Origin: Acidimicrobiia bacterium | GTDB taxonomy: Bacteria > Actinomycetota > Acidimicrobiia > Spongiisociales > UBA11373 | DNA: 64,000 nucleotides | Reading direction: 5' to 3' | NCBI GenBank assembly: GCA_030584185.1 | Contig: CP129495.1 | Span: 1,657,469 to 1,721,468, forward strand | Shown here: positions 1-64,000 of the stretch, one piece after another | Numbering within the stretch: position 1 is the first letter of the stretch | How the letters are laid out: every line of letters starts with the position of its first letter | Position numbers and translations under genes: made by a program | Notes under the pieces: generated by a model | The model's database searches: none | What the model was told of the DNA's origin: nothing | Seen by the model: only the letters and a program-made list of their open reading frames with translations

Positions 1-406
1 CCGACAGCTCGTGGGGCATCCGGTGTTCCATCCCGGCGAGGCCGACCATGGCCAGCACCCCGGCCACCCTCTCGACCCTGCCCTCCCGGCCCAGGCCGTA
101 GCCGACGTTGCCGCCGACCGACATGTGGGGGAACAGGGCGAAGTCCTGGAACACCATCCCGACCCGGCGTCGCTCGGGGGGAAGGAAGACGGCATCGTCG
201 ACGACGGTGTCCCCGGCGATCACCACCGTGCCCGAGTCGGGTCGCTCGAACCCGGCGATCACCCGGAGGGCGGTGGTCTTCCCCGAGCCGGACGGTCCGA
301 CCAGGGAGAGGATCTGTCCGGCAGGGACGGTGAGATCGAATCCGTGCAGTGCCGTGACTCCGCCGTACGCCTTGCCGACGGACCGACAGACGATGGCGTC
401 GCTCAC
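1..406 (-). CDS. Fe(III)-type ABC transporter ATP-binding protein (partial)
   Basis: This is the N-terminal ~135 residues of an ABC ATPase that hydrolyses ATP to drive the importer encoded just upstream; the rest lies beyond the window start. The Walker A motif GPSGSGKTT is at about residues 37-45 and the Q-loop FQDFALFP at about 88-95. The sequence stops at HELSG, the beginning of the region before the signature motif. The GTG start overlaps the permease stop by 4 nt (GTGA), so the two are translationally coupled. The FbpC/PotA-like architecture and the neighbouring iron-type binding protein suggest ferric iron; the substrate is inferred from context, not shown by the ATPase. Confidence 0.88.
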   Translation of the reverse strand, partial: MSDAIVCRSVGKAYGGVTALHGFDLTVPAGQILSLVGPSGSGKTTALRVIAGFERPDSGTVVIAGDTVVDDAVFLPPERRRVGMVFQDFALFPHMSVGGNVGYGLGREGRVERVAGVLAMVGLAGMEHRMPHELS

Positions 407-2010
407 GAGCGGCGCACCGAGAGGAGGTACATGGGTATCGCCGACACGGCGATCAACAGTAACGCCGGCCCGGCGGCACGCGAGTACCGCACGGCGTCGG
501 CCGCCGACCAGATGTCGACGGCGAGCGTGGAGAATCCGGTGGGCCGCAACAACAGGGTGGCGGGGAGCTCCTTCATCGTGGTGAGGAACACCATGACTGC
601 ACCGGCCAGCAGGCCGCGTCGCACCAGCGGTCCGGTGATCCTGGTCATGACCCGCATCGGGCCCGATCCCAGGCTGCGCGCCGCCTCTTCGATCGAAGGG
701 CTCACCTGGAGCAGGGCGGCCCGGGCGGGTCCGAGGGCCTGGGCGAAGAAGATGGAGGCGTACACCAGTACCAGGATCGTGAGGCTCTGGTACAGGGAGC
801 CGAGATACCGGGAGGCGAAGAAGACCATTCCCAGGCCGACTGTGATGTGGGGCAGGGCGAACACGGCGTAGGAGGATCGCTCCACCCATGACGACGCCGG
901 CGAGGGGTGGCGGGTGACCAACACCGCCGTGGGCAGGGCCAGGGCGGCGGCGATCACCGCTGCCAGCGTGGCGGCGGTGATCGAGCCGGCAACTGCGTCC
1001 CAGGGAAAGCCGACGGCGCCGCGCCCGGGGCGTCCCCACCAGGAGATCAAGGAGGCGAGGGGGATGCCGAGAGCGATCACGCCGAGGAGGCCGAGCGCAA
1101 CGACACCCCCCGCCTTTCCAGCAGGGGAGATCGCGCCTTCGCGCGCCGGGCGGCTCACGGGGCGCCCGTGATACGCCGCCCGGCCACGGGTGGCTCGCTC
1201 CGCCCAGACCACGAGGAGGGCGATGAGAACCAGAACCACGGCCAGCACCGCAGCCGGGGTGCGATCGAGCCTCCCGGCATACTGGGCGTATATCACCCTG
1301 GTGAACGAGTCGAACCGCATCAGCGAGACGGCGCCAAAGTCGGAGAGCGTGTAGAGGGCGACCAGGAGGAGCCCGGCGGCCACCGATGGTCGGAGTTGTG
1401 GCAGGACGATGGTGCGGAAAGCCCGACCGGGACCGGCCCCCAGGCCGCGTGCCGCCTCCTCATGTGCGGGGTCCATGCGTCTGAGTGCGGCCGCAGCGGT
1501 GAGGTAGACGAACGGGTAGGTGGACAGCGTGAGCGCCAGAAGTGCCCCGAGGAACCCGCGAGGGGTCGGAATGGTGGTTCCCAGGGCCTCGCTCAGCACT
1601 CCGCTCGGCCCGGTGGCGGCAAGGAGGGTGAGGGCGAGCACATATGACGGAATCACCAGGGGGAGCGCCACCGTCACCCGGAACAGGCGCCTCATTGGCA
1701 GGTCGGTGCTCTCGGTCAGCCACGCCGCTCCGACGCCTATGGCGGCTGCCAGGGTCATCACCGCCACCGCCAGGGCGGTCGTGTTGAAAACCAGCCGGAG
1801 CGTCTCGACGGAGATGGCGATGTCGATGGCCCGGCTTCCGGCGCCGACGACGCGAGCCGCCAGGAAGGCGAACGGGACCACGGCCGGGATCAGGGCGACT
1901 GCCGCCGGGATCCACAGCCATGCAGGCGGGCGCCGGCGCGGCAGCGCCCCATCCTCTGCAGGATGGGGCGCAGCCGCCTGGGGTGTCACCACCGCCGGCG
2001 GGGTGGTCAC
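403..2010 (-). CDS. Fe(III)-type ABC transporter permease, two fused TM domains
   Basis: A 535-residue inner-membrane permease of the FbpB type, in which two binding-protein-dependent transport domains are fused. Each half carries an EAA loop that docks on the ATPase: EEAARGLGAGPGRAF near residue 185 and EEAARSLGSGPMRVM near residue 455. About 12 hydrophobic segments are visible. The GTG start at 2010 forms a GTGA overlap with the stop of the binding-protein gene. An upstream extension of the open frame runs back through the binding-protein gene and is not used. The first ~30 residues are Pro/Ala-rich and probably cytoplasmic. Confidence 0.9.
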   Translation of the reverse strand: MTTPPAVVTPQAAAPHPAEDGALPRRRPPAWLWIPAAVALIPAVVPFAFLAARVVGAGSRAIDIAISVETLRLVFNTTALAVAVMTLAAAIGVGAAWLTESTDLPMRRLFRVTVALPLVIPSYVLALTLLAATGPSGVLSEALGTTIPTPRGFLGALLALTLSTYPFVYLTAAAALRRMDPAHEEAARGLGAGPGRAFRTIVLPQLRPSVAAGLLLVALYTLSDFGAVSLMRFDSFTRVIYAQYAGRLDRTPAAVLAVVLVLIALLVVWAERATRGRAAYHGRPVSRPAREGAISPAGKAGGVVALGLLGVIALGIPLASLISWWGRPGRGAVGFPWDAVAGSITAATLAAVIAAALALPTAVLVTRHPSPASSWVERSSYAVFALPHITVGLGMVFFASRYLGSLYQSLTILVLVYASIFFAQALGPARAALLQVSPSIEEAARSLGSGPMRVMTRITGPLVRRGLLAGAVMVFLTTMKELPATLLLRPTGFSTLAVDIWSAADAVRYSRAAGPALLLIAVSAIPMYLLSVRRS

Positions 2011-3026
2011 AGCAGGCCGGCCTCCGCCACCAGGTCGGTGGCACGGTCGAGGACCGAAGCCAGGTCGGAGAGGTCGATGACGGGCGGCGCCAGCGAGTCG
2101 AGGGGCGGCAGCGACGGGTCGGTGGCAACCCCCTCGACCAGCGGGTACTCGAATGTCTCCGTTGCGAAGTGCTCCTGGGCCTCCTTGGAGAGGAGGAACT
2201 CGACGAAGCGCTTCGCCGCCTCGGTGCTGTCCGACGAGGCGAGGATCCCCGCTCCGGCCGGCATCACCAGCGACCCGGGCCCCGCCTCGGTGAAGAAGTG
2301 GTTGCGGGCGGTGCTGCTTCCCTTGTCGGCGACCAGCCCCAGCAGGTAGTAGTGGTTCACCAGGCCGACCTCGACGGTGCCCTCGTCGGCGGCGGCCACG
2401 ATCGGAGAGTTGCTCGAGAAGGTCTGCGGCTGGTTGGCGGCGATCGCCTCCAGCCACTCCCGGGTGCCGTCCTCGCCTCGCTCCAGGATCATCGCCGCCA
2501 CGAACGCCAGGAATGAGCCGTTGGAGGGGGCGATGGCCAACCGGCCCTTCCATGCCGGGTCGGTGAAGCCGTCCACGGTGGCGGGCAGGTCCTCGGGGGA
2601 GATCCGGGTTGAGTCGTACACCACGACCCGCGACCGTCCGCTGACGCCTACCCACCGGCCTTCGGAGTCGGAGAATCGGGAGGGGACCATGGCGAGGAGG
2701 TCGTCGGGGAGCGTGGCGAACAGTCCCTCCTCGGCGATCGTCCCCAGCGAGGCCGGATCCTGGGCGAGGAAGACGTCGGCGGGGGAGTTGGAGCCCTCCT
2801 CCCGCAGCGTGGCGGCGAGGTCGGTGCTCGAGGCGTAGCGGACCTCGACCGTGATCCCGGTCTCCTCCTGGAACTCGGTGATCAGTGAGCCGACCAGCTC
2901 TTCGCTGCGACCCGAGTACACGGTGATGGCCTGGTCTGCCGTGTCGTCGTCGCCGCAGGCGACCGCCACCAGGGCCAGGGCCAAGGCGCCAGCGAGCAGG
3001 CGAACTCGATTGGTGTTGTGATTCAT
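2007..3026 (-). CDS. Iron ABC transporter substrate-binding lipoprotein
   Basis: A 339-residue extracytoplasmic solute-binding protein of the FbpA/FutA class. Residues 1-21 form a lipoprotein signal ending in a lipobox (VAVAC), so Cys21 should be lipidated. The mature part begins with ITVYSGRSEELV, typical of the family, and contains NHYYLL near residue 225, whose paired tyrosines are the usual Fe(III) ligands. The start at 3026 was chosen because it sits immediately before the signal peptide; an in-frame ATG 30 nt further upstream (MADSVPNLAL) would bury it. It is first in the operon and divergent from the DtxR-family regulator. Confidence 0.9.
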   Translation of the reverse strand: MNHNTNRVRLLAGALALALVAVACGDDDTADQAITVYSGRSEELVGSLITEFQEETGITVEVRYASSTDLAATLREEGSNSPADVFLAQDPASLGTIAEEGLFATLPDDLLAMVPSRFSDSEGRWVGVSGRSRVVVYDSTRISPEDLPATVDGFTDPAWKGRLAIAPSNGSFLAFVAAMILERGEDGTREWLEAIAANQPQTFSSNSPIVAAADEGTVEVGLVNHYYLLGLVADKGSSTARNHFFTEAGPGSLVMPAGAGILASSDSTEAAKRFVEFLLSKEAQEHFATETFEYPLVEGVATDPSLPPLDSLAPPVIDLSDLASVLDRATDLVAEAGLL

Positions 3027-3077
3027 GAGGGCGAGGTTAGGCACCGAATCCGCCATGTCAAGTTGCCGAGCATCGGA

Positions 3078-3094
3078 TGTTCGGTACCCGAACA
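3078..3094. promoter_or_regulatory. Palindromic operator between iron transporter and regulator
   Basis: A perfect inverted repeat, TGTTCGG-tac-CCGAACA, lies in the 97-nt divergent intergenic region, 30 nt before the regulator ATG and 52 nt before the binding-protein ATG. Its size and symmetry suit a dimeric winged-helix repressor such as the adjacent DtxR-family protein. A second GGTTAGGC motif near 3034-3041, inside the leader of the transporter, resembles half of a classical DtxR box. Assignment to the neighbouring regulator is inference. Confidence 0.5.
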
Positions 3095-3123
3095 AGTGCA
3101 GTACCGGCACCGCAGACCTTACG

Positions 3124-3792
3124 ATGGGTCCGGTGAAGGAACAGTTGTATCCGGCGACACATCGCGAGTACGCGGGAGCCATCTGGGAGATCCAGGCCGA
3201 AGGAATCCCGGTGATCCAGGCGCGTATCGCCGAGTGGCTCGGGGTGAGCCGGGCCAGTGTCTCCGAGAACGTCCGGAAGCTGGAGGCCGAGGGCCTGATC
3301 GAGGTCGGCGCCGACATCCGCCTCACCGAGGCCGGCCGCCACCTCGCCGAGGTGATCGTCCGCAGACATCGCCTCACGGAGAGGTTTCTGACCGACGTGC
3401 TCGGCCTCACCTGGGACAAGGTCCATCCCGAGGCCGAGGTGTGGGAGACGATGATCTCCGACGACGTGGAGGCGGCGATGTGGAAGGTGCTCGACCGACC
3501 CACCACCTGCCCTCACGGCAACCCCATCCCCGGTTCGGGGTACAGCCCTCCTCCCATGGTGCCTCTGGCCGACGTCGCCGATGGGGCCGCCCGCCCCATC
3601 GAGCGCCTCTCCGAGGAGTTGGAGATGGACGACGAGATGATGGGGTTCCTCGACCGCAGCGGCCTGCGCCCGGGCACTCAGGTCGAGGTGCTCGACCGTT
3701 CCCCCCAGGGGGCGCTCACGGTACGGATCGGTGGCGGCGAGCCGATCGGGATCTCCCACTACCTAGCCGAGCGCGTGTTCCTGGTGGCGTAG
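3124..3792 (+). CDS. DtxR/MntR-family metal-dependent transcriptional regulator
   Basis: A 222-residue metalloregulator with an N-terminal winged helix (about 10-70; IAEWLGVSRASVSENVRKL is the recognition region), a dimerization/metal-binding domain (about 71-145, ending GNPIPG) and a C-terminal SH3-like FeoA domain (about 150-222). His82, Glu86 and His101 match the ancillary site of DtxR. At the primary site the usual Cys102/Glu105/His106 are replaced by Glu105, Glu108 and Thr109, and Met10 by Glu15, so the site looks more MntR-like than DtxR-like but lacks its histidine. The ATG at 3124 was chosen; a GTG at 3133 is possible. It probably controls the divergent transporter. Confidence 0.9.
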   Translation: MGPVKEQLYPATHREYAGAIWEIQAEGIPVIQARIAEWLGVSRASVSENVRKLEAEGLIEVGADIRLTEAGRHLAEVIVRRHRLTERFLTDVLGLTWDKVHPEAEVWETMISDDVEAAMWKVLDRPTTCPHGNPIPGSGYSPPPMVPLADVADGAARPIERLSEELEMDDEMMGFLDRSGLRPGTQVEVLDRSPQGALTVRIGGGEPIGISHYLAERVFLVA

Positions 3793-3801
3793 GCGGGTCG
3801 A

Positions 3802-4905
3802 TCACCCCCCGGACACCAGCAAGGGCACCCGCATCTCCTCGGCGGTGAGGCCGCCGTGCTGTCCGATGAGCCGCTCGTCGGCGTGGCGATGCAACACGAT
3901 CTTTCCCTGAGGGGGGAGGAGGACTCCGTCGGGGGCCCGGTCGGCGAACGACCTGTGCCGCGGCCCTGGACCCCACCAATGAGCCATGTCCTGGCGGCTC
4001 GCCCACTCCACCCCGAGCTCAGCAGCCAGCGACTCCACCTCTCCGTAGACGAACGGTGCCCGGGGGTCGCCTCCGAAGTCACGATCGTCGTGGGCCCGCT
4101 CGGGGATGCGGATCTGGTGTTGCTCGGGTACGTCCACGTGTCCGTGGTCGGCGGTCCCGATCGCCACCGCACCGGCGGGGAGCCGGCGGCACAGCCGCTC
4201 CCAGGCCCGACCCGCCGCCACCATCGCCTCGGCGTAGTCCTCCGAGTCCTGTCCGGCGACGTGGGCGGCGAAGTCGACGTGGGGGAAGTAGAGCAAGACC
4301 AGGCGTCCCGGAACCCTGGCCAGGTCGGCGGCGGCGTCGGCGGCGGCGTCCTCGTCGTCCCAGGGCTCGAACCGACATCCCCGGTACAGCATGCGGCTCA
4401 TCGGGGAGTCGTCGAAGTTCCAGGGCTGCAGGGTGACCGGTTCTCTTCCCGCCGCCCGTAACCGCTCCCAGAGGTTGGGGGACGGCAGGAGCCCCTCAGG
4501 GTCGAACTCGAGCGGCGCTCCCCACTGGGTGGTCCACTTGATGGTGTTCACCACCAGCCCCGTCTCGGGCAGGCGCATCTGGTAGCCGAGCAGGCCGTGT
4601 TGGGCCGGGGTGGACCCGGTGGCGATGGTGGCGAGACTGACCGTGGTGGTGGTCGGCCATCCGGCATCGATCGCTGCGGCCCGGCTGTGGCGTAGCGGTT
4701 CCGCCGCCTGGTGGTTGAGTTGGTGATCGCCGAGACCGTCGAACAGCATGACCACGTAGGAGTCGGCCGCAGGGATCGCTGCCGCGACCTCGGCGTGCAG
4801 GCCCGGGTTGCGGGCGGTCCCGATCAAGCGCCGCTCCAGCTCGGCGGCGAGGTTGACCAGGGAGCCGCCGTCGTGATCCGGTCCAGGCGGCAGAGTCGGG
4901 CTCAT
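3802..4905 (-). CDS. Alkaline phosphatase superfamily phosphodiesterase (NPP-like)
   Basis: A 367-residue protein of the nucleotide pyrophosphatase/phosphodiesterase branch of the alkaline-phosphatase superfamily. The two-metal active site is recognisable: Asp56 in LFDGLGD, the nucleophile threonine in PTTTTVS (85-88), HVDFAAH near 209, ADHGH near 257 and His350 in QHGG. There is no signal peptide, so it is probably cytoplasmic; the physiological substrate cannot be read from the sequence. It converges on the regulator gene with only 9 nt between the stops and lies 24 nt downstream of the EAL-protein gene on the same strand, so those two may be co-transcribed. Confidence 0.82.
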   Translation of the reverse strand: MSPTLPPGPDHDGGSLVNLAAELERRLIGTARNPGLHAEVAAAIPAADSYVVMLFDGLGDHQLNHQAAEPLRHSRAAAIDAGWPTTTTVSLATIATGSTPAQHGLLGYQMRLPETGLVVNTIKWTTQWGAPLEFDPEGLLPSPNLWERLRAAGREPVTLQPWNFDDSPMSRMLYRGCRFEPWDDEDAAADAAADLARVPGRLVLLYFPHVDFAAHVAGQDSEDYAEAMVAAGRAWERLCRRLPAGAVAIGTADHGHVDVPEQHQIRIPERAHDDRDFGGDPRAPFVYGEVESLAAELGVEWASRQDMAHWWGPGPRHRSFADRAPDGVLLPPQGKIVLHRHADERLIGQHGGLTAEEMRVPLLVSGG

Positions 4906-4929
4906 GAGCGCAGACCCTAGGCCCGGCGA

Positions 4930-6846
4930 TCACCAGAGCGGGAGGGTGTGGTCTTCCTGAGCCGGCCGGGGACGGCCCAACAGGTAACCCTGGGCCAGGT
5001 CGACACCGAGCTTGCCGAGCAGGGCCATCGTGTCCTCATCCTCGACACCTTCGGCGATGGTCTGGTGCCCGAAGGCGCGAGCCAGGCTGACGATCGCCTC
5101 GACGACGTTTCGGTTGGCCGGTGTCGAGGCCAGGTCGCGCACGAACTCCATGTCGATCTTGAGGAACGAGATCGGGATCCGCTTCAGATGGGTGAATCCG
5201 GCGAACCCGGTGCCAAAGTCGTCGAGCGCCACCTTGCACCCCATCTCGGTGACCCCGCGAGCGAAACGCTCGCCGCGGTCGATGTCCTGCATCAGCGCCG
5301 TCTCGGTGATCTCGAACACCATGTCCGCCGGGTCGGCGCCGGCATCGCGCAGGGCCCGATCGATGTGCGGGAGCAGGTCGACGTTCACGATCGACCAGGC
5401 GGAGAGGTTCACCTCCACCCGCCTGCCCGATGCGGCCAGGTGGGCAGCCCTGGTGACCACCCAGCGATCGATGTCGGCCACCATCCCGTACTTCTCGGCC
5501 ACTGGGAGGAACGAACCAGGGAGCACGATCTCGCCCTGGCGGTTTCGCATCCGGATCAACAGCTCCTCTGAGACCTGCTCCCGCGTGGCAACGGTGACTA
5601 TCGGCTGCGAGAAGAGCGTGAAGCGGTCCTCGTCCAGGGCGTCCTGGATTCGGCCCACCCAGGTGAGCGAGTCGAGCTCCCGGCGCACGCGCGACCGGGC
5701 GGTGTGCTCTGCACTGATGTCGCGAAACACCACCACCACGCCGTGGTCACTCCCATCGCCCTGCAGCGGGCCCGCCGAGTAAGAGACCGGAACGATGGTC
5801 CCGTCACGGTTGGTGAAGGCACCCTCGCTGCGCAATGGCTCGCCGGTGAGCCTGACCCGCAGCAGGTCGCACTCGCTCTCCGGCAGTGGGGAACCGTCGC
5901 TTCGTTGGTGGTGCCACAGCGCATGGGCGCGCTGCCCGCGCACCTCGGCCTCGGTCCAGCCGAGCAGGCGCTCGGCGGCGCGGTTGAGCATCGTGATCCG
6001 ACCGTCGGCATCGAGGGAGTAGAGGCCCTCGGTCATGTTCTCCAGGACGGTGCGGGAGAGCTCTTCGAGCCTGACCCGATTGGAGATGTCCCTGCCCACC
6101 ACGCCGACGCCCACGATCTCGCCTGCGGTTCGGACCGGGTAGTAGGAGTTGATCCAGTGGCTCATCTCCCCGTCGGGGCGCCGGCGCGAGACCTCCACGT
6201 TGAGCACCGGCTCGCCGGTCTCGGCGACCTTCCGGTACACCGCCTCGAGCTCCTCCCATCCGGAGGGTGAGATCTCGGCGACGTGCCTTCCCCGATGCTC
6301 CTCGGTGAGCCCGTGCATCCAGGCCATCGTCTCGTTCCAGCGCAGCAGCCGGAACTCGAGGTCGGTGAAGAAGAGGGAGATCGGGGCGGCGACGGTGACC
6401 GCCTCGGTCAGGGCCAGGCTCTCGGCGGCCTGATGCGCCGCCAGGCGCTGCTCGTGGACGTCGGTCCAGGTGCCGATCCATCTGATGACGGCCTCGTCTT
6501 CGTCGAGAATTGGGAGGCCGCGGGTCGCCGTCCACCGGTACTCGCCGTCGGCGCGTCGCACCCGGTACTGGTTCTCGTGCACGGCGCCGCCCTGCGACGC
6601 ATCTCGCCAAGTCGTCTCGGCCGCCTGGCGGTCCTCGGGGTGGACCACCCCCAACCAGCCGTCACCGGTCAGGTCTTGGGCGGGGATCCCGGTGTACTCG
6701 ACGCCCCGCCGGTTGAAGAAGTCGGTGGCGCCGTCCGGGCGACAGGTCCACACGATGATCGGCATCGAATCGAGCACCTGGTGGATCAGGGCGTCGTCGA
6801 GCAGGGCGGCGAGCCTTCGTGGCTTCTTCGATGCCCCTGCGGCCAT
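4930..6846 (-). CDS. PAS-PAS-PAS-EAL cyclic-di-GMP phosphodiesterase
   Basis: A 638-residue signalling protein with three PAS domains (about 20-130, 145-260 and 265-385) followed by an EAL domain (about 395-630) that hydrolyses c-di-GMP. The EAL core looks catalytically intact: ELLIR for the EAL motif, VNLSAWS, EITETA, DDFGTGFA (loop 6), LKID, EGVED and QGYLLGRP are all present. There is no GGDEF domain and no membrane segment, so it is a soluble sensor. The start at 6846 is preceded by a strong AACGGAGGA ribosome site; a longer open frame to 6897 lacks one. Its promoter region faces that of the nuo operon. Confidence 0.9.
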   Translation of the reverse strand: MAAGASKKPRRLAALLDDALIHQVLDSMPIIVWTCRPDGATDFFNRRGVEYTGIPAQDLTGDGWLGVVHPEDRQAAETTWRDASQGGAVHENQYRVRRADGEYRWTATRGLPILDEDEAVIRWIGTWTDVHEQRLAAHQAAESLALTEAVTVAAPISLFFTDLEFRLLRWNETMAWMHGLTEEHRGRHVAEISPSGWEELEAVYRKVAETGEPVLNVEVSRRRPDGEMSHWINSYYPVRTAGEIVGVGVVGRDISNRVRLEELSRTVLENMTEGLYSLDADGRITMLNRAAERLLGWTEAEVRGQRAHALWHHQRSDGSPLPESECDLLRVRLTGEPLRSEGAFTNRDGTIVPVSYSAGPLQGDGSDHGVVVVFRDISAEHTARSRVRRELDSLTWVGRIQDALDEDRFTLFSQPIVTVATREQVSEELLIRMRNRQGEIVLPGSFLPVAEKYGMVADIDRWVVTRAAHLAASGRRVEVNLSAWSIVNVDLLPHIDRALRDAGADPADMVFEITETALMQDIDRGERFARGVTEMGCKVALDDFGTGFAGFTHLKRIPISFLKIDMEFVRDLASTPANRNVVEAIVSLARAFGHQTIAEGVEDEDTMALLGKLGVDLAQGYLLGRPRPAQEDHTLPLW

Positions 6847-7028
6847 GCCGATCCTCCGTTGCCTCGGGGCGCCGGATCGATGGTGCAACCTGCCCATGGG
6901 CGGCGCGCTGCCATCGTCTCGGCGCCGCCCGCTGGCTGCCGACTCTAGGCCATCCGGCTCATCAGTGGCGGGTTTCGCGATCGTCGGAACGGGGGACTGG
7001 CCGGTTTCGGCGCCAGGTACCCCCTTCC

Positions 7029-7034
7029 TATACT
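7029..7034 (+). promoter_or_regulatory. Possible -10 element of the nuo operon
   Basis: TATACT lies 30 nt before the nuoA GTG, in the 218-nt gap between the divergent EAL gene and nuoA. No good -35 hexamer is at the right distance (TTTCGG at 7005-7010 is the best), so this is a weak call. Confidence 0.35.
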
Positions 7035-7064
7035 CCCGGCCGGACGCACGGCCCCGAGGAAGAC

Positions 7065-7433
7065 GTGACGGACTACTTCCAGGAATACATCACGGTCGCC
7101 ACCTTCGCCGCTGCCGGCGTCCTGCTGGTCGCCGCCGCCCTGGGGGCGAGCGCCCTGCTCCGGCCCAAGAAGCCGACCGACGCCAAGCGGCTCACATACG
7201 AGTGCGGCATCGACCCCGTGGGTGAGGGCTGGAGCCAGACCCAGATCCGCTACTACGTCTTCGCCCTGCTCTTCCTCATCTTCGACGTCGAGGCGATCTA
7301 CATCTTTCCGTGGGCGATCAACCTGGAGTCTCTGGGCACCTTCGCCCTGGTCGAGATGGCGATCTTCATAGCGATACTTCTCGCCGGGCTGGTGTACGCC
7401 GCCCGCAAGGGGGTGCTTCGTTGGGAGTCCTAG
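7065..7433 (+). CDS. nuoA: NADH-quinone oxidoreductase subunit A
   Basis: A 122-residue membrane-arm subunit of complex I with three hydrophobic segments (about 8-30, 62-84, 92-114). The quinone-proximal loop between TM1 and TM2 carries the conserved [15 protein letters not shown] and the diagnostic [14 protein letters not shown] follows. The GTG start was chosen for its GAGGA site 6 nt upstream and its alignment with family N-termini. It is the first gene of an eleven-gene operon in which nearly every junction overlaps. Confidence 0.95.
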
Positions 7434-7918
7434 AGCGGTTCGACGCCCCCAAACCGCTCTCCTGGCTCCTCAACTGGGGACGTCGCTACTCGCTCTGGCT
7501 CTTCCAGTTCGGGCTCGCCTGCTGCGCCATCGAGATGATGGCCGCGGCCGGCCCACGGTTCGACATGATGCGCTTCGGGATCATCCCCCTGCCGGCTTCA
7601 CCGCGTCAGGCCGACCTGATGGTGGTGGCGGGAACGGTGACCGACAAGATGGCTCCGGTGGTGCGCAGGCTCTACGACCAGATGCCGGAGCCCAAGTACG
7701 TGATCTCGATGGGTTCCTGCTCCAACTGCGGCGGTCCCTACTGGGACTCCTACAGCGTCACCAAGGGTGTAGATCAGGTGATTCCGGTCGACGTGTACGT
7801 GCCCGGATGCCCGCCTCGGCCCGAGGCTCTGATGGACGGCATCGTGCTGCTTCAGCAGAAGATCAAGAACGAGAACATCCGGGACAAATGGAACGAGCGC
7901 GACCGTGAACCAGTCTGA
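7421..7918 (+). CDS. nuoB: NADH-quinone oxidoreductase subunit B (N2 cluster)
   Basis: A 165-residue peripheral-arm subunit that binds the terminal Fe-S cluster N2, which passes electrons to quinone. The four ligands are visible: adjacent Cys34-Cys35 in GLACCAIEM, Cys100 in [10 protein letters not shown] and Cys130 in VPGCPPRPE. The start is TTG at 7421, inside the end of nuoA and preceded by AAGGGGGG; no ATG or GTG gives a plausible N-terminus. The 13-nt overlap with nuoA implies coupled translation. Confidence 0.95.
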
Positions 7919-8477
7919 GGCCACGGAGCGTTTCGCCGAGGTGGCGGGCGCCGGCCGGTTCGCCTTCGAGCACGGCATCGGGAAGCTCTTCGTCGAGCGG
8001 GAACGATGGGTCGACGCCCATCGGGCGTTGAAGCCCCACCTCCCCTTCTTCTCGTTCCTCTCCGCCATCGACTGGGCTAACGACCGCGCCGTGGGTGACC
8101 CCGCCGAGGGCCCGGTGGAGGAGCGCTACGAGGTCATCTCCCGACTCTCCGATGTCGGTGAGGGCGCCGGTGTGATCCTCTCCACCGACCTGCCCAAGGA
8201 AGACGCCCGTCTGGCGTCTCTGGTGGATGTGTTCGGTGGGGCCGACTGGCACGAGCGGGAGGCCGCCGAGATGTTCGGCATCGTCTTCCAGGGCCATCCC
8301 CACCTCGAGAAGCTCTACCTCCCCGACGGGTTCGAGGGCCATCCACTGCGCAAGACATTCCCCCTGCTCAGCCGCGAGGTGAAGCCTTGGCCGGGGACGG
8401 TCGACGTGGAGGACATGCCGTCCACCGTCAACGCCGAGGCCGGAGACGAGGAGACGGAGGGGGGTGAGGCCGAATGA
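7905..8477 (+). CDS. nuoC: NADH-quinone oxidoreductase subunit C
   Basis: A 190-residue hydrophilic subunit (30-kDa type) that packs against subunit D in the connecting module. The family signature [19 protein letters not shown] is at about 122-140 and RKTFPL follows. It is separate from nuoD rather than fused. The C-terminal ~20 residues are acidic and unconserved. The GTG start overlaps nuoB by 14 nt. Confidence 0.93.
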
Positions 8478-9664
8478 CCGACCGGCATCTCCTCGCCATG
8501 CACCGCTCCGACGTCCAGGTCTCGGTGGAGCTGGAGACCCCGGAGATGACCCTCAACCTCGGCCCCCAGCATCCTTCCACCCACGGGGTGCTGCGGATCG
8601 TGGCCAGGGTGAACGGCGAGATCATCGAGTCCGCCGATCCGATGATCGGCTACATGCATCGTGGGTACGAGAAGCTCGCCGAGGTGCGCACCTACCCGCA
8701 GATCACGGCCCTGGTCAATCGGATCGACTGGGTGTCGGGGTTCGCCAACGAGATCCCGCTGATGGTGGCCACCGAGCGCCTGATGGGTATCGAGGCGCCG
8801 CCCCGGGCCCAGCAGATTCGCCTCATCCTCACCGAGATGGCCCGCATCTCCTCGCACCTGGTGTTCCTCTCGTCCTTCCCGGTGGAGCTCGGCGCCCCGA
8901 CCCCTCTGATGTACGCCCTCCGGGAACGGGAGCGTGTGCTCGACCTCCTCGAGGGTGTGACCGGTGGCCGATTCCATCCCAACTTCAACCGCATCGGCGG
9001 GGTGAAGCCGGCGGCAGGTGGCGGGACCAACCAGAAGAAGGTGTCCCAGGATCTGCCCGCCGGGTTCCTCGCCGATACCCGCGCCGCCATGGACAAGGTT
9101 GACGAGGTGTGCGACGACATGGTGGATCTGGTCCTGGGCAACGAGATCTTCCAGCAGCGAACCCGGGGGGTGGGGATCATCCCCGCCGACAGGGCCGCCG
9201 AGTTCGGGGTGTCGGGTCCGAACCTGCGGGCCTCAGGGGTGGCGTTCGACCTGCGCAAGACCGACGACTACCTGCCCTACGGGGGGATCGAGTTCGACAT
9301 CCCCACCGGGCGCAACGGCGACTGCTTCGACCGCTACCGGGTTCGGCTCGACGAGATCCGCCAGGCGACGCGGATCATCCGCCAGGCTGTCGACACCATT
9401 CCCGACGGCGAACTCCAGGCCAAGGTCCCGCGGGTGATCAAGGTCCCGGCGGGCGAGACCTATGTGCGTGCCGAGAATCCGAAGGGGGAGATGGGCTACT
9501 ACGTGGTCTCCGAGGGCGGGCGGGGCCCCTACCGGCTCAAGATCCGCTCGGCGTCGTTCTCCAACCTCTCGGTCCTCCCCTGGCTGCTCGTGGGCCAGGT
9601 CGTCCCCGACCTGATCGCCATCCTGGGCAGCCTGGACTTCGTGCTGGGGGACGTCGACCGATGA
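8474..9664 (+). CDS. nuoD: NADH-quinone oxidoreductase subunit D
   Basis: A 396-residue 49-kDa-type subunit, homologous to the large subunit of NiFe hydrogenases, that lines the quinone pocket. [13 protein letters not shown] (about 31-43) contains the loop histidine that contacts the quinone headgroup, and [12 protein letters not shown] is conserved downstream. The start overlaps nuoC by 4 nt (ATGA), and the stop overlaps nuoH likewise. In most bacterial operons nuoE, nuoF and nuoG follow here; in this window nuoH follows directly. Confidence 0.95.
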
Positions 9665-10683
9665 GCCTTCTCGACAACTTCTGGGTGCTGCTGGTCCTCA
9701 AGGTGCTGATCATCGCCTTGGTGGTGCCGGGCGTGTCCCTGGTGATCATCTTCGCCGAGCTGAAGGTCTCGGCACACATGCAGAACCGGATCGGCCCGTA
9801 CTTCGCAGGCGGCCGCTGGGGTTGGGCCCAGCCTCTCGCCGACGGGCTCAAGTTCATGCAGAAGGAGGATCTGATCCCGGCCGACGCCGACCGGGCGGTG
9901 TTCAAGGCGGCGCCGATGGTGATGCTCATGGGCACCATCGCCACCTTCGTGGTGATCCCGTTCAGTCCCAAGCTGATCGTGGCCGATCTGGATATCGGGG
10001 TCTTCTACCTGCTCGCCATCGGATCGATCTCCAGCATCGCGGTGCTCATCGCCGGTTGGGCGTCGGCCAACAAGTACTCGCTGATGGGCGGGCTGCGCGC
10101 CGCCGCCCAGCTGGTCGCCTACGAACTCCCGCTGGTCCTGGCTGTGGTCGGGGTGGTCATCCAGGCGGGGACCATGTCGATGAACGGCATCGTCGCCGCC
10201 CAGGCGGAGCCGGTGTTCCTCATCGGCGACTTCGCCATCCGCCTGCCGTTCCTGCTCCAGGGCCAGGTGATCGGGTTCACCATCTTCGTGATCGCCATGC
10301 TCGCCGAGCTGAGCCGGACGCCGTTCGACCTGCCCATCGCCGAGTCGGAGCTGGTCATGGGCTACCTGACCGAGTACTCGGGCCTCCGTTTCACGATGTT
10401 CTTCCTTGGCGAGTACGCCGGCATGTTCTCGATGTCGGCCATCGCCGCCACCCTCTACCTCGGCGGGTGGTACCTGCCGGGGCTGAGCATCGGGGCCCTC
10501 GAGTTCCTCGGGCCGCTGATCCTGATGGCCAAGGTGGGATTCCTGGTGTTCCTCGTCATCTGGTTCCGCTGGACGTTCCCCCGCCTGCGACAGGATCAGC
10601 TTCAGTCGTTCGCCTGGCGGTGGCTGGTGCCGCTGGGCTTGGCCAACATCCTGGGTACCGGCATCGCCAAGGTGGTGTTCTGA
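9661..10683 (+). CDS. nuoH: NADH-quinone oxidoreductase subunit H
   Basis: A 340-residue membrane subunit with about eight TM helices that connects the quinone site to the proton-pumping arm. Family motifs are clear: [20 protein letters not shown] near 41-60, the [14 protein letters not shown] loop near 222-235 and the charged [13 protein letters not shown] near 302-314. It overlaps nuoD by ATGA and nuoI by 1 nt (TGATG). Confidence 0.95.
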
Positions 10684-11150
10684 TGCAGAGCCGCATTCCT
10701 GGAGTGGGGCTGGCCAAGGGCCTGTGGGTGACGCTGCGCAACCTCTTCAAGTGGCCGATCACGGTCAACTACCCGAAGGAGAAGGAGATCCCGGTTCCGC
10801 GGGCACGCGGGGTGATCGCCCTCGACGTCGAGGCGTGCACCGTGTGCATGCTCTGTGCCCGTGAGTGCCCCGACTGGTGCATCTACATCGAGGGCCACAA
10901 GGAGCTGCAGCCGCCGAGCAAGCCGGGTGGGCGCCCCCGGAGCAGGGCGACCCTGGATCGCTTCGACATCGACTACGCCCTGTGCATGTACTGCGGCATC
11001 TGCGTCGAGGTGTGCCCGTTCGACGCCCTGTTCTGGTCGCCCGAGTACGAGTACGCCGAGGGCTCCATCTCCAAGATGCTCCACGACAAGGAGCGACTCA
11101 CCGTATGGCTGGGGAAGGTTCCCCAGCCTCCCGCCCTGGAGGCGAAGTGA
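10683..11150 (+). CDS. nuoI: NADH-quinone oxidoreductase subunit I (2x[4Fe-4S])
   Basis: A 155-residue ferredoxin-like subunit carrying clusters N6a and N6b. Both motifs are complete: [12 protein letters not shown] near residues 45-56 and [12 protein letters not shown] near 101-112. In a complex without the NADH module this subunit would be the natural entry side for electrons from ferredoxin or another partner; that role is inferred. It is joined to nuoH and nuoJ by 1-nt stop/start overlaps. Confidence 0.95.
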
Positions 11151-11671
11151 TGGAGTTCTCCGACTGGATCTCCGACGCCCGCAACATCGTCTTCCTGGTG
11201 ATCTCGCTGGTGATCGTCGCCTCGGCGGCGCTGGTGGTGGTCAGCCGCAACCTGGTCCATGCCGCCCTGGGCCTCGTCGCCGCACTGGCGGGGACCGCCG
11301 CCCTGTTCCTCATGCTCGGCGCAGAGTTCGTGGCCTGGACCCTGGTGCTGATCTACATCGGCGCCGTGATCGTGCTCTTCCTGTTCGGCATCATGATCAC
11401 CCGGGCACCCACCCGGACCGATCCCGTGCGCCTCGATCACGACCGGCGCTGGCCGGCGGCCCTGGTGGCCGCCACCACCTTCGTGACCATCGCCTGGGTG
11501 ACGACTGCAGCCTTCGGCGACACCACCCTTGGAGAGGGGGTCGTCCGCACCGGCGAGATCGGTGACGTGCTCTTCAGTCGGTACGTGATCCCCTTCGAGG
11601 CGGTTTCGTTCGTGCTGCTCGCCGCCCTGATCGGCGGGATCGTCCTCGCCCGGAAGGACCCGGAGCGATGA
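11150..11671 (+). CDS. nuoJ: NADH-quinone oxidoreductase subunit J
   Basis: A 173-residue membrane subunit with five hydrophobic segments. The conserved stretch [17 protein letters not shown] (about 66-82) contains the TM3 pi-bulge region of the family. It adjoins nuoI through TGATG and overlaps nuoK by ATGA. The loop between TM4 and TM5 is slightly longer than in short homologues. Confidence 0.93.
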
Positions 11672-11973
11672 TCGTCAACCAGTTCCTGATCCTCGCCGCC
11701 CTGCTGTTCTCCCTCGGGATCTACGGCGTGCTGGTACGGCGCAATGCAGTTCTGGTGCTGCTCTCCATCGAGCTGATGCTGACCGCGGTCAACATCAACC
11801 TGGTCGCATTCGCCCAGCACGTCCAGGACGCCCTCCACTCCGGGCAGGTGTTCGCCCTGTTCGTGATCACCGTTGCCGCCGCCGAGGTCGGGGTCGGGCT
11901 CGCCATCGTGCTGCTCATCTTCCGCAACCGGGCCTCGGCCAACGTCGACGAGTTGGACCTGATGAAATGGTGA
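11668..11973 (+). CDS. nuoK: NADH-quinone oxidoreductase subunit K
   Basis: A 101-residue, three-helix antiporter-like subunit. The two membrane glutamates needed for proton translocation are present, in [10 protein letters not shown] (TM2) and [10 protein letters not shown] (TM3). Length and sequence are typical. It overlaps nuoJ by 4 nt and nuoL by 7 nt. Confidence 0.95.
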
Positions 11974-14024
11974 AGTTCGCCCCCCTCATCGCATACTTCG
12001 GAGAGGAGGCCCCGCACGGTGCCGAAGCCCTCTCCGACGGCGGCTGGCTGGCTGCCTGGGCATGGCTGATCCCCGTGGTTCCGCTGGTCCTGATGTTCGG
12101 CATCGTCTTCTTCGGCAAGCGGCTTCCCAAGAAGGGTTGGGAGCTGGCCGAGGCGGCGATGGCCTTCGTCGCCGTGTACGGCGTCGCCCTGTTCATCGCC
12201 AACGCATCCAACGGGATCTACCACGAGGGCTCGGTGGAGATCGCCCGCCTCGGGACGCTGGTGATCGAGTGGGGCTGGGTGGTCGACGGCCTCTCGATCA
12301 TGATGTACGCCGTCGTGGGCGTGGTCGGCCTGGCGGTGTTCACATACGCCAAGGGCTACATGGAGGGCGACGTCCGCTTCACCTGGTTCTTCGCCGCATT
12401 CACCCTGTTCGCCGGGGCGATGCTGGTGCTGGTATCGGCGGCCAACATGATCCAGCTGATCGTCGGCTGGGAGCTGGTCGGGGTGGCGTCCTACCTGCTC
12501 ATCGGGCACTACTGGGAGGATCACGCCAACAACGCCGCCGCCATCAAGGCTTTCATCACCAACAAGGTGGCCGACGTCGGGCTGTTCATCGGCGTGATCA
12601 TCATCGGAGTCACCGTCGGCTCCTTCCGGTTCGACGACGTGCTCTCGGCGATCGCCGCCGGCGACAGCGCCCTGGCGCAGGTGGCGTTCTGGGCCGGGCT
12701 CGCCCTGTTCATCGGGGCGATGGGGAAGAGCGCACAGTTCCCGTTCCATGTCTGGCTCCCCGACGCCATGGCCGGCCCCACCCCGGTGTCGTCGCTGATG
12801 CACGCCGCCACGATGGTGACCGCGGGGGTGTACCTGATCGGCAGGATGTTCCCGCTGTTCCAGACCGAGGGCTTCGCCGTCGACGTGAAGGCGATCATCA
12901 TCGTGATCGGTGCCCTCACCCTGTTCCTCACCGGGCTCATCGCCCTGGTGCAGAAGGACATCAAGAAGGTTCTCGCCTACTCGACCCTCTCCCAGCTCGG
13001 CTACATGACGGTGGCCATGGGTGCCGGTGCCTACACCGCAGGGCTGTTCCACCTCTTCACCCACGCCTTCTTCAAGGCCCTGCTCTTCCTGGCCGCAGGC
13101 TCGGTGATCCACGCCGTCCACTCCAACGACATGACCGACATGGGAGGGTTGCGCAAGTACCTGCCTTGGACCTATCGGACCTTCCTGGTGGGCTCGCTCG
13201 CCCTGGCGGGGATCTTCCCGCTGGCCGGTTTCTGGTCGAAGGACGAGATCCTGGCATCCATCTCCTACGACGCCGGGCACGGTGGGGGAACCATCGCCTC
13301 GGTGGTGCTGGTGGTCGCCATCGCCGGGGCGTTCATCACCGCCTTCTACATGGCGCGCGCCGTCTACCTCACCTTCTTCGGCGAGTACCGCGGCCACGGC
13401 CATCCTCATGAGACCAGGATCATGACCTACCCCCTGATCGGGCTGGCGGCACTCTCGGCGGTGGCCGGCCTGGCCAACATCCCCGGGGTGTTCACCGGCT
13501 TCACCGAGTGGCTTGCTGCGCGACCCTTCCCGATGGGCGACCACCACGCCGAGTCGATCGACTTCCTCCTCGCCGGGATCGGTCTCGCCGTGGCCCTCGC
13601 CGGCATCGCTGCGGGCACCCGGTTGTGGAACCGGCCCGCCGCCTCGCAGGCTGAGCGGGACACCTTCCGCATCCCGGTGCTGTACCCGCTGCTGGAGAAC
13701 AAGTACTACATCGATGACCTGTACCTGAAGGGCATCGTGGGGCCGATAAAGGGCCCGATAGCCCGGTTCACCAACTGGACCAACACCTACGTCATCGACG
13801 CCGTGGTCAACGGCGTCGCCGGTGGCGCCCGGGTGCTGGGGCGGTTCGTGTACGGGGGAATCGATCAAAGGGGTATCGACCTGGCGGTCAACGCCGTGTC
13901 GGCGGCGACCAACGAGGCGGGCGAAGCCCTTCGTCACACGACGACGGGCAGGGTCCAGCAGTACGCCGCGGCGCTGTTCCTCGGAGCGGTGCTGCTGGTG
14001 GTTGGTTTCCTGATCTTCACCTAG
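11967..14024 (+). CDS. nuoL: NADH-quinone oxidoreductase subunit L
   Basis: A 685-residue Mrp-antiporter-like proton-pumping subunit with about 16 TM helices and the long lateral C-terminal helix expected at about 570-640. The conserved core includes the [14 protein letters not shown] glutamate (TM5), the lysine of [16 protein letters not shown] (TM7) and [15 protein letters not shown]. It begins within the end of nuoK. A purine-rich AGGAGGAGG stretch after its stop serves as the ribosome site of nuoM. Confidence 0.95.
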
Positions 14025-14040
14025 GAGGAGGAGCGAGGAG

Positions 14041-15612
14041 ATGGACTGGTTCGAAAACGGGTGGGGCCTGAGCCTCATCGTGTTCCTGCCCCTGGTGGGG
14101 GCGTTCCTGGTGCTGATGCTGCCGCGTGCCAAGGAGCAGGTGGCCAAGCTGACGGCGCTCGGGTTCGCCCTGGCCTCGTTCGCCCTCTCGGTGTACGCCG
14201 CCTTCGCCTTCGACCTCGGTTCCTCCGCCGAGTTCCAGATGGGCACCGACGTCTCGTGGATCTCCGCAATCGCGGCGCGTTATCACGTCGGTGTCGACGG
14301 CATCAGTCTCCCTCTCCTCATCCTGGCCACGCTGATGACGGTGCTCGCCATCGTCTACTCGTGGAACCACTGGCCCGAGCCGCACAACCCGAAGGCGTTC
14401 CTGGTGCTGATGCTGGTGCTGGCCACCGGGATGAACGGCACCTTCGTCGCCCTCGACCTGGTGCTGTTCTTCATCTTCTTCGAGCTGGTGCTGCTGCCGA
14501 TGTACTTCATGATCGGGATCTGGGGGGATCGCACCAAGATCCGGCTCCCCGGGTTCAAACGCGAGGTGGAGACCCGCCTCTACGCCTCGATCAAGTTCTT
14601 CCTGTTCACCCTGTTCGGCTCGGCGTTCATGCTGCTCGGGTTCCTGGCCCTGTACTTCAAGTCGGATCCGCACACCTTCGACATGGTGGCGCTGGCCGAG
14701 GCGGGGCAGATGGGCGCCTTCGCCGGGACCTTCGGCGCCTGGGTGTTCGCCGCCCTCTTCCTCGGGTTCGCGGTGAAGGTCCCGATGTGGCCGCTGCACA
14801 CCTGGCTCCCCGACGCCCACACCGCCGCCCCCACGGTGGGCTCGGTGCTGCTGGCCGCCGTCCTCCTGAAGCTCGGCTCGTACGGGTTCATCCGGATCAG
14901 CCTTCCGATCCTGCCCGAGCAGGCGCAGCAGTGGGCGCCTTGGATCGCCGTGCTGGCGGTGATCGCCATCATCTACGGCTCGCTGGCCTGCCTCGCCCAG
15001 ACCGACATGAAGCGGCTGATCGCCTTCTCCTCGGTAGGGCACATGGGCTTCGTGATGCTGGGAATCGCCACCCTCACCGACATCGGCATCAACGCCGCCG
15101 TGATCGGAATGGTGGCCCACGGCCTGATCACCGGGATGCTGTTCTTCCTGGCCGGGTCGATCCAGCACCGCTATCACACCCGGGAGATGGCCCGGCTGGG
15201 GGGCAACCAGAAGCTGCTGCCCGTGATCGGCGGACTGCTCGGCTTCACGGTGATGGCCTCGCTCGGGCTCCCCGGCCTGGCCGGGTTCTGGGGGGAGTTC
15301 ATTGCGCTGCTCGGCTCCTACAACCCGCTCGCCGGCCTGAGCATCGGTGTGTTCCGCACCGCCATGGTCGTCGGGGCGATCGGCACCGTGCTCACTGCCG
15401 GCTACCTGCTGTGGATGCTGCAGAAGGTGAACCTGGGCGAGCCGTCGGACGAGTGGACGGGGAAGGATCTGCACGATGCCGACCGGTTCGAGCTGATCGC
15501 CTGGACACCCCTGGTCGCCTTGATCCTCGTCATCGGCGTCTACCCGAAGCTGATCTTCGGCGCCACCAACGACGCCGTGGTCTCCCTGGTGCAGAAGGCG
15601 TTCGGAGGCTGA
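14041..15612 (+). CDS. nuoM: NADH-quinone oxidoreductase subunit M
   Basis: A 523-residue proton-pumping membrane subunit of the antiporter family, about 14 TM helices. The functional glutamate is in FFIFFELVLLPMYF, the key lysines in FAVKVPMWPLHTWLPDAH and in TDMKRLIAFSSVGHMG, and GLPGLAGFWGEF marks the C-terminal half. This is the only nuo gene preceded by a clear non-overlapping gap (16 nt) with a strong Shine-Dalgarno sequence, so it may be translated independently of nuoL. Confidence 0.95.
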   Translation: MDWFENGWGLSLIVFLPLVGAFLVLMLPRAKEQVAKLTALGFALASFALSVYAAFAFDLGSSAEFQMGTDVSWISAIAARYHVGVDGISLPLLILATLMTVLAIVYSWNHWPEPHNPKAFLVLMLVLATGMNGTFVALDLVLFFIFFELVLLPMYFMIGIWGDRTKIRLPGFKREVETRLYASIKFFLFTLFGSAFMLLGFLALYFKSDPHTFDMVALAEAGQMGAFAGTFGAWVFAALFLGFAVKVPMWPLHTWLPDAHTAAPTVGSVLLAAVLLKLGSYGFIRISLPILPEQAQQWAPWIAVLAVIAIIYGSLACLAQTDMKRLIAFSSVGHMGFVMLGIATLTDIGINAAVIGMVAHGLITGMLFFLAGSIQHRYHTREMARLGGNQKLLPVIGGLLGFTVMASLGLPGLAGFWGEFIALLGSYNPLAGLSIGVFRTAMVVGAIGTVLTAGYLLWMLQKVNLGEPSDEWTGKDLHDADRFELIAWTPLVALILVIGVYPKLIFGATNDAVVSLVQKAFGG

Positions 15613-17115
15613 GTGTTCGACTACCACGCCCTCGCCCCTGAGCTGATCCTCGGCATCACCATGATGGCGGTGATCGCCGCCGACCTGGTCCTGTCCGAGG
15701 GCCGCAAGTACCTGGTGGGGGTGACCGCTCTGGTGGGGATGTCGGCTGCCCTGTTCCCGCTGCTCACGCTGGCGTTCTGTGGCGAGCTGCAGGGTTGTGC
15801 CGACGAGGGGGCGCGGGTCCTGTTCGGGGGTTCCTTCGTGGTGGACGACTTCGCCCTGGTCTTGAAGGGGCTGTTCCTGGTGAGCGGGGCGATCACCCTG
15901 CTGTTGTCGGTGGGCCATCTCGAGAGCGACGACTACCACCAGGGGGAGTTCTACCTCCTGCTGGTCGCCTCGGTGACCGGGGCGGTGATCATGGCCTCGT
16001 CACGGGATCTGATCACCATGTTCGTCGGGCTGGAGCTGGTCTCGATCCCCGCCTTCCTCCTGGCCGGTTGGCGCAAGGGCGACCTCCGCTCCAACGAGGC
16101 CGCCCTCAAGTTCTTCTTGACCGGCGTGCTCTCCTCTGCGGTGATGCTGTTCGGGATGAGCCTGGTGTTCGGGCTCACCGGCGAGGTCACCTTCGCCGGG
16201 ATCGCCTCTCAGACGGCCGCCCTGGACCTCGGCTCGGAGCCGGCGTTCGTGCTCGCCGTGATCTTCGTGATCGTCGGCTTCGGCTTCAAGGTGTCGGCGG
16301 TGCCGTTCCACTTCTGGGCCCCCGACACCTATCAGGGGGCGCCGCTGCCGGTCGCCGCCTACCTGTCGGTCGGTTCCAAGGCGGCCGGCTTCGTCGGGCT
16401 GCTCACTCTCTGCTACCTGGCCTTTGCCGCCGTGCCCGAGATCTGGGGGCCGATCCTCTGGGTGCTGGCCGCCGCCTCCATGACCCTGGGCAACCTGGTG
16501 GCGATGCGCCAGACCAATCTGGTGCGGCTGCTCGGCTACTCGTCGATCGCCCACGCCGGGTTCATCCTGGTCCCGTTCGCCATGGCCGCCACCTACGACG
16601 GCGTGGGCCTGGAGGATGCCTTCTTCGGGTCGATCACCTACCTGCTGATCTACGCCTTCATGAACCTGGGCGCATTCGCCGTGGTGATCGCCGGGTCCTC
16701 ACGGATCCGCTCCGGAGAGGTGGCCGACTGGGCCGGCATGAGCCGCCACTCGCCGATGATCGCCGGCCTGCTGGTGGTGTTCTTCTTCGCTCTCGCCGGG
16801 ATTCCTCCGCTGGCGGGGTGGTTCGCCAAGTTCGTCATGTTCCGCGCCGTGCTGGGCGCCTTCGAGAGTGGCTGGGCGGTGGCGCTGGCGGCCATCGCCG
16901 CCGTGAACGCCGTCATCGGGCTCTACTACTACGCCCGGGTGGTGAAGACCGCCTTCATGGACGACGCCCCTGAGGGGGTGGACGCCGAGGCGACGACCGT
17001 GGAGCCGCCTCTGGCGTTGGCACTGGCGATCACCACCGCCGTGATCGTGGTGACCGGATTCTTCCCGCAGATCCTCGCAGTGCTCGGCGATGCCAGCCGG
17101 GCCCTGGGGGGCTGA
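15613..17115 (+). CDS. nuoN: NADH-quinone oxidoreductase subunit N
   Basis: A 500-residue antiporter-like membrane subunit, last in the operon. FVGLELVSIPAFLLAGWRKGD holds the TM5 glutamate, FGFKVSAVPFHFWAPDTYQGAP the TM7 lysine, and TNLVRLLGYSSIAHAGF the later conserved segment. It starts with GTG directly after the nuoM stop (TGAGTG). No nuoE, nuoF or nuoG follows; a lipoprotein gene begins 64 nt downstream. Confidence 0.94.
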   Translation: MFDYHALAPELILGITMMAVIAADLVLSEGRKYLVGVTALVGMSAALFPLLTLAFCGELQGCADEGARVLFGGSFVVDDFALVLKGLFLVSGAITLLLSVGHLESDDYHQGEFYLLLVASVTGAVIMASSRDLITMFVGLELVSIPAFLLAGWRKGDLRSNEAALKFFLTGVLSSAVMLFGMSLVFGLTGEVTFAGIASQTAALDLGSEPAFVLAVIFVIVGFGFKVSAVPFHFWAPDTYQGAPLPVAAYLSVGSKAAGFVGLLTLCYLAFAAVPEIWGPILWVLAAASMTLGNLVAMRQTNLVRLLGYSSIAHAGFILVPFAMAATYDGVGLEDAFFGSITYLLIYAFMNLGAFAVVIAGSSRIRSGEVADWAGMSRHSPMIAGLLVVFFFALAGIPPLAGWFAKFVMFRAVLGAFESGWAVALAAIAAVNAVIGLYYYARVVKTAFMDDAPEGVDAEATTVEPPLALALAITTAVIVVTGFFPQILAVLGDASRALGG

Positions 17116-17179
17116 TCCGCCTCTCGTCGGTGCGGGTCGGTTGCAGGAACCGTCCGGTGTGTGCCGCCGTCCAAGGGGC

Positions 17180-17662
17180 ATGACCAGACCAAGAGCCGGC
17201 GTCATCATCGGCGCCATCATCCTGTCCCTGTCGATCGCCGCCTGCGGCGGCGACGCCGCCGACACCACGACCACGGCACCACCCGCCACGACACTGCCGC
17301 CGGTGAGCACCGTGCCGACGACCACTCTTCCCGACGGCTCTGTGATCGCCGTGTTCGAGACGCCCGACGGTGAGACCTATCGGGTGCTGCTCACCGGCAC
17401 CGCCGCAGAGCAGGCGAGGCAGGCGTTCGCCGCGGGCGAGCGGCCCGGAATCCCCAACGGCGTCATCCAGCCCGGTGACGGAGGCGTCAACACCGGTCAC
17501 GACTGGCACGTCATCGAGGTCGAGTTCGCCGACTTCACCATCGAGGTCTGCGACGGGACCGTGTCGTACGTGGACGACCTCGGGTACGAGGAGTTCGTCT
17601 CCCAGCACGGCGACCGGTTCTGCCCCTGGGCGGCCGAGCTGGTCGACCTGATCGGGGACTGA
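17180..17662 (+). CDS. Lipoprotein with a BP74-like domain
   Basis: A 160-residue predicted lipoprotein. The signal peptide ends LSIAAC (Cys22), followed by a Thr/Pro-rich spacer (about 28-52). The remaining ~105 residues (VIAVFETPDGETYRVLLTG through DWHVIEVEFADFTIEVCDG to RFCPWAAELVDL) resemble the small BP74-type domain, in which W-F-x-P, AIEVCDA and WCPWSS elements recur; the match is from memory of the motif pattern. Two cysteines (in EVCDG and FCPW) could pair outside the cytoplasm. Function unknown. A longer frame upstream would destroy the signal peptide, so ATG 17180 was chosen. Confidence 0.7.
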   Translation: MTRPRAGVIIGAIILSLSIAACGGDAADTTTTAPPATTLPPVSTVPTTTLPDGSVIAVFETPDGETYRVLLTGTAAEQARQAFAAGERPGIPNGVIQPGDGGVNTGHDWHVIEVEFADFTIEVCDGTVSYVDDLGYEEFVSQHGDRFCPWAAELVDLIGD

Positions 17663-17669
17663 GACCCGT

Positions 17670-17692
17670 CTCGGGCGGTGTCGCCGTCCGAG
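17670..17692. terminator. Bidirectional hairpin between lipoprotein and toxin genes
   Basis: CTCGGGCGG and CCGTCCGAG form a 9-bp stem (one G-U pair) around TGTCG. It sits in the 34-nt gap between two convergent genes, which suits a shared terminator, although there is no U-tract. Confidence 0.5.
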
Positions 17693-17696
17693 GCGG

Positions 17697-18035
17697 TCAA
17701 TGTCCGAGGAGGGTGCGCACCACCACCGTCACCGCTTCGGCGGTCTCACGGTCGATGGCTCCGAGGCCCTGTACCAGTCGCCTGCGGTGCACCGATCGGG
17801 TCAGCTCGCATTGGGCGTAGCTGGTCTCATCGAGCCCGGTTTCGGGTGTCGGTTCGATCTCGACGTGAATCGATAGCCCGCGTCGCGCCGTGGTCAGGGG
17901 GATCAGGATCACGAACGGGAAGTCTGCACCGAAGGAGGGGTGCGGTCCGATCACCAAGCCGGGGCGCAGCGATGCCGGTTCTCCCGGGTGGGGGTCTCCG
18001 AAGTCGACCAGCCAGACCTCGTCAGGCGATGCCAT
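17697..18035 (-). CDS. MazF/PemK-family endoribonuclease toxin
   Basis: A 112-residue protein of the MazF/PemK fold, whose members cleave mRNA. It begins EVWLVDFGDPHPGEPASLRPGLVIG, the characteristic first strands with the conserved PG(E)-x-RPxLV pattern, and continues VILIPLTT, the second family strand; the C-terminal half (RLVQGLGAIDRETAEAV) matches the dimer helix. It overlaps the upstream antitoxin gene by 14 nt, the usual toxin-antitoxin organisation. Cleavage specificity cannot be predicted. Confidence 0.85.
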   Translation of the reverse strand: MASPDEVWLVDFGDPHPGEPASLRPGLVIGPHPSFGADFPFVILIPLTTARRGLSIHVEIEPTPETGLDETSYAQCELTRSVHRRRLVQGLGAIDRETAEAVTVVVRTLLGH

Positions 18036-18258
18036 CGGACACCGCCGTCGCCTCCGCGTCCGCCAGGTACGAGCGCCACGCCTCGGGGTCGCCCCTCAAG
18101 CCGCTCATCTCCTCCTGAACCTTTTGTGCCAGCTGCTCTCGCCACAGCGCGTCGGCGGCGGAGCGGACGGTATCCATGAGCGAAGCCCCGCTCGCTTCAC
18201 TGAGACGACGCAACCGGGCGTGGGTCTCGGAGTCGACCCGGATGGTGGTGGTCGCCAT
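18022..18258 (-). CDS. Ribbon-helix-helix antitoxin
   Basis: A 78-residue protein with an N-terminal ribbon-helix-helix DNA-binding domain (TTTIRVDSETHARLRRLSEASGAS... at about 3-40) and an acidic/helical C-terminal tail that should wrap the toxin. It precedes and overlaps the MazF-like gene; such antitoxins neutralise the toxin and autorepress the operon. The promoter must lie in the 91 nt shared with the divergent murI gene. Confidence 0.85.
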   Translation of the reverse strand: MATTTIRVDSETHARLRRLSEASGASLMDTVRSAADALWREQLAQKVQEEMSGLRGDPEAWRSYLADAEATAVSDGIA

Positions 18259-18349
18259 GCCACCAGTCTACCAAGCGCATGCGTCCGAGTCTACAGGCTC
18301 GTAGGTTCGGCCGGACAGCGCGCCGCCGCCCCCCGGTACGCTGCCCGCA

Positions 18350-19099
18350 ATGATCGGGGTGTACGACTCGGGCGTGGGCGGGCTGGCGGTGCTCCGGGAG
18401 ATCCGCCGACTGCTACCCGCCGCCGACATCGTGTACCTGGCCGACCAGGCCAACGTGCCATACGGCGAACGACCTCTCCCCGAGATCAGGATCCTGGCGT
18501 TGGCGGCGGTGCGTCGCCTGGTCGATCTCGGCGCCGACACGGTGGTGGTGGCCTGCAACACGGCGACTGCCGCCGCCCTCGCCGAACTGCGCCAGGCGTT
18601 CCCGGCCGTGGAGATCGTGGGGATGGAACCGGCGGTGAAGCCGGCGGCCGCCACCACCCGCAACGGTCGGATCGCAGTGCTGGCCACCGAGGCGACCTTC
18701 GCCGCAGCCCGCTTCGAGGATCTCGTGGGTAGGTACGCGGCCGATGCCGAGGTGATCGCCCACCCCTGCCCCGGCTGGGCGGCGGCCGTGGAGGAGGACT
18801 GGCCGGAGGCGGCAGGAGACCGGGTGGCGGAGCACCTGGCCCCGCTGATCGCCTCCGGTGTGGACACCGTGGTGCTGGCCTGCACCCACTACTCGTTTCT
18901 CGCCCGACCGATCGCAGACGCCATGGGCCCGAGCGTGACGGTGGTCGATCCGGTCGATGCGGTCGCCCGGCATGCGGCGAGGATCGCCCCTGCGCCAGGT
19001 TCCGGGCGGACCACCTACCTCACCACGGGTGACCCGGAGCGGTTGGCCGGCCAGGTGCTTCGCCTGCTCGGGCTCGAGGTGACGGCGGGCCGGGCGTGA
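18350..19099 (+). CDS. murI: Glutamate racemase
   Basis: A 249-residue enzyme interconverting L- and D-glutamate for peptidoglycan synthesis. The two catalytic cysteines are in place, Cys69 in VVACNTA and Cys178 in VLACTHY, as are the N-terminal IGVYDSGVGG (Asp6-Ser7) and VPYGERP. It is followed by a methyltransferase gene 25 nt downstream, probably in one transcript. The 91-nt upstream gap separates it from the divergent toxin-antitoxin pair. Confidence 0.95.
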   Translation: MIGVYDSGVGGLAVLREIRRLLPAADIVYLADQANVPYGERPLPEIRILALAAVRRLVDLGADTVVVACNTATAAALAELRQAFPAVEIVGMEPAVKPAAATTRNGRIAVLATEATFAAARFEDLVGRYAADAEVIAHPCPGWAAAVEEDWPEAAGDRVAEHLAPLIASGVDTVVLACTHYSFLARPIADAMGPSVTVVDPVDAVARHAARIAPAPGSGRTTYLTTGDPERLAGQVLRLLGLEVTAGRA

Positions 19100-19124
19100 C
19101 GCCGGGGCCGGCAGGCGGGGAGTG

Positions 19125-20192
19125 ATGCTGGAGCGGATCCGCGCCGAGATCGCCGAGTCCGGGCCCATGCCGTTCGATCGGTTCATGGAGCTCGCCCTCT
19201 ACGACCCCGACGGCGGCTACTACACGACGGGAGCGTTGCGCTCGGAGCGGTCGGGCGACTTCCTCACCAGTCCCGAGGTGAGCCCGCTGTTCGGGTCGAC
19301 CATCGCCCGGTTCGTCGCCACCGAGAGGGAACGCCTGGGGGAGCCGTTCACCGTGGTCGAGTGCGGCGCCGGGGGCGGGTCGCTGCTGCGGCCGCTGCTC
19401 GAGGCACTGCCCGGCGTCGCCGCCTGGGCGGTCGAGGTGTCCCCGGCCGCACGGGAACGCCTGGCGGCGATCCCTGGGGTCGAGGTGGTGGATCGTCTCG
19501 ACCGGGTTCCCGGCGGTCTACGGGGGGTGGTGATCGCCAACGAGCTGCTCGACAACCTGCCGGCGGCGGTGGCGATTCGGCGTGACACCGTCTGGATGGA
19601 GGAGATGGTGACCCTGGGGGAAGGCGGGCTGGTGCCGGTGGAGGTGCCGGCAAGACCCGAGGTGGCCGCCTGGGCCGCCCGCCACGCCGGTCGGGTCCCC
19701 GAGGGTGCCCGGGTCGAGGTGCAGCTCGCCGCCGGAGCCTGGGTCGAGCAGGCCCTCTCCGTGCTCGAGGCCGGAACGGTGGTGGCGATCGACTACGGCG
19801 ACGACGCCGCCGGGCTCCTGTCCCGGCGCACCGAGGGCACGGTGCGCACCTACCGGGGTCACCATCTAGGGCCCGACCCGCTGTTGGATCCGGGTTCGGC
19901 CGACATCACCGTCGACGTCGACTTCGGCGCCCTCGCCGATACGGCTCGCGGTTGCGGCGCCGAGGTCGAGGTGATCACCCAGCGTGAGTTCCTGGAGTGC
20001 TGGGGCCTGGTGGAGGTGGTGGCCGAACTGCGGCGTGACGAACTGGAGGCGGCGAGGTCCGGGGACGCCATGGAGCGCCTCCGCCTGCGGAGCCGCCTCA
20101 CCGAGGCCGAGACCTTGCTCCACCCCCGCGGCCTGGGCGACTTCCGGGTGCTGGTGGCGCGGGTCCAGGTGGACGGTGAGGGGGTGCCATGA
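19125..20192 (+). CDS. Class I SAM-dependent methyltransferase, MidA/NDUFAF7 family
   Basis: A 355-residue protein of the DUF185 family. Conserved features are PMPFDRFMELALYDPDGGYYT near the N-terminus, GDFLTSPEVSPLFG, the SAM-binding loop VVECGAGGGSLL, and IANELLDNLP with the family's acidic Asn-Glu. The eukaryotic homologue NDUFAF7 dimethylates an arginine of the complex I 49-kDa subunit (NuoD equivalent), which is suggestive 2 kb from a nuo operon, but the bacterial substrate is unproven. The ATG at 19125 was preferred over the adjacent GTG 19122 because of GGGG spacing. Confidence 0.85.
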   Translation: MLERIRAEIAESGPMPFDRFMELALYDPDGGYYTTGALRSERSGDFLTSPEVSPLFGSTIARFVATERERLGEPFTVVECGAGGGSLLRPLLEALPGVAAWAVEVSPAARERLAAIPGVEVVDRLDRVPGGLRGVVIANELLDNLPAAVAIRRDTVWMEEMVTLGEGGLVPVEVPARPEVAAWAARHAGRVPEGARVEVQLAAGAWVEQALSVLEAGTVVAIDYGDDAAGLLSRRTEGTVRTYRGHHLGPDPLLDPGSADITVDVDFGALADTARGCGAEVEVITQREFLECWGLVEVVAELRRDELEAARSGDAMERLRLRSRLTEAETLLHPRGLGDFRVLVARVQVDGEGVP

Positions 20193-20346
20193 TCACCACG
20201 TTCGGTCGCCAGAAAACCACCCTCGGTACCGGCGCGGCGAACGAGCACCGGTGCTAGGTTTCGCCTTCGGCCGAGGGTGCCAACAGCCCCCTGTTGCGGG
20301 GAGGCCCGGCCGGAGCGAAGGCCTCCCGAAGACAGGAAGGGAAAAC

Positions 20347-21123
20347 ATGAAGCGAAGAATCCTCGTCTCGCTGGTGGCCGCACTGGTCGCCGTGGCGATG
20401 GCGGTCCCGGTGAGCGCCATCACCGATGGTGAGTTGGACGGAGACGACCATCCCTATGTCGGGTTGATGGTGGCATCGATTGGTGGTGCTCCGCAGTGGA
20501 GGTGCAGCGGCACACTGCTCGACTCGACCCACTTCCTCACCGCCGGGCACTGCACCAGCGGCGCGGATCACGTCGAGATCTGGTTCGACGCGGATGTCGA
20601 GTCCGGGATCCCGGGCAACGGCTATCCGTTCACCGGTGATGTCGGTGGCACCCCGTACACCCACCCGGACTATGACGACAATGCCTTCTTCCTCGCCGAT
20701 CTGGGCATGGTGGTGCTCGACGAGCCGGTGGTGATGTCCGGGTACGGCGCCCTGCCTGCCCAGGATGTCATCGACGGGTTCAAGAGGGGCAAGAAGACAA
20801 CGTTCACCGCGGTGGGCTACGGACTACAGCTGATCAATCCGGTGTTCGTGCAGGCGGAGCGGGTGCGAATGGTCGCGACGCCGCATCTGATCATGAAGAA
20901 CGTCCCCGGTTTCACCGGCGACTTCTCCATCCTGCTGTCGAACAACCACTCGACCGGAGGCACCTGCTTCGGCGACAGCGGCGGACCGAACTTCATCGGT
21001 GACACCAACGTCATCGGCGGAGTCACCTCCTTCGGGATCAACGGCAACTGCGCCGGCACCGGCGGTGTCTATCGCATCGACCGCGCCGACGACCTGGCGT
21101 GGCTGGCCACTTTCGGGTTCTAG
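20347..21123 (+). CDS. Secreted trypsin-like serine protease
   Basis: A 258-residue protease of the chymotrypsin/trypsin fold (S1). Residues 1-24 are a Sec signal peptide ending VSA. The catalytic triad is His68 (TAGHC), Asp118 (LADLGMVVLD) and Ser211 (FGDSGGP). The mature N-terminus starts ITDGELDGDDHPYVGL, not the usual IVGG, so zymogen activation may differ. Cys53-Cys69 and Cys207-Cys232 can pair as expected. A strong AGGAAGGG ribosome site precedes it. The 154-nt upstream gap contains a 12-bp palindrome AGCACCGGTGCT (20244-20255) of unknown role. Confidence 0.9.
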   Translation: MKRRILVSLVAALVAVAMAVPVSAITDGELDGDDHPYVGLMVASIGGAPQWRCSGTLLDSTHFLTAGHCTSGADHVEIWFDADVESGIPGNGYPFTGDVGGTPYTHPDYDDNAFFLADLGMVVLDEPVVMSGYGALPAQDVIDGFKRGKKTTFTAVGYGLQLINPVFVQAERVRMVATPHLIMKNVPGFTGDFSILLSNNHSTGGTCFGDSGGPNFIGDTNVIGGVTSFGINGNCAGTGGVYRIDRADDLAWLATFGF

Positions 21124-21143
21124 GAGTAGTCGTAACTGATGCA

Positions 21144-21171
21144 GGGAGGCCCGGGACGCCCCGGGCCTCCC
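21144..21171 (+). terminator. Hairpin terminator after the protease gene
   Basis: GGGAGGCCCGGG and CCCGGGCCTCCC form a perfect 12-bp stem around ACGC, 20 nt after the protease stop. There is no U-run, as is common for GC-rich actinobacterial terminators. Confidence 0.7.
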
Positions 21172-21215
21172 TCGCGTCATCCGTGATTGTTGGCCCGTCC
21201 CGGTAACCTGAGCCC

Positions 21216-22097
21216 ATGCGCAACAACTTCAAGACCGTGGTCCTGATGGCCACCCTGGGAGCCCTCTTCGTCGGCGTAGGCCAGCTCATCGGCGGGACCG
21301 GGGGAGCGACCACCGCCCTGGTCATCGCCGGGCTGATGAACTTCGCCATGTACTTCTTCTCCGACAAGATTGCCCTGGCCGGGGCCCGGGCCAAGGCGGT
21401 CGAGGAGCACGAGCTGCCGCAGGTGTATCAGATCGTTCGCTCCCTGGCACAGCGCCAGGACCTCCCCATGCCGAAGATCTACCTGATCGACTCCCCGCAG
21501 CCCAACGCATTCGCCACCGGGCGCAACCCGTCGCACGCCGCCGTTGCGGTGACGACCGGGATCGTCGCCCTCATGGACCACGCCGAACTGGAAGGCGTCC
21601 TCGCCCACGAGCTGTCGCACGTGCGCAATCGGGACATCCTCATCGCCTCGGTGGCCGCCACCGTGGCCGTGGCCCTGTCCTTCCTGGTGCGGATCGCCTT
21701 CTGGACCGGGATGGGGAACGACCGGCGCGAGAACAACCCGGTGTCGGCGGTGGTGGGGATCCTGGCCATCATCCTCGCCCCGCTGGCGGCCATGGTCATC
21801 CAGATGGCCATCAGCCGCTCCCGGGAGTACGAGGCGGACCGCAGCGGTGCCGAGATGACCGGCTCGCCTCTGACACTCGCCCGGGCACTCGCCCGCCTCG
21901 AGGAGGGCACCTCCCGGATCCCGATGCAGGTCGACCCCTCCACCGCCCAGCTGTTCATCGCCGACCCCCTCAAGGCGTTCGGCCGGCGGGGCTCGGGTGG
22001 GATGGGCGGGATGACCCGGATGTTCTCCACCCACCCGCCCATCGCCGAGCGGATCGCCCGCCTCGAGGAGATGGCCCAGGGCGGGCTCATCCGTTAG
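21216..22097 (+). CDS. htpX: Membrane zinc metalloprotease HtpX
   Basis: A 293-residue M48 peptidase for quality control of membrane proteins. The zinc motif is HELSH at residues 131-135, with the third ligand in SREYEADRSG near 207. Four hydrophobic segments (about 5-25, 32-50, 140-160, 178-198) place the active site on the cytoplasmic side. PNAFATGRNPSHAAVAVTTG precedes the motif as in the family. It forms a cluster with a secreted protease and a site-2 protease. Confidence 0.95.
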   Translation: MRNNFKTVVLMATLGALFVGVGQLIGGTGGATTALVIAGLMNFAMYFFSDKIALAGARAKAVEEHELPQVYQIVRSLAQRQDLPMPKIYLIDSPQPNAFATGRNPSHAAVAVTTGIVALMDHAELEGVLAHELSHVRNRDILIASVAATVAVALSFLVRIAFWTGMGNDRRENNPVSAVVGILAIILAPLAAMVIQMAISRSREYEADRSGAEMTGSPLTLARALARLEEGTSRIPMQVDPSTAQLFIADPLKAFGRRGSGGMGGMTRMFSTHPPIAERIARLEEMAQGGLIR

Positions 22098-22149
22098 CCG
22101 CCGGGCGGTCCGCCGGTACAGTCCGGATGCAGGCCAGGATGGGGCAAGA

Positions 22150-23289
22150 ATGACCGGGAACGGGATCAAACTGGGCAGATGGTTCGGGATCGAGGTCACC
22201 ATCGACCTCTCCTGGCTGGTGATCGCCTTCCTCGTCTCCTGGTCCTTCTACTCGGTGTACATCACCGAGTTCCCGACCCTGCAGACCTCGCGCGCCATCG
22301 TCCTCGGTGGCTCGACCGCCCTCCTCTTCTTCCTCTCGGTGCTGCTCCACGAGCTGAGCCATTCGGTCGTGGCGCGCTCGCTGGGGATCCCGGTCGAAGG
22401 GATCACCCTGTTCGTGTTCGGCGGGGTCACCCGCACCACCCAGGAGGCGCGCTCACCCGGTCAGGAGCTGGCGGTGGCCATCGTCGGCCCCCTGACGAGT
22501 GTCGCCCTCGCCGGGATCTTCTGGGCGCTCGTCGAGCTCACGGGTGACCTGTTCGCCCCTTCGGTCGCATTCGGACTGGGCTACCTGGGATGGATCAACC
22601 TGGCGGTGGGCGTGTTCAACATGCTCCCCGGATTCCCGCTCGACGGTGGGCGGGTGCTGCGGTCCATCCTGTGGAAGGCGACCGGGTCGGCCGGCCGGGC
22701 CACCACGGCAGCCGCCGGAGCGGGCCGGGTGCTGGGTGCCATGCTGATCGCCGTCGGCATCCTGGTGGTGTTCGGCGGAAACCTGGGAGGGCTCTGGTAC
22801 GCCGCCATCGGATGGTTCCTCATGCAGGCGGCGACCGGGGCCGGGCAGGAGGTGGTGCTGCAGCGCATGCTGCGCGGCGTCACCGCAGGCGACCTGATGT
22901 CGCCGAATCCGGTCACACTTCCGGCGACGGCGACGCTGCGCGACGCCGTCGACGACCACTTCCTCCGCTACGACCACTCCGCCTTCCCGGTCGAGGACGA
23001 GACCGGCGCAATCGTCGGGATCCTCACCCTGCGGGCGGTGCGGCAGGTGCCGCGAGATCAATGGGAGCTGCGCCAGGCGTGGGCGGCGATGACTCCGATC
23101 GAGGATGCCTGCACCGTCGGCGGCGACCTGCCCATGGACGAGGTGCTGCAGCGCCTGCGTGAGCACGACCACGAGCGGGTGCTGGTCGTCGAGTCGGGTC
23201 GCGTGGTCGGGATCATCACGGCGCGCGACATCACCCGCTGGGTGCGGCGGTCCGACGAGCTCGGCCTGGAGGTCCCGACCGACGCCTGA
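22150..23289 (+). CDS. Site-2-type intramembrane protease (M50B) with CBS pair
   Basis: A 379-residue polytopic metalloprotease. HELSH (67-71) and the distal LDGGR near 165 supply the zinc ligands within membrane helices. Six hydrophobic segments occupy residues 1-235. Two CBS domains (about 245-305 and 315-372, the first beginning TAGDLMSPNPVTLP) probably bind an adenine nucleotide and modulate activity. No PDZ domain is present, unlike RseP. This SpoIVFB/Rip3-like architecture is known in actinobacteria and cyanobacteria. Substrates are unknown. Confidence 0.92.
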   Translation: MTGNGIKLGRWFGIEVTIDLSWLVIAFLVSWSFYSVYITEFPTLQTSRAIVLGGSTALLFFLSVLLHELSHSVVARSLGIPVEGITLFVFGGVTRTTQEARSPGQELAVAIVGPLTSVALAGIFWALVELTGDLFAPSVAFGLGYLGWINLAVGVFNMLPGFPLDGGRVLRSILWKATGSAGRATTAAAGAGRVLGAMLIAVGILVVFGGNLGGLWYAAIGWFLMQAATGAGQEVVLQRMLRGVTAGDLMSPNPVTLPATATLRDAVDDHFLRYDHSAFPVEDETGAIVGILTLRAVRQVPRDQWELRQAWAAMTPIEDACTVGGDLPMDEVLQRLREHDHERVLVVESGRVVGIITARDITRWVRRSDELGLEVPTDA

Positions 23290-23298
23290 TCGCCTTTC

Positions 23299-24321
23299 TC
23301 AGGCTCTTTCGGTCGGGGCGGCGGCGGCCGGCCCGGAGGCCTCTCTGCGTTGCAACAGAAGCGCCCCGAGGAGGGCGGCGGCGCCGGTGAACCCGTACCA
23401 GAGGTAGAAGGTGGACACCGACGGTTCGTCCACGGCCACCATGATCACCTGCAGTATCAGGGCCAGGGTCGCCACGGTTGCGAATCCGGCGAGCACCGAC
23501 GACCGCCACCGCAGGGCACCGGCGGCGAATCCGGCGGCAACCACGATGGAGAGCATCACCCAAGCGTCGTCGCTGGCGAACAGCTGGATCGCCTCCAGCC
23601 AGGCGTAGACGGCGCCGAGGGCGAACGCGGCGTTGCGCGGCCTCATCGGCCCCGTCGCCCCCATCCAGATCCACACCAGACCGAGCCCGGTGCCGATCAG
23701 CAGCGAGACCCAGCTCTGCAGCTCCGGGGTGGATCCGAGGGCGGCAGAGGTGGCGATCGATGCCGGGGTGATCGGGTCGTCCAACTGGAACAGGATGAGC
23801 AGCGCCCCGACCACCTGGACGGCGGCTGTGAAGATCGCCACCTGCGTCGGAACGGAAGGGGCACGCCGCCAGACGGCCACTGCGATGACGGCGACCGGTG
23901 TCGCCCGGATGAGGGGAGTGAAGTCGCCTGCGTCGAGGTCGAGCAGCAGCAGGGCGAACGCCACCGACGCCAGGGCGTAGCCGGCGAGCAGGACGAACCC
24001 ACCGCTGCGGCGTATCGCGCCGGCGTCGCCCGCCGTCAGGCGAACCCCTACGGCGAGCAGGACGGCTGCCCCGGCGAGCGAGACCAGCCCGCCGCCGACG
24101 TTGTCGATCGTGCCCAGGAAGATGTCTGCCAGTTCTTCGCCGAGGGTCACGTCGAAGGTGAGGATGAGGGTGGCGATCGCCAGGGCGGCGGCGCCGAAGA
24201 AGCCGAGAACCTCGACCGTGCGTGGCCCGCCTGGAGCCTCGGGTGATCTGCGGCCCTCGATGCCCTCAGCCTGTTCAAACGAAATGTGGCCGGATCTCAC
24301 CGCCTCGTGCTGCTGGGTCAT
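23299..24321 (-). CDS. Multi-pass membrane protein of unknown function
   Basis: A 340-residue protein with a ~40-residue hydrophilic N-terminus (including HISFEQAEGIEG) and about ten hydrophobic segments with short loops, resembling DUF2157-like membrane proteins in general layout only. I do not recognise a specific family. The start at 24321 has a GGAGAGG ribosome site; the open frame continues upstream through the complement of tRNA-Tyr, which is not coding. It converges with the site-2 protease gene (9-nt gap) and diverges from tRNA-Tyr. Confidence 0.75.
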   Translation of the reverse strand: MTQQHEAVRSGHISFEQAEGIEGRRSPEAPGGPRTVEVLGFFGAAALAIATLILTFDVTLGEELADIFLGTIDNVGGGLVSLAGAAVLLAVGVRLTAGDAGAIRRSGGFVLLAGYALASVAFALLLLDLDAGDFTPLIRATPVAVIAVAVWRRAPSVPTQVAIFTAAVQVVGALLILFQLDDPITPASIATSAALGSTPELQSWVSLLIGTGLGLVWIWMGATGPMRPRNAAFALGAVYAWLEAIQLFASDDAWVMLSIVVAAGFAAGALRWRSSVLAGFATVATLALILQVIMVAVDEPSVSTFYLWYGFTGAAALLGALLLQRREASGPAAAAPTERA

Positions 24322-24398
24322 GCGCACCTCTCCGCTCGGGTACTCCAGGTTACGCCGGGCAGGCCGAGCGCGCGAGGAGGCTATCCTCCGCTGGCTCC

Positions 24399-24481
24399 GG
24401 GGGGCTGCCCGAGCGGCCAAAGGGAGCAGACTGTAAATCTGCCGGCGTACGCCTACGGAGGTTCGAATCCTTCGCCCCCCA
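24399..24481 (+). tRNA. tRNA-Tyr (GTA)
   Basis: An 83-nt class II tRNA with a long variable arm. The acceptor strands GGGGGGC and GCCCCCC pair fully; the anticodon GTA is at 24433-24435 within CTGTAAA; the T-arm is GGAGG-TTCGAAT-CCTTC. The discriminator A is at 24481 and CCA is not encoded (CCC follows). A TATCCT hexamer at 24382-24387 may be its -10 element. Its last 22 nt are the seed of the tandem array that follows. Confidence 0.96.
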
Positions 24482-25310
24482 CCCACGGCCCCGCTCCGCT
24501 CGGTCCGATCCCTGATCGGGATCGGACCTCGTCACCAGGGTTGTCGTCTGGTCTCTTCCAGGCGTATCGGACCGTGGTCGCCGTCGGGAGTCGATCCCGA
24601 CGACTCGCCTAGACCCATAGAAGACGGTTCGAATCCTTCGCCCCCCACCCACGGCCCCGCTCCGCTCGGTCCGATCCCTGATCGGGATCGGACCTCGTCA
24701 CCAGGGTTGTCGTCTGGTCTCTTCCAGGCGTATCGGACCGTGGTCGCCGTCGGGAGTCGATCCCGACGACTCGCCTAGACCCATAGAAGACGGTTCGAAT
24801 CCTTCGCCCCCCACCCACGGCCCCGCTCCGCTCGGTCCGATCCCTGATCGGGATCGGACCTCGTCACCAGGGTTGTCGTCTGGTCTCTTCCAGGCGTATC
24901 GGACCGTGGTCGCCGTCGGGAGTCGATCCCGACGACTCGCCTAGACCCATAGAAGACGGTTCGAATCCTTCGCCCCCCACCCACGGCCCCGCTCCGCTCG
25001 GTCCGATCCCTGATCGGGATCGGACCTCGTCACCAGGGTTGTCGTCTGGTCTCTTCCAGGCGTATCGGACCGTGGTCGCCGTCGGGAGTCGATCCCGACG
25101 ACTCGCCTAGACCCATAGAAGACGGTTCGAATCCTTCGCCCCCCACCCACGGCCCCGCTCCGCTCGGTCCGATCCCTGATCGGGATCGGACCTCGTCACC
25201 AGGGTTGTCGTCTGGTCTCTTCCAGGCGTATCGGACCGTGGTCGCCGTTGGGAGTCGATCCCGACGACTCGCCTAGACCATAGAAGACGGTTCGAATCCT
25301 TTGCCCCCCA
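24460..25310 (+). repeat. Tandem array of five 166-bp units built on the tRNA-Tyr 3' end
   Basis: Starting inside tRNA-Tyr, units begin at 24460, 24626, 24792, 24958 and 25124, and a terminal 22-nt copy occupies 25289-25310. Each unit is the last 22 nt of the tRNA (GGTTCGAATCC through GCCCCCCA) plus a 144-nt spacer. Units 1-4 appear identical; unit 5 is 165 bp, with GCCGTTGGG for GCCGTCGGG and a missing C in GACCCATAG. The last tRNA copy has one C-to-T change. Spacers contain strong inverted repeats (11-bp GGTCCGATCCC/GGGATCGGACC; 7-bp GTCGGGA/TCCCGAC). The array ends at a hairpin terminator, so it is probably co-transcribed with the tRNA and may yield small RNAs. No plausible protein is encoded. 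Confidence 0.95.
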
Positions 25311-25332
25311 CGCGGTTTCGCGTGCCGTCATC

Positions 25333-25366
25333 GATTCGCCGCCTTCCTGGCGGCGAATCTCGTTTC
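25333..25366 (+). terminator. Terminator closing the tRNA-Tyr/repeat transcript
   Basis: GATTCGCCGCC-TTCCT-GGCGGCGAATC forms a perfect 11-bp stem followed by TCGTTTCC, a short T-rich stretch. A smaller CACGCG-GTTT-CGCGTG hairpin (25309-25324) lies just before it, directly at the end of the last tRNA-derived copy. Confidence 0.72.
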
Positions 25367-25380
25367 CAGCCTTCGCGTGT

Positions 25381-25446
25381 TGCCCCCTTCTGCCCTTCGG
25401 GCCGCCTCCCCCTGCGGGGGAGGGAATGGCGCCAGACCTGTGTCGC
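25381..25446 (-). repeat. Dispersed GC-rich hairpin repeat, inverted copy
   Basis: On the minus strand this reads GCGACA...ATTCCCTCCCCC-gca-GGGGGAGG...GCCCGAAGGGC, matching the two direct copies at 32930-33069. It lies in the gap between the repeat array and tRNA-Thr. It is REP-like: non-coding, palindromic, intergenic. Confidence 0.65.
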
Positions 25447-25524
25447 GTGCTGCCCCCTCAGGCCCGCGGGCTCGGGTCGTGCGATAGCCGGTGGTCGGCG
25501 CGCCGCGACTATCCTTTCGCCGCC

Positions 25525-25596
<72 letters not shown>

Positions 25597-25649
25597 CGGG
25601 TCCGGCAAGGTGCAGGGCCTAGAGGTCGGTCCGAGTGGGCCGGCTGCCG

Positions 25650-25721
25650 GGCGGCGTAGCTCAGAGGTAGAGCACCCGGCTCATAATCGGGTTGTCGGTG
25701 GTTCGAGTCCACCCGCCGCTA
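25650..25721 (+). tRNA. tRNA-Met (CAT), elongator-type
   Basis: A 72-nt tRNA with anticodon loop CTCATAA. The anticodon stem CCCGG/TCGGG lacks the three G-C pairs of initiators and the first acceptor pair is G-U rather than mismatched C-A, so it is not the initiator. A CAU anticodon could also belong to an Ile2 tRNA modified at C34; I favour Met. It lies 29 nt before tuf, as tRNAs precede tufB in E. coli. Confidence 0.9.
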
Positions 25722-25750
25722 CGAGAACGATCACCAACAGGAGAAGAGTC

Positions 25751-26941
25751 ATGGGTAAGGAGAAGTTTGAGCGGTCGAAGCCTCATGTGAATGTGGGGAC
25801 GATGGGTCATATCGATCATGGGAAGACGACGTTGACGGCTGCGATCACGAAGGTGTTGTCGGAGTCGGGTGTTGGGGGGACGTCGTTTACGGCGTTTGAT
25901 CAGATCGATAAGGCTCCTGAGGAGCGTGAGCGTGGGATCACGATCGCGATTGCTCATGTGGAGTATGAGACGGAGAATCGGCATTACGCGCATGTGGATA
26001 TGCCGGGTCATGCTGATTATGTGAAGAACATGATCACGGGTGCGGCTCAGGTGGATGGGGCGATTCTGGTGGTGTCGGCTGCTGATGGTCCGATGCCCCA
26101 GACCCGGGAGCATGTGTTGTTGGCGCGTCAGGTGGGTGTGCCTTACATCGTGGTGTTCTTGAACAAGGTCGACATGGTCGATGATCCCGAGTTGTTGGAT
26201 CTGGTGGAGTTGGAGGTTCGGGAGCTGTTGTCGGCTTATGAGTTCCCGGGTGATGAGGTTCCGGTGGTTCGGGGGTCGGCGTTGAAGGCGCTCGAGGGTG
26301 ATGCCGAGGCTGCGGGTCAGGTCCTGGAGTTGATGGCTGCTGTGGATTCGTATGTTCCTGAGCCTCAGCGTGCTGTGGATAAGCCGTTTCAGATGCCGGT
26401 TGAGGATGTGTTTTCGATCACGGGTCGGGGCACGGTTGTGACCGGGCGTGTGGAGCAGGGCATGTTGACGGTGGGTTCGGAGGTGGAGATCGTTGGTATT
26501 CGTGCGACGCAGAAGTCCACGGTGACCGGGGTCGAGATGTTCCGCAAGCTGTTGGATGAGGCTCGTGCTGGTGACAATGTGGGGTTGTTGTTGCGGGGGG
26601 TGGGTAAGGAGGATGTGGAGCGGGGTCAGGTGGTGTGTGCTCCTGGTTCGATCACTCCTCATACCGAGTTCGATGCTCAGGTGTATGTGTTGACCAAGGA
26701 GGAGGGTGGTCGTCACAATCCGTTCTTTTCGGGGTATCGGCCGCAGTTCTATTTCCGGACGACGGATGTGACCGGGTCGATCGAGTTGCCTGGGGGTACC
26801 GAGATGGTGATGCCTGGTGACAACACCGAGATGCGGGTGACGTTGTTGAACCCGATTGCCATGGACGAGGGTCTGCGGTTCGCCATCCGTGAGGGTGGCC
26901 GTACCGTGGGCGCCGGCCGCGTCGTCAAGATCCACAAGTAG
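25751..26941 (+). CDS. tuf: Elongation factor Tu, copy 1
   Basis: A 396-residue GTPase delivering aminoacyl-tRNA to the ribosome. GHIDHGKTT (G1), DMPGH (G3; most bacteria have DCPGH), NKVDM (G4) and the SAL motif are present, and all three domains are complete. The encoded protein is identical to the copy at 43922-45112. Codon use is strikingly unlike the neighbours: TTG for Leu, GAT, CAT, CCT and GGT/GGG dominate until roughly the last 27 codons, which revert to GC-rich choice. It follows tRNA-Met and precedes rpmG, an arrangement like the E. coli tufB locus. Confidence 0.97.
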
Positions 26942-27007
26942 GCCGATGGCGGGCGGCGGTCACGCGATGGCCGCCCGCCGACATCACGACAGGACCGAGG
27001 ACCAGAC

Positions 27008-27169
27008 ATGCCTTCCGACAAGAGGCCGCCGATCACGCTCGCCTGCGAGACGTGCAAGCGGCGCAACTACGTCACGACCAAGAACAAGGGAAACACGCGT
27101 GAGCGGATCGAGCTGATGAAGTACTGCCGCTTCTGCCGTCAGCACACCGCCCACAAGGAGACCCGCTAA
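27008..27169 (+). CDS. rpmG: 50S ribosomal protein L33, zinc-binding form
   Basis: A 53-residue protein with the C+ zinc ribbon: CETC (13-16) and CRFC (40-43). It is a component of the 50S subunit near the E site. A GAGGA site precedes the ATG. Its position before a MaoC-type dehydratase gene and the tRNA-Trp-secE-nusG cluster matches many actinobacteria. Confidence 0.95.
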
Positions 27170-27181
27170 CCGCGGCGACCG

Positions 27182-28045
27182 ATGGCACGCCTCGACACCT
27201 TGGTCGGGCGCAGGTTCGGGCCGGCCACGTTCCGGGTCACTCCGGAGCGAGTGGCCGCCTTCGTGGAGGCCACACGCTCCGACTCCGAGAGGTGGTCCGA
27301 GCACGCCCCGCCGATGCTGGCCAACGCCGTCCTCTTCGCTGTGGCTCCACGCTTCTTGGAGGATCCGGAGGTCGTCGGATACACCCGATCCCTGATCCAC
27401 TCCGAGCAATCGTTCACCTGGTCGCGGGCCTTGTCCACGGGCGAAGAGTTGACGATCGAGGCCGTCGTGGAGTCGGTTCGATCGCGTGGACCGCTGCACC
27501 TCGTCGGGTTCGGCCTCACTGCGGGATCGTCCACCGGGCCGTGGCTGGTGTCGTCGTCGGTGTTCGTGATGGCCGAAGGCGCCGCCGCCAGTGCCGGCGA
27601 GGAGCGGGAACCTGGTGTCGGCGAGGGTTCGACGCCGGCGCCGTCGCCAGGAGTTCTACCCCTTCCCGATCCCGGCGAGGGCCTCCCGTGGGTCGATCGC
27701 GGTGCCTCCCGGGCCGATCTGGTCAGGTACGCCGCAGCCACCGGTGATTGGAACCCGATCCACTGGGACCACGAGTCGGCGCGTGACGCGGGTCTGCCGG
27801 GGACAATCGTGCATGGACTCCTGATGGCTTCCTGGCTGGCCGATGCCGCCACCCGCCACTCACCTGGGCCCCACCCCCTTCACGAGATCGCGCTGCGTTT
27901 CCGCAGCCCGCTGCGTCCGGCGACGCCCGCCCGCGCCGGTGGGACCGTCACCTCGAGGGGTCCGGGCTCGGCGGTGCTCGATCTGGTGCTCGAGTCGGGT
28001 GCCGGCGATCGACTGGTGACGGCTCGGGCTCGGGTAACGGCATGA
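27182..28045 (+). CDS. Double-hotdog MaoC/HadAB-like (3R)-hydroxyacyl dehydratase
   Basis: A 287-residue protein with two hotdog domains. The N-terminal one (about 5-135) is HadA-like and lacks a clear catalytic pair. A low-complexity Gly/Pro/Glu linker (about 133-165) follows. The C-terminal MaoC domain (about 168-285) has the active-site motif YAAATGDWNPIHWD with Asp and His, and GLPGTIVHGLLMA. In mycobacteria separate hadA and hadB lie at this same place between rpmG2 and trpT; here they appear fused. It is coupled to the sigma-factor gene by an ATGA overlap. Substrate (acyl-CoA or acyl-ACP) is not resolved. Confidence 0.85.
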   Translation: MARLDTLVGRRFGPATFRVTPERVAAFVEATRSDSERWSEHAPPMLANAVLFAVAPRFLEDPEVVGYTRSLIHSEQSFTWSRALSTGEELTIEAVVESVRSRGPLHLVGFGLTAGSSTGPWLVSSSVFVMAEGAAASAGEEREPGVGEGSTPAPSPGVLPLPDPGEGLPWVDRGASRADLVRYAAATGDWNPIHWDHESARDAGLPGTIVHGLLMASWLADAATRHSPGPHPLHEIALRFRSPLRPATPARAGGTVTSRGPGSAVLDLVLESGAGDRLVTARARVTA

Positions 28046-28587
28046 CCGGGAACGGGGTCGAATCCGAGGAAGCTCTCGTCGAGCGGGCGCGTCGCGGTGA
28101 CGTGGAGGCGTTCGGCGAACTGGTATGGAGGTATCGCGACTCCGTGTACACGCTCGCAGTGAGGCTGGTGGGGCCCGATCTCGCCCCTGATGTGACCCAG
28201 GAGTCCCTGATCCGCGCCTGGCGGGCGATGCCCCGGTTTCGGGGCGATGCCGCCTTGGGGACCTGGCTTCACCGGATCACAGTGAACACCGCCTGGACGA
28301 TGCGTCGCCGGGCGAGTAGGCACGAGGCGATCCAGCTGGAGGACACCATCCCCGATCCCGGGCGCGGCCCGGAGCACGCCGGGGTCATGGTCGGGATTCG
28401 TGCCGAACTCAGGGATGCGCTGGAGCGTCTCACACCGGGCCAGCGGGCGGTGGTCGTGCTCCGTGACATCTACGGGTGGAGTCACTCCGAGATCGGGCGG
28501 GAGCTCGGCATCACCCAGACCACCTCCAAGGTGCGCCTCCATCGGGCGCGGCGCCGGCTGCGCGAGATCCTGGAGTCCTCCCGATGA
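28042..28587 (+). CDS. ECF-family RNA polymerase sigma factor
   Basis: A 181-residue sigma-70 relative with only regions 2 (about 12-85; DVTQESLIRAWRAMPRFRGDAALGTWLHRI) and 4 (about 120-175; LTPGQRAVVVLRDIYGWSHSEIGRELG). It should direct RNA polymerase to a small regulon in response to an envelope or redox signal. Overlaps of 4 nt on both sides tie it to the dehydratase gene and to the downstream anti-sigma gene. Confidence 0.93.
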   Translation: MTGNGVESEEALVERARRGDVEAFGELVWRYRDSVYTLAVRLVGPDLAPDVTQESLIRAWRAMPRFRGDAALGTWLHRITVNTAWTMRRRASRHEAIQLEDTIPDPGRGPEHAGVMVGIRAELRDALERLTPGQRAVVVLRDIYGWSHSEIGRELGITQTTSKVRLHRARRRLREILESSR

Positions 28588-28937
28588 GGAGCCTCACCTG
28601 CCGGATGATCTCGGCGCTTCCTACGGATGCCCCTCTCACCGGTGTGTTGCGCAGGCACCGTTCATCGTGCCCCCGATGCCGCGCCGAGGGCGCCGAGACC
28701 ACCGGCTTGGCCCGGGAGCTGGCCGGAATGGGCGAGGAGACGGTGCCTGCGCCGGAGGGGCTCGCCAGCGGAGTGATGATCCGACTCGGGCCTCAGGACG
28801 GTTCCGACCCGCGCCGGCCCCTTGTGGTCCGGCTGATCGTGAGGTGGGCGGCCGCCGCTCTGGTGGCGGTGGCCACCCTGGTGGCGCTGGTCACCGGCCT
28901 GTGGACCAGGCTGCGTCGGGGTGCGCCTGGCTCTTGA
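28584..28937 (+). CDS. Putative zinc-type anti-sigma factor with one TM helix
   Basis: A 117-residue protein whose N-terminal part contains H-x3-C-x2-C (HRSSCPRC, about 25-32), the zinc signature of ZAS anti-sigma factors, preceded by Cys6. A single TM helix spans about 88-108 (WAAAALVAVATLVALVTG) with a short basic C-terminus. The ATGA overlap with the sigma gene supports the pairing. The sensor part outside the membrane is almost absent, so the signal may be intracellular, such as redox state; that is inference. Confidence 0.75.
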   Translation: MRSLTCRMISALPTDAPLTGVLRRHRSSCPRCRAEGAETTGLARELAGMGEETVPAPEGLASGVMIRLGPQDGSDPRRPLVVRLIVRWAAAALVAVATLVALVTGLWTRLRRGAPGS

Positions 28938-28939
28938 GT

Positions 28940-28970
28940 TTGCTTCCAACGGCGGGCAGACCCCTACAAT
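28940..28970 (+). promoter_or_regulatory. Promoter of tRNA-Trp-secE-nusG
   Basis: TTGCTT (28940-28945) and TACAAT (28965-28970), spaced by 19 nt, lie 46 nt before tRNA-Trp and after the anti-sigma stop. A sigma-A-type promoter is likely here. Confidence 0.5.
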
Positions 28971-29015
28971 GCCGCCCGTTCGTCCCATGGTTCGCGCGCG
29001 GGTTCGAACACCCCA

Positions 29016-29089
29016 AGGGGCGTAGCTCAATTTGGCAGAGCACTGGTCTCCAAAACCAGCGGTTGGGGGTTCGAGTCCCTCCGCCCCTG
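29016..29089 (+). tRNA. tRNA-Trp (CCA)
   Basis: A 74-nt tRNA. Acceptor strands AGGGGCG and CGCCCCT pair; the anticodon CCA is at 29050-29052 in the loop CTCCAAA; the T-arm is GGGGG-TTCGAGT-CCCTC; discriminator G. It precedes secE, as in mycobacteria and many other bacteria. Confidence 0.96.
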
Positions 29090-29174
29090 CTCGGTGGGCT
29101 GGAGGCGGCTCTGCCCGGAGGGGCGGTGTCGCCTTTGTGGAGGGGTCTTCGAAAGCCCGTCAAGTAAGGAAGTC

Positions 29175-29456
29175 ATGAATCGAGAACTGCGCCGATTGCA
29201 GGCGAAGGAAGAGGAGAGGGCCAAGGAACGTCGGGCTGCCGCAGTGCAGCAGCGGCGGCGCAAGCAGCGCGTCGGCTTTCGCCAGTTCGTCTCCGAGGTG
29301 CGTACCGAACTGAAGCGAGTGGCCTGGCCCAGCCGACGCGAGGTGGTCACCTTCACGCTGGTGACCCTGATCACGGCCGGGTTCGTCACCGCCTTCACGT
29401 TTGGTCTCGACATCACCTTCAAACAGGCGATGCTCAAGCTGTTGGAGCTGCGATGA
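29175..29456 (+). CDS. secE: Preprotein translocase subunit SecE
   Basis: A 93-residue, single-TM form. A very basic N-terminal ~35 residues precede the conserved FVSEVRTELKRVAWPSRREV amphipathic helix (about 39-58) and one TM helix (about 60-82). It stabilises SecY in the inner membrane. The start at 29175 has AAGGA upstream; a longer frame from 29094 runs through the tRNA flank and was rejected. Confidence 0.93.
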   Translation: MNRELRRLQAKEEERAKERRAAAVQQRRRKQRVGFRQFVSEVRTELKRVAWPSRREVVTFTLVTLITAGFVTAFTFGLDITFKQAMLKLLELR

Positions 29457-30286
29457 GCGACGAGAACGAGGTCCTCTCGGACGCCGACGCCAATCCGGAC
29501 AATCCGTTCGCCCGCGCTGCGGCCCTGCTGGCAGCGGCGGTCGCCACCGAAGAGCGGTCGGAGCCCGAGACCGAGGAGGCTTCCGAGCCGGAGGAGGCAG
29601 TGGAGGTCGATTCCGCAGGGATCGCCGAGCCGGATGCCGCGGCGGAGGCCGAGCCTGCGGCCGCGACCGACCGGGCACCGGCTGGTTCGGCCGCGCCCGA
29701 CGCCGACGAGTCCGATGCGGCGGCTCCCGCGCTTCCGGCGAGCCCTTACGATCTCCCCGGCTCGTGGTTCGTGATCCACTGCTACAGCGGGTACGAGAAC
29801 AAGGTGAAGGCCAACCTGGCGACCCGCATCAAGTCGATGCACATGGAGGATTCGATCTTCGACGTGGCAATTCCCATGGAGGATGTCGTCGAGATCAAGG
29901 GGGGGCGCAAGGTCACCATCCCCCGCAAACAGTTCCCCGGCTACCTGCTGGTGCGCATGTACCTGGACGACGAGTCCTGGAGCGTGGTCCGCAACACGCC
30001 AGGGGTGACCGGCTTCGTCGGCTCCGGCATCCGTCCCAACCCGCTCTCGCGGCGCGAAGTGGAGCGCATCCTCGGCGTGCGCAAGGACGAGGAGAAGAAG
30101 GCGCCTCGCTTCAAGCCCGACTGGGAGGTGGGGGAGACCGTCCGGGTCATCGATGGGCCGTTCGCCGACTTCAACGGTGTCATCGAGGACATCAACCTCG
30201 ACCAGTCGAAGGTGCGGGTGTTGGTCGACATCTTCGGCCGGGAGACCCCGGTCGAGCTCAACTTCGAGCAGATCCAGAAGTTCTGA
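29453..30286 (+). CDS. nusG: Transcription termination/antitermination factor NusG with long N-terminal extension
   Basis: A 277-residue NusG, about 100 residues longer than the E. coli protein. The NGN domain begins at about 101 (SWFVIHCYSGYENKVKANL) and the KOW domain at about 222 (VGETVRVIDGPFADFNG). The extra N-terminus (about 1-98) is a low-complexity Glu/Ala/Pro-rich segment; some actinobacterial NusG proteins also have acidic N-terminal extensions. It binds RNA polymerase beta-prime and links it to ribosomes or Rho. It overlaps secE by 4 nt. Confidence 0.94.
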   Translation: MSDENEVLSDADANPDNPFARAAALLAAAVATEERSEPETEEASEPEEAVEVDSAGIAEPDAAAEAEPAAATDRAPAGSAAPDADESDAAAPALPASPYDLPGSWFVIHCYSGYENKVKANLATRIKSMHMEDSIFDVAIPMEDVVEIKGGRKVTIPRKQFPGYLLVRMYLDDESWSVVRNTPGVTGFVGSGIRPNPLSRREVERILGVRKDEEKKAPRFKPDWEVGETVRVIDGPFADFNGVIEDINLDQSKVRVLVDIFGRETPVELNFEQIQKF

Positions 30287-30306
30287 CCGGTTAGGAGAAA
30301 GACGAA

Positions 30307-30735
30307 ATGGGCCGTAAGCGGGTAGCCGCCATCCTCAAGCTTCAGATTCCGGCGGGCCAGGCGACGCCGGCGCCGCCGGTGGGTCCGGCGTTGGGCCAGC
30401 ACGCCGTGAACATCATGGATTTCGTCAAGGCGTACAACGCGGCGACGGAGAGCCAGATCGGCACGATCGTGCCCGTCGAGATCACGGTGTACGAGGACCG
30501 GTCCTTCACCTTCGTGACCAAGACGCCGCCCGCAGCCGTGATGCTGCGCCAGGCGGCTCGCGTCGAGAAGGGATCGGCGACGCCGCACACCGAGAAGGTG
30601 GGCAGCGTCACCCGCGATCAGGTTCGCCACATCGCCGAGACCAAGCTGGTGGATCTGAACGCCAACGACATCGACGGGGCCATGAAGATCATCGAGGGCA
30701 CCGCCCGTTCGATGGGAATCATGGTGGAGGGTTAG
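30307..30735 (+). CDS. rplK: 50S ribosomal protein L11
   Basis: A 142-residue protein of the GTPase-associated centre. The N-terminal domain has the proline-rich [20 protein letters not shown] linker region and the C-terminal RNA-binding domain has the expected [18 protein letters not shown] lies 11 nt before the ATG. It is the first gene of the rplKA pair. Confidence 0.96.
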
Positions 30736-30816
30736 CAGCAGACAGTGGCGCCATGGGTGCCGCCCAACACACCAACGGGAGGCCCGCCGGGCCGCGTACC
30801 GTGAGGAGAGTCAGAG

Positions 30817-31518
30817 ATGAGCAAGAAGCGTGTCGATGCGACGAAGAAGTTCGATCGCGAGACCCACTACGGGCCGCTCCAGGCCATCGACCTGGTCAAG
30901 CAGTTGGCCTCGGCCAACTTCGACGAGACCGTCGAGGCGACCTTCGTGCTCGGGATCGATCCCAAGCAGGCAGACCAGGGGGTGAGGGGCACCGTTTCCC
31001 TGCCCCAGGGCACCGGAAAGGCCGTGAAGGTGGCGGTGTTCGCCTCAGGTGAGGACGCTCGCGCCGCGCGCGAGGCGGGTGCCGATCTGGTCGGCGACTC
31101 CGACCTGCTGGCCGCCGTCGAGTCGGGGCAGCAGGCGCTCGACTGGGACGTCACCATCGCCCATCCGTCGCTCATGTCCGAGGTCGGGAAACTGGGCAAG
31201 GCCCTCGGCCCCCGCGGTCTGATGCCGAACCCCAAGGCCGGGACGGTCACACCGGACGTCGGCAAGGCGGTCACCGAGTTCAAGGGCGGGCGCGTGGAGT
31301 ACCGCAACGACCGCTATGGGAACGTCGCAGTGGGGATCGGCAAGGTTTCGTTCGAACCGTCGCAGCTCCGGGAGAACCTGTCGGCACTGGTGTCCGAGCT
31401 CAACAGGGTCAAGCCGTCCGCCGCCAAGGGCCGCTTCCTTCGCAAGCTGGCCCTGTCCTCGACGATGGGACCGGGAATCCGGGTCGACGTGACCGCCCTG
31501 GACGAGCTCAAGGACTGA
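30817..31518 (+). CDS. rplA: 50S ribosomal protein L1
   Basis: A 233-residue L1-stalk protein. Typical motifs include LGKALGPRGLMPNPKAGTV and FKGGRVEYRNDR. It binds 23S rRNA and, in many bacteria, represses its own operon by binding the leader. GAGGAG lies 11 nt upstream; the 81-nt gap after rplK holds no gene. Confidence 0.96.
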   Translation: MSKKRVDATKKFDRETHYGPLQAIDLVKQLASANFDETVEATFVLGIDPKQADQGVRGTVSLPQGTGKAVKVAVFASGEDARAAREAGADLVGDSDLLAAVESGQQALDWDVTIAHPSLMSEVGKLGKALGPRGLMPNPKAGTVTPDVGKAVTEFKGGRVEYRNDRYGNVAVGIGKVSFEPSQLRENLSALVSELNRVKPSAAKGRFLRKLALSSTMGPGIRVDVTALDELKD

Positions 31519-31711
31519 CACACCGACAGGGTGCGCGACCCCTCGTGCTACCCTCCGTGCGACAGCCGACCCGAGACCGTCCGGTGCCCGCAAGGGCCAA
31601 TGGCCGCAAGGCCGCCGGCGCAGGTGGCGCAGAGACTTCTCTCGCTCCCGCATGGCCTCGCGTCGGGAGCGATTGCGTTTCCGGATCACCGGAAACCAAG
31701 TGAGGAGCAAC
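31519..31711 (+). ncRNA. L10 leader RNA region
   Basis: The 193-nt gap between rplA and rplJ is rich in structure, as expected for the cis-acting L10 leader bound by the L10-L12 complex. GGTGCCCGCAAGGGCC (about 31580-31595) and neighbouring elements resemble known actinobacterial L10 leaders. Downstream hairpins are clear: CGCTCCCG (31643-31650) with CGGGAGCG (31664-31671), and TTTCCGG-atca-CCGGAAA (31678-31695) just before the rplJ ribosome site. Confidence 0.7.
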
Positions 31712-32467
31712 ATGCCAAGACCCGAGAAGGTCCAGGCGGTCGCCGACATCAAGGAACGCCTCGAAGGGGCGCGTGCCGTGTTCGTCGCCGAGTACTCCGG
31801 CCTCTCCGTCAAGGAGCAGCAGGAACTCCGCCGCGGGCTGCGCGCCGTGGCCGGTGAGTTCAAGGTCTACAAGATGACCCTGGCTCGGCGGGCCGCCACC
31901 GAGGCCGGCAGGGATGGCCTGCTCGAACTGCTGGTCGGGCCTTCGGGCTTGACCTTTGCCGACGACGCCGCCTCTGCCGCCAAGGTGCTGCGCGACTTTG
32001 CCAAGGCCCACGAGCGGCTGGTGATCAAGGGTGCCCTGCTGGGCACCGAGGTGCTGCCACCGGAGAAGGTCGCCGAGATGGCGGATCTGGAGCCCCGCGA
32101 GGTCCTCCTGGCGAAGGTGGCCGGAGTGTTCCAGGCACCGATGGCGAGGATGGCCGGCCTCCTGGCTGCCTTGCCCCGGAACCTGGCAACCGTCATCCAG
32201 CAGCTGATCGACAAGTCCCCGGAGGCGCCGGCCACCGAGGCCGCAGCCACCACAGACGAGGCGCCGGCCACCGAGGCCGCAGCCACCACAGACGAGGCGC
32301 CGGCCACCGAGGCCGTAGCCACCACAGACGAGGCGCCGGCCACCGAGGCCGTAGCCACCACAGACGAGGCGCCGGCCACCGAGGCCGTAGCCACCACAGA
32401 CGAGGCGCCGGCCACCGAGGCCGTCGCCAACGATGACGAGACGGCCGACCCGGCCGAGGAGGAATAG
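31712..32467 (+). CDS. rplJ: 50S ribosomal protein L10 with repetitive acidic tail
   Basis: A 251-residue L10; the normal family length is about 165-180. Residues 1-170 are a standard L10 ([31 protein letters not shown]), including the helix that anchors L7/L12 dimers. From about 171 the protein continues as six near-identical 12-residue repeats ([12 protein letters not shown]) and ends [11 protein letters not shown]. The tail follows the L7/L12-binding helix, so it would project from the stalk base. It overlaps no gene and is 2 nt from rplL. Confidence 0.95.
32222..32434 (+). repeat. 36-bp tandem repeats inside rplJ
   Basis: Six units of 36 bp start near 32222, 32258, 32294, 32330, 32366 and 32402. 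They are almost identical; the main variation is GCAG versus GTAG, giving Ala or Val. The period is a multiple of three, so copy-number change keeps the frame. Confidence 0.93.
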
Positions 32468-32469
32468 AC

Positions 32470-32859
32470 ATGGCCACGAAGATGAGCAAGGACGACCTGC
32501 TCGAGGTCTTCGCCGGGATGACCGTGCTGGAGCTCTCCGAGTTCCTCAAGGCGTTCGAGGAGAAGTTCGAGGTGACTGCGGCTGCACCGATGGCCGCCAT
32601 GGCGATGATGCCTGTCGGAGGTGGCGCAGCTGCCGCCGAGGAGGAGCAGTACGAGTTCGACGTCATCCTGAACGCCGCCGGCGACCAGAAGATCCAGGTG
32701 ATCAAAGAGGTGCGTGCCATCACCAGCCTCGGCCTCAAGGAGGCCAAGGAGTTGGTGGACGGCGCCCCGAAGCCGGTCCTCCAAGGGGTCGACAAGGAGA
32801 CCGCCGAGAAGGCCAAGGCCACCCTCGAGGGTGCCGGCGCCTCGGTCGAGATCAAGTAG
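32470..32859 (+). CDS. rplL: 50S ribosomal protein L7/L12
   Basis: A 129-residue stalk protein that recruits translation factors. It has the N-terminal dimerization helices, an Ala/Met-rich hinge (about 36-60) and the C-terminal factor-binding domain ([20 protein letters not shown]...). Its GAGGAGG ribosome site lies inside the end of rplJ, consistent with separate, high-level initiation. Confidence 0.96.
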
Positions 32860-32876
32860 TCACCGAGTCCTTTGGA

Positions 32877-32906
32877 ACGGGGGGTGGGCTTCGGCCTGCC
32901 CCCCGT
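32877..32906 (+). terminator. Terminator/attenuator after rplL
   Basis: ACGGGGGG pairs with CCCCCCGT, then GGC-TTCG-GCC caps the stem beyond a TG/TG mismatch. No U-tract follows. It is placed where the classical rplL-rpoB attenuator occurs, 18 nt after rplL. Confidence 0.7.
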
Positions 32907-32929
32907 CTGCGTTGCCGAGGGAGAAGGAC

Positions 32930-33069
32930 GCGACACGGCGTGTGTCGCGTTCGTTCCCCCGTAGGGGGAGGTGGCCCGGAGGGCCGGAGGGGACGAGCCG
33001 CGACAAGGCGTGTGTCGCATTCCCTCCCCCGACGGGGGAGGTTGCCCGGAGGGCCGGAGGGGGCGAGCC
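32930..33069 (+). repeat. Two direct copies of a 70-bp hairpin repeat in the rplL-rpoB gap
   Basis: Copies start at 32930 and 33000 (period 70), and a degenerate third begins at 33070. Each has three small inverted repeats in order: GCGACAC/GTGTCGC, CCCCC/GGGGG, and GCCC-gga-GGGC. Related copies occur at 25381-25446 (inverted) and 55917-55952. The 448-nt gap contains no gene; beyond the repeats it holds the rpoB promoter and leader. Confidence 0.8.
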
Positions 33070-33115
33070 GCGACAGCGCCCTGTCAGGGTCTGCCACCCG
33101 CAGGGCCGTCCTTCC

Positions 33116-33143
33116 TTGACCGACCCTTCCTGGCTGGTATCTT
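33116..33143 (+). promoter_or_regulatory. Promoter of rpoBC
   Basis: TTGACC (33116-33121) and TATCTT (33138-33143) are spaced by 16 nt, a good sigma-A-type match. It would give a leader of about 155 nt to the rpoB TTG. A second -10-like TATCCT lies at 33219-33224. Confidence 0.6.
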
Positions 33144-33307
33144 GTCCGGAGACATTCATAGGGACCGCGCCGGTTCTTCGAGGAGCGCCGGTCCCACCGT
33201 GCCGGGGTAGCCCCCTGCTATCCTGGTTTTTCGTCGTCGTCATCACCTGTTAGCCTTCACCGTCCACCCCTGCCCGCCAGCGATTCGACATCGAGGAGGA
33301 AGCGCCC

Positions 33308-36706
<3,399 letters not shown>

Positions 36707-36752
36707 CGGTTTTCGTGGACGAGTTCAGAGATACGACCAACAAGGAGTACGG

Positions 36753-40685
<3,933 letters not shown>

Positions 40686-40803
40686 CGGCAACCGGCTGGA
40701 GCGACCGATTCGCCTGGATTTCCCGCTTTGCGTCGCCGTGGCGCGAGTCGCTATGATCGCACACCGCGACTTCGGTCCCGACCCCCCTTCTCGTGAAGGG
40801 TTG

Positions 40804-40825
40804 GCCCGGCTGCCTCAAGCCGGGC
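40804..40825 (+). terminator. Hairpin in the rpoC-rpsL gap
   Basis: GCCCGGCT-gcctca-AGCCGGGC is a perfect 8-bp stem; another hairpin, CCTTC-tcgt-GAAGG, lies just before it. They sit mid-way in the 268-nt non-coding gap and could terminate rpoBC or act in the leader of the str operon. I see no clear promoter or gene in the rest of the gap. Confidence 0.5.
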
Positions 40826-40953
40826 TAGATGCCTGAGTAAGGGGTTCATACGGGTCGACGCCTCCCCTTCGGGGCAGGTTGCCGACTCTCGCCGTGCAGC
40901 GTCCCGGGTTCGGGGCTGCGCTGCGCCGACAACGAGATAGTGGAGAGGGCAGA

Positions 40954-41325
40954 GTGCCGACCATTCAGCAGCTGGTCCGTCAGGGGCGGCAGGAGAAGTC
41001 GAAGAAGGACAAGACGCCGGGCCTGGCCGGGGCGCCGCAGCGACGCGGCGTGTGCACTCGTGTCTACACCGTCACCCCCAAGAAGCCCAACTCGGCCCTG
41101 CGTAAGGTCTGCCGGGTGCGCCTCTCGACCGGCACCGAGGTCACCGCATACATCCCCGGCGAGGGCCACAACCTGCAGGAGCACTCGATCGTGCTCATCC
41201 GGGGAGGTCGGGTGAAGGATCTTCCCGGCATCCGTTACAAGGTGGTGCGGGGAACCCTCGACGCCGCCGGCGTATCCGCCCGCAAGCAGGCTCGTTCCCG
41301 ATACGGCGCCAAGAGAGGTTCGTAG
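40954..41325 (+). CDS. rpsL: 30S ribosomal protein S12
   Basis: A 123-residue decoding-centre protein. [11 protein letters not shown] and [12 protein letters not shown] carry wild-type lysines, so no streptomycin-resistance change is seen. The GTG start ([12 protein letters not shown]) has GAGAGGGC upstream. It opens the str operon: rpsL, rpsG, fusA, tuf. Confidence 0.96.
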
Positions 41326-41327
41326 CC

Positions 41328-41795
41328 ATGCGTCGCGCCCCCGCCGTAGTCAAGCGCCTCGAGCCGGATCCGGTGTTCCGCAGCGTCCTCGTCTCCCAGT
41401 TCATCAACAAGATCCTGTGGAAGGGCAAGAAGGACCGGGCGCGTGCCATCGTCTACGGCGCGCTGGAGTTGGTGGAGAAGCGATCGGGTCAGGATCCGAT
41501 CGGCGTTCTCAAGAAGGCCGTGGACAACGTGCGCCCGACACTCGAGGTGCGATCGCGCCGTGTGGGTGGCTCTGCGTATCAGGTGCCCGTCGAGGTACGC
41601 CCCAGGCGTTCGAGCACCCTTGCCGTGCGCTGGATGGTCGACTACGCCCGCAAGCGGCGCGAGAACACGATGATCGAGCGGCTCGCCAACGAGATCCTCG
41701 ACGCCTCGACGCGTCAGGGCGCCGCATTCAAGCGCAAGGAAGACGTCCACAAGATGGCGGAGTCGAACAAGGCCTTCGCCCACTATCGCTGGTAA
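41328..41795 (+). CDS. rpsG: 30S ribosomal protein S7
   Basis: A 155-residue primary 16S rRNA-binding protein of the head domain ([41 protein letters not shown]). It starts 2 nt after rpsL and ends AFAHYRW, a normal family C-terminus. Confidence 0.96.
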
Positions 41796-41801
41796 CACCC
41801 C

Positions 41802-43904
41802 ATGTCTACCGAGCTATCCCACCTTCGTCAGTATCCCCTGAGCCGGACCCGAAACATCGGGATCATGGCCCACATCGACGCGGGCAAGACGACGACGACC
41901 GAGCGGATCCTCTACTACACCGGTAAGACCTACAAGATGGGCGAGGTCCACGAAGGCGCAGCCGTCATGGACTGGATGGAGCAGGAGCAGGAGCGGGGCA
42001 TCACCATCACCTCGGCTGCGACGACCTGCTTCTGGAAGGACACCTGGATCAACATCATCGACACGCCCGGCCACGTCGACTTCACGGTCGAGGTGGAGCG
42101 GTCGCTGCGCGTGCTCGATGGCGCCGTCGCCGTGTTCGACGCCGTCGCCGGGGTCGAGCCGCAGACCGAGACCGTGTGGCGTCAGGCCGACCGGTACAAG
42201 GTTCCCCGTGTCTGCTTCATCAACAAGATGGACCGGATCGGAGCCGACTTCCATGCCGCCTTCGAATCCATCGTCCGTCGCCTCGGCGCCCACGCCGTGG
42301 CGGTGCAACTCCCCATCGGCGCCGAGAGCGCCTTCACCGGCGTCATCGATCTGGTGGAGATGAAGGCCCACATCTGGCCCGACGAGACCGGTGAGCGGTG
42401 GGAGACCGTCGACATCCCCGCCGAGCACATGGACCAGGCCCGCCAGTGGCGCGGCAAGCTGCTCGAGGCCTGTGCCGAGGTCGACGAGAAGCTCCTGGAG
42501 AAGTACCTCGAGGACCTGGAGATCTCCGCCGACGAGGTTCGCGCCGCCCTGCGGGCCGGCACCATCGGCAACCTGTTCGTGCCGGTGCTCACCGGGGCCG
42601 CATTCAAGAACAAGGGTGTTCAGCCGCTGCTCGACGCCGTCGTCTGGTACCTGCCGAGCCCGGTGGACCTGATGCCGGTGACCGGTTTCAAGCCAGGTGA
42701 CGAGGAGGTGGCGATGGAGCGCCGTCCCGCCGACACCGAGCCGTTCTCCGCCATCGCCTTCAAGATCATGACCGACCCCTACGTCGGCAAGCTCACCTAC
42801 ATGCGGGTCTACTCGGGGCACCTCTCCAAGGGCGACAGCGTCCTCAACTCCACCAGCGGCAAGAAGGATCGGGTGGGCCGCCTGCTGCGCATGCACGCCA
42901 ACCATCGCGAGGACATCGACGACGTGTTCACCGGTGACATCGTCGCCGTGGTCGGTCTCAAGTCGGTCACCACCGGCGACACCCTGTGCGCTCCTGAGAA
43001 GCCGATCCAGCTGGAGTCGATGACCTTTCCTGCCCCGGTCATCTCGGTGGCCATCGAGCCCAAGACCAAGTCGGACCAGGACAAGCTGGGTGACGGGCTT
43101 CATCGACTCGCCGACGAGGACCCGACGTTCCTGGTGCGGACCGACGAGGAGACCGGCCAGACGATCATCTCGGGCATGGGCGAGCTCCACCTCGACGTCC
43201 TCGTCGATCGGCTGCGCCGGGAGTTCAAGGTCGATGCCAACGTGGGCCGGCCGCAGGTCGCCTATCGGGAGACGATCAAGAAGGCGGTGAGCGAGGTCGT
43301 GTACCGCCATGTGAAGCAGACTGGCGGTAAGGGCCAGTTCGCCCATGTCGTGATCAGCATCGAGCCCACCGGGCCCGGCGGCGGGTACGAGTTCGTCGAC
43401 CAGACCAAGGGCGGTGCCGTACCCAAGGAGTACATCCCGGCCGTCGACGCCGGAATCGAGGCCGCCCTCGAGGCGGGGGTGCTCGCCGGATACCCGATCG
43501 TCGACGTGCGCGCCGTGCTCGTCGACGGCTCCTCGCACGCCGTCGACTCCTCCGAGATGGCCTTCAAGATCGCCGGCTCGATGGCTCTCCAGGAGGCCAC
43601 CCGCAGGGCAGGTCTGCAGCTCCTGGAGCCGGTGATGTCGGTGGAGGTGGTGACGCCCGAGGAGTACATGGGCGACGTCATCGGCGACCTCAACTCCCGT
43701 CGCGGCCAGATCGGCGAGATGGGCCAGCGCGGCAACAGCCGCGTGATCTCGGCGATCGTTCCGCTCGCCGAGATGTTCGGATACGCCACCGACCTGAGGT
43801 CCCGTACCCAGGGACGGGCGGCCTACACGATGCAGTTCGATTCGTACATGCCGGTTCCGGAGGGCATCGCCGCCGAAGTGGTGGCGAAGGTCCGCGGCGA
43901 GTGA
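41802..43904 (+). CDS. fusA: Elongation factor G
   Basis: A 700-residue translocase GTPase. G1 is [10 protein letters not shown]3 DTPGHVDF, G4 NKMDR. All five domains are present, ending near [16 protein letters not shown]. Its codon use is strongly GC-ending, in marked contrast to the adjacent tuf. It lies 6 nt after rpsG. Confidence 0.96.
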
Positions 43905-43921
43905 AACAGGAGACATGACGG

Positions 43922-45112
43922 ATGGGTAAGGAGAAGTTTGAGCGGTCGAAGCCTCATGTGAATGTGGGGACGATGGGTCATATCGATCATGGGAAGACGA
44001 CGTTGACGGCTGCGATCACGAAGGTGTTGTCGGAGTCGGGTGTTGGGGGGACGTCGTTTACGGCGTTTGATCAGATCGATAAGGCTCCTGAGGAGCGTGA
44101 GCGTGGGATCACGATCGCGATTGCTCATGTGGAGTATGAGACGGAGAATCGGCATTACGCGCATGTGGATATGCCGGGTCATGCTGATTATGTGAAGAAC
44201 ATGATCACGGGTGCGGCTCAGGTGGATGGGGCGATTCTGGTGGTGTCGGCTGCTGATGGTCCGATGCCCCAGACCCGGGAGCATGTGTTGTTGGCGCGTC
44301 AGGTGGGTGTGCCTTACATCGTGGTGTTCTTGAACAAGGTCGACATGGTCGATGATCCCGAGTTGTTGGATCTGGTGGAGTTGGAGGTTCGGGAGCTGTT
44401 GTCGGCTTATGAGTTCCCGGGTGATGAGGTTCCGGTGGTTCGGGGGTCGGCGTTGAAGGCGCTCGAGGGTGATGCCGAGGCTGCGGGTCAGGTCCTGGAG
44501 TTGATGGCTGCTGTGGATTCGTATGTTCCTGAGCCTCAGCGTGCTGTGGATAAGCCGTTTCAGATGCCGGTTGAGGATGTGTTTTCGATCACGGGTCGGG
44601 GCACGGTTGTGACCGGGCGTGTGGAGCAGGGCATGTTGACGGTGGGTTCGGAGGTGGAGATCGTTGGTATTCGTGCGACGCAGAAGTCCACGGTGACCGG
44701 GGTCGAGATGTTCCGCAAGCTGTTGGATGAGGCTCGTGCTGGTGACAATGTGGGGTTGTTGTTGCGGGGGGTGGGTAAGGAGGATGTGGAGCGGGGTCAG
44801 GTGGTGTGTGCTCCTGGTTCGATCACGCCTCATACCGAGTTCGATGCTCAGGTGTATGTGTTGACCAAGGAGGAGGGTGGTCGTCACAATCCGTTCTTTT
44901 CGGGGTATCGGCCGCAGTTCTATTTCCGGACGACGGATGTGACCGGGTCGATCGAGTTGCCTGGGGGTACCGAGATGGTGATGCCTGGTGACAACACCGA
45001 GATGCGGGTGACGTTGTTGAACCCGATTGCCATGGACGAGGGTCTGCGGTTCGCCATCCGTGAGGGTGGCCGTACCGTGGGCGCCGGCCGCGTCGTCAAG
45101 ATCCATAAGTAA
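43922..45112 (+). CDS. tuf: Elongation factor Tu, copy 2
   Basis: A 396-residue EF-Tu, same protein as the copy at 25751-26941. By eye the two genes differ at only two codons, both synonymous (ACT/ACG in ITPHT; CAC/CAT in the penultimate codon), plus TAG versus TAA. Similarity ends sharply at the start and stop codons; the flanks are unrelated. Its unusual TTG/GAT/CAT/CCT codon choice contrasts with fusA and rpsJ on either side. It is in the classical tufA position. Confidence 0.97.
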
Positions 45113-45137
45113 CGCGACAAGAAACGAGACCACGCAG

Positions 45138-45449
45138 ATGGCAACGCAGCACAGGATCCGGATACGCCTCAAGGCGTACGACCACGAAGTGGTCGACGAG
45201 TCGGCGCGCAAGATCGCCGAGACCGTGGTCCGCACCCAGGCCACGGTGAAGGGCCCGGTTCCGTTGCCGACCGAGGTTCATCGTTACGCAGTGATCCGTG
45301 GCCCCCACGTCCACAAGGACTCGCGCGAGCACTACGAGATGCGAATCCACAAGCGGCTGCTCGACATCATCGACCCGACGCCCAAGACCGTGGACTCGCT
45401 GATGCGCCTCGACCTTCCTGCCGGAGTGGAAGTGGAGATCAAGACGTGA
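45138..45449 (+). CDS. rpsJ: 30S ribosomal protein S10
   Basis: A 103-residue protein ([39 protein letters not shown]), also the NusE antitermination partner of NusG/NusB. It is the first gene of the S10 operon, only 25 nt after tuf, so str and S10 operons appear joined. It overlaps rplC by GTGA. Confidence 0.96.
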
Positions 45450-46084
45450 AGGCGATCCTCGGCGAGAAGCTGGGCATGACCCAGATCTTCGATGAGCAGT
45501 CACGGGCCGTTCCGGTGACCGTCATCAAGGCCGGGCCGTGCCGCGTCGTCCAGGTGAAGCGTCCGGAGATCGACGGCTACGGCGCCATCCAGATCGCCTA
45601 TCGCGAGATGGTGCCCGGCCGGGTCACCAAGCCGATGCGAGGGCACTACGAGCGGGCCGGGGTGACGCCGCACCGCCATCTCGTCGAGCTGCGGGTCGAC
45701 GACCCGGGCTCGTACAGCATTGGCCAGGAGATCTCGGTGGCCGACGTGCTCACCAAGGGGGGCCGCGCCGACGTCGCCGGCGTCAGCCGGGGCAAGGGAT
45801 TCCAAGGCGTCATGAAGCGCCACAACTTCAGCGGGCAGGGTGCCAGCCACGGAGCGCACCGCGTCCACCGCGCTCCAGGTTCGATCGGGGCCTGCGCCAC
45901 TCCGTCGCGGGTCTTCAAGGGGATGCGGTTGCCGGGTCGAATGGGTGGGGAGAAGGTCACGGTCCTCAATCTCGAGATCGTCGAGGTCGACTCGGCGCGC
46001 GGCCTTCTCATGCTGCGAGGTGCCGTTCCCGGCGCCAAAGGCGCCGTCGTACTGGTTCGTGAGGCGGTGAAGTCGAATGGCTGA
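45446..46084 (+). CDS. rplC: 50S ribosomal protein L3
   Basis: A 212-residue early-assembly protein that reaches the peptidyl transferase centre. [10 protein letters not shown] and [20 protein letters not shown], with the commonly methylated Gln, are present. The GTG start overlaps rpsJ by 4 nt; the stop overlaps rplD by 8 nt. Confidence 0.96.
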
Positions 46085-46757
46085 AGCGCCCAAGGCACCC
46101 CTGTTCGATTCGGCCGGCAGTCTCACCGGAGAGGTGACGCTCGACGCCGCCGTGTTCGGGATCGAGCCGAACACCGCGGTGATGCATCAGGTGATCACCG
46201 CTCAACTGGCTGCCGCTCGCGCCGGCACTTCGTCCACCAAGACCAGGGGCGAGGTTCGGGGCGGGGGCAAGAAGCCGTGGCGGCAGAAGGGCCTGGGCCG
46301 TGCCCGGCAAGGCTCTACCCGTTCGCCGCAGTGGAAGGGCGGTGGGGTGGTGTTCGGACCCAAGCCGCGGGACTACGCGCAGCGCACACCGCGCAAGATG
46401 CGCCGCCTGGCCCTCTACAGCGCACTCTCCGATCGTGCCGCTTCGGGCGAGGTGAAGGTGGTGTCGGCATTCGACTGGGAGACCCCGAAGACCAAGGCGG
46501 CGGTCGCCCTGCTCGAGGGCATGGGAGTCGCCGGCAAGGCCCTGTTCGTGATCGGCCGGGCGGATCGCACCGCCGAGAAGTCGGTCCGCAATCTTCCGCA
46601 CGTGCGGGTGCTGCCTTCGGACCAGCTCAACGCCTACGACGTCCTGTGGGCTGACACGCTCGTGTTCAGTTCGGCGACGGTCCAGGGCATCGGTGAGCGC
46701 AGGTTCCGGGTGGCCGAGGACGACTTCGTGATCGAGGACGACGGGAGCGAGACATGA
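46077..46757 (+). CDS. rplD: 50S ribosomal protein L4
   Basis: A 226-residue exit-tunnel protein, slightly longer than usual because of an acidic C-terminus ([13 protein letters not shown]). The tunnel loop includes [19 protein letters not shown]. In E. coli L4 autoregulates the S10 operon. It overlaps rplC and rplW. Confidence 0.95.
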
Positions 46758-47044
46758 AGAACCCGCGCGACATCATCATCGCCCCGGTCGTCTCGGAGAA
46801 GTCGTACGACCTGATGGAACAGGCCGGGACCTACACCTTCCGCGTGGACCCTCGCGCCAGCAAGACAGAGATCAAGCAGGCGGTCGAGGTGATCTTCAAG
46901 GTGAAGGTCACTCGGGTGAACACGATCAACCGCAAGGGGAAGCGCAAGCGCACCGGCTACGTCTTCGGACGCCGGCCGGACTCAAAGCGCGCCCTGGTGA
47001 CCTTGGCCCCCGGAGCCGAGATCGACATCTTCGGAGTGAAGTAG
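46754..47044 (+). CDS. rplW: 50S ribosomal protein L23
   Basis: A 96-residue protein at the tunnel exit, the docking site for SRP and trigger factor ([27 protein letters not shown]-type basic loop). ATGA overlap with rplD. It is followed by a 91-nt gap with a micro-ORF. Confidence 0.96.
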
Positions 47045-47046
47045 AC

Positions 47047-47136
47047 ATGGCGAACAGGCACCCCCACATGATCTGCCACCGGCCGATGGCCGCCGCCGGT
47101 CGCGCCCTGGCCTCGAACCTGCAGGAGGTCGGCTGA
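47047..47136 (+). CDS. Candidate 29-residue micro-ORF between rplW and rplB
   Basis: ATG 47047 opens 2 nt after the rplW stop and the frame ends in TGATG, sharing one base with the rplB start. The peptide [20 protein letters not shown]... (29 residues) has no family I recognise. The case rests on operon phasing, with GGAG 12 nt upstream as a poor ribosome site. It may instead be a spacer that is open by chance. Confidence 0.3.
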
Positions 47137-47969
47137 TGGCAGTGAAGAAGTACAAGCCGACCTCTCCAGGGCGGCGTTTTCGCACCGTCTCCGACTTCGC
47201 CGAGATCACCAAGGACTCGCCGGAGAAGAGCCTGATCGCCAAGCACGGCTCCACCGGCGGCCGCAACTCGTACGGCCGCATGACGTCGCGCCACCGCGGC
47301 GGCGGTCACAAGCGCCGCTATCGGATCATCGACTTCCGCCGCACCAAGGACGGCGTTCCCGCCAAGGTCGCCGCCATCGAGTACGACCCGAATCGGAACT
47401 CCCGCATCGCCCTACTCCACTACCTGGACGGGGAGAAGGCGTACATCCTCGCTCCCCAGAAGGTGGGCGTGGGTGACATGCTCGAGTCGGGTGCCGGGTC
47501 CGAGATCCGTCCCGGCAATGCATTGCCCCTGCGCAACATCCCGGCGGGCACCGTCGTGCACGCCGTCGAACTGCGACCCGGAGGCGGAGCCAAGATGGGT
47601 CGGTCGGCCGGTGTCGGTATCCAGCTCGTCGCCAAGGAGGGCTCCGTGGCGCTGCTGCGGCTGCCTTCGGGTGAGATGCGCAACGTGCCGCTCGACTGCC
47701 GCGCCACGATCGGTGAGGTCGGCAATCCGGAGGCCGAACTGGTCAAGTCAGGCAAGGCGGGTCGCAGCCGCTGGCGCGGAGTGAGGCCCCAGTCACGCGG
47801 CGTCGCCATGAACCCGGTCGACCATCCGCTCGGCGGCGGCGAAGGGAAGTCCAGTGGTGGGCGCCATCCGGTGAGTCCATGGGGCAAGCCCGAGGGCCGC
47901 ACCCGCAAGAAGAAGAAGGCGAGCGACTCGATGATCGTACGTCGACGCACCAAGAAAGGGCGGAGGTAG
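47136..47969 (+). CDS. rplB: 50S ribosomal protein L2
   Basis: A 277-residue protein essential for subunit association and peptidyl transfer. The conserved [18 protein letters not shown] and [18 protein letters not shown] are present, including the functionally important His. CAGGAGG lies 7 nt before the ATG. Confidence 0.96.
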
Positions 47970-47972
47970 GCC

Positions 47973-48251
47973 ATGAGCCGATCCCTCAAGAAGGGGCCGT
48001 TCGTCGACGAACACCTTCTCAAGAAGGTGGAGCGGGCTGTCAAGAGCGGCGACAAGCGGGTCATTCGCACCTGGAGTCGCCGGTCCACGGTCATTCCGGA
48101 GATGGTCGGTCAGACCATTGCGGTTCACGATGGCCGCAAGCACGTGCCGGTTTACGTCACCGAGTCGATGGTCGGCCACAAGCTGGGCGAGTTCGCCCCC
48201 ACCCGCACCTTCCGTGGCCACGGTGGCGACAAGGCGGCGAGGAAGCGATGA
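47973..48251 (+). CDS. rpsS: 30S ribosomal protein S19
   Basis: A 92-residue head protein ([48 protein letters not shown]). Typical length. It overlaps rplV by ATGA. Confidence 0.96.
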
Positions 48252-48598
48252 AGGTCCGCGCCCGCGCCTCGTACATCCGGCAGTCGCCGTTCAAGATTCG
48301 CCAGGTGCTCGACCTGGTGAGGGGCCTGCCGGTGCCACGCGCCCGGGAGGTCCTGACACTCACCAACCACCGTGGCACCGAGCCGGTCCTGAAGGTCCTC
48401 GATTCGGCCGTGGCCAACGCCTCGCACAACCACGCTCTGGACGCCGGCGAGCTGCGGGTGGTCGAGGCCTTCGCCGACGAGGGGCCGATGCTCAAGAGGT
48501 TCCGCCCGCGGGCACGGGGCCGCGCCACCAAGATCCTGAAGCGAACCAGCCACATCACGATCGTGGTCGGTGACGGACACGACGAGGAGAACGCCTGA
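48248..48598 (+). CDS. rplV: 50S ribosomal protein L22
   Basis: A 116-residue exit-tunnel protein ([37 protein letters not shown]). The tunnel hairpin [15 protein letters not shown] looks wild-type. Overlaps rpsS by 4 nt and abuts rpsC by TGATG. Confidence 0.96.
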
Positions 48599-49689
48599 TG
48601 GGACAGAAGATCCACCCGTACGGGCTGAGGCTCGGCATCGTCACCGACTGGAAGTCGCGCTGGTACAGCGAGAAGGACTACGCCCGCCAGGTGGTCGAGG
48701 ACTCGAAGGTTCGAGACCTCCTCGATGCGGAACTCGTGCGCGGCGCCGTGTCGCGTGTCGAGATCGAGCGGATCGGGGACAAGAAGGTGCAGGTGGACAT
48801 CCACACCGCCCGTCCCGGGGTGGTGATCGGGCGCAGCGGCACCGAAGTCGATCGGCTCCGCAGCCTCCTGGAGCAGCTGACCGGGCGCGAGATCAAGATC
48901 AACGTCATCGAGGTGCAGGACCCGGAGACCGATGCCCAACTGCTGGCACGCAGCATCGCCGATCAGCTCCAGGGCCGGGTCTCGTTCCGGCGGGCGCTGA
49001 AGCGAGCCGTTCAGACGGCGATGAAGGCCGGTGCCCAGGGTGTGCGCGTCGAGGCATCTGGTCGCCTCGGTGGCTCCGACATGGGCCGGCGCGAGTGGTA
49101 CCGCGAGGGTCGAGTTCCGCTGCACACCCTGCGAGCCGACATCGACTTCGGACAGGCGACGGCACGAACCACGGTCGGCGCCATCGGGGTGAAGGTTCAC
49201 GTCTACAAGGGCGACGTCGTCGCCTCGTTGTCGGCCACCCGGGAGAAGATCGCCGCCGAGGCGGCGCTCGCCGCCGGTGGTCCGGCTTCGCGTCGCGCAC
49301 CCGCCAAGGCGCGCGCCGAGCAGGCCGCCGGTGAGAGGCCGCGCACCCTGATCGAGGCAGGCGGCGGCAAGCGCCTGGTCGAGGCAGGGGGCGGCAAGCG
49401 CCTGGTCGAGGCAGGGGGCGGCCGTCGCGTCGACGCCGATTCGGCCGAGGCAGAGTTCGAGGAAGAGAGGGCGACCGCCGACGAGACGATCGACGTCAAG
49501 TCGGCGGACGAGACGCCGGCCACCGAGCCTGCAGAGGCCACCGAGGCCGCAGAGGCCGCCGAGGCTCCGACGAGCCCTCCGGCGGAGGAGGCGTCGCCCA
49601 AGAAGAAGCCCGTTCGGCGCCGCAAGGCCGCCGGCGAGGATGCTGCGGCGGATGCCCCGGCAGCCGACGAGGAAGAAGGGAAGAGCTGA
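48598..49689 (+). CDS. rpsC: 30S ribosomal protein S3 with long repetitive tail
   Basis: A 363-residue S3; the usual length is 210-280. Residues 1-212 comprise the KH domain (VVIGRSGTEVDRL) and C-terminal domain (GRLGGSDMGRREWYREGRVP). The ~150-residue extension has three copies of a nonapeptide (VEAGGGKRL), an acidic stretch with DETPATEPAEATEAAEAAEA, a basic patch (KKKPVRRRKA) and an acidic end. S3 lies at the mRNA entry channel, so the tail would be exposed there. The DETPATE motif resembles the L10 tail repeats. Confidence 0.94.
   Translation: MGQKIHPYGLRLGIVTDWKSRWYSEKDYARQVVEDSKVRDLLDAELVRGAVSRVEIERIGDKKVQVDIHTARPGVVIGRSGTEVDRLRSLLEQLTGREIKINVIEVQDPETDAQLLARSIADQLQGRVSFRRALKRAVQTAMKAGAQGVRVEASGRLGGSDMGRREWYREGRVPLHTLRADIDFGQATARTTVGAIGVKVHVYKGDVVASLSATREKIAAEAALAAGGPASRRAPAKARAEQAAGERPRTLIEAGGGKRLVEAGGGKRLVEAGGGRRVDADSAEAEFEEERATADETIDVKSADETPATEPAEATEAAEAAEAPTSPPAEEASPKKKPVRRRKAAGEDAAADAPAADEEEGKS
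49351..49431 (+). repeat. 27-bp tandem repeats inside rpsC
   Basis: Three units of 27 bp (49351, 49378, 49405) encode IEAGGGKRL, VEAGGGKRL and VEAGGGRRV. The first two differ by a few bases. The period keeps the frame. Confidence 0.9.
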
Positions 49690-49692
49690 GCC

Positions 49693-50106
49693 ATGCTGAT
49701 GCCCAAGCGCACCAAATGGCGCAAGCAGCAGCGAGGGAGCATGACCGGCTCCGCCAAGGGCGGTACCAGGGTCTCCTTCGGCGACTTCGGCCTTCAGGCC
49801 CTCGAACCGGCCTGGATCACCGCCCGCCAGATCGAGGCCGCTCGTGTCGCCATGACCCGTCACATCAAGCGCGGCGGGAAGGTCTGGATCACGATCTTCC
49901 CGGACAAGCCGGTCACTCAGAAGCCGGCCGAGACCCGGATGGGGTCGGGCAAGGGCAACCCCGAGTTCTGGGTCGCCGTGGTCAAGCCCGGGCGGATCAT
50001 GTTCGAGCTCTCCGGGGTGGATGAGCCGCTCGCCAGAGAGGCGCTTCGACTCGCCGGCCACAAGCTGCCGGTGCGGACCAAGTTCGTGACACGGGAGGAA
50101 GCATGA
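49693..50106 (+). CDS. rplP: 50S ribosomal protein L16
   Basis: A 137-residue protein ([46 protein letters not shown]) near the A-site tRNA. Typical length; the start codon is 3 nt after rpsC. Overlaps rpmC by ATGA. Confidence 0.96.
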
Positions 50107-50324
50107 AGGCCACCGACCTGCGCGACCTCTCCTATGAGGAGTTGACTGCGAAGCTGGACGAGGCGAAGACCGAGCTCTTCAACCTCCGGTTTCAGCTCGC
50201 CACCAACCAGTTGGACAACATTGCCCGGATCAGGACCGTGCGCCGCGAGGCCGCCCGTATCGCCACCGTGATGCGGGAGCAGGAGATCGAGGCCTACACG
50301 CGGATGGAGGAAGAACAGCGATGA
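50103..50324 (+). CDS. rpmC: 50S ribosomal protein L29
   Basis: A 73-residue helical protein next to L23 at the tunnel exit ([42 protein letters not shown]). ATGA overlaps on both sides. Confidence 0.95.
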
Positions 50325-50578
50325 ACGAGCGCGCACGCCGCAAGGTGCTCACCGGTGTCGTGGTCTCTGATGGAGCCGAGAAGACCGCCATCGTCGAGAT
50401 CGTGGAACTGAGCCGCCATCCGATCTATCACAAGACGGTTCGCTCGACCAAGCGGCTGCACGTGCACGATGAGGCCAACGACGCCCACATCGGTGACACG
50501 GTCAAGGTGATGGAGACCCGTCCGCTGTCCAAGACCAAGCGCTGGCGTCTGGTCGAGATCGTGGAGCGTGCCCGATGA
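50321..50578 (+). CDS. rpsQ: 30S ribosomal protein S17
   Basis: An 85-residue OB-fold primary rRNA-binding protein ([54 protein letters not shown]). ATGA overlaps with rpmC and rplN. Confidence 0.96.
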
Positions 50579-50943
50579 TCGGCCAGGAGAGCAGGCTGAA
50601 GGTGGCCGACAACACCGGTGCCCGTGAGGTGCTTTGCATCCGGGTGCTGGGCGGCTCCGGTCGCAGGTACGCCGGGATCGGTGACGTCATCGTCGCCACC
50701 GTGAAGGACGCCGTCCCCGGCGGCACGGTGAAGCGCGGCGAGGTCGTGAAGGCGGTCGTGGTTCGCACCCACAAGGAGCGTCGCCGGCCGGACGGAACCT
50801 ACATCCGGTTCGACGACAATGCCTGTGTGATCATCAACGATCAGCAGCAGCCGCGCGGCACCCGCATCTTCGGGCCGGTTGGCCGCGAGCTGCGCGACAA
50901 GAAGTTCATGAGAATCGTTTCGCTCGCCCCGGAGGTGCTGTGA
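50575..50943 (+). CDS. rplN: 50S ribosomal protein L14
   Basis: A 122-residue protein at the subunit interface and a bridge to 16S rRNA ([38 protein letters not shown]). Exactly family length. Confidence 0.96.
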
Positions 50944-51248
50944 TGCGATTGCGAAAGGGCGACACCGTGAAGGTGGTCTCGGGCAAGGACAAGGGCAAGG
51001 AGTCCCGCATCGCCCGGGTGATGCCCAAGGAGGGCAAGCTGATCGTGGAGGGTGTCGCCACCGCCAAGCGTCACACCAAGCCCCGCGGGCAGACCATGCA
51101 GGGCGGCATCGTGGACAAGGACATGCCCATCGACGCTTCCAATGTGATGATCGTCTGTCCCACCTGCGGTCCGACGCGCATCGGGCAGCGGTTCGATGGC
51201 GACGGCCACAAGCGTCGCGTCTGCGTCAAGTGTGGAGGTGACCTGTGA
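50943..51248 (+). CDS. rplX: 50S ribosomal protein L24 with C-terminal zinc ribbon
   Basis: A 101-residue assembly initiator with an N-terminal KOW motif ([20 protein letters not shown]) and a C-terminal CPTC...CVKCG pair that can bind zinc. The ATG at 50943 was chosen over GTG 50940 because GGAGG (50931-50935) is then at a normal 7-nt spacing. Confidence 0.94.
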
Positions 51249-51811
51249 TTCCGCGGCTCAAGCAGGAGTACGCCGATCGAGTGGCGAGCGAGATCAAGGA
51301 GTCGCTGGGTCTCGACAACCCGATGCTGGTGCCCCGCCTCTCCAAGATCGTGGTCAACATGGGCCTTGGGGATGCCGTCAATGACAAGAACGTCGTCGAG
51401 TCGGCACTCACCGACCTCGCCACCATCACCGGGCAGAAGCCGCGTGTCAACCGGGCTCGGCGTTCGGTGGCCAACTTCAAGCTGCGTGAGGGCATGCCGA
51501 TCGGCGTCTCGGTGACCATGCGTGGTGACCGCATGTGGGAGTTCTTCGATCGACTCATCTCGGTGGCGATCCCACGGATTCGCGACTTTCGCGGGCTCAA
51601 CCCGAAGTCGTTCGACGGGCGCGGAAACTACACGTTCGGCGTGACCGAGCAACTGATCTTTCCCGAGATCGACTACGACAAGGTGGCGAAGGTGAGAGGG
51701 ATGGACATCACCATCTGCACGACGGCGGGCGACGACGAGGGCGGCAAGGCCCTCCTCGACGCCTTCGGTTTCCCCTTCCGCCGCCCCCAGACCCAGCAGG
51801 CAGGTGTTTGA
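51245..51811 (+). CDS. rplE: 50S ribosomal protein L5
   Basis: A 188-residue 5S rRNA-binding protein ([59 protein letters not shown]). The GTG start overlaps rplX by 4 nt. Confidence 0.96.
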
Positions 51812-51996
51812 TGGCAAAGAAGTCCCTTATCGCCAAGGCGAGTCGCGAGCCCAAGTTCAAGGTGCGCGGGTACAGCCGTTGCGGGCGGTGCGGAAGGTCG
51901 CGAGCCTTCCTCCGTCGTTTCGGCATGTGCCGGATCTGTGTGAGGCAGCTGGCCCATCGCGGCGAGCTTCCCGGCGTGAGAAAGGCGTCCTGGTGA
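51811..51996 (+). CDS. rpsN: 30S ribosomal protein S14, zinc-binding short form
   Basis: A 61-residue type Z S14 with CGRC (24-27) and CRIC (40-43) as zinc ligands. Starts at TGATG with rplE and ends at TGATG with rpsH. This zinc-dependent form is the standard spc-operon version in many Gram-positives. Confidence 0.95.
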
Positions 51997-52391
51997 TGAT
52001 GACCGACCCGGTTGCCGACATGCTCACACGGATCCGCAACGCCTCCCAGGCGCTCCACGCCACGGTTGCGATGCCCGCATCCAAACTCAAGGAGGAGATC
52101 GCCCGCATCCTCGTGGCCGAGGGCTACGTGGCCTCGTACGAAGTGAAGGGTTCCGGGGTGCGACGCACTCTCGAGCTGACCCTGCGCTACGGCGCAGACC
52201 GCAAGCGGGTCATCGAGGGCCTGCGGCGGGTGTCGAGCCCGGGAAGCCGCATCTACGTGGGGGCCGACGAGATTCCCAGGGTCAACGGCGGCCTCGGCGT
52301 CGCCGTCGTCTCCACTTCCCAGGGCCTGCTCCCGGACCGCGAGGCGCGTCGGCGCCGTCTCGGCGGCGAAGTCCTCTGCGAGGTGTGGTGA
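51996..52391 (+). CDS. rpsH: 30S ribosomal protein S8
   Basis: A 131-residue 16S rRNA-binding protein (DPVADMLTRIRNASQALH; GLGVAVVSTSQGLLPDREAR). Two adjacent ATGs (51996, 51999) are possible starts. In E. coli S8 is the translational repressor of the spc operon. Confidence 0.95.
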   Translation: MMTDPVADMLTRIRNASQALHATVAMPASKLKEEIARILVAEGYVASYEVKGSGVRRTLELTLRYGADRKRVIEGLRRVSSPGSRIYVGADEIPRVNGGLGVAVVSTSQGLLPDREARRRRLGGEVLCEVW

Positions 52392-52933
52392 TGAGCCGGA
52401 TCGGCAACGCCCCCGTCGCCGTGCCCTCCGGGGTGGAGGTTGCCGTCGACGGCGTACGCGTGACGGTCAAGGGCCCGCGCGGGTCGCTGACGCGTTCCTT
52501 CCCCGACCTGGTGTCGTTCACCGTCGACGAGGGCGTGGTCACCGTGTCGCGCGCCGATGACGAGCGCCGGTCGAAGGCGATGCACGGGCTCAGCCGCGCC
52601 CTGCTGGCCAACATGGTCACCGGTGTCTCCAGCGGCTTTCGCCGCGAGCTGTCGCTGGTCGGTGTCGGATATCGCGCCGCCCAGCAGGGGAATGGAGTCG
52701 AACTACAGGTCGGATTCTCCCACCCGGTGAAGATCGATGCCGTCGACGGGGTGGAACTCGAGGTTCCCGAGCCGACGAAGATCGTCGTCTCCGGGATCGA
52801 CAAGGAGTTGGTGGGGCAGGTGGCCGCCGACATCCGGTCGGTTCGTCCCCCGGAGCCATACAAGGGCAAGGGGATTCGGTACTCGGACGAGACCATTCGC
52901 CGCAAGGCCGGCAAGTCGGGAGTTTCACGATGA
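52391..52933 (+). CDS. rplF: 50S ribosomal protein L6
   Basis: A 180-residue two-domain protein ([35 protein letters not shown]). ATG 52391 abuts rpsH as TGATG; two upstream GTG codons are less likely starts. Overlaps rplR by 4 nt. Confidence 0.96.
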
Positions 52934-53280
52934 AGACCAGGGACAAGGCGCGCACCCGCCGCCACCTTCGGGTACGGCGCAAGCTGAGCGGTTCCACGGC
53001 ACGGCCGCGATTGGCGGTGTTTCGCAGCAACCGTTACATATATGCCCAGGTGATCGACGACGAGTCGGGTCGCACCGTGGCGGCGGCTTCCTCCCAGGAG
53101 CCGGCGCTGAGGGAGCGGACGCTCTCCGTGGGCACCGCCGCCGAGGTCGGCCGTCTGCTGGCAGAGCGCTGCAAGGCGGCGAAGGTGACCACGGTGGTCT
53201 TCGACCGTGGCGGATTCGCCTACCACGGACGGATCAAAGCGCTGGCCGATGCGGCTCGCGAGGGAGGTCTTGAGTTTTGA
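52930..53280 (+). CDS. rplR: 50S ribosomal protein L18
   Basis: A 116-residue 5S rRNA-binding protein ([48 protein letters not shown] at the C-terminus). Typical length; 4-nt overlaps at both ends. Confidence 0.96.
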
Positions 53281-53870
53281 CGTCGAGAGATTCGCGTGAC
53301 AGACGCAGGGGTGACGGCTACGCCGCCGATGGTCCCCAGTTCGAGGAACGCGTCATCCACATCAATCGTGTGTCCAAGGTGGTGAAGGGCGGTCGTCGCT
53401 TCTCCTTCACGGCACTGGTCGCCGTGGGCGACGGTGCCGGAAAGGTGGGTGTCGGTTACGGCAAGGCCAAGGAGGTCCCCACCGCCATCCAGAAGGGGAT
53501 CGAGAGCGCCCGCAAGACGATGAAGCCGGTGCCGATGGCGGGGACCTCGATCATCCACGAGGTGATCGGCGTCCACGGGGCTTCGCGCGTCCTGGTGAAG
53601 CCTGCCGCCCCCGGGACCGGTGTGATCGCCGGCGGGGCGGTACGTCAGATCCTCGAGGCTGCAGGCATTCGCGACGTGCTGGCCAAGTCGCTTGGATCGG
53701 CAACCCACATCAACGTGGCGCGAGCCACGCTCGATGCGCTTCGTTCGCAGCGGCGACCGGACCAGGTTGCCAAGCGACGTGGCAAGACCGCCGAGGAGGT
53801 CACCCCTCCTGCACTTCTCGCCGCCTACCGGGCCGCCGAGCTGGGCCGCGCCGCCCGGTCGGATACCTGA
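53277..53870 (+). CDS. rpsE: 30S ribosomal protein S5
   Basis: A 197-residue decoding-fidelity protein ([39 protein letters not shown]). The start is TTG at 53277, overlapping the rplR stop (TTGA); ribosome-site strength is modest, so coupling to rplR is likely important. A ~17-residue Arg/Asp-rich N-terminus precedes the conserved fold. Confidence 0.95.
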
Positions 53871-53881
53871 GGGGATAGGCG

Positions 53882-54067
53882 ATGGCCAAGGGAATGCTCA
53901 AGATCAGGCTCGTGCGCAGCACCATCGGCGAGAAGCCGAAGACGCGCGGCGCCGTGCGCAGCCTCGGGCTGCGACGCATCGACCAGGTGACCGAACGACC
54001 GGACACCCCGGACGTCCGTGGCCTGATCGCCGCAGTGGCCCATCTCGTGGAGGTCGAATCCGAATGA
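53882..54067 (+). CDS. rpmD: 50S ribosomal protein L30
   Basis: A 61-residue protein ([35 protein letters not shown]). Small ferredoxin-like fold, standard length. Overlaps rplO by ATGA. Confidence 0.94.
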
Positions 54068-54501
54068 AGTTGCATCATCTGAAGCCGGCAGCCGGCTCGA
54101 AGAAGGATCGGATTCGCGTCGGACGCGGTGAAGGCGGCCGGCGCGGAAAGACCGCCGGACGGGGCACCAAGGGCGACAAGGCCCGGGGCAGCACGCCGGC
54201 CTGGTTCGAGGGTGGGCAGATGCCGATCTACCGGCGGCTGCCGAAGCTCAAGGGTTTCAAGAACATCAACCGGGTCGAGTACGCCGTGGTGAACGTCGGA
54301 CGCCTCAACGACTTCCGCAAGGGGAGCGTCGTCGGACCCGACGAGCTGCGCGCCGCCGGACTGATCAAGAAGCGCGGTTTGGTCAAGGTGCTGGGACAGG
54401 GCGAGCTCGACAAGGAGCTGACCATCAGGGCCCACGCCTTCAGTGTCGGCGCCATCGAGCGTATTCTGGCGGCGGGTGGCACCGCCGAAGTCATCGAATG
54501 A
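54064..54501 (+). CDS. rplO: 50S ribosomal protein L15
   Basis: A 145-residue late-assembly protein ([20 protein letters not shown]; the Gly/Lys/Arg-rich extension [20 protein letters not shown]). The C-terminus overlaps a micro-ORF by ATGA. Confidence 0.95.
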
Positions 54502-54596
54502 ACGGTCGGCAGCGACTCGCCGGGCCGCGGGCGGAGATGCCGCCGGTCGCCGTCCCCGAAGCCCCGGTCGCCGGCACCCACCACCCGAAGTCCTAG
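54498..54596 (+). CDS. Candidate 32-residue micro-ORF between rplO and secY
   Basis: ATG 54498 overlaps the rplO stop by ATGA, the usual coupling in this operon, and the frame ends TAG 15 nt before the secY GTG. The peptide [20 protein letters not shown]... is Pro/Ala-rich with no recognised motif. Its termination could feed ribosomes to secY (AGAGAGGGG lies in between). It could also be open by chance in GC-rich DNA. Confidence 0.3.
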   Translation: MNGRQRLAGPRAEMPPVAVPEAPVAGTHHPKS

Positions 54597-54611
54597 AGAG
54601 GGGCCCGAGCA

Positions 54612-55910
54612 GTGCTCTCCGTCTACCGCAACATGTTCCGGATCCGGGATCTCCGGAACAAGGTGCTGTTCACGCTCGGCATCTTCGCCGTCTACCGGTT
54701 GGGTGCCGCCATTCCGGTGCCCGGCGTCGACCTCGATGCCGTCAAGGCCTTCGCCGACCAGGCGGAGTCGGCCGGGATCGTGGGCCTTCTCAACCTCTTC
54801 TCCGGAGGCGCCCTGGAGACCTTCTCGGTGTTCTCCCTGGGGATCATGCCCTACATCACCTCGTCGATCATCATGCAGCTGCTCGCCGTGGTCATCCCCA
54901 AGCTGCAGCGGCTGCAGGAGGAGGGTGAGGCGGGCCGCAAGGTGATCACCCAGTGGACCCGGTACATCACGGTGATCCTCGCCCTGCTGCAATCGACCGG
55001 CCTCACCTACCTGTTCCACCGGGGCACCCTCACCGGTGGAATCGACCTGGTCCCCAACTACACCCCGGGACGGGTCTTGATCATCGCCATCACCCTCACC
55101 GCCGGGACGGCTTTCATCATGTGGCTGGGTGAGCTCATCTCGCAGCGCGGCGTCGGCAACGGCATGTCGTTGATCATCTTCGTGAGCATCGTCAGCCAGA
55201 TCCCGGCTCAGTTCGCCATCCTGGCGACCTCGGCCGGCGGTTACGCCAACGCCAAATTCATCGGCGTGTCGCTGATGTTCCTGGTGCTCACCGCCGGGAT
55301 CATCTTCGTGGATCAGGGACAGCGCCGGATTCCGATCCAGTTCTCCAAGCGGATCCGGGGGCGGCGCATGCTGGGCGGACAGAGCACCTACATCCCGTTG
55401 AAGGTGAACACGGCCGGGGTGATTCCGGTGATCTTCGCCTCCAGCTTCCTCTACTTCCCGGCACTGGTCGCCTCGTCGATTCCGGCGGAGGGGTTCTTCG
55501 GGCCGATCCGGCGGTTCATCGACAACAACCTCGTGAGCGGAAACTCGTGGTGGTATGTGATCCTGTTCGGCCTGCTCATCATCTTCTTCACCTACTTCTA
55601 CACGGCCATCCAGTTCGATCCGGCCCGACAATCGGACATGATCCAGCGGCAGGGCGGGTTCATCCCCGGCATCAGGCCGGGCTCGCAGACCACGCGCTAC
55701 CTGGAGCACATCCTCAGCCGGATCACGCTGCCCGGTTCGCTGTTCCTGGCGGCGGTGGCGGTGCTGCCGTCGATCGTGGCGATCTTCTTCGGCCTCTCGC
55801 TCGGGTTCTCCGGGATCTCCATCCTGATCGTCGTCGGCGTGGCGCTGGAGACGATGAAACAGATCGAGAGCCAGCTGATGATGCGCAACTACGAGGGATT
55901 CCTGTCGTGA
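54612..55910 (+). CDS. secY: Preprotein translocase subunit SecY
   Basis: A 432-residue, ten-helix channel of the Sec translocon. Motifs include VYRLGAAIPVPGVD, FSLGIMPYITSSIIMQLL (lateral gate region), RIPIQFSKRIRGRRMLGGQ (ribosome/SecA-binding loop) and GTRPG-like GIRPGSQTTRYLEHIL. GTG start with GAGAGGGG upstream. It is preceded by a 110-nt gap with a micro-ORF. Confidence 0.95.
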   Translation: MLSVYRNMFRIRDLRNKVLFTLGIFAVYRLGAAIPVPGVDLDAVKAFADQAESAGIVGLLNLFSGGALETFSVFSLGIMPYITSSIIMQLLAVVIPKLQRLQEEGEAGRKVITQWTRYITVILALLQSTGLTYLFHRGTLTGGIDLVPNYTPGRVLIIAITLTAGTAFIMWLGELISQRGVGNGMSLIIFVSIVSQIPAQFAILATSAGGYANAKFIGVSLMFLVLTAGIIFVDQGQRRIPIQFSKRIRGRRMLGGQSTYIPLKVNTAGVIPVIFASSFLYFPALVASSIPAEGFFGPIRRFIDNNLVSGNSWWYVILFGLLIIFFTYFYTAIQFDPARQSDMIQRQGGFIPGIRPGSQTTRYLEHILSRITLPGSLFLAAVAVLPSIVAIFFGLSLGFSGISILIVVGVALETMKQIESQLMMRNYEGFLS

Positions 55911-55916
55911 GGTGTG

Positions 55917-55952
55917 GCGCTCCCCTCGAGTCGGGGAGGCGGCCGGAGGGGA
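55917..55952 (+). repeat. Degenerate copy of the dispersed hairpin repeat
   Basis: GGCGCTCCCC-tcgagt-GGGGAGGCGGCC followed by GGAGGGG resembles the central part of the units at 32930-33069. It lies in the 87-nt secY-adk gap. Confidence 0.45.
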
Positions 55953-55997
55953 TCTTTCGACGGGCGCCGGGTGGGAGTCGTGCCCGGTTGCAGGCAG

Positions 55998-56552
55998 ATG
56001 GGTAGGCGGATCCTGCTCCTCGGGGCCCCGGGTGCCGGCAAGGGCACCCAGGCGGAGCTGCTCTGTCGAGCCCTTGGAGTTCCCCACATCTCCACCGGTG
56101 CGATGCTCAGGGAGCACGTGGCCGACGGCACCGCCCTGGGACTGCGGGCGGCGGCGATCATGGAGGCGGGCGATCTGGTGCCAGACGACCTGGTGGTGGC
56201 CATGGTCGACGAGCGCCTGGCCCGTCCCGACGCCGCTTGTGGCTTCCTGCTCGACGGATTCCCGCGCACCCTGAATCAGGCCGAGGCACTCGATGCCGCC
56301 GTCGGCGCCGAGGCACTCGATGCCGTGATCGCCATCGAGGTGCCTGAAGAGGAGCTCGTGGCCCGAGCCCTTGCTCGTGGCCGCAGCGATGACAGCGTCT
56401 CTTCCATTCGCAACCGGTTGGATGTCTACCGGCGCGACACTGAGCCCCTCATCGACCACTACCGCCGATCGGGGCGAGTCGTCCGGGAGGTCGATGGCGT
56501 CGGTGCCATCGACGAGGTCCTGAGCAGGATCGTCGCCACCCTGGCCTCATGA
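55998..56552 (+). CDS. adk: Adenylate kinase
   Basis: A 184-residue AMP/ATP phosphotransferase of the short-LID type. P-loop GAPGAGKGTQ (8-17), STGAMLR for AMP binding, LLDGFPRTLNQAEAL and RGRSDDSVSSIRNRL. A 19-bp direct repeat (56280-56298 and 56307-56325) encodes AEALDA twice, a local duplication after the DGFPRT region. The start at 55998 fits family N-termini; the frame is open to 55914 without support. Overlaps map. Confidence 0.95.
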   Translation: MGRRILLLGAPGAGKGTQAELLCRALGVPHISTGAMLREHVADGTALGLRAAAIMEAGDLVPDDLVVAMVDERLARPDAACGFLLDGFPRTLNQAEALDAAVGAEALDAVIAIEVPEEELVARALARGRSDDSVSSIRNRLDVYRRDTEPLIDHYRRSGRVVREVDGVGAIDEVLSRIVATLAS

Positions 56553-57295
56553 TGACCATCAAGTCTGAGGCCGACTTCGCCGCGATGCGGCGCGCCGGCC
56601 GCATCGTCGCCCGGATCCACGAGGCACTTCGCGATGCGGCGTCACCAGGGGTCAGTCTGCTCGATCTGGATGCCATCGCCGCCCGGATCGTTCGAGACGG
56701 CAAGACGACCTCCAACTTTCTCGGGTACCACGGCTTTCCGGCCGTGACCTGCCTGTCGGTCAACGAGGAGATCGTTCACGGCATCCCCTCGGCCAGGCGC
56801 CTCGAGGAGGGCGACATCCTCAGTGTCGACGCCGGTGCCGTGTACGAAGGCTGGCACGCCGATGGGGCGATCACCTTCCCGGTGGGTGCCGTACCCGAAG
56901 AGACCAGTCGGCTGCTGGCGGTGACCGAGAAGGCCATGTGGGCCGGAATCGAGGCGGCGACCATCGGCACCCGGATCGGCGACCTGGGAGCGGTCATCGG
57001 AGCCGTCGCCGAAGAGGCCGGCTACGGGATCGTGCGCGACTACACGGGACACGGCATCGGCCGGGCGATGCACGAGGAGCCTCAGATCCCCAACTTCGGA
57101 CGGCCCGGAACCGGAATGCGCCTCCGACGGGGGATGGCGGTGTGTCTCGAACCGATGTTCAACCTCGGCGGCGACGACACCCGCGTCCTCGAAGATGGCT
57201 GGACCGTCGTCACCGCCGACGGTTCGCTCTCGGCCCACTTCGAGCACACCGTCGCCATCACTCCCGATGGGCCGCAGGTGCTGACACTGGCCTGA
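56549..57295 (+). CDS. map: Type I methionine aminopeptidase
   Basis: A 248-residue metalloenzyme removing N-terminal Met. The five metal ligands are recognisable in VDAGAVYEGWHADGAITF (two Asp), GHGIGRAMHEEP (His), CLEPMFN (Glu) and AHFEHTV (Glu). It overlaps adk by ATGA (second ATG at 56552). In most bacteria infA and rpmJ follow directly; here a gene on the opposite strand intervenes. Confidence 0.95.
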   Translation: MMTIKSEADFAAMRRAGRIVARIHEALRDAASPGVSLLDLDAIAARIVRDGKTTSNFLGYHGFPAVTCLSVNEEIVHGIPSARRLEEGDILSVDAGAVYEGWHADGAITFPVGAVPEETSRLLAVTEKAMWAGIEAATIGTRIGDLGAVIGAVAEEAGYGIVRDYTGHGIGRAMHEEPQIPNFGRPGTGMRLRRGMAVCLEPMFNLGGDDTRVLEDGWTVVTADGSLSAHFEHTVAITPDGPQVLTLA

Positions 57296-57332
57296 GCGGG
57301 CGCCTCTCGGACGGAGGTGGCGACTGCTGTCC

Positions 57333-58361
57333 TCAGCCGCCCAGACGGAGGCGGTCCCACTCCGCCAGCGCCGGCCTTTCCGATCCTTCGGCCGTGATCA
57401 GGCCCATCCCCGAGAAGAGGGCCGCGGTGACGGCCAGGTCTGGGGGGGCGTCGACGAACAACGGATCGGGATCGGCAGGAAAGAACCACACCACGAAGGC
57501 CATGCGATGGCGGTCGGCAACTCGCCCCAGCCAGGTGACGTACTCCGCCTGACCCGCCGGGTCGTCGTCGCCGGGCCAACCCGTCTCGGCCACCACGAGC
57601 GGCCTTCCCAGACGGGCGAGCTCGTCCAGGGCGTCGTCGGGGGGCACATCGGTCGCTCCGAACACGGTGGGGTAGATGGACAAGCCGATGAGGTCCATCG
57701 CCGCGGCGAGGGTCGCCGACGAATCGGGGTCGATCGGGCTGTCGGCCTGCAGCGAGACCAGCGTCTCGATGTCGGGGTGGGTGGCGTCGATGTGCTCGCC
57801 AAGGTCGACCGCCAGCTGCTCGAGAGCGGCCCCGAGCGCCTCGTCGTGTTGGGCCACGAGGTTGATCTCCACGCCGACGTTCACCCAGGCCGGGTGCAGC
57901 CGTTCGACGAGCAGGTCGATCCAGGCCCTGGCCGCATCGAGTGCCTCGGACGAATCGGGCGGTGGCGGGACGCCGCCCTCGGCGCAGTCCGGGGCCATGG
58001 CGTCGCGGCCGATCGCCGAGAACGAGGTGGCCAGGTACACCGCCGATCCTTCGGGGGTCTGCTCCTGGCGAAGGCGCAGGGCCGCCTCCACCGAGTCCGG
58101 CAGGGGCGAACCGCTGGTGAGGGCGCCCCAGGGAACGCAGTCGTCGAGGTGGTGGGCGACGAGGTCGCCGTGCTCTGCCGCTATCCGATACGAGGTGAGG
58201 ACCCCATCCAGGGAGGGTCGTGCCGGAAACGGAGTGAAGCCGAAAAGCGTTTCGGACCCGTAGGGGCCACCGACTGTGGGGGACGGGGTGGTGGCATCGA
58301 TGCCGCCGTTCGACCCGCAGGCGGCGACGACGAGCACCAGTGCCAGGAGCGTCTTCGGCAC
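57333..58361 (-). CDS. Lipoprotein with glycoside-hydrolase-like TIM barrel
   Basis: A 342-residue predicted lipoprotein (signal ending LVVAAC). The body looks like a clan GH-A barrel related to GH53 galactanases: WVNVGVEINLVAQ offers a candidate acid/base Glu after strand 4, LIGLSIYPTVFG matches strand 6, VVAETGWPGDD gives a candidate nucleophile Glu at strand 7 and FVVWFFPA strand 8. Substrate unknown, and enzymatic activity is unproven. GTG start chosen for the signal peptide. It lies antisense to the ribosomal operon, between map and rpmJ, in the place normally held by infA. Confidence 0.72.
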   Translation of the reverse strand: MPKTLLALVLVVAACGSNGGIDATTPSPTVGGPYGSETLFGFTPFPARPSLDGVLTSYRIAAEHGDLVAHHLDDCVPWGALTSGSPLPDSVEAALRLRQEQTPEGSAVYLATSFSAIGRDAMAPDCAEGGVPPPPDSSEALDAARAWIDLLVERLHPAWVNVGVEINLVAQHDEALGAALEQLAVDLGEHIDATHPDIETLVSLQADSPIDPDSSATLAAAMDLIGLSIYPTVFGATDVPPDDALDELARLGRPLVVAETGWPGDDDPAGQAEYVTWLGRVADRHRMAFVVWFFPADPDPLFVDAPPDLAVTAALFSGMGLITAEGSERPALAEWDRLRLGG

Positions 58362-58418
58362 GCCCGTAGAGTAGGTTCGCTCGACCGATCGATGGCGGTC
58401 GCACCCCGATCCCCGGAC

Positions 58419-58447
58419 TTGTGACAATCCGCCGCTCGCGTTACTCT
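58419..58447 (+). promoter_or_regulatory. Promoter of the alpha operon (rpmJ onward)
   Basis: TTGTGA (58419-58424) and TACTCT (58442-58447) with 17-nt spacing. A new promoter is needed here because the lipoprotein gene splits the cluster. The ~170-nt leader to rpmJ contains GGCCC-ttcg-GGGCC (58456-58469) and TCACCC-ttcgt-GGGTGA (58570-58586) hairpins, which could serve regulation. The 259-nt gap holds no infA or other gene. Confidence 0.5.
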
Positions 58448-58620
58448 TCCGGTCCGGCCCTTCGGGGCCCATTTGGTGTGTGTGCAGCGGCGTGCCCCCG
58501 GGTGTGCCTGCTGTCCGGCTAGACGAAACCAACCAGCGCGATTCGGGCGTCGTCGTCGGGACCTCCAGATCACCCTTCGTGGGTGACCGGTGCGCCCGCC
58601 GACAGTGCCCGGGAGAGATC

Positions 58621-58734
58621 ATGAAAGTACGTCCCAGTGCCAAGAAGATGTGCGAGAAATGTCGCATCATCAGGCGGCGCGGGCGCGTATGGGTGATCTG
58701 TTCCAACCCGCGTCACAAGCAGCGGCAGGGGTAG
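58621..58734 (+). CDS. rpmJ: 50S ribosomal protein L36, zinc-binding form
   Basis: A 37-residue protein, [14 protein letters not shown]...; Cys11, Cys14, Cys27 and His32 form the zinc site. GGGAGAG precedes the ATG. It is 4 nt from rpsM. Confidence 0.96.
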
Positions 58735-58738
58735 TCAG

Positions 58739-59122
58739 ATGGCACGAATCTCCGGGGTGGACCTGCCCCGCGACAAGCGAGTTGTGATCGGCCTTACCTA
58801 CATCTTCGGGGTGGGCAACAGCCGCGCCCTGGAGACCTGCCATGCGGCCAAGGTCTCCCCCGACACCAAGGTACGCGACCTCACCGACGACGAGGTCAAC
58901 CGTCTGCGACGGACCCTCGACGACTCCGAGTTCCGAGTCGAAGGCGACCTGCGTCGTGAGGTCGCCCAGAACATCAAGCGCAAGGTCGAGATCGGCAGCT
59001 ACCAGGGGGTGCGGCATCGTCGCAACCTCCCGGTGAACGGCCAGCGCACCCACACCAATGCGCGCACCCGGAAGGGGCCGCGCGTCGCCATCGCCGGCAA
59101 GAAGAAGGCCGTGAAGAAGTAG
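58739..59122 (+). CDS. rpsM: 30S ribosomal protein S13
   Basis: A 127-residue head protein ([40 protein letters not shown]; basic C-terminal KKKAVKK reaching the P site). Confidence 0.96.
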
Positions 59123-59144
59123 TCGGCTCGGAGGAGTGCACCAG

Positions 59145-59534
59145 TTGGTAGAGAAGAAGAAGTCGAGGCGCCGGGAACGGAGGAACATCCTCCACGGCGA
59201 AGCGCACATCACCGCCAGTTTCAACAACACGATCATCAACATCACCGACCTCGATGGGAACACCGTCGTATGGACCTCGGGGGGGACGGTCGGGTTCAAG
59301 GGATCCCGGAAATCCACCCCGTACGCCGCCCAGGTCGCCGCCGAACAGGCGGCACGCCGTGCCGGTGAGTACGGGATGCGCAAGGTGGACGTGATCGTTC
59401 GGGGTTCGGGTGCCGGCCGTGAGACCGCCATTCGTACCCTGCAGACCATGGGCATGGAGGTCACAGGCATCAAGGACGTCACTCCTCTGGCCCACAACGG
59501 TGTGCGCCTCAACAAGCGGCGGAGGAAGGGCTAG
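59145..59534 (+). CDS. rpsK: 30S ribosomal protein S11
   Basis: A 129-residue platform protein ([36 protein letters not shown]). TTG 59145 was chosen because GGAGGA (59130-59135) is 9 nt away; the GTG at 59136 would lie inside the Shine-Dalgarno sequence. Confidence 0.93.
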
Positions 59535-60161
59535 ATGGCACGCTACGTCGGACCCGCCTGCCGGCTTTGTCGCCGTGAGCGCACCAAGCTGTTCCTCAAG
59601 GGAGCGCGTTGCGAGTCGAGCAAGTGCGCGATCGAGCGCAAGCCCTATCCGCCGGGGGAGCACGGCAAGGGACGGATCCGTGAGACCCAGTACCTGATCC
59701 AGCTTCGCGAGAAGCAGAAGACGCGCCGCATCTACGGCGTGCTCGAGAAGCAGTTCCGCAGGTACTACGCCGAAGCGGCGCGCAGCAAGGGGATCACGGG
59801 CGAGAGCCTCCTCCAGATCCTCGAGAGCCGGCTCGACAACGTGGTGTTCCGCGCCCACTTCGCCGAGTCCCGGGCTCAGGCCCGGCAGCTGGTCAACCAC
59901 GCCCACTTCCGGGTGAACGGCCGCCGGGTCGACATTCCTTCGTACCGCGTCCGGCCCGGCGACGTGATCACGATGCGGGAGCGCAGCAAGGGGATCCTCC
60001 CCGTACAGCACTCGGTCGACACCGCCTCTCGGCGTGCCGCAGTCGAGTGGCTGGACGTGGAGGTAGCCGATCGCAAGATCACCGTCGTGAGCCTGCCGAG
60101 CAGGGCTCAGATCGACACCCAGGTTCAGGAGCAGTTGATCGTCGAGTTGTACTCGAAGTAA
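59535..60161 (+). CDS. rpsD: 30S ribosomal protein S4, zinc-binding form
   Basis: A 208-residue primary assembly protein. Its N-terminus has four cysteines (CRLC at 9-12, then Cys26 and Cys31), the C+ form that binds zinc as in Thermus. The S4 RNA-binding domain is at about 98-160 (SRLDNVVFRAHFAESRAQAR). In E. coli S4 represses the alpha operon. Starts immediately after rpsK. Confidence 0.95.
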   Translation: MARYVGPACRLCRRERTKLFLKGARCESSKCAIERKPYPPGEHGKGRIRETQYLIQLREKQKTRRIYGVLEKQFRRYYAEAARSKGITGESLLQILESRLDNVVFRAHFAESRAQARQLVNHAHFRVNGRRVDIPSYRVRPGDVITMRERSKGILPVQHSVDTASRRAAVEWLDVEVADRKITVVSLPSRAQIDTQVQEQLIVELYSK

Positions 60162-60173
60162 GGGGTCGTCCAA

Positions 60174-61124
60174 GTGCTGATCGTCCAGCGTCCACAGATC
60201 GAAGAAGTAGTCGTCGACGAGTGTCGCTCCCGTTTCATCGTGGAGCCGCTCGAGCCGGGGTTCGGCTACACGCTGGGCAACACCCTGCGCCGCACCCTGC
60301 TCTCCCGTATCCCGGGAGCGGCCATCACCTCGGTGCGCATCGAGGGCGTGCAGCACGAGTTCTCCACCGTGCCCGGGATCGTCGAGGACGTCGTCGACAT
60401 CATCCTCAACCTCAAGGGTGTGGTGCTTCGTGTCGAGGTCGACGGACCGCAGACTCTCTACCTCTCGGCGCGCGGCAAGGGCGACGTCACCGCCGGAGAC
60501 ATCAAGGCGCCCGCAGGAGTCGAGGTCGTCAATCCCGACCTCCACATCGCCTCGCTCTCGTCCTCTGGAAAGCTCGAGATCGAGATGTCATGTGAGCGCG
60601 GCGTCGGATACCGCAGCGCCGATCGCAACAAGCGCGGCGAAGGCATCGGGGTGATCCCTATCGACTCGATCTTCTCACCGGTCCGCAAGGTGGCCTACAC
60701 CGTCGAGTCCACCCAGGTCGGTCAGATGACCAACTTCGACAAGCTGGTGCTCGACGTGTACACCGACGGCGCCGTGAGCCCGAACGAGGCACTGTCGTCG
60801 GCGGGAAAGACTCTCGGTGAGCTGCTCGGCCTGTTCGCCGACTTCGGTGAGGGCATCGGGCTGGAGCTCGGCGACGTCATCACCACGGAGTCCGCTTCGC
60901 CAGACCTCGACCTTCCCATCGAGGCTCTCGATCTCTCGGAGCGTCCCCGCAACTGCCTTCGCCGCGCACAGATCCAGACCGTGGGCGAGCTCGTGCTCAA
61001 GAGCGAAGAGGACCTGCTCAACATCACCAACTTCGGGCAGAAGAGCCTCGAAGAGGTGATCGCCAAGCTGGACGAGCTGGGCCTGTCGCTCACCGTGTCG
61101 CGCGACAGCGAAGGCGGGGTCTGA
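60174..61124 (+). CDS. rpoA: RNA polymerase alpha subunit
   Basis: A 316-residue subunit. The N-terminal dimerization domain (about 1-228; [20 protein letters not shown]) scaffolds beta/beta-prime and the C-terminal domain (about 245-310; [34 protein letters not shown]) contacts UP elements and activators. GTG start; adjoins rplQ by TGATG. Confidence 0.96.
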
Positions 61125-61474
61125 TGCCGCGTCCCAAGCGTGGACGCCGCTTCGGCGGTGATGCCGCCCACCAGAAGGCCCTGCTCAGCAACCTCGCCCA
61201 GGAACTGTTCTGGGACGACAAGGTGACCACCACCGTGGCCAAGGCCAAGGCGCTCAGGCCGTACGCAGAGCACCTGATCACCAAGGCCAGGACGGGCACC
61301 CTGCACGCCCGCCGCACCGTCCTGCGCAAGATCGAGGACACCGAGGTCGTCACCCGTCTCTTCGACGAGGTGGCGCCGCGGTATTCAGATCGTCCCGGGG
61401 GTTACACCCGCATGACCCGCCTCGGTCCCCGCCGTGGCGACGGCGCGGAGATGGCCATCGTCGAGCTGGTCTGA
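61124..61474 (+). CDS. rplQ: 50S ribosomal protein L17
   Basis: A 116-residue protein close to the tunnel exit ([60 protein letters not shown]). Last gene of the ribosomal cluster. Confidence 0.96.
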
Positions 61475-61489
61475 GGTTCGTCGGAGCCG

Positions 61490-61984
61490 ATGATTCAAGC
61501 GGCCCGGCGACTCCATCCTTCGATGCTCGCCGTGGCGGTCGTCCTGGCCCTTGGCTTCTTCGCCATCGCCGCCGCAACCATCGTCTCGGTGCTGCAAGAC
61601 GAGGTGCCGTCTCCCGCCAGGATCGACGATCTGGCGATACCTGTCGGCTACCGGATCATGGGCTCACATCAGACCTGTACCGCCGACGCCTGTGACGGCG
61701 AGGGCGCCGTCTTCGATCTCCCCGGGCGATCCACCGCCGCTGCCCTCGATCTCCTGGCCGGGTCGCTCCTGGCGACCGGGTGGCATGAAACCGGGTGCTC
61801 GGCTGTGGAGGGCCGGTGCATGGAGTCGAACGATCGCCGTCTGCTGCTCATCCCGTGGTCGGTGGTCAGCGAGGAACCGGCGACTGCGGCGATGCGGGCG
61901 GGAGTCGAGTCCCGTTCGATCGACCAGTCACGGCTCATCTACGTGCGGATCGTCCGATGCGGCATCACCAGTCCCTGCTCGTGA
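61490..61984 (+). CDS. Membrane-anchored protein of unknown function
   Basis: A 164-residue protein with one N-terminal TM helix (about 12-35) and an extracytoplasmic domain containing six cysteines (in QTCTADACDG, TGCSAVEGRCM, RCGITSPCS), suggesting disulfides. I recognise no family. It starts 15 nt after rplQ and overlaps the chloride-channel gene by GTGA, so it may be co-transcribed with both. Confidence 0.65.
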   Translation: MIQAARRLHPSMLAVAVVLALGFFAIAAATIVSVLQDEVPSPARIDDLAIPVGYRIMGSHQTCTADACDGEGAVFDLPGRSTAAALDLLAGSLLATGWHETGCSAVEGRCMESNDRRLLLIPWSVVSEEPATAAMRAGVESRSIDQSRLIYVRIVRCGITSPCS

Positions 61985-64000
61985 GGGGCAGTATCGTCGG
62001 AGGCGTGTTCTCCAGACTCGGATCGATGATCGCCGGCCTTCTCCGACGCCGCGGCCCGGCCGTGTTCCTTGCGCTGGCGGCCGCCATAGGGGTGATCGTG
62101 GGAGTGGCTGCCGCTGCCATGATCGGGTTGATCGAGGCCGTGGCCGAGGGTGTCCATGAGTTCGGTGATGCCCTCGGTGCCCCCAAGGCGGTGTTCCTGA
62201 TCACGATTCCCGCCGGGTTTCTTCTCGCCTGGTGGATCGCCCGTCGTTTCGCTCCCGAGGTGGCAGGCGACGGCGCACCCGAGGCCATGGCGGCGCTGGC
62301 GCTGCGGTCCGGCGTGGTGCCCGCCCGGGCAGCACCACTCAAGATCCTGGTCACGGGCCTCACCGTCGGCACGGGGGGCTCAGGGGGGCGCGAGGGGCCG
62401 ATAGTCCTGGTGGGTTCTTCGATCGGTTCGTCGATCGCTCGTGCCACCGGTCTCGGCGAGGATCGCGTGCGCAGCCTGGTGGCGGCAGGCGCCGGCGCCG
62501 CCATCGGCGCCTCCTTCAACGCCCCCATCGCCGGGATGCTCTTCGCCATGGAGGTCATTCTCGGGAACTTCGCCGTGAGGCATCTGAACGCCGTGGTCAT
62601 CGCCTCGGTATCGGCTGCCGTCACCACCCGGTCGATCGTCGGCGAGGAGCTCATCCTGCGGGCCTTTCCCCATCGGGTGAAGGACGCCCGGGAACTCCTC
62701 CTCTACGCCGTGTTGGGAGTGCTGGCCGCCGTCGTGGGCTGGCTGTTCCTGAGGCTGCTCGACCTCGCCGAGCGTCATCCGCTTCCCGGACGGTCCTGGG
62801 TGCGACCGGCCCTTCTCGGGCTCGCCGTGGCCGGGATCGGCTGGCTCGAGCCCGACGTGCTCGGAACCGGTCAGACCTTCGTGCGCGGGCTGCTCACCGA
62901 GCTAAGCACCAGCGCCGTCATCTGGTACACCCTCGGTGCCATCGCCCTGGCCAAGGTGCTGGCGACAACCCTCACCATCGGGTCCGGGGCCTCGGGCGGT
63001 GCCTTCATGCCCAGCCTGTTCATCGGCGCCGCCCTCGGCGCCGGGTTCGCCGGACTTGCGGCCGAGGTGTGGACCATCTCCCCGCTTGCCCCCGGCGCCT
63101 TCGCCGTCGTCGGCATGGCCGCCACGTTCGCCGCCGTGGCCCGTGCGCCGTTGACCTCGATCCTGATCGTCTTCGAGATCACCCAGGACTACGGGTTGGT
63201 GCTGCCCTTGATGCTCGCCGCCTCCCTCGCCACCTACCTGGCCGACAGGCTCCATCCCGAGTCCGTGTACACCATGGCCCTGGTCCGGCGAGGGATTCGC
63301 CTCTCGCGGCGCTCCGAGGTCGATCTGCTCGATACGGTGGCGGCAGGTGACGTCGTCGCCCTCGATCCGATGGTCGTCGCGCCCGGGGTGTCGGTAGACG
63401 ATGCGCGCCGGCTCATGGACGAGGGTCGCCTCCACGGACTCCCGGTGGTGGATAAGGGACACCTGGTAGGGATCGTGACCGTCACCGACCTGCTGCGCGC
63501 CACGGCGGAGGGGGCGACCGTCGCCGATGTCATGACCCCGCGACCGTCCACGGCGACGCCATCCACGCCGGTGTCGGCCGTGCTGGAGCGGATGGCTGCA
63601 CTCGGGGTGGGGCGCATCCCCATCGTCGCCGAGGATGATTCGACCCGTCTGCTGGCGGTCTTCAGGCGTGAGGACGCGGTGCGCGCCTACCACGCCGCCC
63701 TGGGGCGGGAGGTCGACCACGACCTGGGCCGGTCGCGCCTTCAGGTACGGATCGGCTCCGATGCCGGCTTCCATGAGGTCACCATTCCCGCAGGCTCGGT
63801 GGCCGATGGGCGAGCGCTGCGTGAGATCCCGATTCCCGGCGGGGCGACGGTGGTCTCGGTGCGCCGCGGCACCGAGGTGCTGGTACCCGACGGAAGCACC
63901 GCACTGCTCGCCGGCGACGTCCTCACCGTCTTCGCCAGACCCGGGCTCGACGTTCGCCTGCTGGAGCGGCTTCACGCCGGCGACACCGCCGAGCTGGATC
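61981..64000 (+). CDS. CLC-family chloride channel/antiporter with CBS and RCK_C domains (partial)
   Basis: At least 673 residues; the 3' end is beyond the window. A CLC membrane domain (about 20-425) carries the gating Glu138 in GSGGREGP and GSGASGGAFMPSLFIG (the GxFxP region). The first canonical motif, GSGIP, reads GDGAP here. Two CBS domains follow (about 450-560) and then an RCK_C/TrkA_C-like domain (about 580-660; IPIPGGATVVSVRRG). The GTG start overlaps the preceding stop; GTG 62005 or ATG 62026 are alternatives. Ligand-gated anion or proton-coupled transport is likely, with the ion unproven. Confidence 0.88.
   Translation, partial: MRGSIVGGVFSRLGSMIAGLLRRRGPAVFLALAAAIGVIVGVAAAAMIGLIEAVAEGVHEFGDALGAPKAVFLITIPAGFLLAWWIARRFAPEVAGDGAPEAMAALALRSGVVPARAAPLKILVTGLTVGTGGSGGREGPIVLVGSSIGSSIARATGLGEDRVRSLVAAGAGAAIGASFNAPIAGMLFAMEVILGNFAVRHLNAVVIASVSAAVTTRSIVGEELILRAFPHRVKDARELLLYAVLGVLAAVVGWLFLRLLDLAERHPLPGRSWVRPALLGLAVAGIGWLEPDVLGTGQTFVRGLLTELSTSAVIWYTLGAIALAKVLATTLTIGSGASGGAFMPSLFIGAALGAGFAGLAAEVWTISPLAPGAFAVVGMAATFAAVARAPLTSILIVFEITQDYGLVLPLMLAASLATYLADRLHPESVYTMALVRRGIRLSRRSEVDLLDTVAAGDVVALDPMVVAPGVSVDDARRLMDEGRLHGLPVVDKGHLVGIVTVTDLLRATAEGATVADVMTPRPSTATPSTPVSAVLERMAALGVGRIPIVAEDDSTRLLAVFRREDAVRAYHAALGREVDHDLGRSRLQVRIGSDAGFHEVTIPAGSVADGRALREIPIPGGATVVSVRRGTEVLVPDGSTALLAGDVLTVFARPGLDVRLLERLHAGDTAELD

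Follow-up and report, generated by a model that had tools for sequence, protein, structure and literature searches.

A tandem array of short gene-less units behind tRNA-Tyr in an Acidimicrobiia genome, with relatives behind many other tRNA genes

The tRNA-Tyr locus and its array

The window (the whole stretch of DNA that was analysed, 64,000 nucleotides) belongs to the genome of an Acidimicrobiia bacterium, assembled as one 2.21-Mb contig, and carries a tRNA-Tyr(GTA) gene at 24399-24481, which is followed directly by a C and by a tandem array. The sequence-only reading of this locus had stated that the 3' end of the tRNA recurs at 166-bp intervals, with 165 bp to the last copy, and the same six positions were found here: copies start at 24460 (within the tRNA), 24626, 24792, 24958, 25124 and 25289. 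Tandem-repeat detection in the window delimits the array at 24460-25311 (period 166, 99% matches, score 1683). The features of the locus are arranged as follows:

24399..24481, + strand: tRNA-Tyr(GTA), whose 3' 22 nt (24460-24481) form the repeated tail (ARAGORN, Rfam RF00005)
24482..24647, + strand: unit 1, a 144-nt spacer and a tRNA-Tyr tail copy at 24626-24647 (covariance model R1, 146.0 bits)
24502..24528 (first copy; every 166 bp), + strand: hairpin GGTCCGATCCC-TGATC-GGGATCGGACC near the left end of each unit
24617..24625 (first copy), + strand: conserved right border ATAGAAGAC before GGTTCGA, common to Lys units; AAGAC is common to Ala units
24648..24813, + strand: unit 2, spacer and tail copy at 24792-24813 (repeat alignment, covariance model)
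24814..24979, + strand: unit 3, spacer and tail copy at 24958-24979 (repeat alignment, covariance model)
24980..25145, + strand: unit 4, spacer and tail copy at 25124-25145 (repeat alignment, covariance model)
25146..25310, + strand: unit 5, the most diverged, a 143-nt spacer and a tail copy at 25289-25310 with one mismatch; its flank matches the empty site of genome G008
25333..25359, + strand: 11-bp hairpin GATTCGCCGCC-TTCCT-GGCGGCGAATC of the native tRNA-Tyr locus, with a homologous hairpin in array-free G008

Units 1-4 are mutually identical, so that the 144-nt spacer is indeed the same in these four copies, but unit 5 carries three differences: one base is missing, one is substituted in its 143-nt spacer, and one is substituted in the terminal tail (CCTTTG for CCTTCG). 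This last tail ends at the discriminator base (A at 25310), as had been observed before. The terminator described after the array is matched in part: the 11-bp hairpin is present at 25333-25359, whereas the scan found hairpins but no T-rich intrinsic terminator meeting its criteria within the array or just 3' of it. The identity of units 1-4 implies recent amplification, whether by repeated integration or by unequal recombination. The array is not a product of chance, nor is it obviously an assembly artefact, because it lies in a single contig, its units are not all alike, and units of this kind are also found at other tRNAs and in genomes assembled independently; simple assembly expansion, like chance, was rejected in view of the dispersed, diverged copies and the other assemblies. 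The number of copies given here is that of the assembly, taken from the sequence alone.

Six relatives carry no array at this locus, where their gene order is tRNA-Tyr, tRNA-Thr, tRNA-Met, tuf. Moreover, the sequence 3' of the last Tyr tail aligns with the array-free locus of G008, in which the hairpin after tRNA-Tyr is homologous to that at 25333-25359. The array-free relatives and this homology indicate that the array was inserted between tRNA-Tyr and its native terminator; it pushed the native hairpin downstream, and the slightly decayed tail of unit 5 is read as the displaced original 3' end of tRNA-Tyr.

Three side observations may be added. In relative G001 (L066), a 1.1-kb segment with a Fic-type ORF and no second tail copy lies between tRNA-Tyr and tRNA-Thr. 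Elsewhere in the window, at 32222-32429, the rplJ ORF for ribosomal protein L10 closes with nearly six 36-bp in-frame repeats, which give the protein an unusual repetitive C terminus with many A, T, E and D residues. A dispersed, REP-like, GC-rich palindromic repeat (about TTCGGGCC-CCTCCCCCTGCGGGGGAGG) is found at 25383-25440 and 32929-33075, again behind tRNA-Ala(CGC) (L030), and as a partial copy after the tRNA-Lys array (L011).

Related units at other tRNA genes

A search of the genome with a single unit returned homologous units elsewhere. Two 168-bp units, each ending in a tRNA-Lys tail, lie downstream of tRNA-Lys(TTT), and the GGTCCGATCCC-TGATC-GGGATCGGACC hairpin shows one compensatory change in them. 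Near tRNA-Ala(GGC), Ala-type units occur together with one unit of the Tyr/Lys type and are now split by a 19-kb island, while at tRNA-Pro(GGG) four 130-bp units (L035, 980-1575, minus strand) have a longer tail copy of 30 nt, and their spacer shows no relationship to that of the Tyr units. A covariance search had been proposed as a check of the locus; the model built from this genome's units recovered ten Tyr/Lys/Ala-type copies in the genome, and its weak match in another genus (26.6 bits) lies exactly behind tRNA-Lys(CTT) and ends in a tRNA-Lys(CTT) tail. In two genomes of that genus, one of them the genome with this weak match, Tyr tails are combined with different spacers.

DNA search and a border-pattern search of 395 genomes together yielded at least about 34 unit loci in 14 genomes from two families of the order, a collection that is not exhaustive and comes largely from MAGs. 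The hosts comprise at least 12 isotypes (Tyr, Lys, Ala, Pro, Ser, SeC, Leu, Gly, Val, Thr, Arg and Ile) as well as tmRNA, and a possible further unit was seen in another order (G034, L287). Units are 100-213 bp long, with a mode at 145-170 bp, and several relatives' contigs end at units. It is very probable that all of these form a family of inserted tRNA-3'-end units. The family is large and apparently undescribed; in the open-access literature, no description of such units was found.

The anatomy of the units is consistent: after a tRNA tail and, frequently, a terminator-like hairpin come about 100 bp, a border and a tail copy. At the approximately 34 loci, this terminal copy reproduces the 3' end of the unit's own host, nearly always exactly. 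The copy extends from the GG before TTC on the T-loop side of the T arm (about G52/G53), where the match to the tRNA stops in most loci, to the discriminator and C74. Since the base at position 57 also follows the host, the boundary of the tail lies at or before this position. At some loci the duplication also takes in the native trailer, which extends the copy by 27-49 nt.

In contrast to the tail, the border on the spacer side is independent of the host: most genomes have GCGGAGAA, one genus has GGGCGCATNA, and the present genome has AAGAC. The border motif has about 80 matches in the 395 genomes, against roughly 15 for the reversed pattern, and these are concentrated in families f1 and f2. 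At approximately 23 of the 27 CGGAGAA-type sites in these two families, a matching tail is located 90-320 bp upstream, and contig ends truncate most of the remaining sites. Two looser motifs, one around TGCCYGCGRGC and the other GGCC, lie upstream of the border, and the spacers change almost completely between genera. By eye, no terminal inverted repeats and no conserved left end were seen in the units, the right border having no inverted partner at the left. The units have no room for genes, and a conserved reading frame is unlikely given that their lengths are variable and mostly not divisible by three.

Origin of the units

The array had been taken for a single Tyr-specific locus encoding a small RNA like rtT of E. 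coli. On such a reading, a read-through tRNA transcript would be processed at the tails, which would free RNAs of about 144 nt that act as decoys or regulators. The layout is that of E. coli tyrT/tyrV-rttR, a single unit folds better than its shuffles (z -3.3), and the one conserved hairpin has a compensatory change. However, there is no match to Rfam RtT (cmscan at the gathering threshold gave only four tRNAs in the window), RNAalifold returned no consensus structure for 25 unit 3' ends (a zero-energy consensus), and the covariation term of the Tyr/Lys alignment, 0.44, is not favourable. The near-complete turnover of spacers between genera, the terminator-like hairpin directly after the tRNA and the lack of a unit at most tRNAs of the same genome also speak against it. 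As judged from these comparisons, a tRNA-coupled small RNA is not supported and appears quite improbable. A Tyr-specific RNA is ruled out as the main reading because related units number in the dozens across two families of the order and follow tRNAs of many isotypes as well as tmRNA. The earlier interpretation as a whole is partly supported; an integrative element, which it had named as the opposing possibility, fits better, even though none of the units has an integrase linked to it.

The best explanation, to which we assign a probability of about 0.5, is that the Tyr array is a tandem of miniature gene-less integrative elements targeted to tRNA and tmRNA genes ("naked attP") and integrated by a T-loop recombinase supplied in trans. 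The unit would essentially be a bare attachment site composed of the 3' part of the host tRNA (T arm to C74), about 100 bp and the border. A T-loop-specific recombinase, such as an Ms6-like tyrosine integrase, acting in trans now or formerly, would insert circles of the unit into tRNA genes; the incoming unit's own tail would restore the tRNA, the original tail would shift downstream, and tandem copies could come from successive integrations or from unequal recombination of identical tails. The attP core of mycobacteriophage Ms6 comprises 26 bp, AGGGGTTCGAATCCCCTTAGCTCCAC, and integration requires identical cores (PMC1762012); the copied stretch corresponds to this core minus its first few bases. 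In published work, tDNA integration is recognised by a tRNA accompanied by a displaced fragment, and an attP is about 250 bp long (PMC4383910). The units are read as miniature integrative elements moved in trans because their tails have the extent of T-loop att sites and they are about the size of an attP, with nothing more. The anatomy, the precise insertion at the Tyr locus, the spread of the family, the host-matched tails and the conserved border are shown by the sequences; the recombinase and a route by which units obtain a new host's tail are inferred. Several findings stand against this explanation: the tails match their own hosts, whereas classical integration between isotypes would yield chimeric tRNAs; the trailer duplication of 27-49 nt exceeds an att core; the units at tRNA-Pro differ in spacer and have a longer tail; and no integrase beside the units and no convincing phage donor came to light, as described next.

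No integrase was found in or beside any unit, and no PF00589 match lies beside the Tyr, Lys or Ala units. The genome has five tyrosine-recombinase matches, at least two of them with ordinary islands at tRNA-Met (initiator-like) and tRNA-Asn. The tail copies of these islands reach back to the anticodon arm (L148, L107), which indicates that their integrases use another site than the units and rules them out as unit mobilisers. Two successive tail copies are present at the initiator-like tRNA-Met site. The 19-kb island (G000 C1:577.7-597.0 kb; L023/L010/L063), which encodes a type I restriction system besides a large serine recombinase, is located within one tail of the unit array at tRNA-Ala. 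Its attL and attR have GTCCTG and GGCCCACC in common, and its joined flanks recreate a tail sequence also present at C1:1431813, which supports a unit array interrupted by an island. Serine recombinases have been reported as not known to target tRNA genes (PMC4383910), and this one, as a candidate maker of the units, was rejected, as it seems to have used the tail as its target instead. Further candidates were also set aside. In G004, the 8.2-kb stretch from tRNA-Leu to a stray tail contains ordinary genes, and genomes with high tRNA-tail counts elsewhere in the class show kb-scale spacing, as ordinary islands do, mostly at another tRNA. Among the viral contigs searched with the borders, no convincing phage donor was found: matches lie in coding genes or phage tRNAs, with the exception of a phage attP with an adjacent integrase, in which CGGAGAA precedes GGTTCGAATCC, a match compatible with chance.

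Two other origins have been weighed against elements moved in trans. In one, only the spacer would have been inserted, by transposition or by a Cas1/casposase-like enzyme, with a target-site duplication of about 24 bp giving rise to the tRNA tail. Casposons insert at tRNA 3' ends and produce duplications of 14-15 bp, and such an insertion would account both for the match of each tail to its host and for spacers that different tRNAs of one genome have in common; the problem of how a unit gains a new host's tail is the strongest argument in its favour. The units, however, lack a conserved left end or terminal inverted repeats, the trailer is duplicated along with the tail in several loci, which argues against this origin, and no candidate enzyme was found (Cas1 lay outside the search), so that spacer insertion is considered unlikely. 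An equally low probability is given to the possibility that the units are relics, now immobile: ends of ordinary tRNA islands that were left after internal deletion, multiplied by unequal crossing-over and made uniform by gene conversion. This genome does have ordinary islands at tRNA-Met, Asn and Ala, which fits such a history, as do the identical first four Tyr units, which recent amplification would give, but independent deletions would hardly produce a uniform size (mode 145-170 bp) and one border at a dozen isotypes in two families.

If the units are mobile, they would be the smallest tRNA-targeted integrative elements known to us, and it must be asked how an element acquires the right tRNA tail when its host gene changes. 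A standard island finder is blind to them since it rejects anything under 2 kb or without an integrase, which may be why they have been overlooked. They may also serve as alternative landing sites, as the serine-recombinase island inside the tail of the tRNA-Ala array suggests. More tentatively, they might represent a class of mobile DNA that consists of an attachment site alone, captures the 3' end of any tRNA or tmRNA gene that it enters and so spreads through much of the tRNA complement while leaving it intact; the puzzling E. coli tyrT repeats, for which the units offer a general explanation, could then be a relative in kind.

Comparison with known systems

The closest parallel in layout is E. 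coli tyrT/tyrV with rttR/rtT (Rfam RtT), where tandem units with a tRNA 3' end also lie behind tRNA-Tyr. The analogy drawn by the sequence-only reading holds in MG1655, in which the tRNA-Tyr 3' end recurs every 178 bp, with three copies behind tyrV; another tail copy was seen in the tyrT-tyrV spacer (1286200-1288200, L303). In contrast to the stretch from G52/G53 to C74 copied here, the E. coli copies cover A58-A76 (19 nt with CCA). Moreover, the spacer is unrelated, the units studied here are associated with many isotypes and tmRNA, and they have no Rfam match.

T-loop islands of tRNA and tmRNA genes, such as those using the Ms6 attP or listed by Islander, likewise leave an intact tRNA and a displaced 3' fragment in the same orientation (about 34 loci for the units), and tmRNA is a target in both cases. 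Compared with the published Ms6 core, the boundaries of the tail copies place a putative att core of the units likewise in the T-loop, ending at the discriminator and C74. Unlike tDNA islands, the units measure 100-213 bp and carry neither integrase nor cargo; by design, Islander drops candidates under 2 kb or without an integrase (PMC4383910), and both grounds apply to the units.

Bacterial MITEs and REP-type repeats resemble the units in being short, gene-less, multicopy, hairpin-bearing and presumably moved in trans. The units differ in that they are located at tRNA and tmRNA 3' ends, show no terminal inverted repeats and carry a host-specific 24-nt tail. CRISPR arrays and casposons share with them the repeat-spacer-repeat geometry beside a fixed leader and, for casposons, the targeting of tRNA 3' ends; in the units, however, the spacers are alike rather than diverse (identical in units 1-4), and the repeat is the tRNA tail.

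Follow-up and report, generated by a model that had tools for sequence, protein, structure and literature searches.

The tRNA-Tyr gene of the window (the whole stretch of 64,000 nt that was analysed, part of a one-contig genome of 2.21 Mb) is followed by a tandem array in which every unit closes with a repeat of this tRNA's 3' tail. What is the spacer of these units: an RNA able to switch between two structures, as the initial annotation had proposed, or a piece of DNA that has come to lie behind a tRNA gene in some other way?

The tRNA-Tyr array and the pairings of its spacer

The tRNA-Tyr(GTA) gene lies at 24399-24483 (ARAGORN; the Rfam RF00005 match covers 24399-24481), on the + strand like all the features of this locus given below. 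Its last ~23 nt, GGTTCGAATCCTTCGCCCCCCAC (24460-24482), are the repeated segment, and tandem repeat analysis gave a period of 166 bp and 5.1 copies over 24460-25311. In each unit a 143-nt spacer is followed by a repeat of the tRNA-Tyr 3' tail (23 nt). Spacer 1, the feature flagged by the initial annotation and delimited by sequence and repeat analysis, occupies 24483-24625; it is followed by tail copy 1 (24626-24648), directly preceded by ATAGAAGAC. Units 2, 3 and 4 extend over 24649-24814, 24815-24980 and 24981-25146, and unit 5 (25147-25311) has a spacer one base shorter (142 nt) and, in its tail copy, a single C replaced by T; the five units are nearly identical. Beyond the array come a hairpin, GATTCGCCGCC-TTCCT-GGCGGCGAATC (25334-25360), resembling one found directly 3' of tRNA-Tyr in the related genome G008, and then tRNA-Thr(GGT) and tRNA-Met(CAT) (25525-25722 for the two tRNAs) and tuf. 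These downstream neighbours are conserved, the order tRNA-Tyr, tRNA-Thr, tRNA-Met, tuf being kept in many relatives. The Rfam search found no family in spacer 1 and, for the array, only tRNA credibly, with one sub-threshold match on the other strand and outside the array. A GC-rich palindromic interspersed sequence of the CCTCCCCCTGCGGGGGAGG type was also noted 3' of the array (25397-25427 of the window); similar copies follow tRNA-Lys and tRNA-Ala(cgc), and similar sequence is also present in a 70-bp tandem repeat (32929-33075). A 36-bp tandem repeat (5.8 copies, 32222-32429) is probably a coding low-complexity stretch.

All the sequence elements on which the proposed switch was built are present in spacer 1. 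Hairpin 1, GGTCCGATCCC-TGATC-GGGATCGGACC at 24502-24528, has a perfect 11-bp stem, and the proposed alternative partner of its first arm is a second ATCGGACC at 24566-24573. CCACGG (24483-24488) and CCGTGG (24572-24577) could form an enclosing stem together with ACCAG/CTGGT, and a further hairpin, GTCGGGA-GTCGA-TCCCGAC at 24583-24601, folds with a P of 0.98-0.995. Dinucleotide shuffles of the spacer seldom contained an 8-mer with two exact downstream partners (3/2000) or a perfect 11-bp stem (28/2000), and 35 of 500 offered an alternative run of 8 for the hairpin arm when G-U pairs were allowed; the second partner by itself is only mildly unusual. The folding energy of the unit corresponded to a z of -2.91 on the + strand and of -2.71 on the - strand. 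When a single unit was folded, hairpin 1 had a P above 0.99, the alternative pairing a P of ~0, CCACGG/CCGTGG one of 0.0002 and ACCAG/CTGGT one of 0. Constrained folding of the single unit was 11.7 kcal/mol worse with the alternative forced, and 7.0 kcal/mol worse with the CCACGG stem forced. In the whole array hairpin 1 had a lower P of 0.44-0.63, probably owing to pairing between identical units, and the alternative one of at most 1.1e-5.

Homologous spacers are found in the same genome behind tRNA-Lys(ttt), in two 168-bp units, and at one end of an island described below (I578, 78% over 117 bp). Hairpin 1 is retained in all three spacers (Tyr, Lys and I578); in Lys a T-A pair has become C-G, a compensatory exchange, and in I578 a single pair is broken. 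Both Lys and I578 have an altered second ATCGGACC and lack the GTCGGGA stem as well as the CCACGG/CCGTGG stem. In the Lys spacer an alternative of 7 bp (TCGGGTC, one pair being G-U) remains in a shifted position, though its P is ~0.03 and 231 of 500 shuffles do equally well. On the strength of the folding energies and of these homologues, an RNA switch was rejected. That each unit RNA toggles between two hairpins is very improbable: the complementarity exists and is rare in shuffles, but the alternative is hardly ever populated, the position of its partner is not conserved and Rfam gives no regulatory family match. The initial annotation had itself named uncompensated loss of the pairings in homologues as the evidence that would speak against it, and such loss is what is seen, both of the second partner and of the enclosing stem. 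Two exclusive pairings that are both conserved, by which a riboswitch or attenuator would be recognised, were not found here.

The other part of that proposal, that the spacer is structured rather than inert, holds for hairpin 1. For hairpin 1 we aligned 14 spacer copies of a sister-genus family, three copies with indels and several fragments being left out. In the 13-pair stem, 84.6% of the cells were standard-paired, and 20 cells carried a double change, versus 0-3 when the alignment was slid by 1-3 columns. Stem covariation was 0.290 versus 0.129 in shuffles, and none of 500 shuffles reached the former value. The pairs showing a double change (5; 121/500 shuffles) and the further pair types (10; 357/500) did not stand out in number, and at one inner position 11 of the 14 copies have a broken pair. 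Judged by sequence comparison, hairpin 1 is a real conserved structure, with strong compensatory change in the sister genus. It sits just 3' of the tRNA, has a pentaloop and is not followed by a T run; no terminator-like site with a T run was found at positions 24000-26000 of the window. It probably serves behind the tRNA as a stem of the terminator-like or 3'-end type.

Tail units behind other tRNA genes

In the same genome, copies of a tRNA's own tail were found within 1.5 kb downstream of 3 of the 45 tRNA genes: five behind tRNA-Tyr, two behind tRNA-Lys(ttt) and four behind tRNA-Pro(ggg). One spacer family is present behind tRNA-Tyr, behind tRNA-Lys(ttt) and beside a tRNA-Ala tail, and in the Tyr and Lys units the tail matches the adjoining tRNA. 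The Pro(ggg) unit, of 130 bp, is unrelated to the Tyr unit. Behind tRNA-Ala(ggc), the next unit ends in a tail of the tRNA-Met type, and 19 kb further on there is a Tyr-like spacer followed by an Ala tail and a further unit. The sequence GAAGACGGTTCRA occurs exactly eight times in the genome, every time at a unit end. Tandem duplication of a whole tRNA with later loss of its 5' part was tried as an origin and rejected, since spacers are common to different tRNAs and no 5' tRNA remnant was visible by eye. Two side observations concern Pro(ggg): the four 130-bp units downstream of this gene (211095-211169 of contig C1) carry a longer tail, and a 26-nt segment is common to them and to a unit behind tRNA-Arg in G008.

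When 1.2 kb downstream of each tRNA gene was searched in five genomes of the family, own-tail copies were found behind 19 of 175 genes: 3/45 in this genome, 2/40 in G008, 4/36 in G002, 2/38 in G005 and 8/16 in G010. The share of G010 is biased, this genome having been sampled partly through unit matches; leaving it out gives 11/159. The first own-tail copy stood at 104-150 nt for 16 of the 19 tRNAs and at 258-326 nt for the other three. As controls, reversed tails gave 1/175 and swapped tails 50 in 3500 trials, many of these being real copies reached through related tails. In two genomes sampled at the level of the order, 0 of 22 and 3 of 23 tRNAs had own-tail copies. The general unit measures roughly 125-175 bp, which is too short for a sizeable gene. 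It begins directly 3' of the tRNA, and usually a GC-rich hairpin lies close to this start. At its other end stands a short motif, often ..AGAAGACGG, ..GCATAAGG or ..GGAGAAGG, and after it a copy, 20-24 nt long, of the tail of the host tRNA, beginning at TTCRA in the T-loop and running to the 3' end; no obvious inverted repeats, such as delimit a miniature inverted-repeat transposable element, were visible by eye at the unit ends. Related spacers follow different tRNAs, and the tail then mostly matches the tRNA. The spacer families are genus-specific: searched against 138 genomes of the wider order, the Lys spacer gave outside its own genome only short, weak matches (best E 5.3e-4); within that genome, a weak match at 931509 proved on reading to contain no unit. 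One scan of genome contigs returned one irrelevant match.

Sites without units were sought for comparison. Among six relatives, only G008 has behind its tRNA-Tyr a hairpin like the one that follows the array here, and no array; hairpins of this kind recur in that genome. This makes one empty-site comparison in six relatives, a weak one; the flanks in G002 and G010 are too diverged for any. In G005 (contig C10), tRNA-Tyr and tRNA-Thr are separated by ~1.1 kb with an ORF bearing an HPFxDGNGR motif, of Fic type by eye, and no tail copy was found at the end of this stretch.

The spread of a single spacer family could be followed in genus g3. With the spacer of tRNA-Ser(cga) of G002 as query, the search found 6 places in G002 and 17 in G010; the remaining 12 of the 14 family genomes gave no match. 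We inspected 23 places, namely 22 of these 23 matches (the query itself being left out) and one from another search. A same-strand tRNA lies upstream in 11 of them: Tyr, Ser(gct) in both genomes, Ser(cga) with a second copy behind it, Ala(tgc) in both genomes, Ala(cgc), Met, Arg(acg), Lys(ctt) and Lys(ttt). Most of these 11 continue into the tail of that very tRNA; one family stands behind nine tRNA species, mostly with matched tails. At Ser(gct) of G002 the unit ends without a tail, and at Ala(tgc) of G010 one unit leads to a Ser tail and a second to an Ala-like tail. As to the remaining places, several start or end in a recognisable tail with no tRNA in reach, often at contig edges, and a few have no tail. 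Mismatched tails were met only inside arrays (the Met tail of the Ala array here, the Ser tail at Ala(tgc) of G010), never completing a tRNA, as would be expected if selection acts only on the tail that adjoins the tRNA.

The main rival to the mobile-unit origin set out in the next section is plain homologous exchange with tandem amplification, by which the unit, an RtT-like repeat, would have arisen once, RecA-dependent exchange and gene conversion then spreading it between tRNA loci and amplifying it without a dedicated enzyme. Recent tandem amplification fits the five near-identical Tyr copies and the four Pro units, the same layout exists at E. coli tyrT/tyrV, and slow homologous exchange could also spread spacers that, as here, are lineage-specific. 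However, the tRNA loci share a T-loop core of only ~10 nt, short for homologous exchange; the spacing of the first copies is strikingly uniform; and one g3 family has reached so many tRNA species with mostly matched tails. We regard this origin as doubtful.

An island in a tail copy

The 19 kb between the two parts of the tRNA-Ala array (contig C1, 577.8k-596.9k) form an island bordered by a 155-bp direct repeat. A large serine recombinase is encoded beside the tRNA, and the island also carries HsdM, HsdS and HsdR of a type I restriction-modification system, a UvrD-like helicase, an N6_N4 methylase and an M78 peptidase-domain protein. A relative of this island in G008 has a recombinase 77% identical and main blocks of 81-85% DNA identity, and its site is tRNA-Met itself. 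Both islands have a left end with a Met-type tail and a right end reaching TTAGGCCCAC. The left side is the real tRNA-Met in G008 versus the Met-type tail copy of the Ala array in this genome, where the right side continues into the Tyr-like spacer. The comparison of the two sets of ends indicates that the island occupies a tail copy here, not a tRNA gene, although a rearrangement may have carried island and tail together from tRNA-Met. Elsewhere on contig C1, from 470838 onward, a tRNA-Met is immediately followed by what looks by eye like an integrase-core transposase.

Origin of the units and comparison with known systems

For the feature behind tRNA-Tyr, the reading to which we lean is that of a spacer in a tandem array of mini-elements bounded by tRNA tails and dispersing by recombination at these tails. 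Such a unit would be a gene-less mini-element using the tRNA tail as its junction, its mobility and its enzyme being inferred. Units would spread by entering tRNA 3' ends through recombination at the tail or a staggered cut in it. The entering unit would supply a new terminator-like hairpin and leave the tRNA functional; recombination between identical tails would then let arrays grow, the five Tyr units being an example, and tail copies could also receive integrations aimed at tRNA tails, as with the serine-recombinase island. Conservative recombination at the TTCRA core would account for heterologous units within arrays, and insertion with tail duplication for matched tails behind nine tRNA species. 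The latter call for explanation because the tail of an integrated element normally derives from the element, so that either an insertion that duplicates the tail or a correction of tails is needed. In favour of such mini-elements we count the array anatomy, the matched tails, the shared spacers, the uniform spacing and the island in a tail copy; against them, neither an enzyme nor any excision product or circular form came to light, and some units are tailless, as at Ser(gct) of G002. In a wider form, offered tentatively, the units would be a new class of minimal, gene-less mobile elements of ~145 bp that enter the stretch from T-loop to 3' end of many tRNA genes in a bacterial family, duplicating the tail and bringing their own terminator hairpin, and the tail arrays would be spare attachment sites sparing essential tRNA genes from islands that target tRNAs.

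As candidates for the mobilising enzyme, tyrosine recombinases of the same clade found behind tRNAs would come first. In G002 and G010 they lie antisense, 136-149 nt behind the tRNA, at 4 of 24 loci, and at 537 nt at a fifth; the resemblance of this distance to the spacer length is suggestive only. The seven stretches examined for elements of this type end before the elements' far ends. The same distance would fit units that are relics of larger tRNA-integrated elements (phage or ICE), their interior deleted and a pair of attachment sites left ~145 bp apart; repeated tails usually signal integration, and the Ala array does hold an island. Against such relics, random deletion would give neither uniform spacing nor homologous spacers behind many tRNAs, and the unit hairpin pattern that was used matched none of the 24 recombinase loci. 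Exact unit patterns gave 0, 0 and 8 matches in viral contigs, none of them relevant: several of the 8 lie inside predicted tRNA genes, and no unit was visible by eye. We consider a relic origin unlikely.

Mini-elements of the kind that we favour can be set beside several known systems. A CRISPR array has differing spacers, whereas those of the present array are identical or nearly so. With intrinsic terminators of tRNA genes the units share a GC-rich stem directly 3' of the tRNA, but here it has no T run. Casposons and Cas1 integration use tRNA ends as targets and duplicate the target, and the layout, with a duplicated target repeat between inserted segments, is alike; unlike there, the duplication is of ~22 nt and the inserts form a related set rather than captured foreign DNA. 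Integrative elements that target tRNAs through a tyrosine or serine recombinase are bordered on each side by a direct repeat of the tRNA 3' end, as found here, and the tail that they bring in place of the original keeps the tRNA intact. They differ in that a 143-nt spacer has no room for an integrase gene, in the tandem copies and in the presence of one g3 spacer family at nine tRNA species. In the open-access literature nothing was found on tRNA-tail units, subscription literature lying mostly outside that search. If mobile, the units would rank with the smallest elements specific for tRNA ends. Arrays of spare tails would let the cell absorb islands without risk to single-copy tRNA genes, and one island here does occupy a tail of this kind. 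The closest likeness is with tyrT/tyrV of E. coli K-12 (rttR, RtT RNA), where tRNA-Tyr is followed by tandem units with 19-nt copies of the tRNA 3' tail spaced by 178 bp. The Rfam library, which probably includes RtT, gave no credible match in the array besides tRNA. The present units differ in having tails that begin at the T-loop, in following many tRNA species and in spacer families common to several tRNAs; we know of no spread of such units behind many tRNA species in E. coli. Should the units prove mobile, they would provide a wider family with which the tRNA-tail repeats of E. coli tyrT can be compared.
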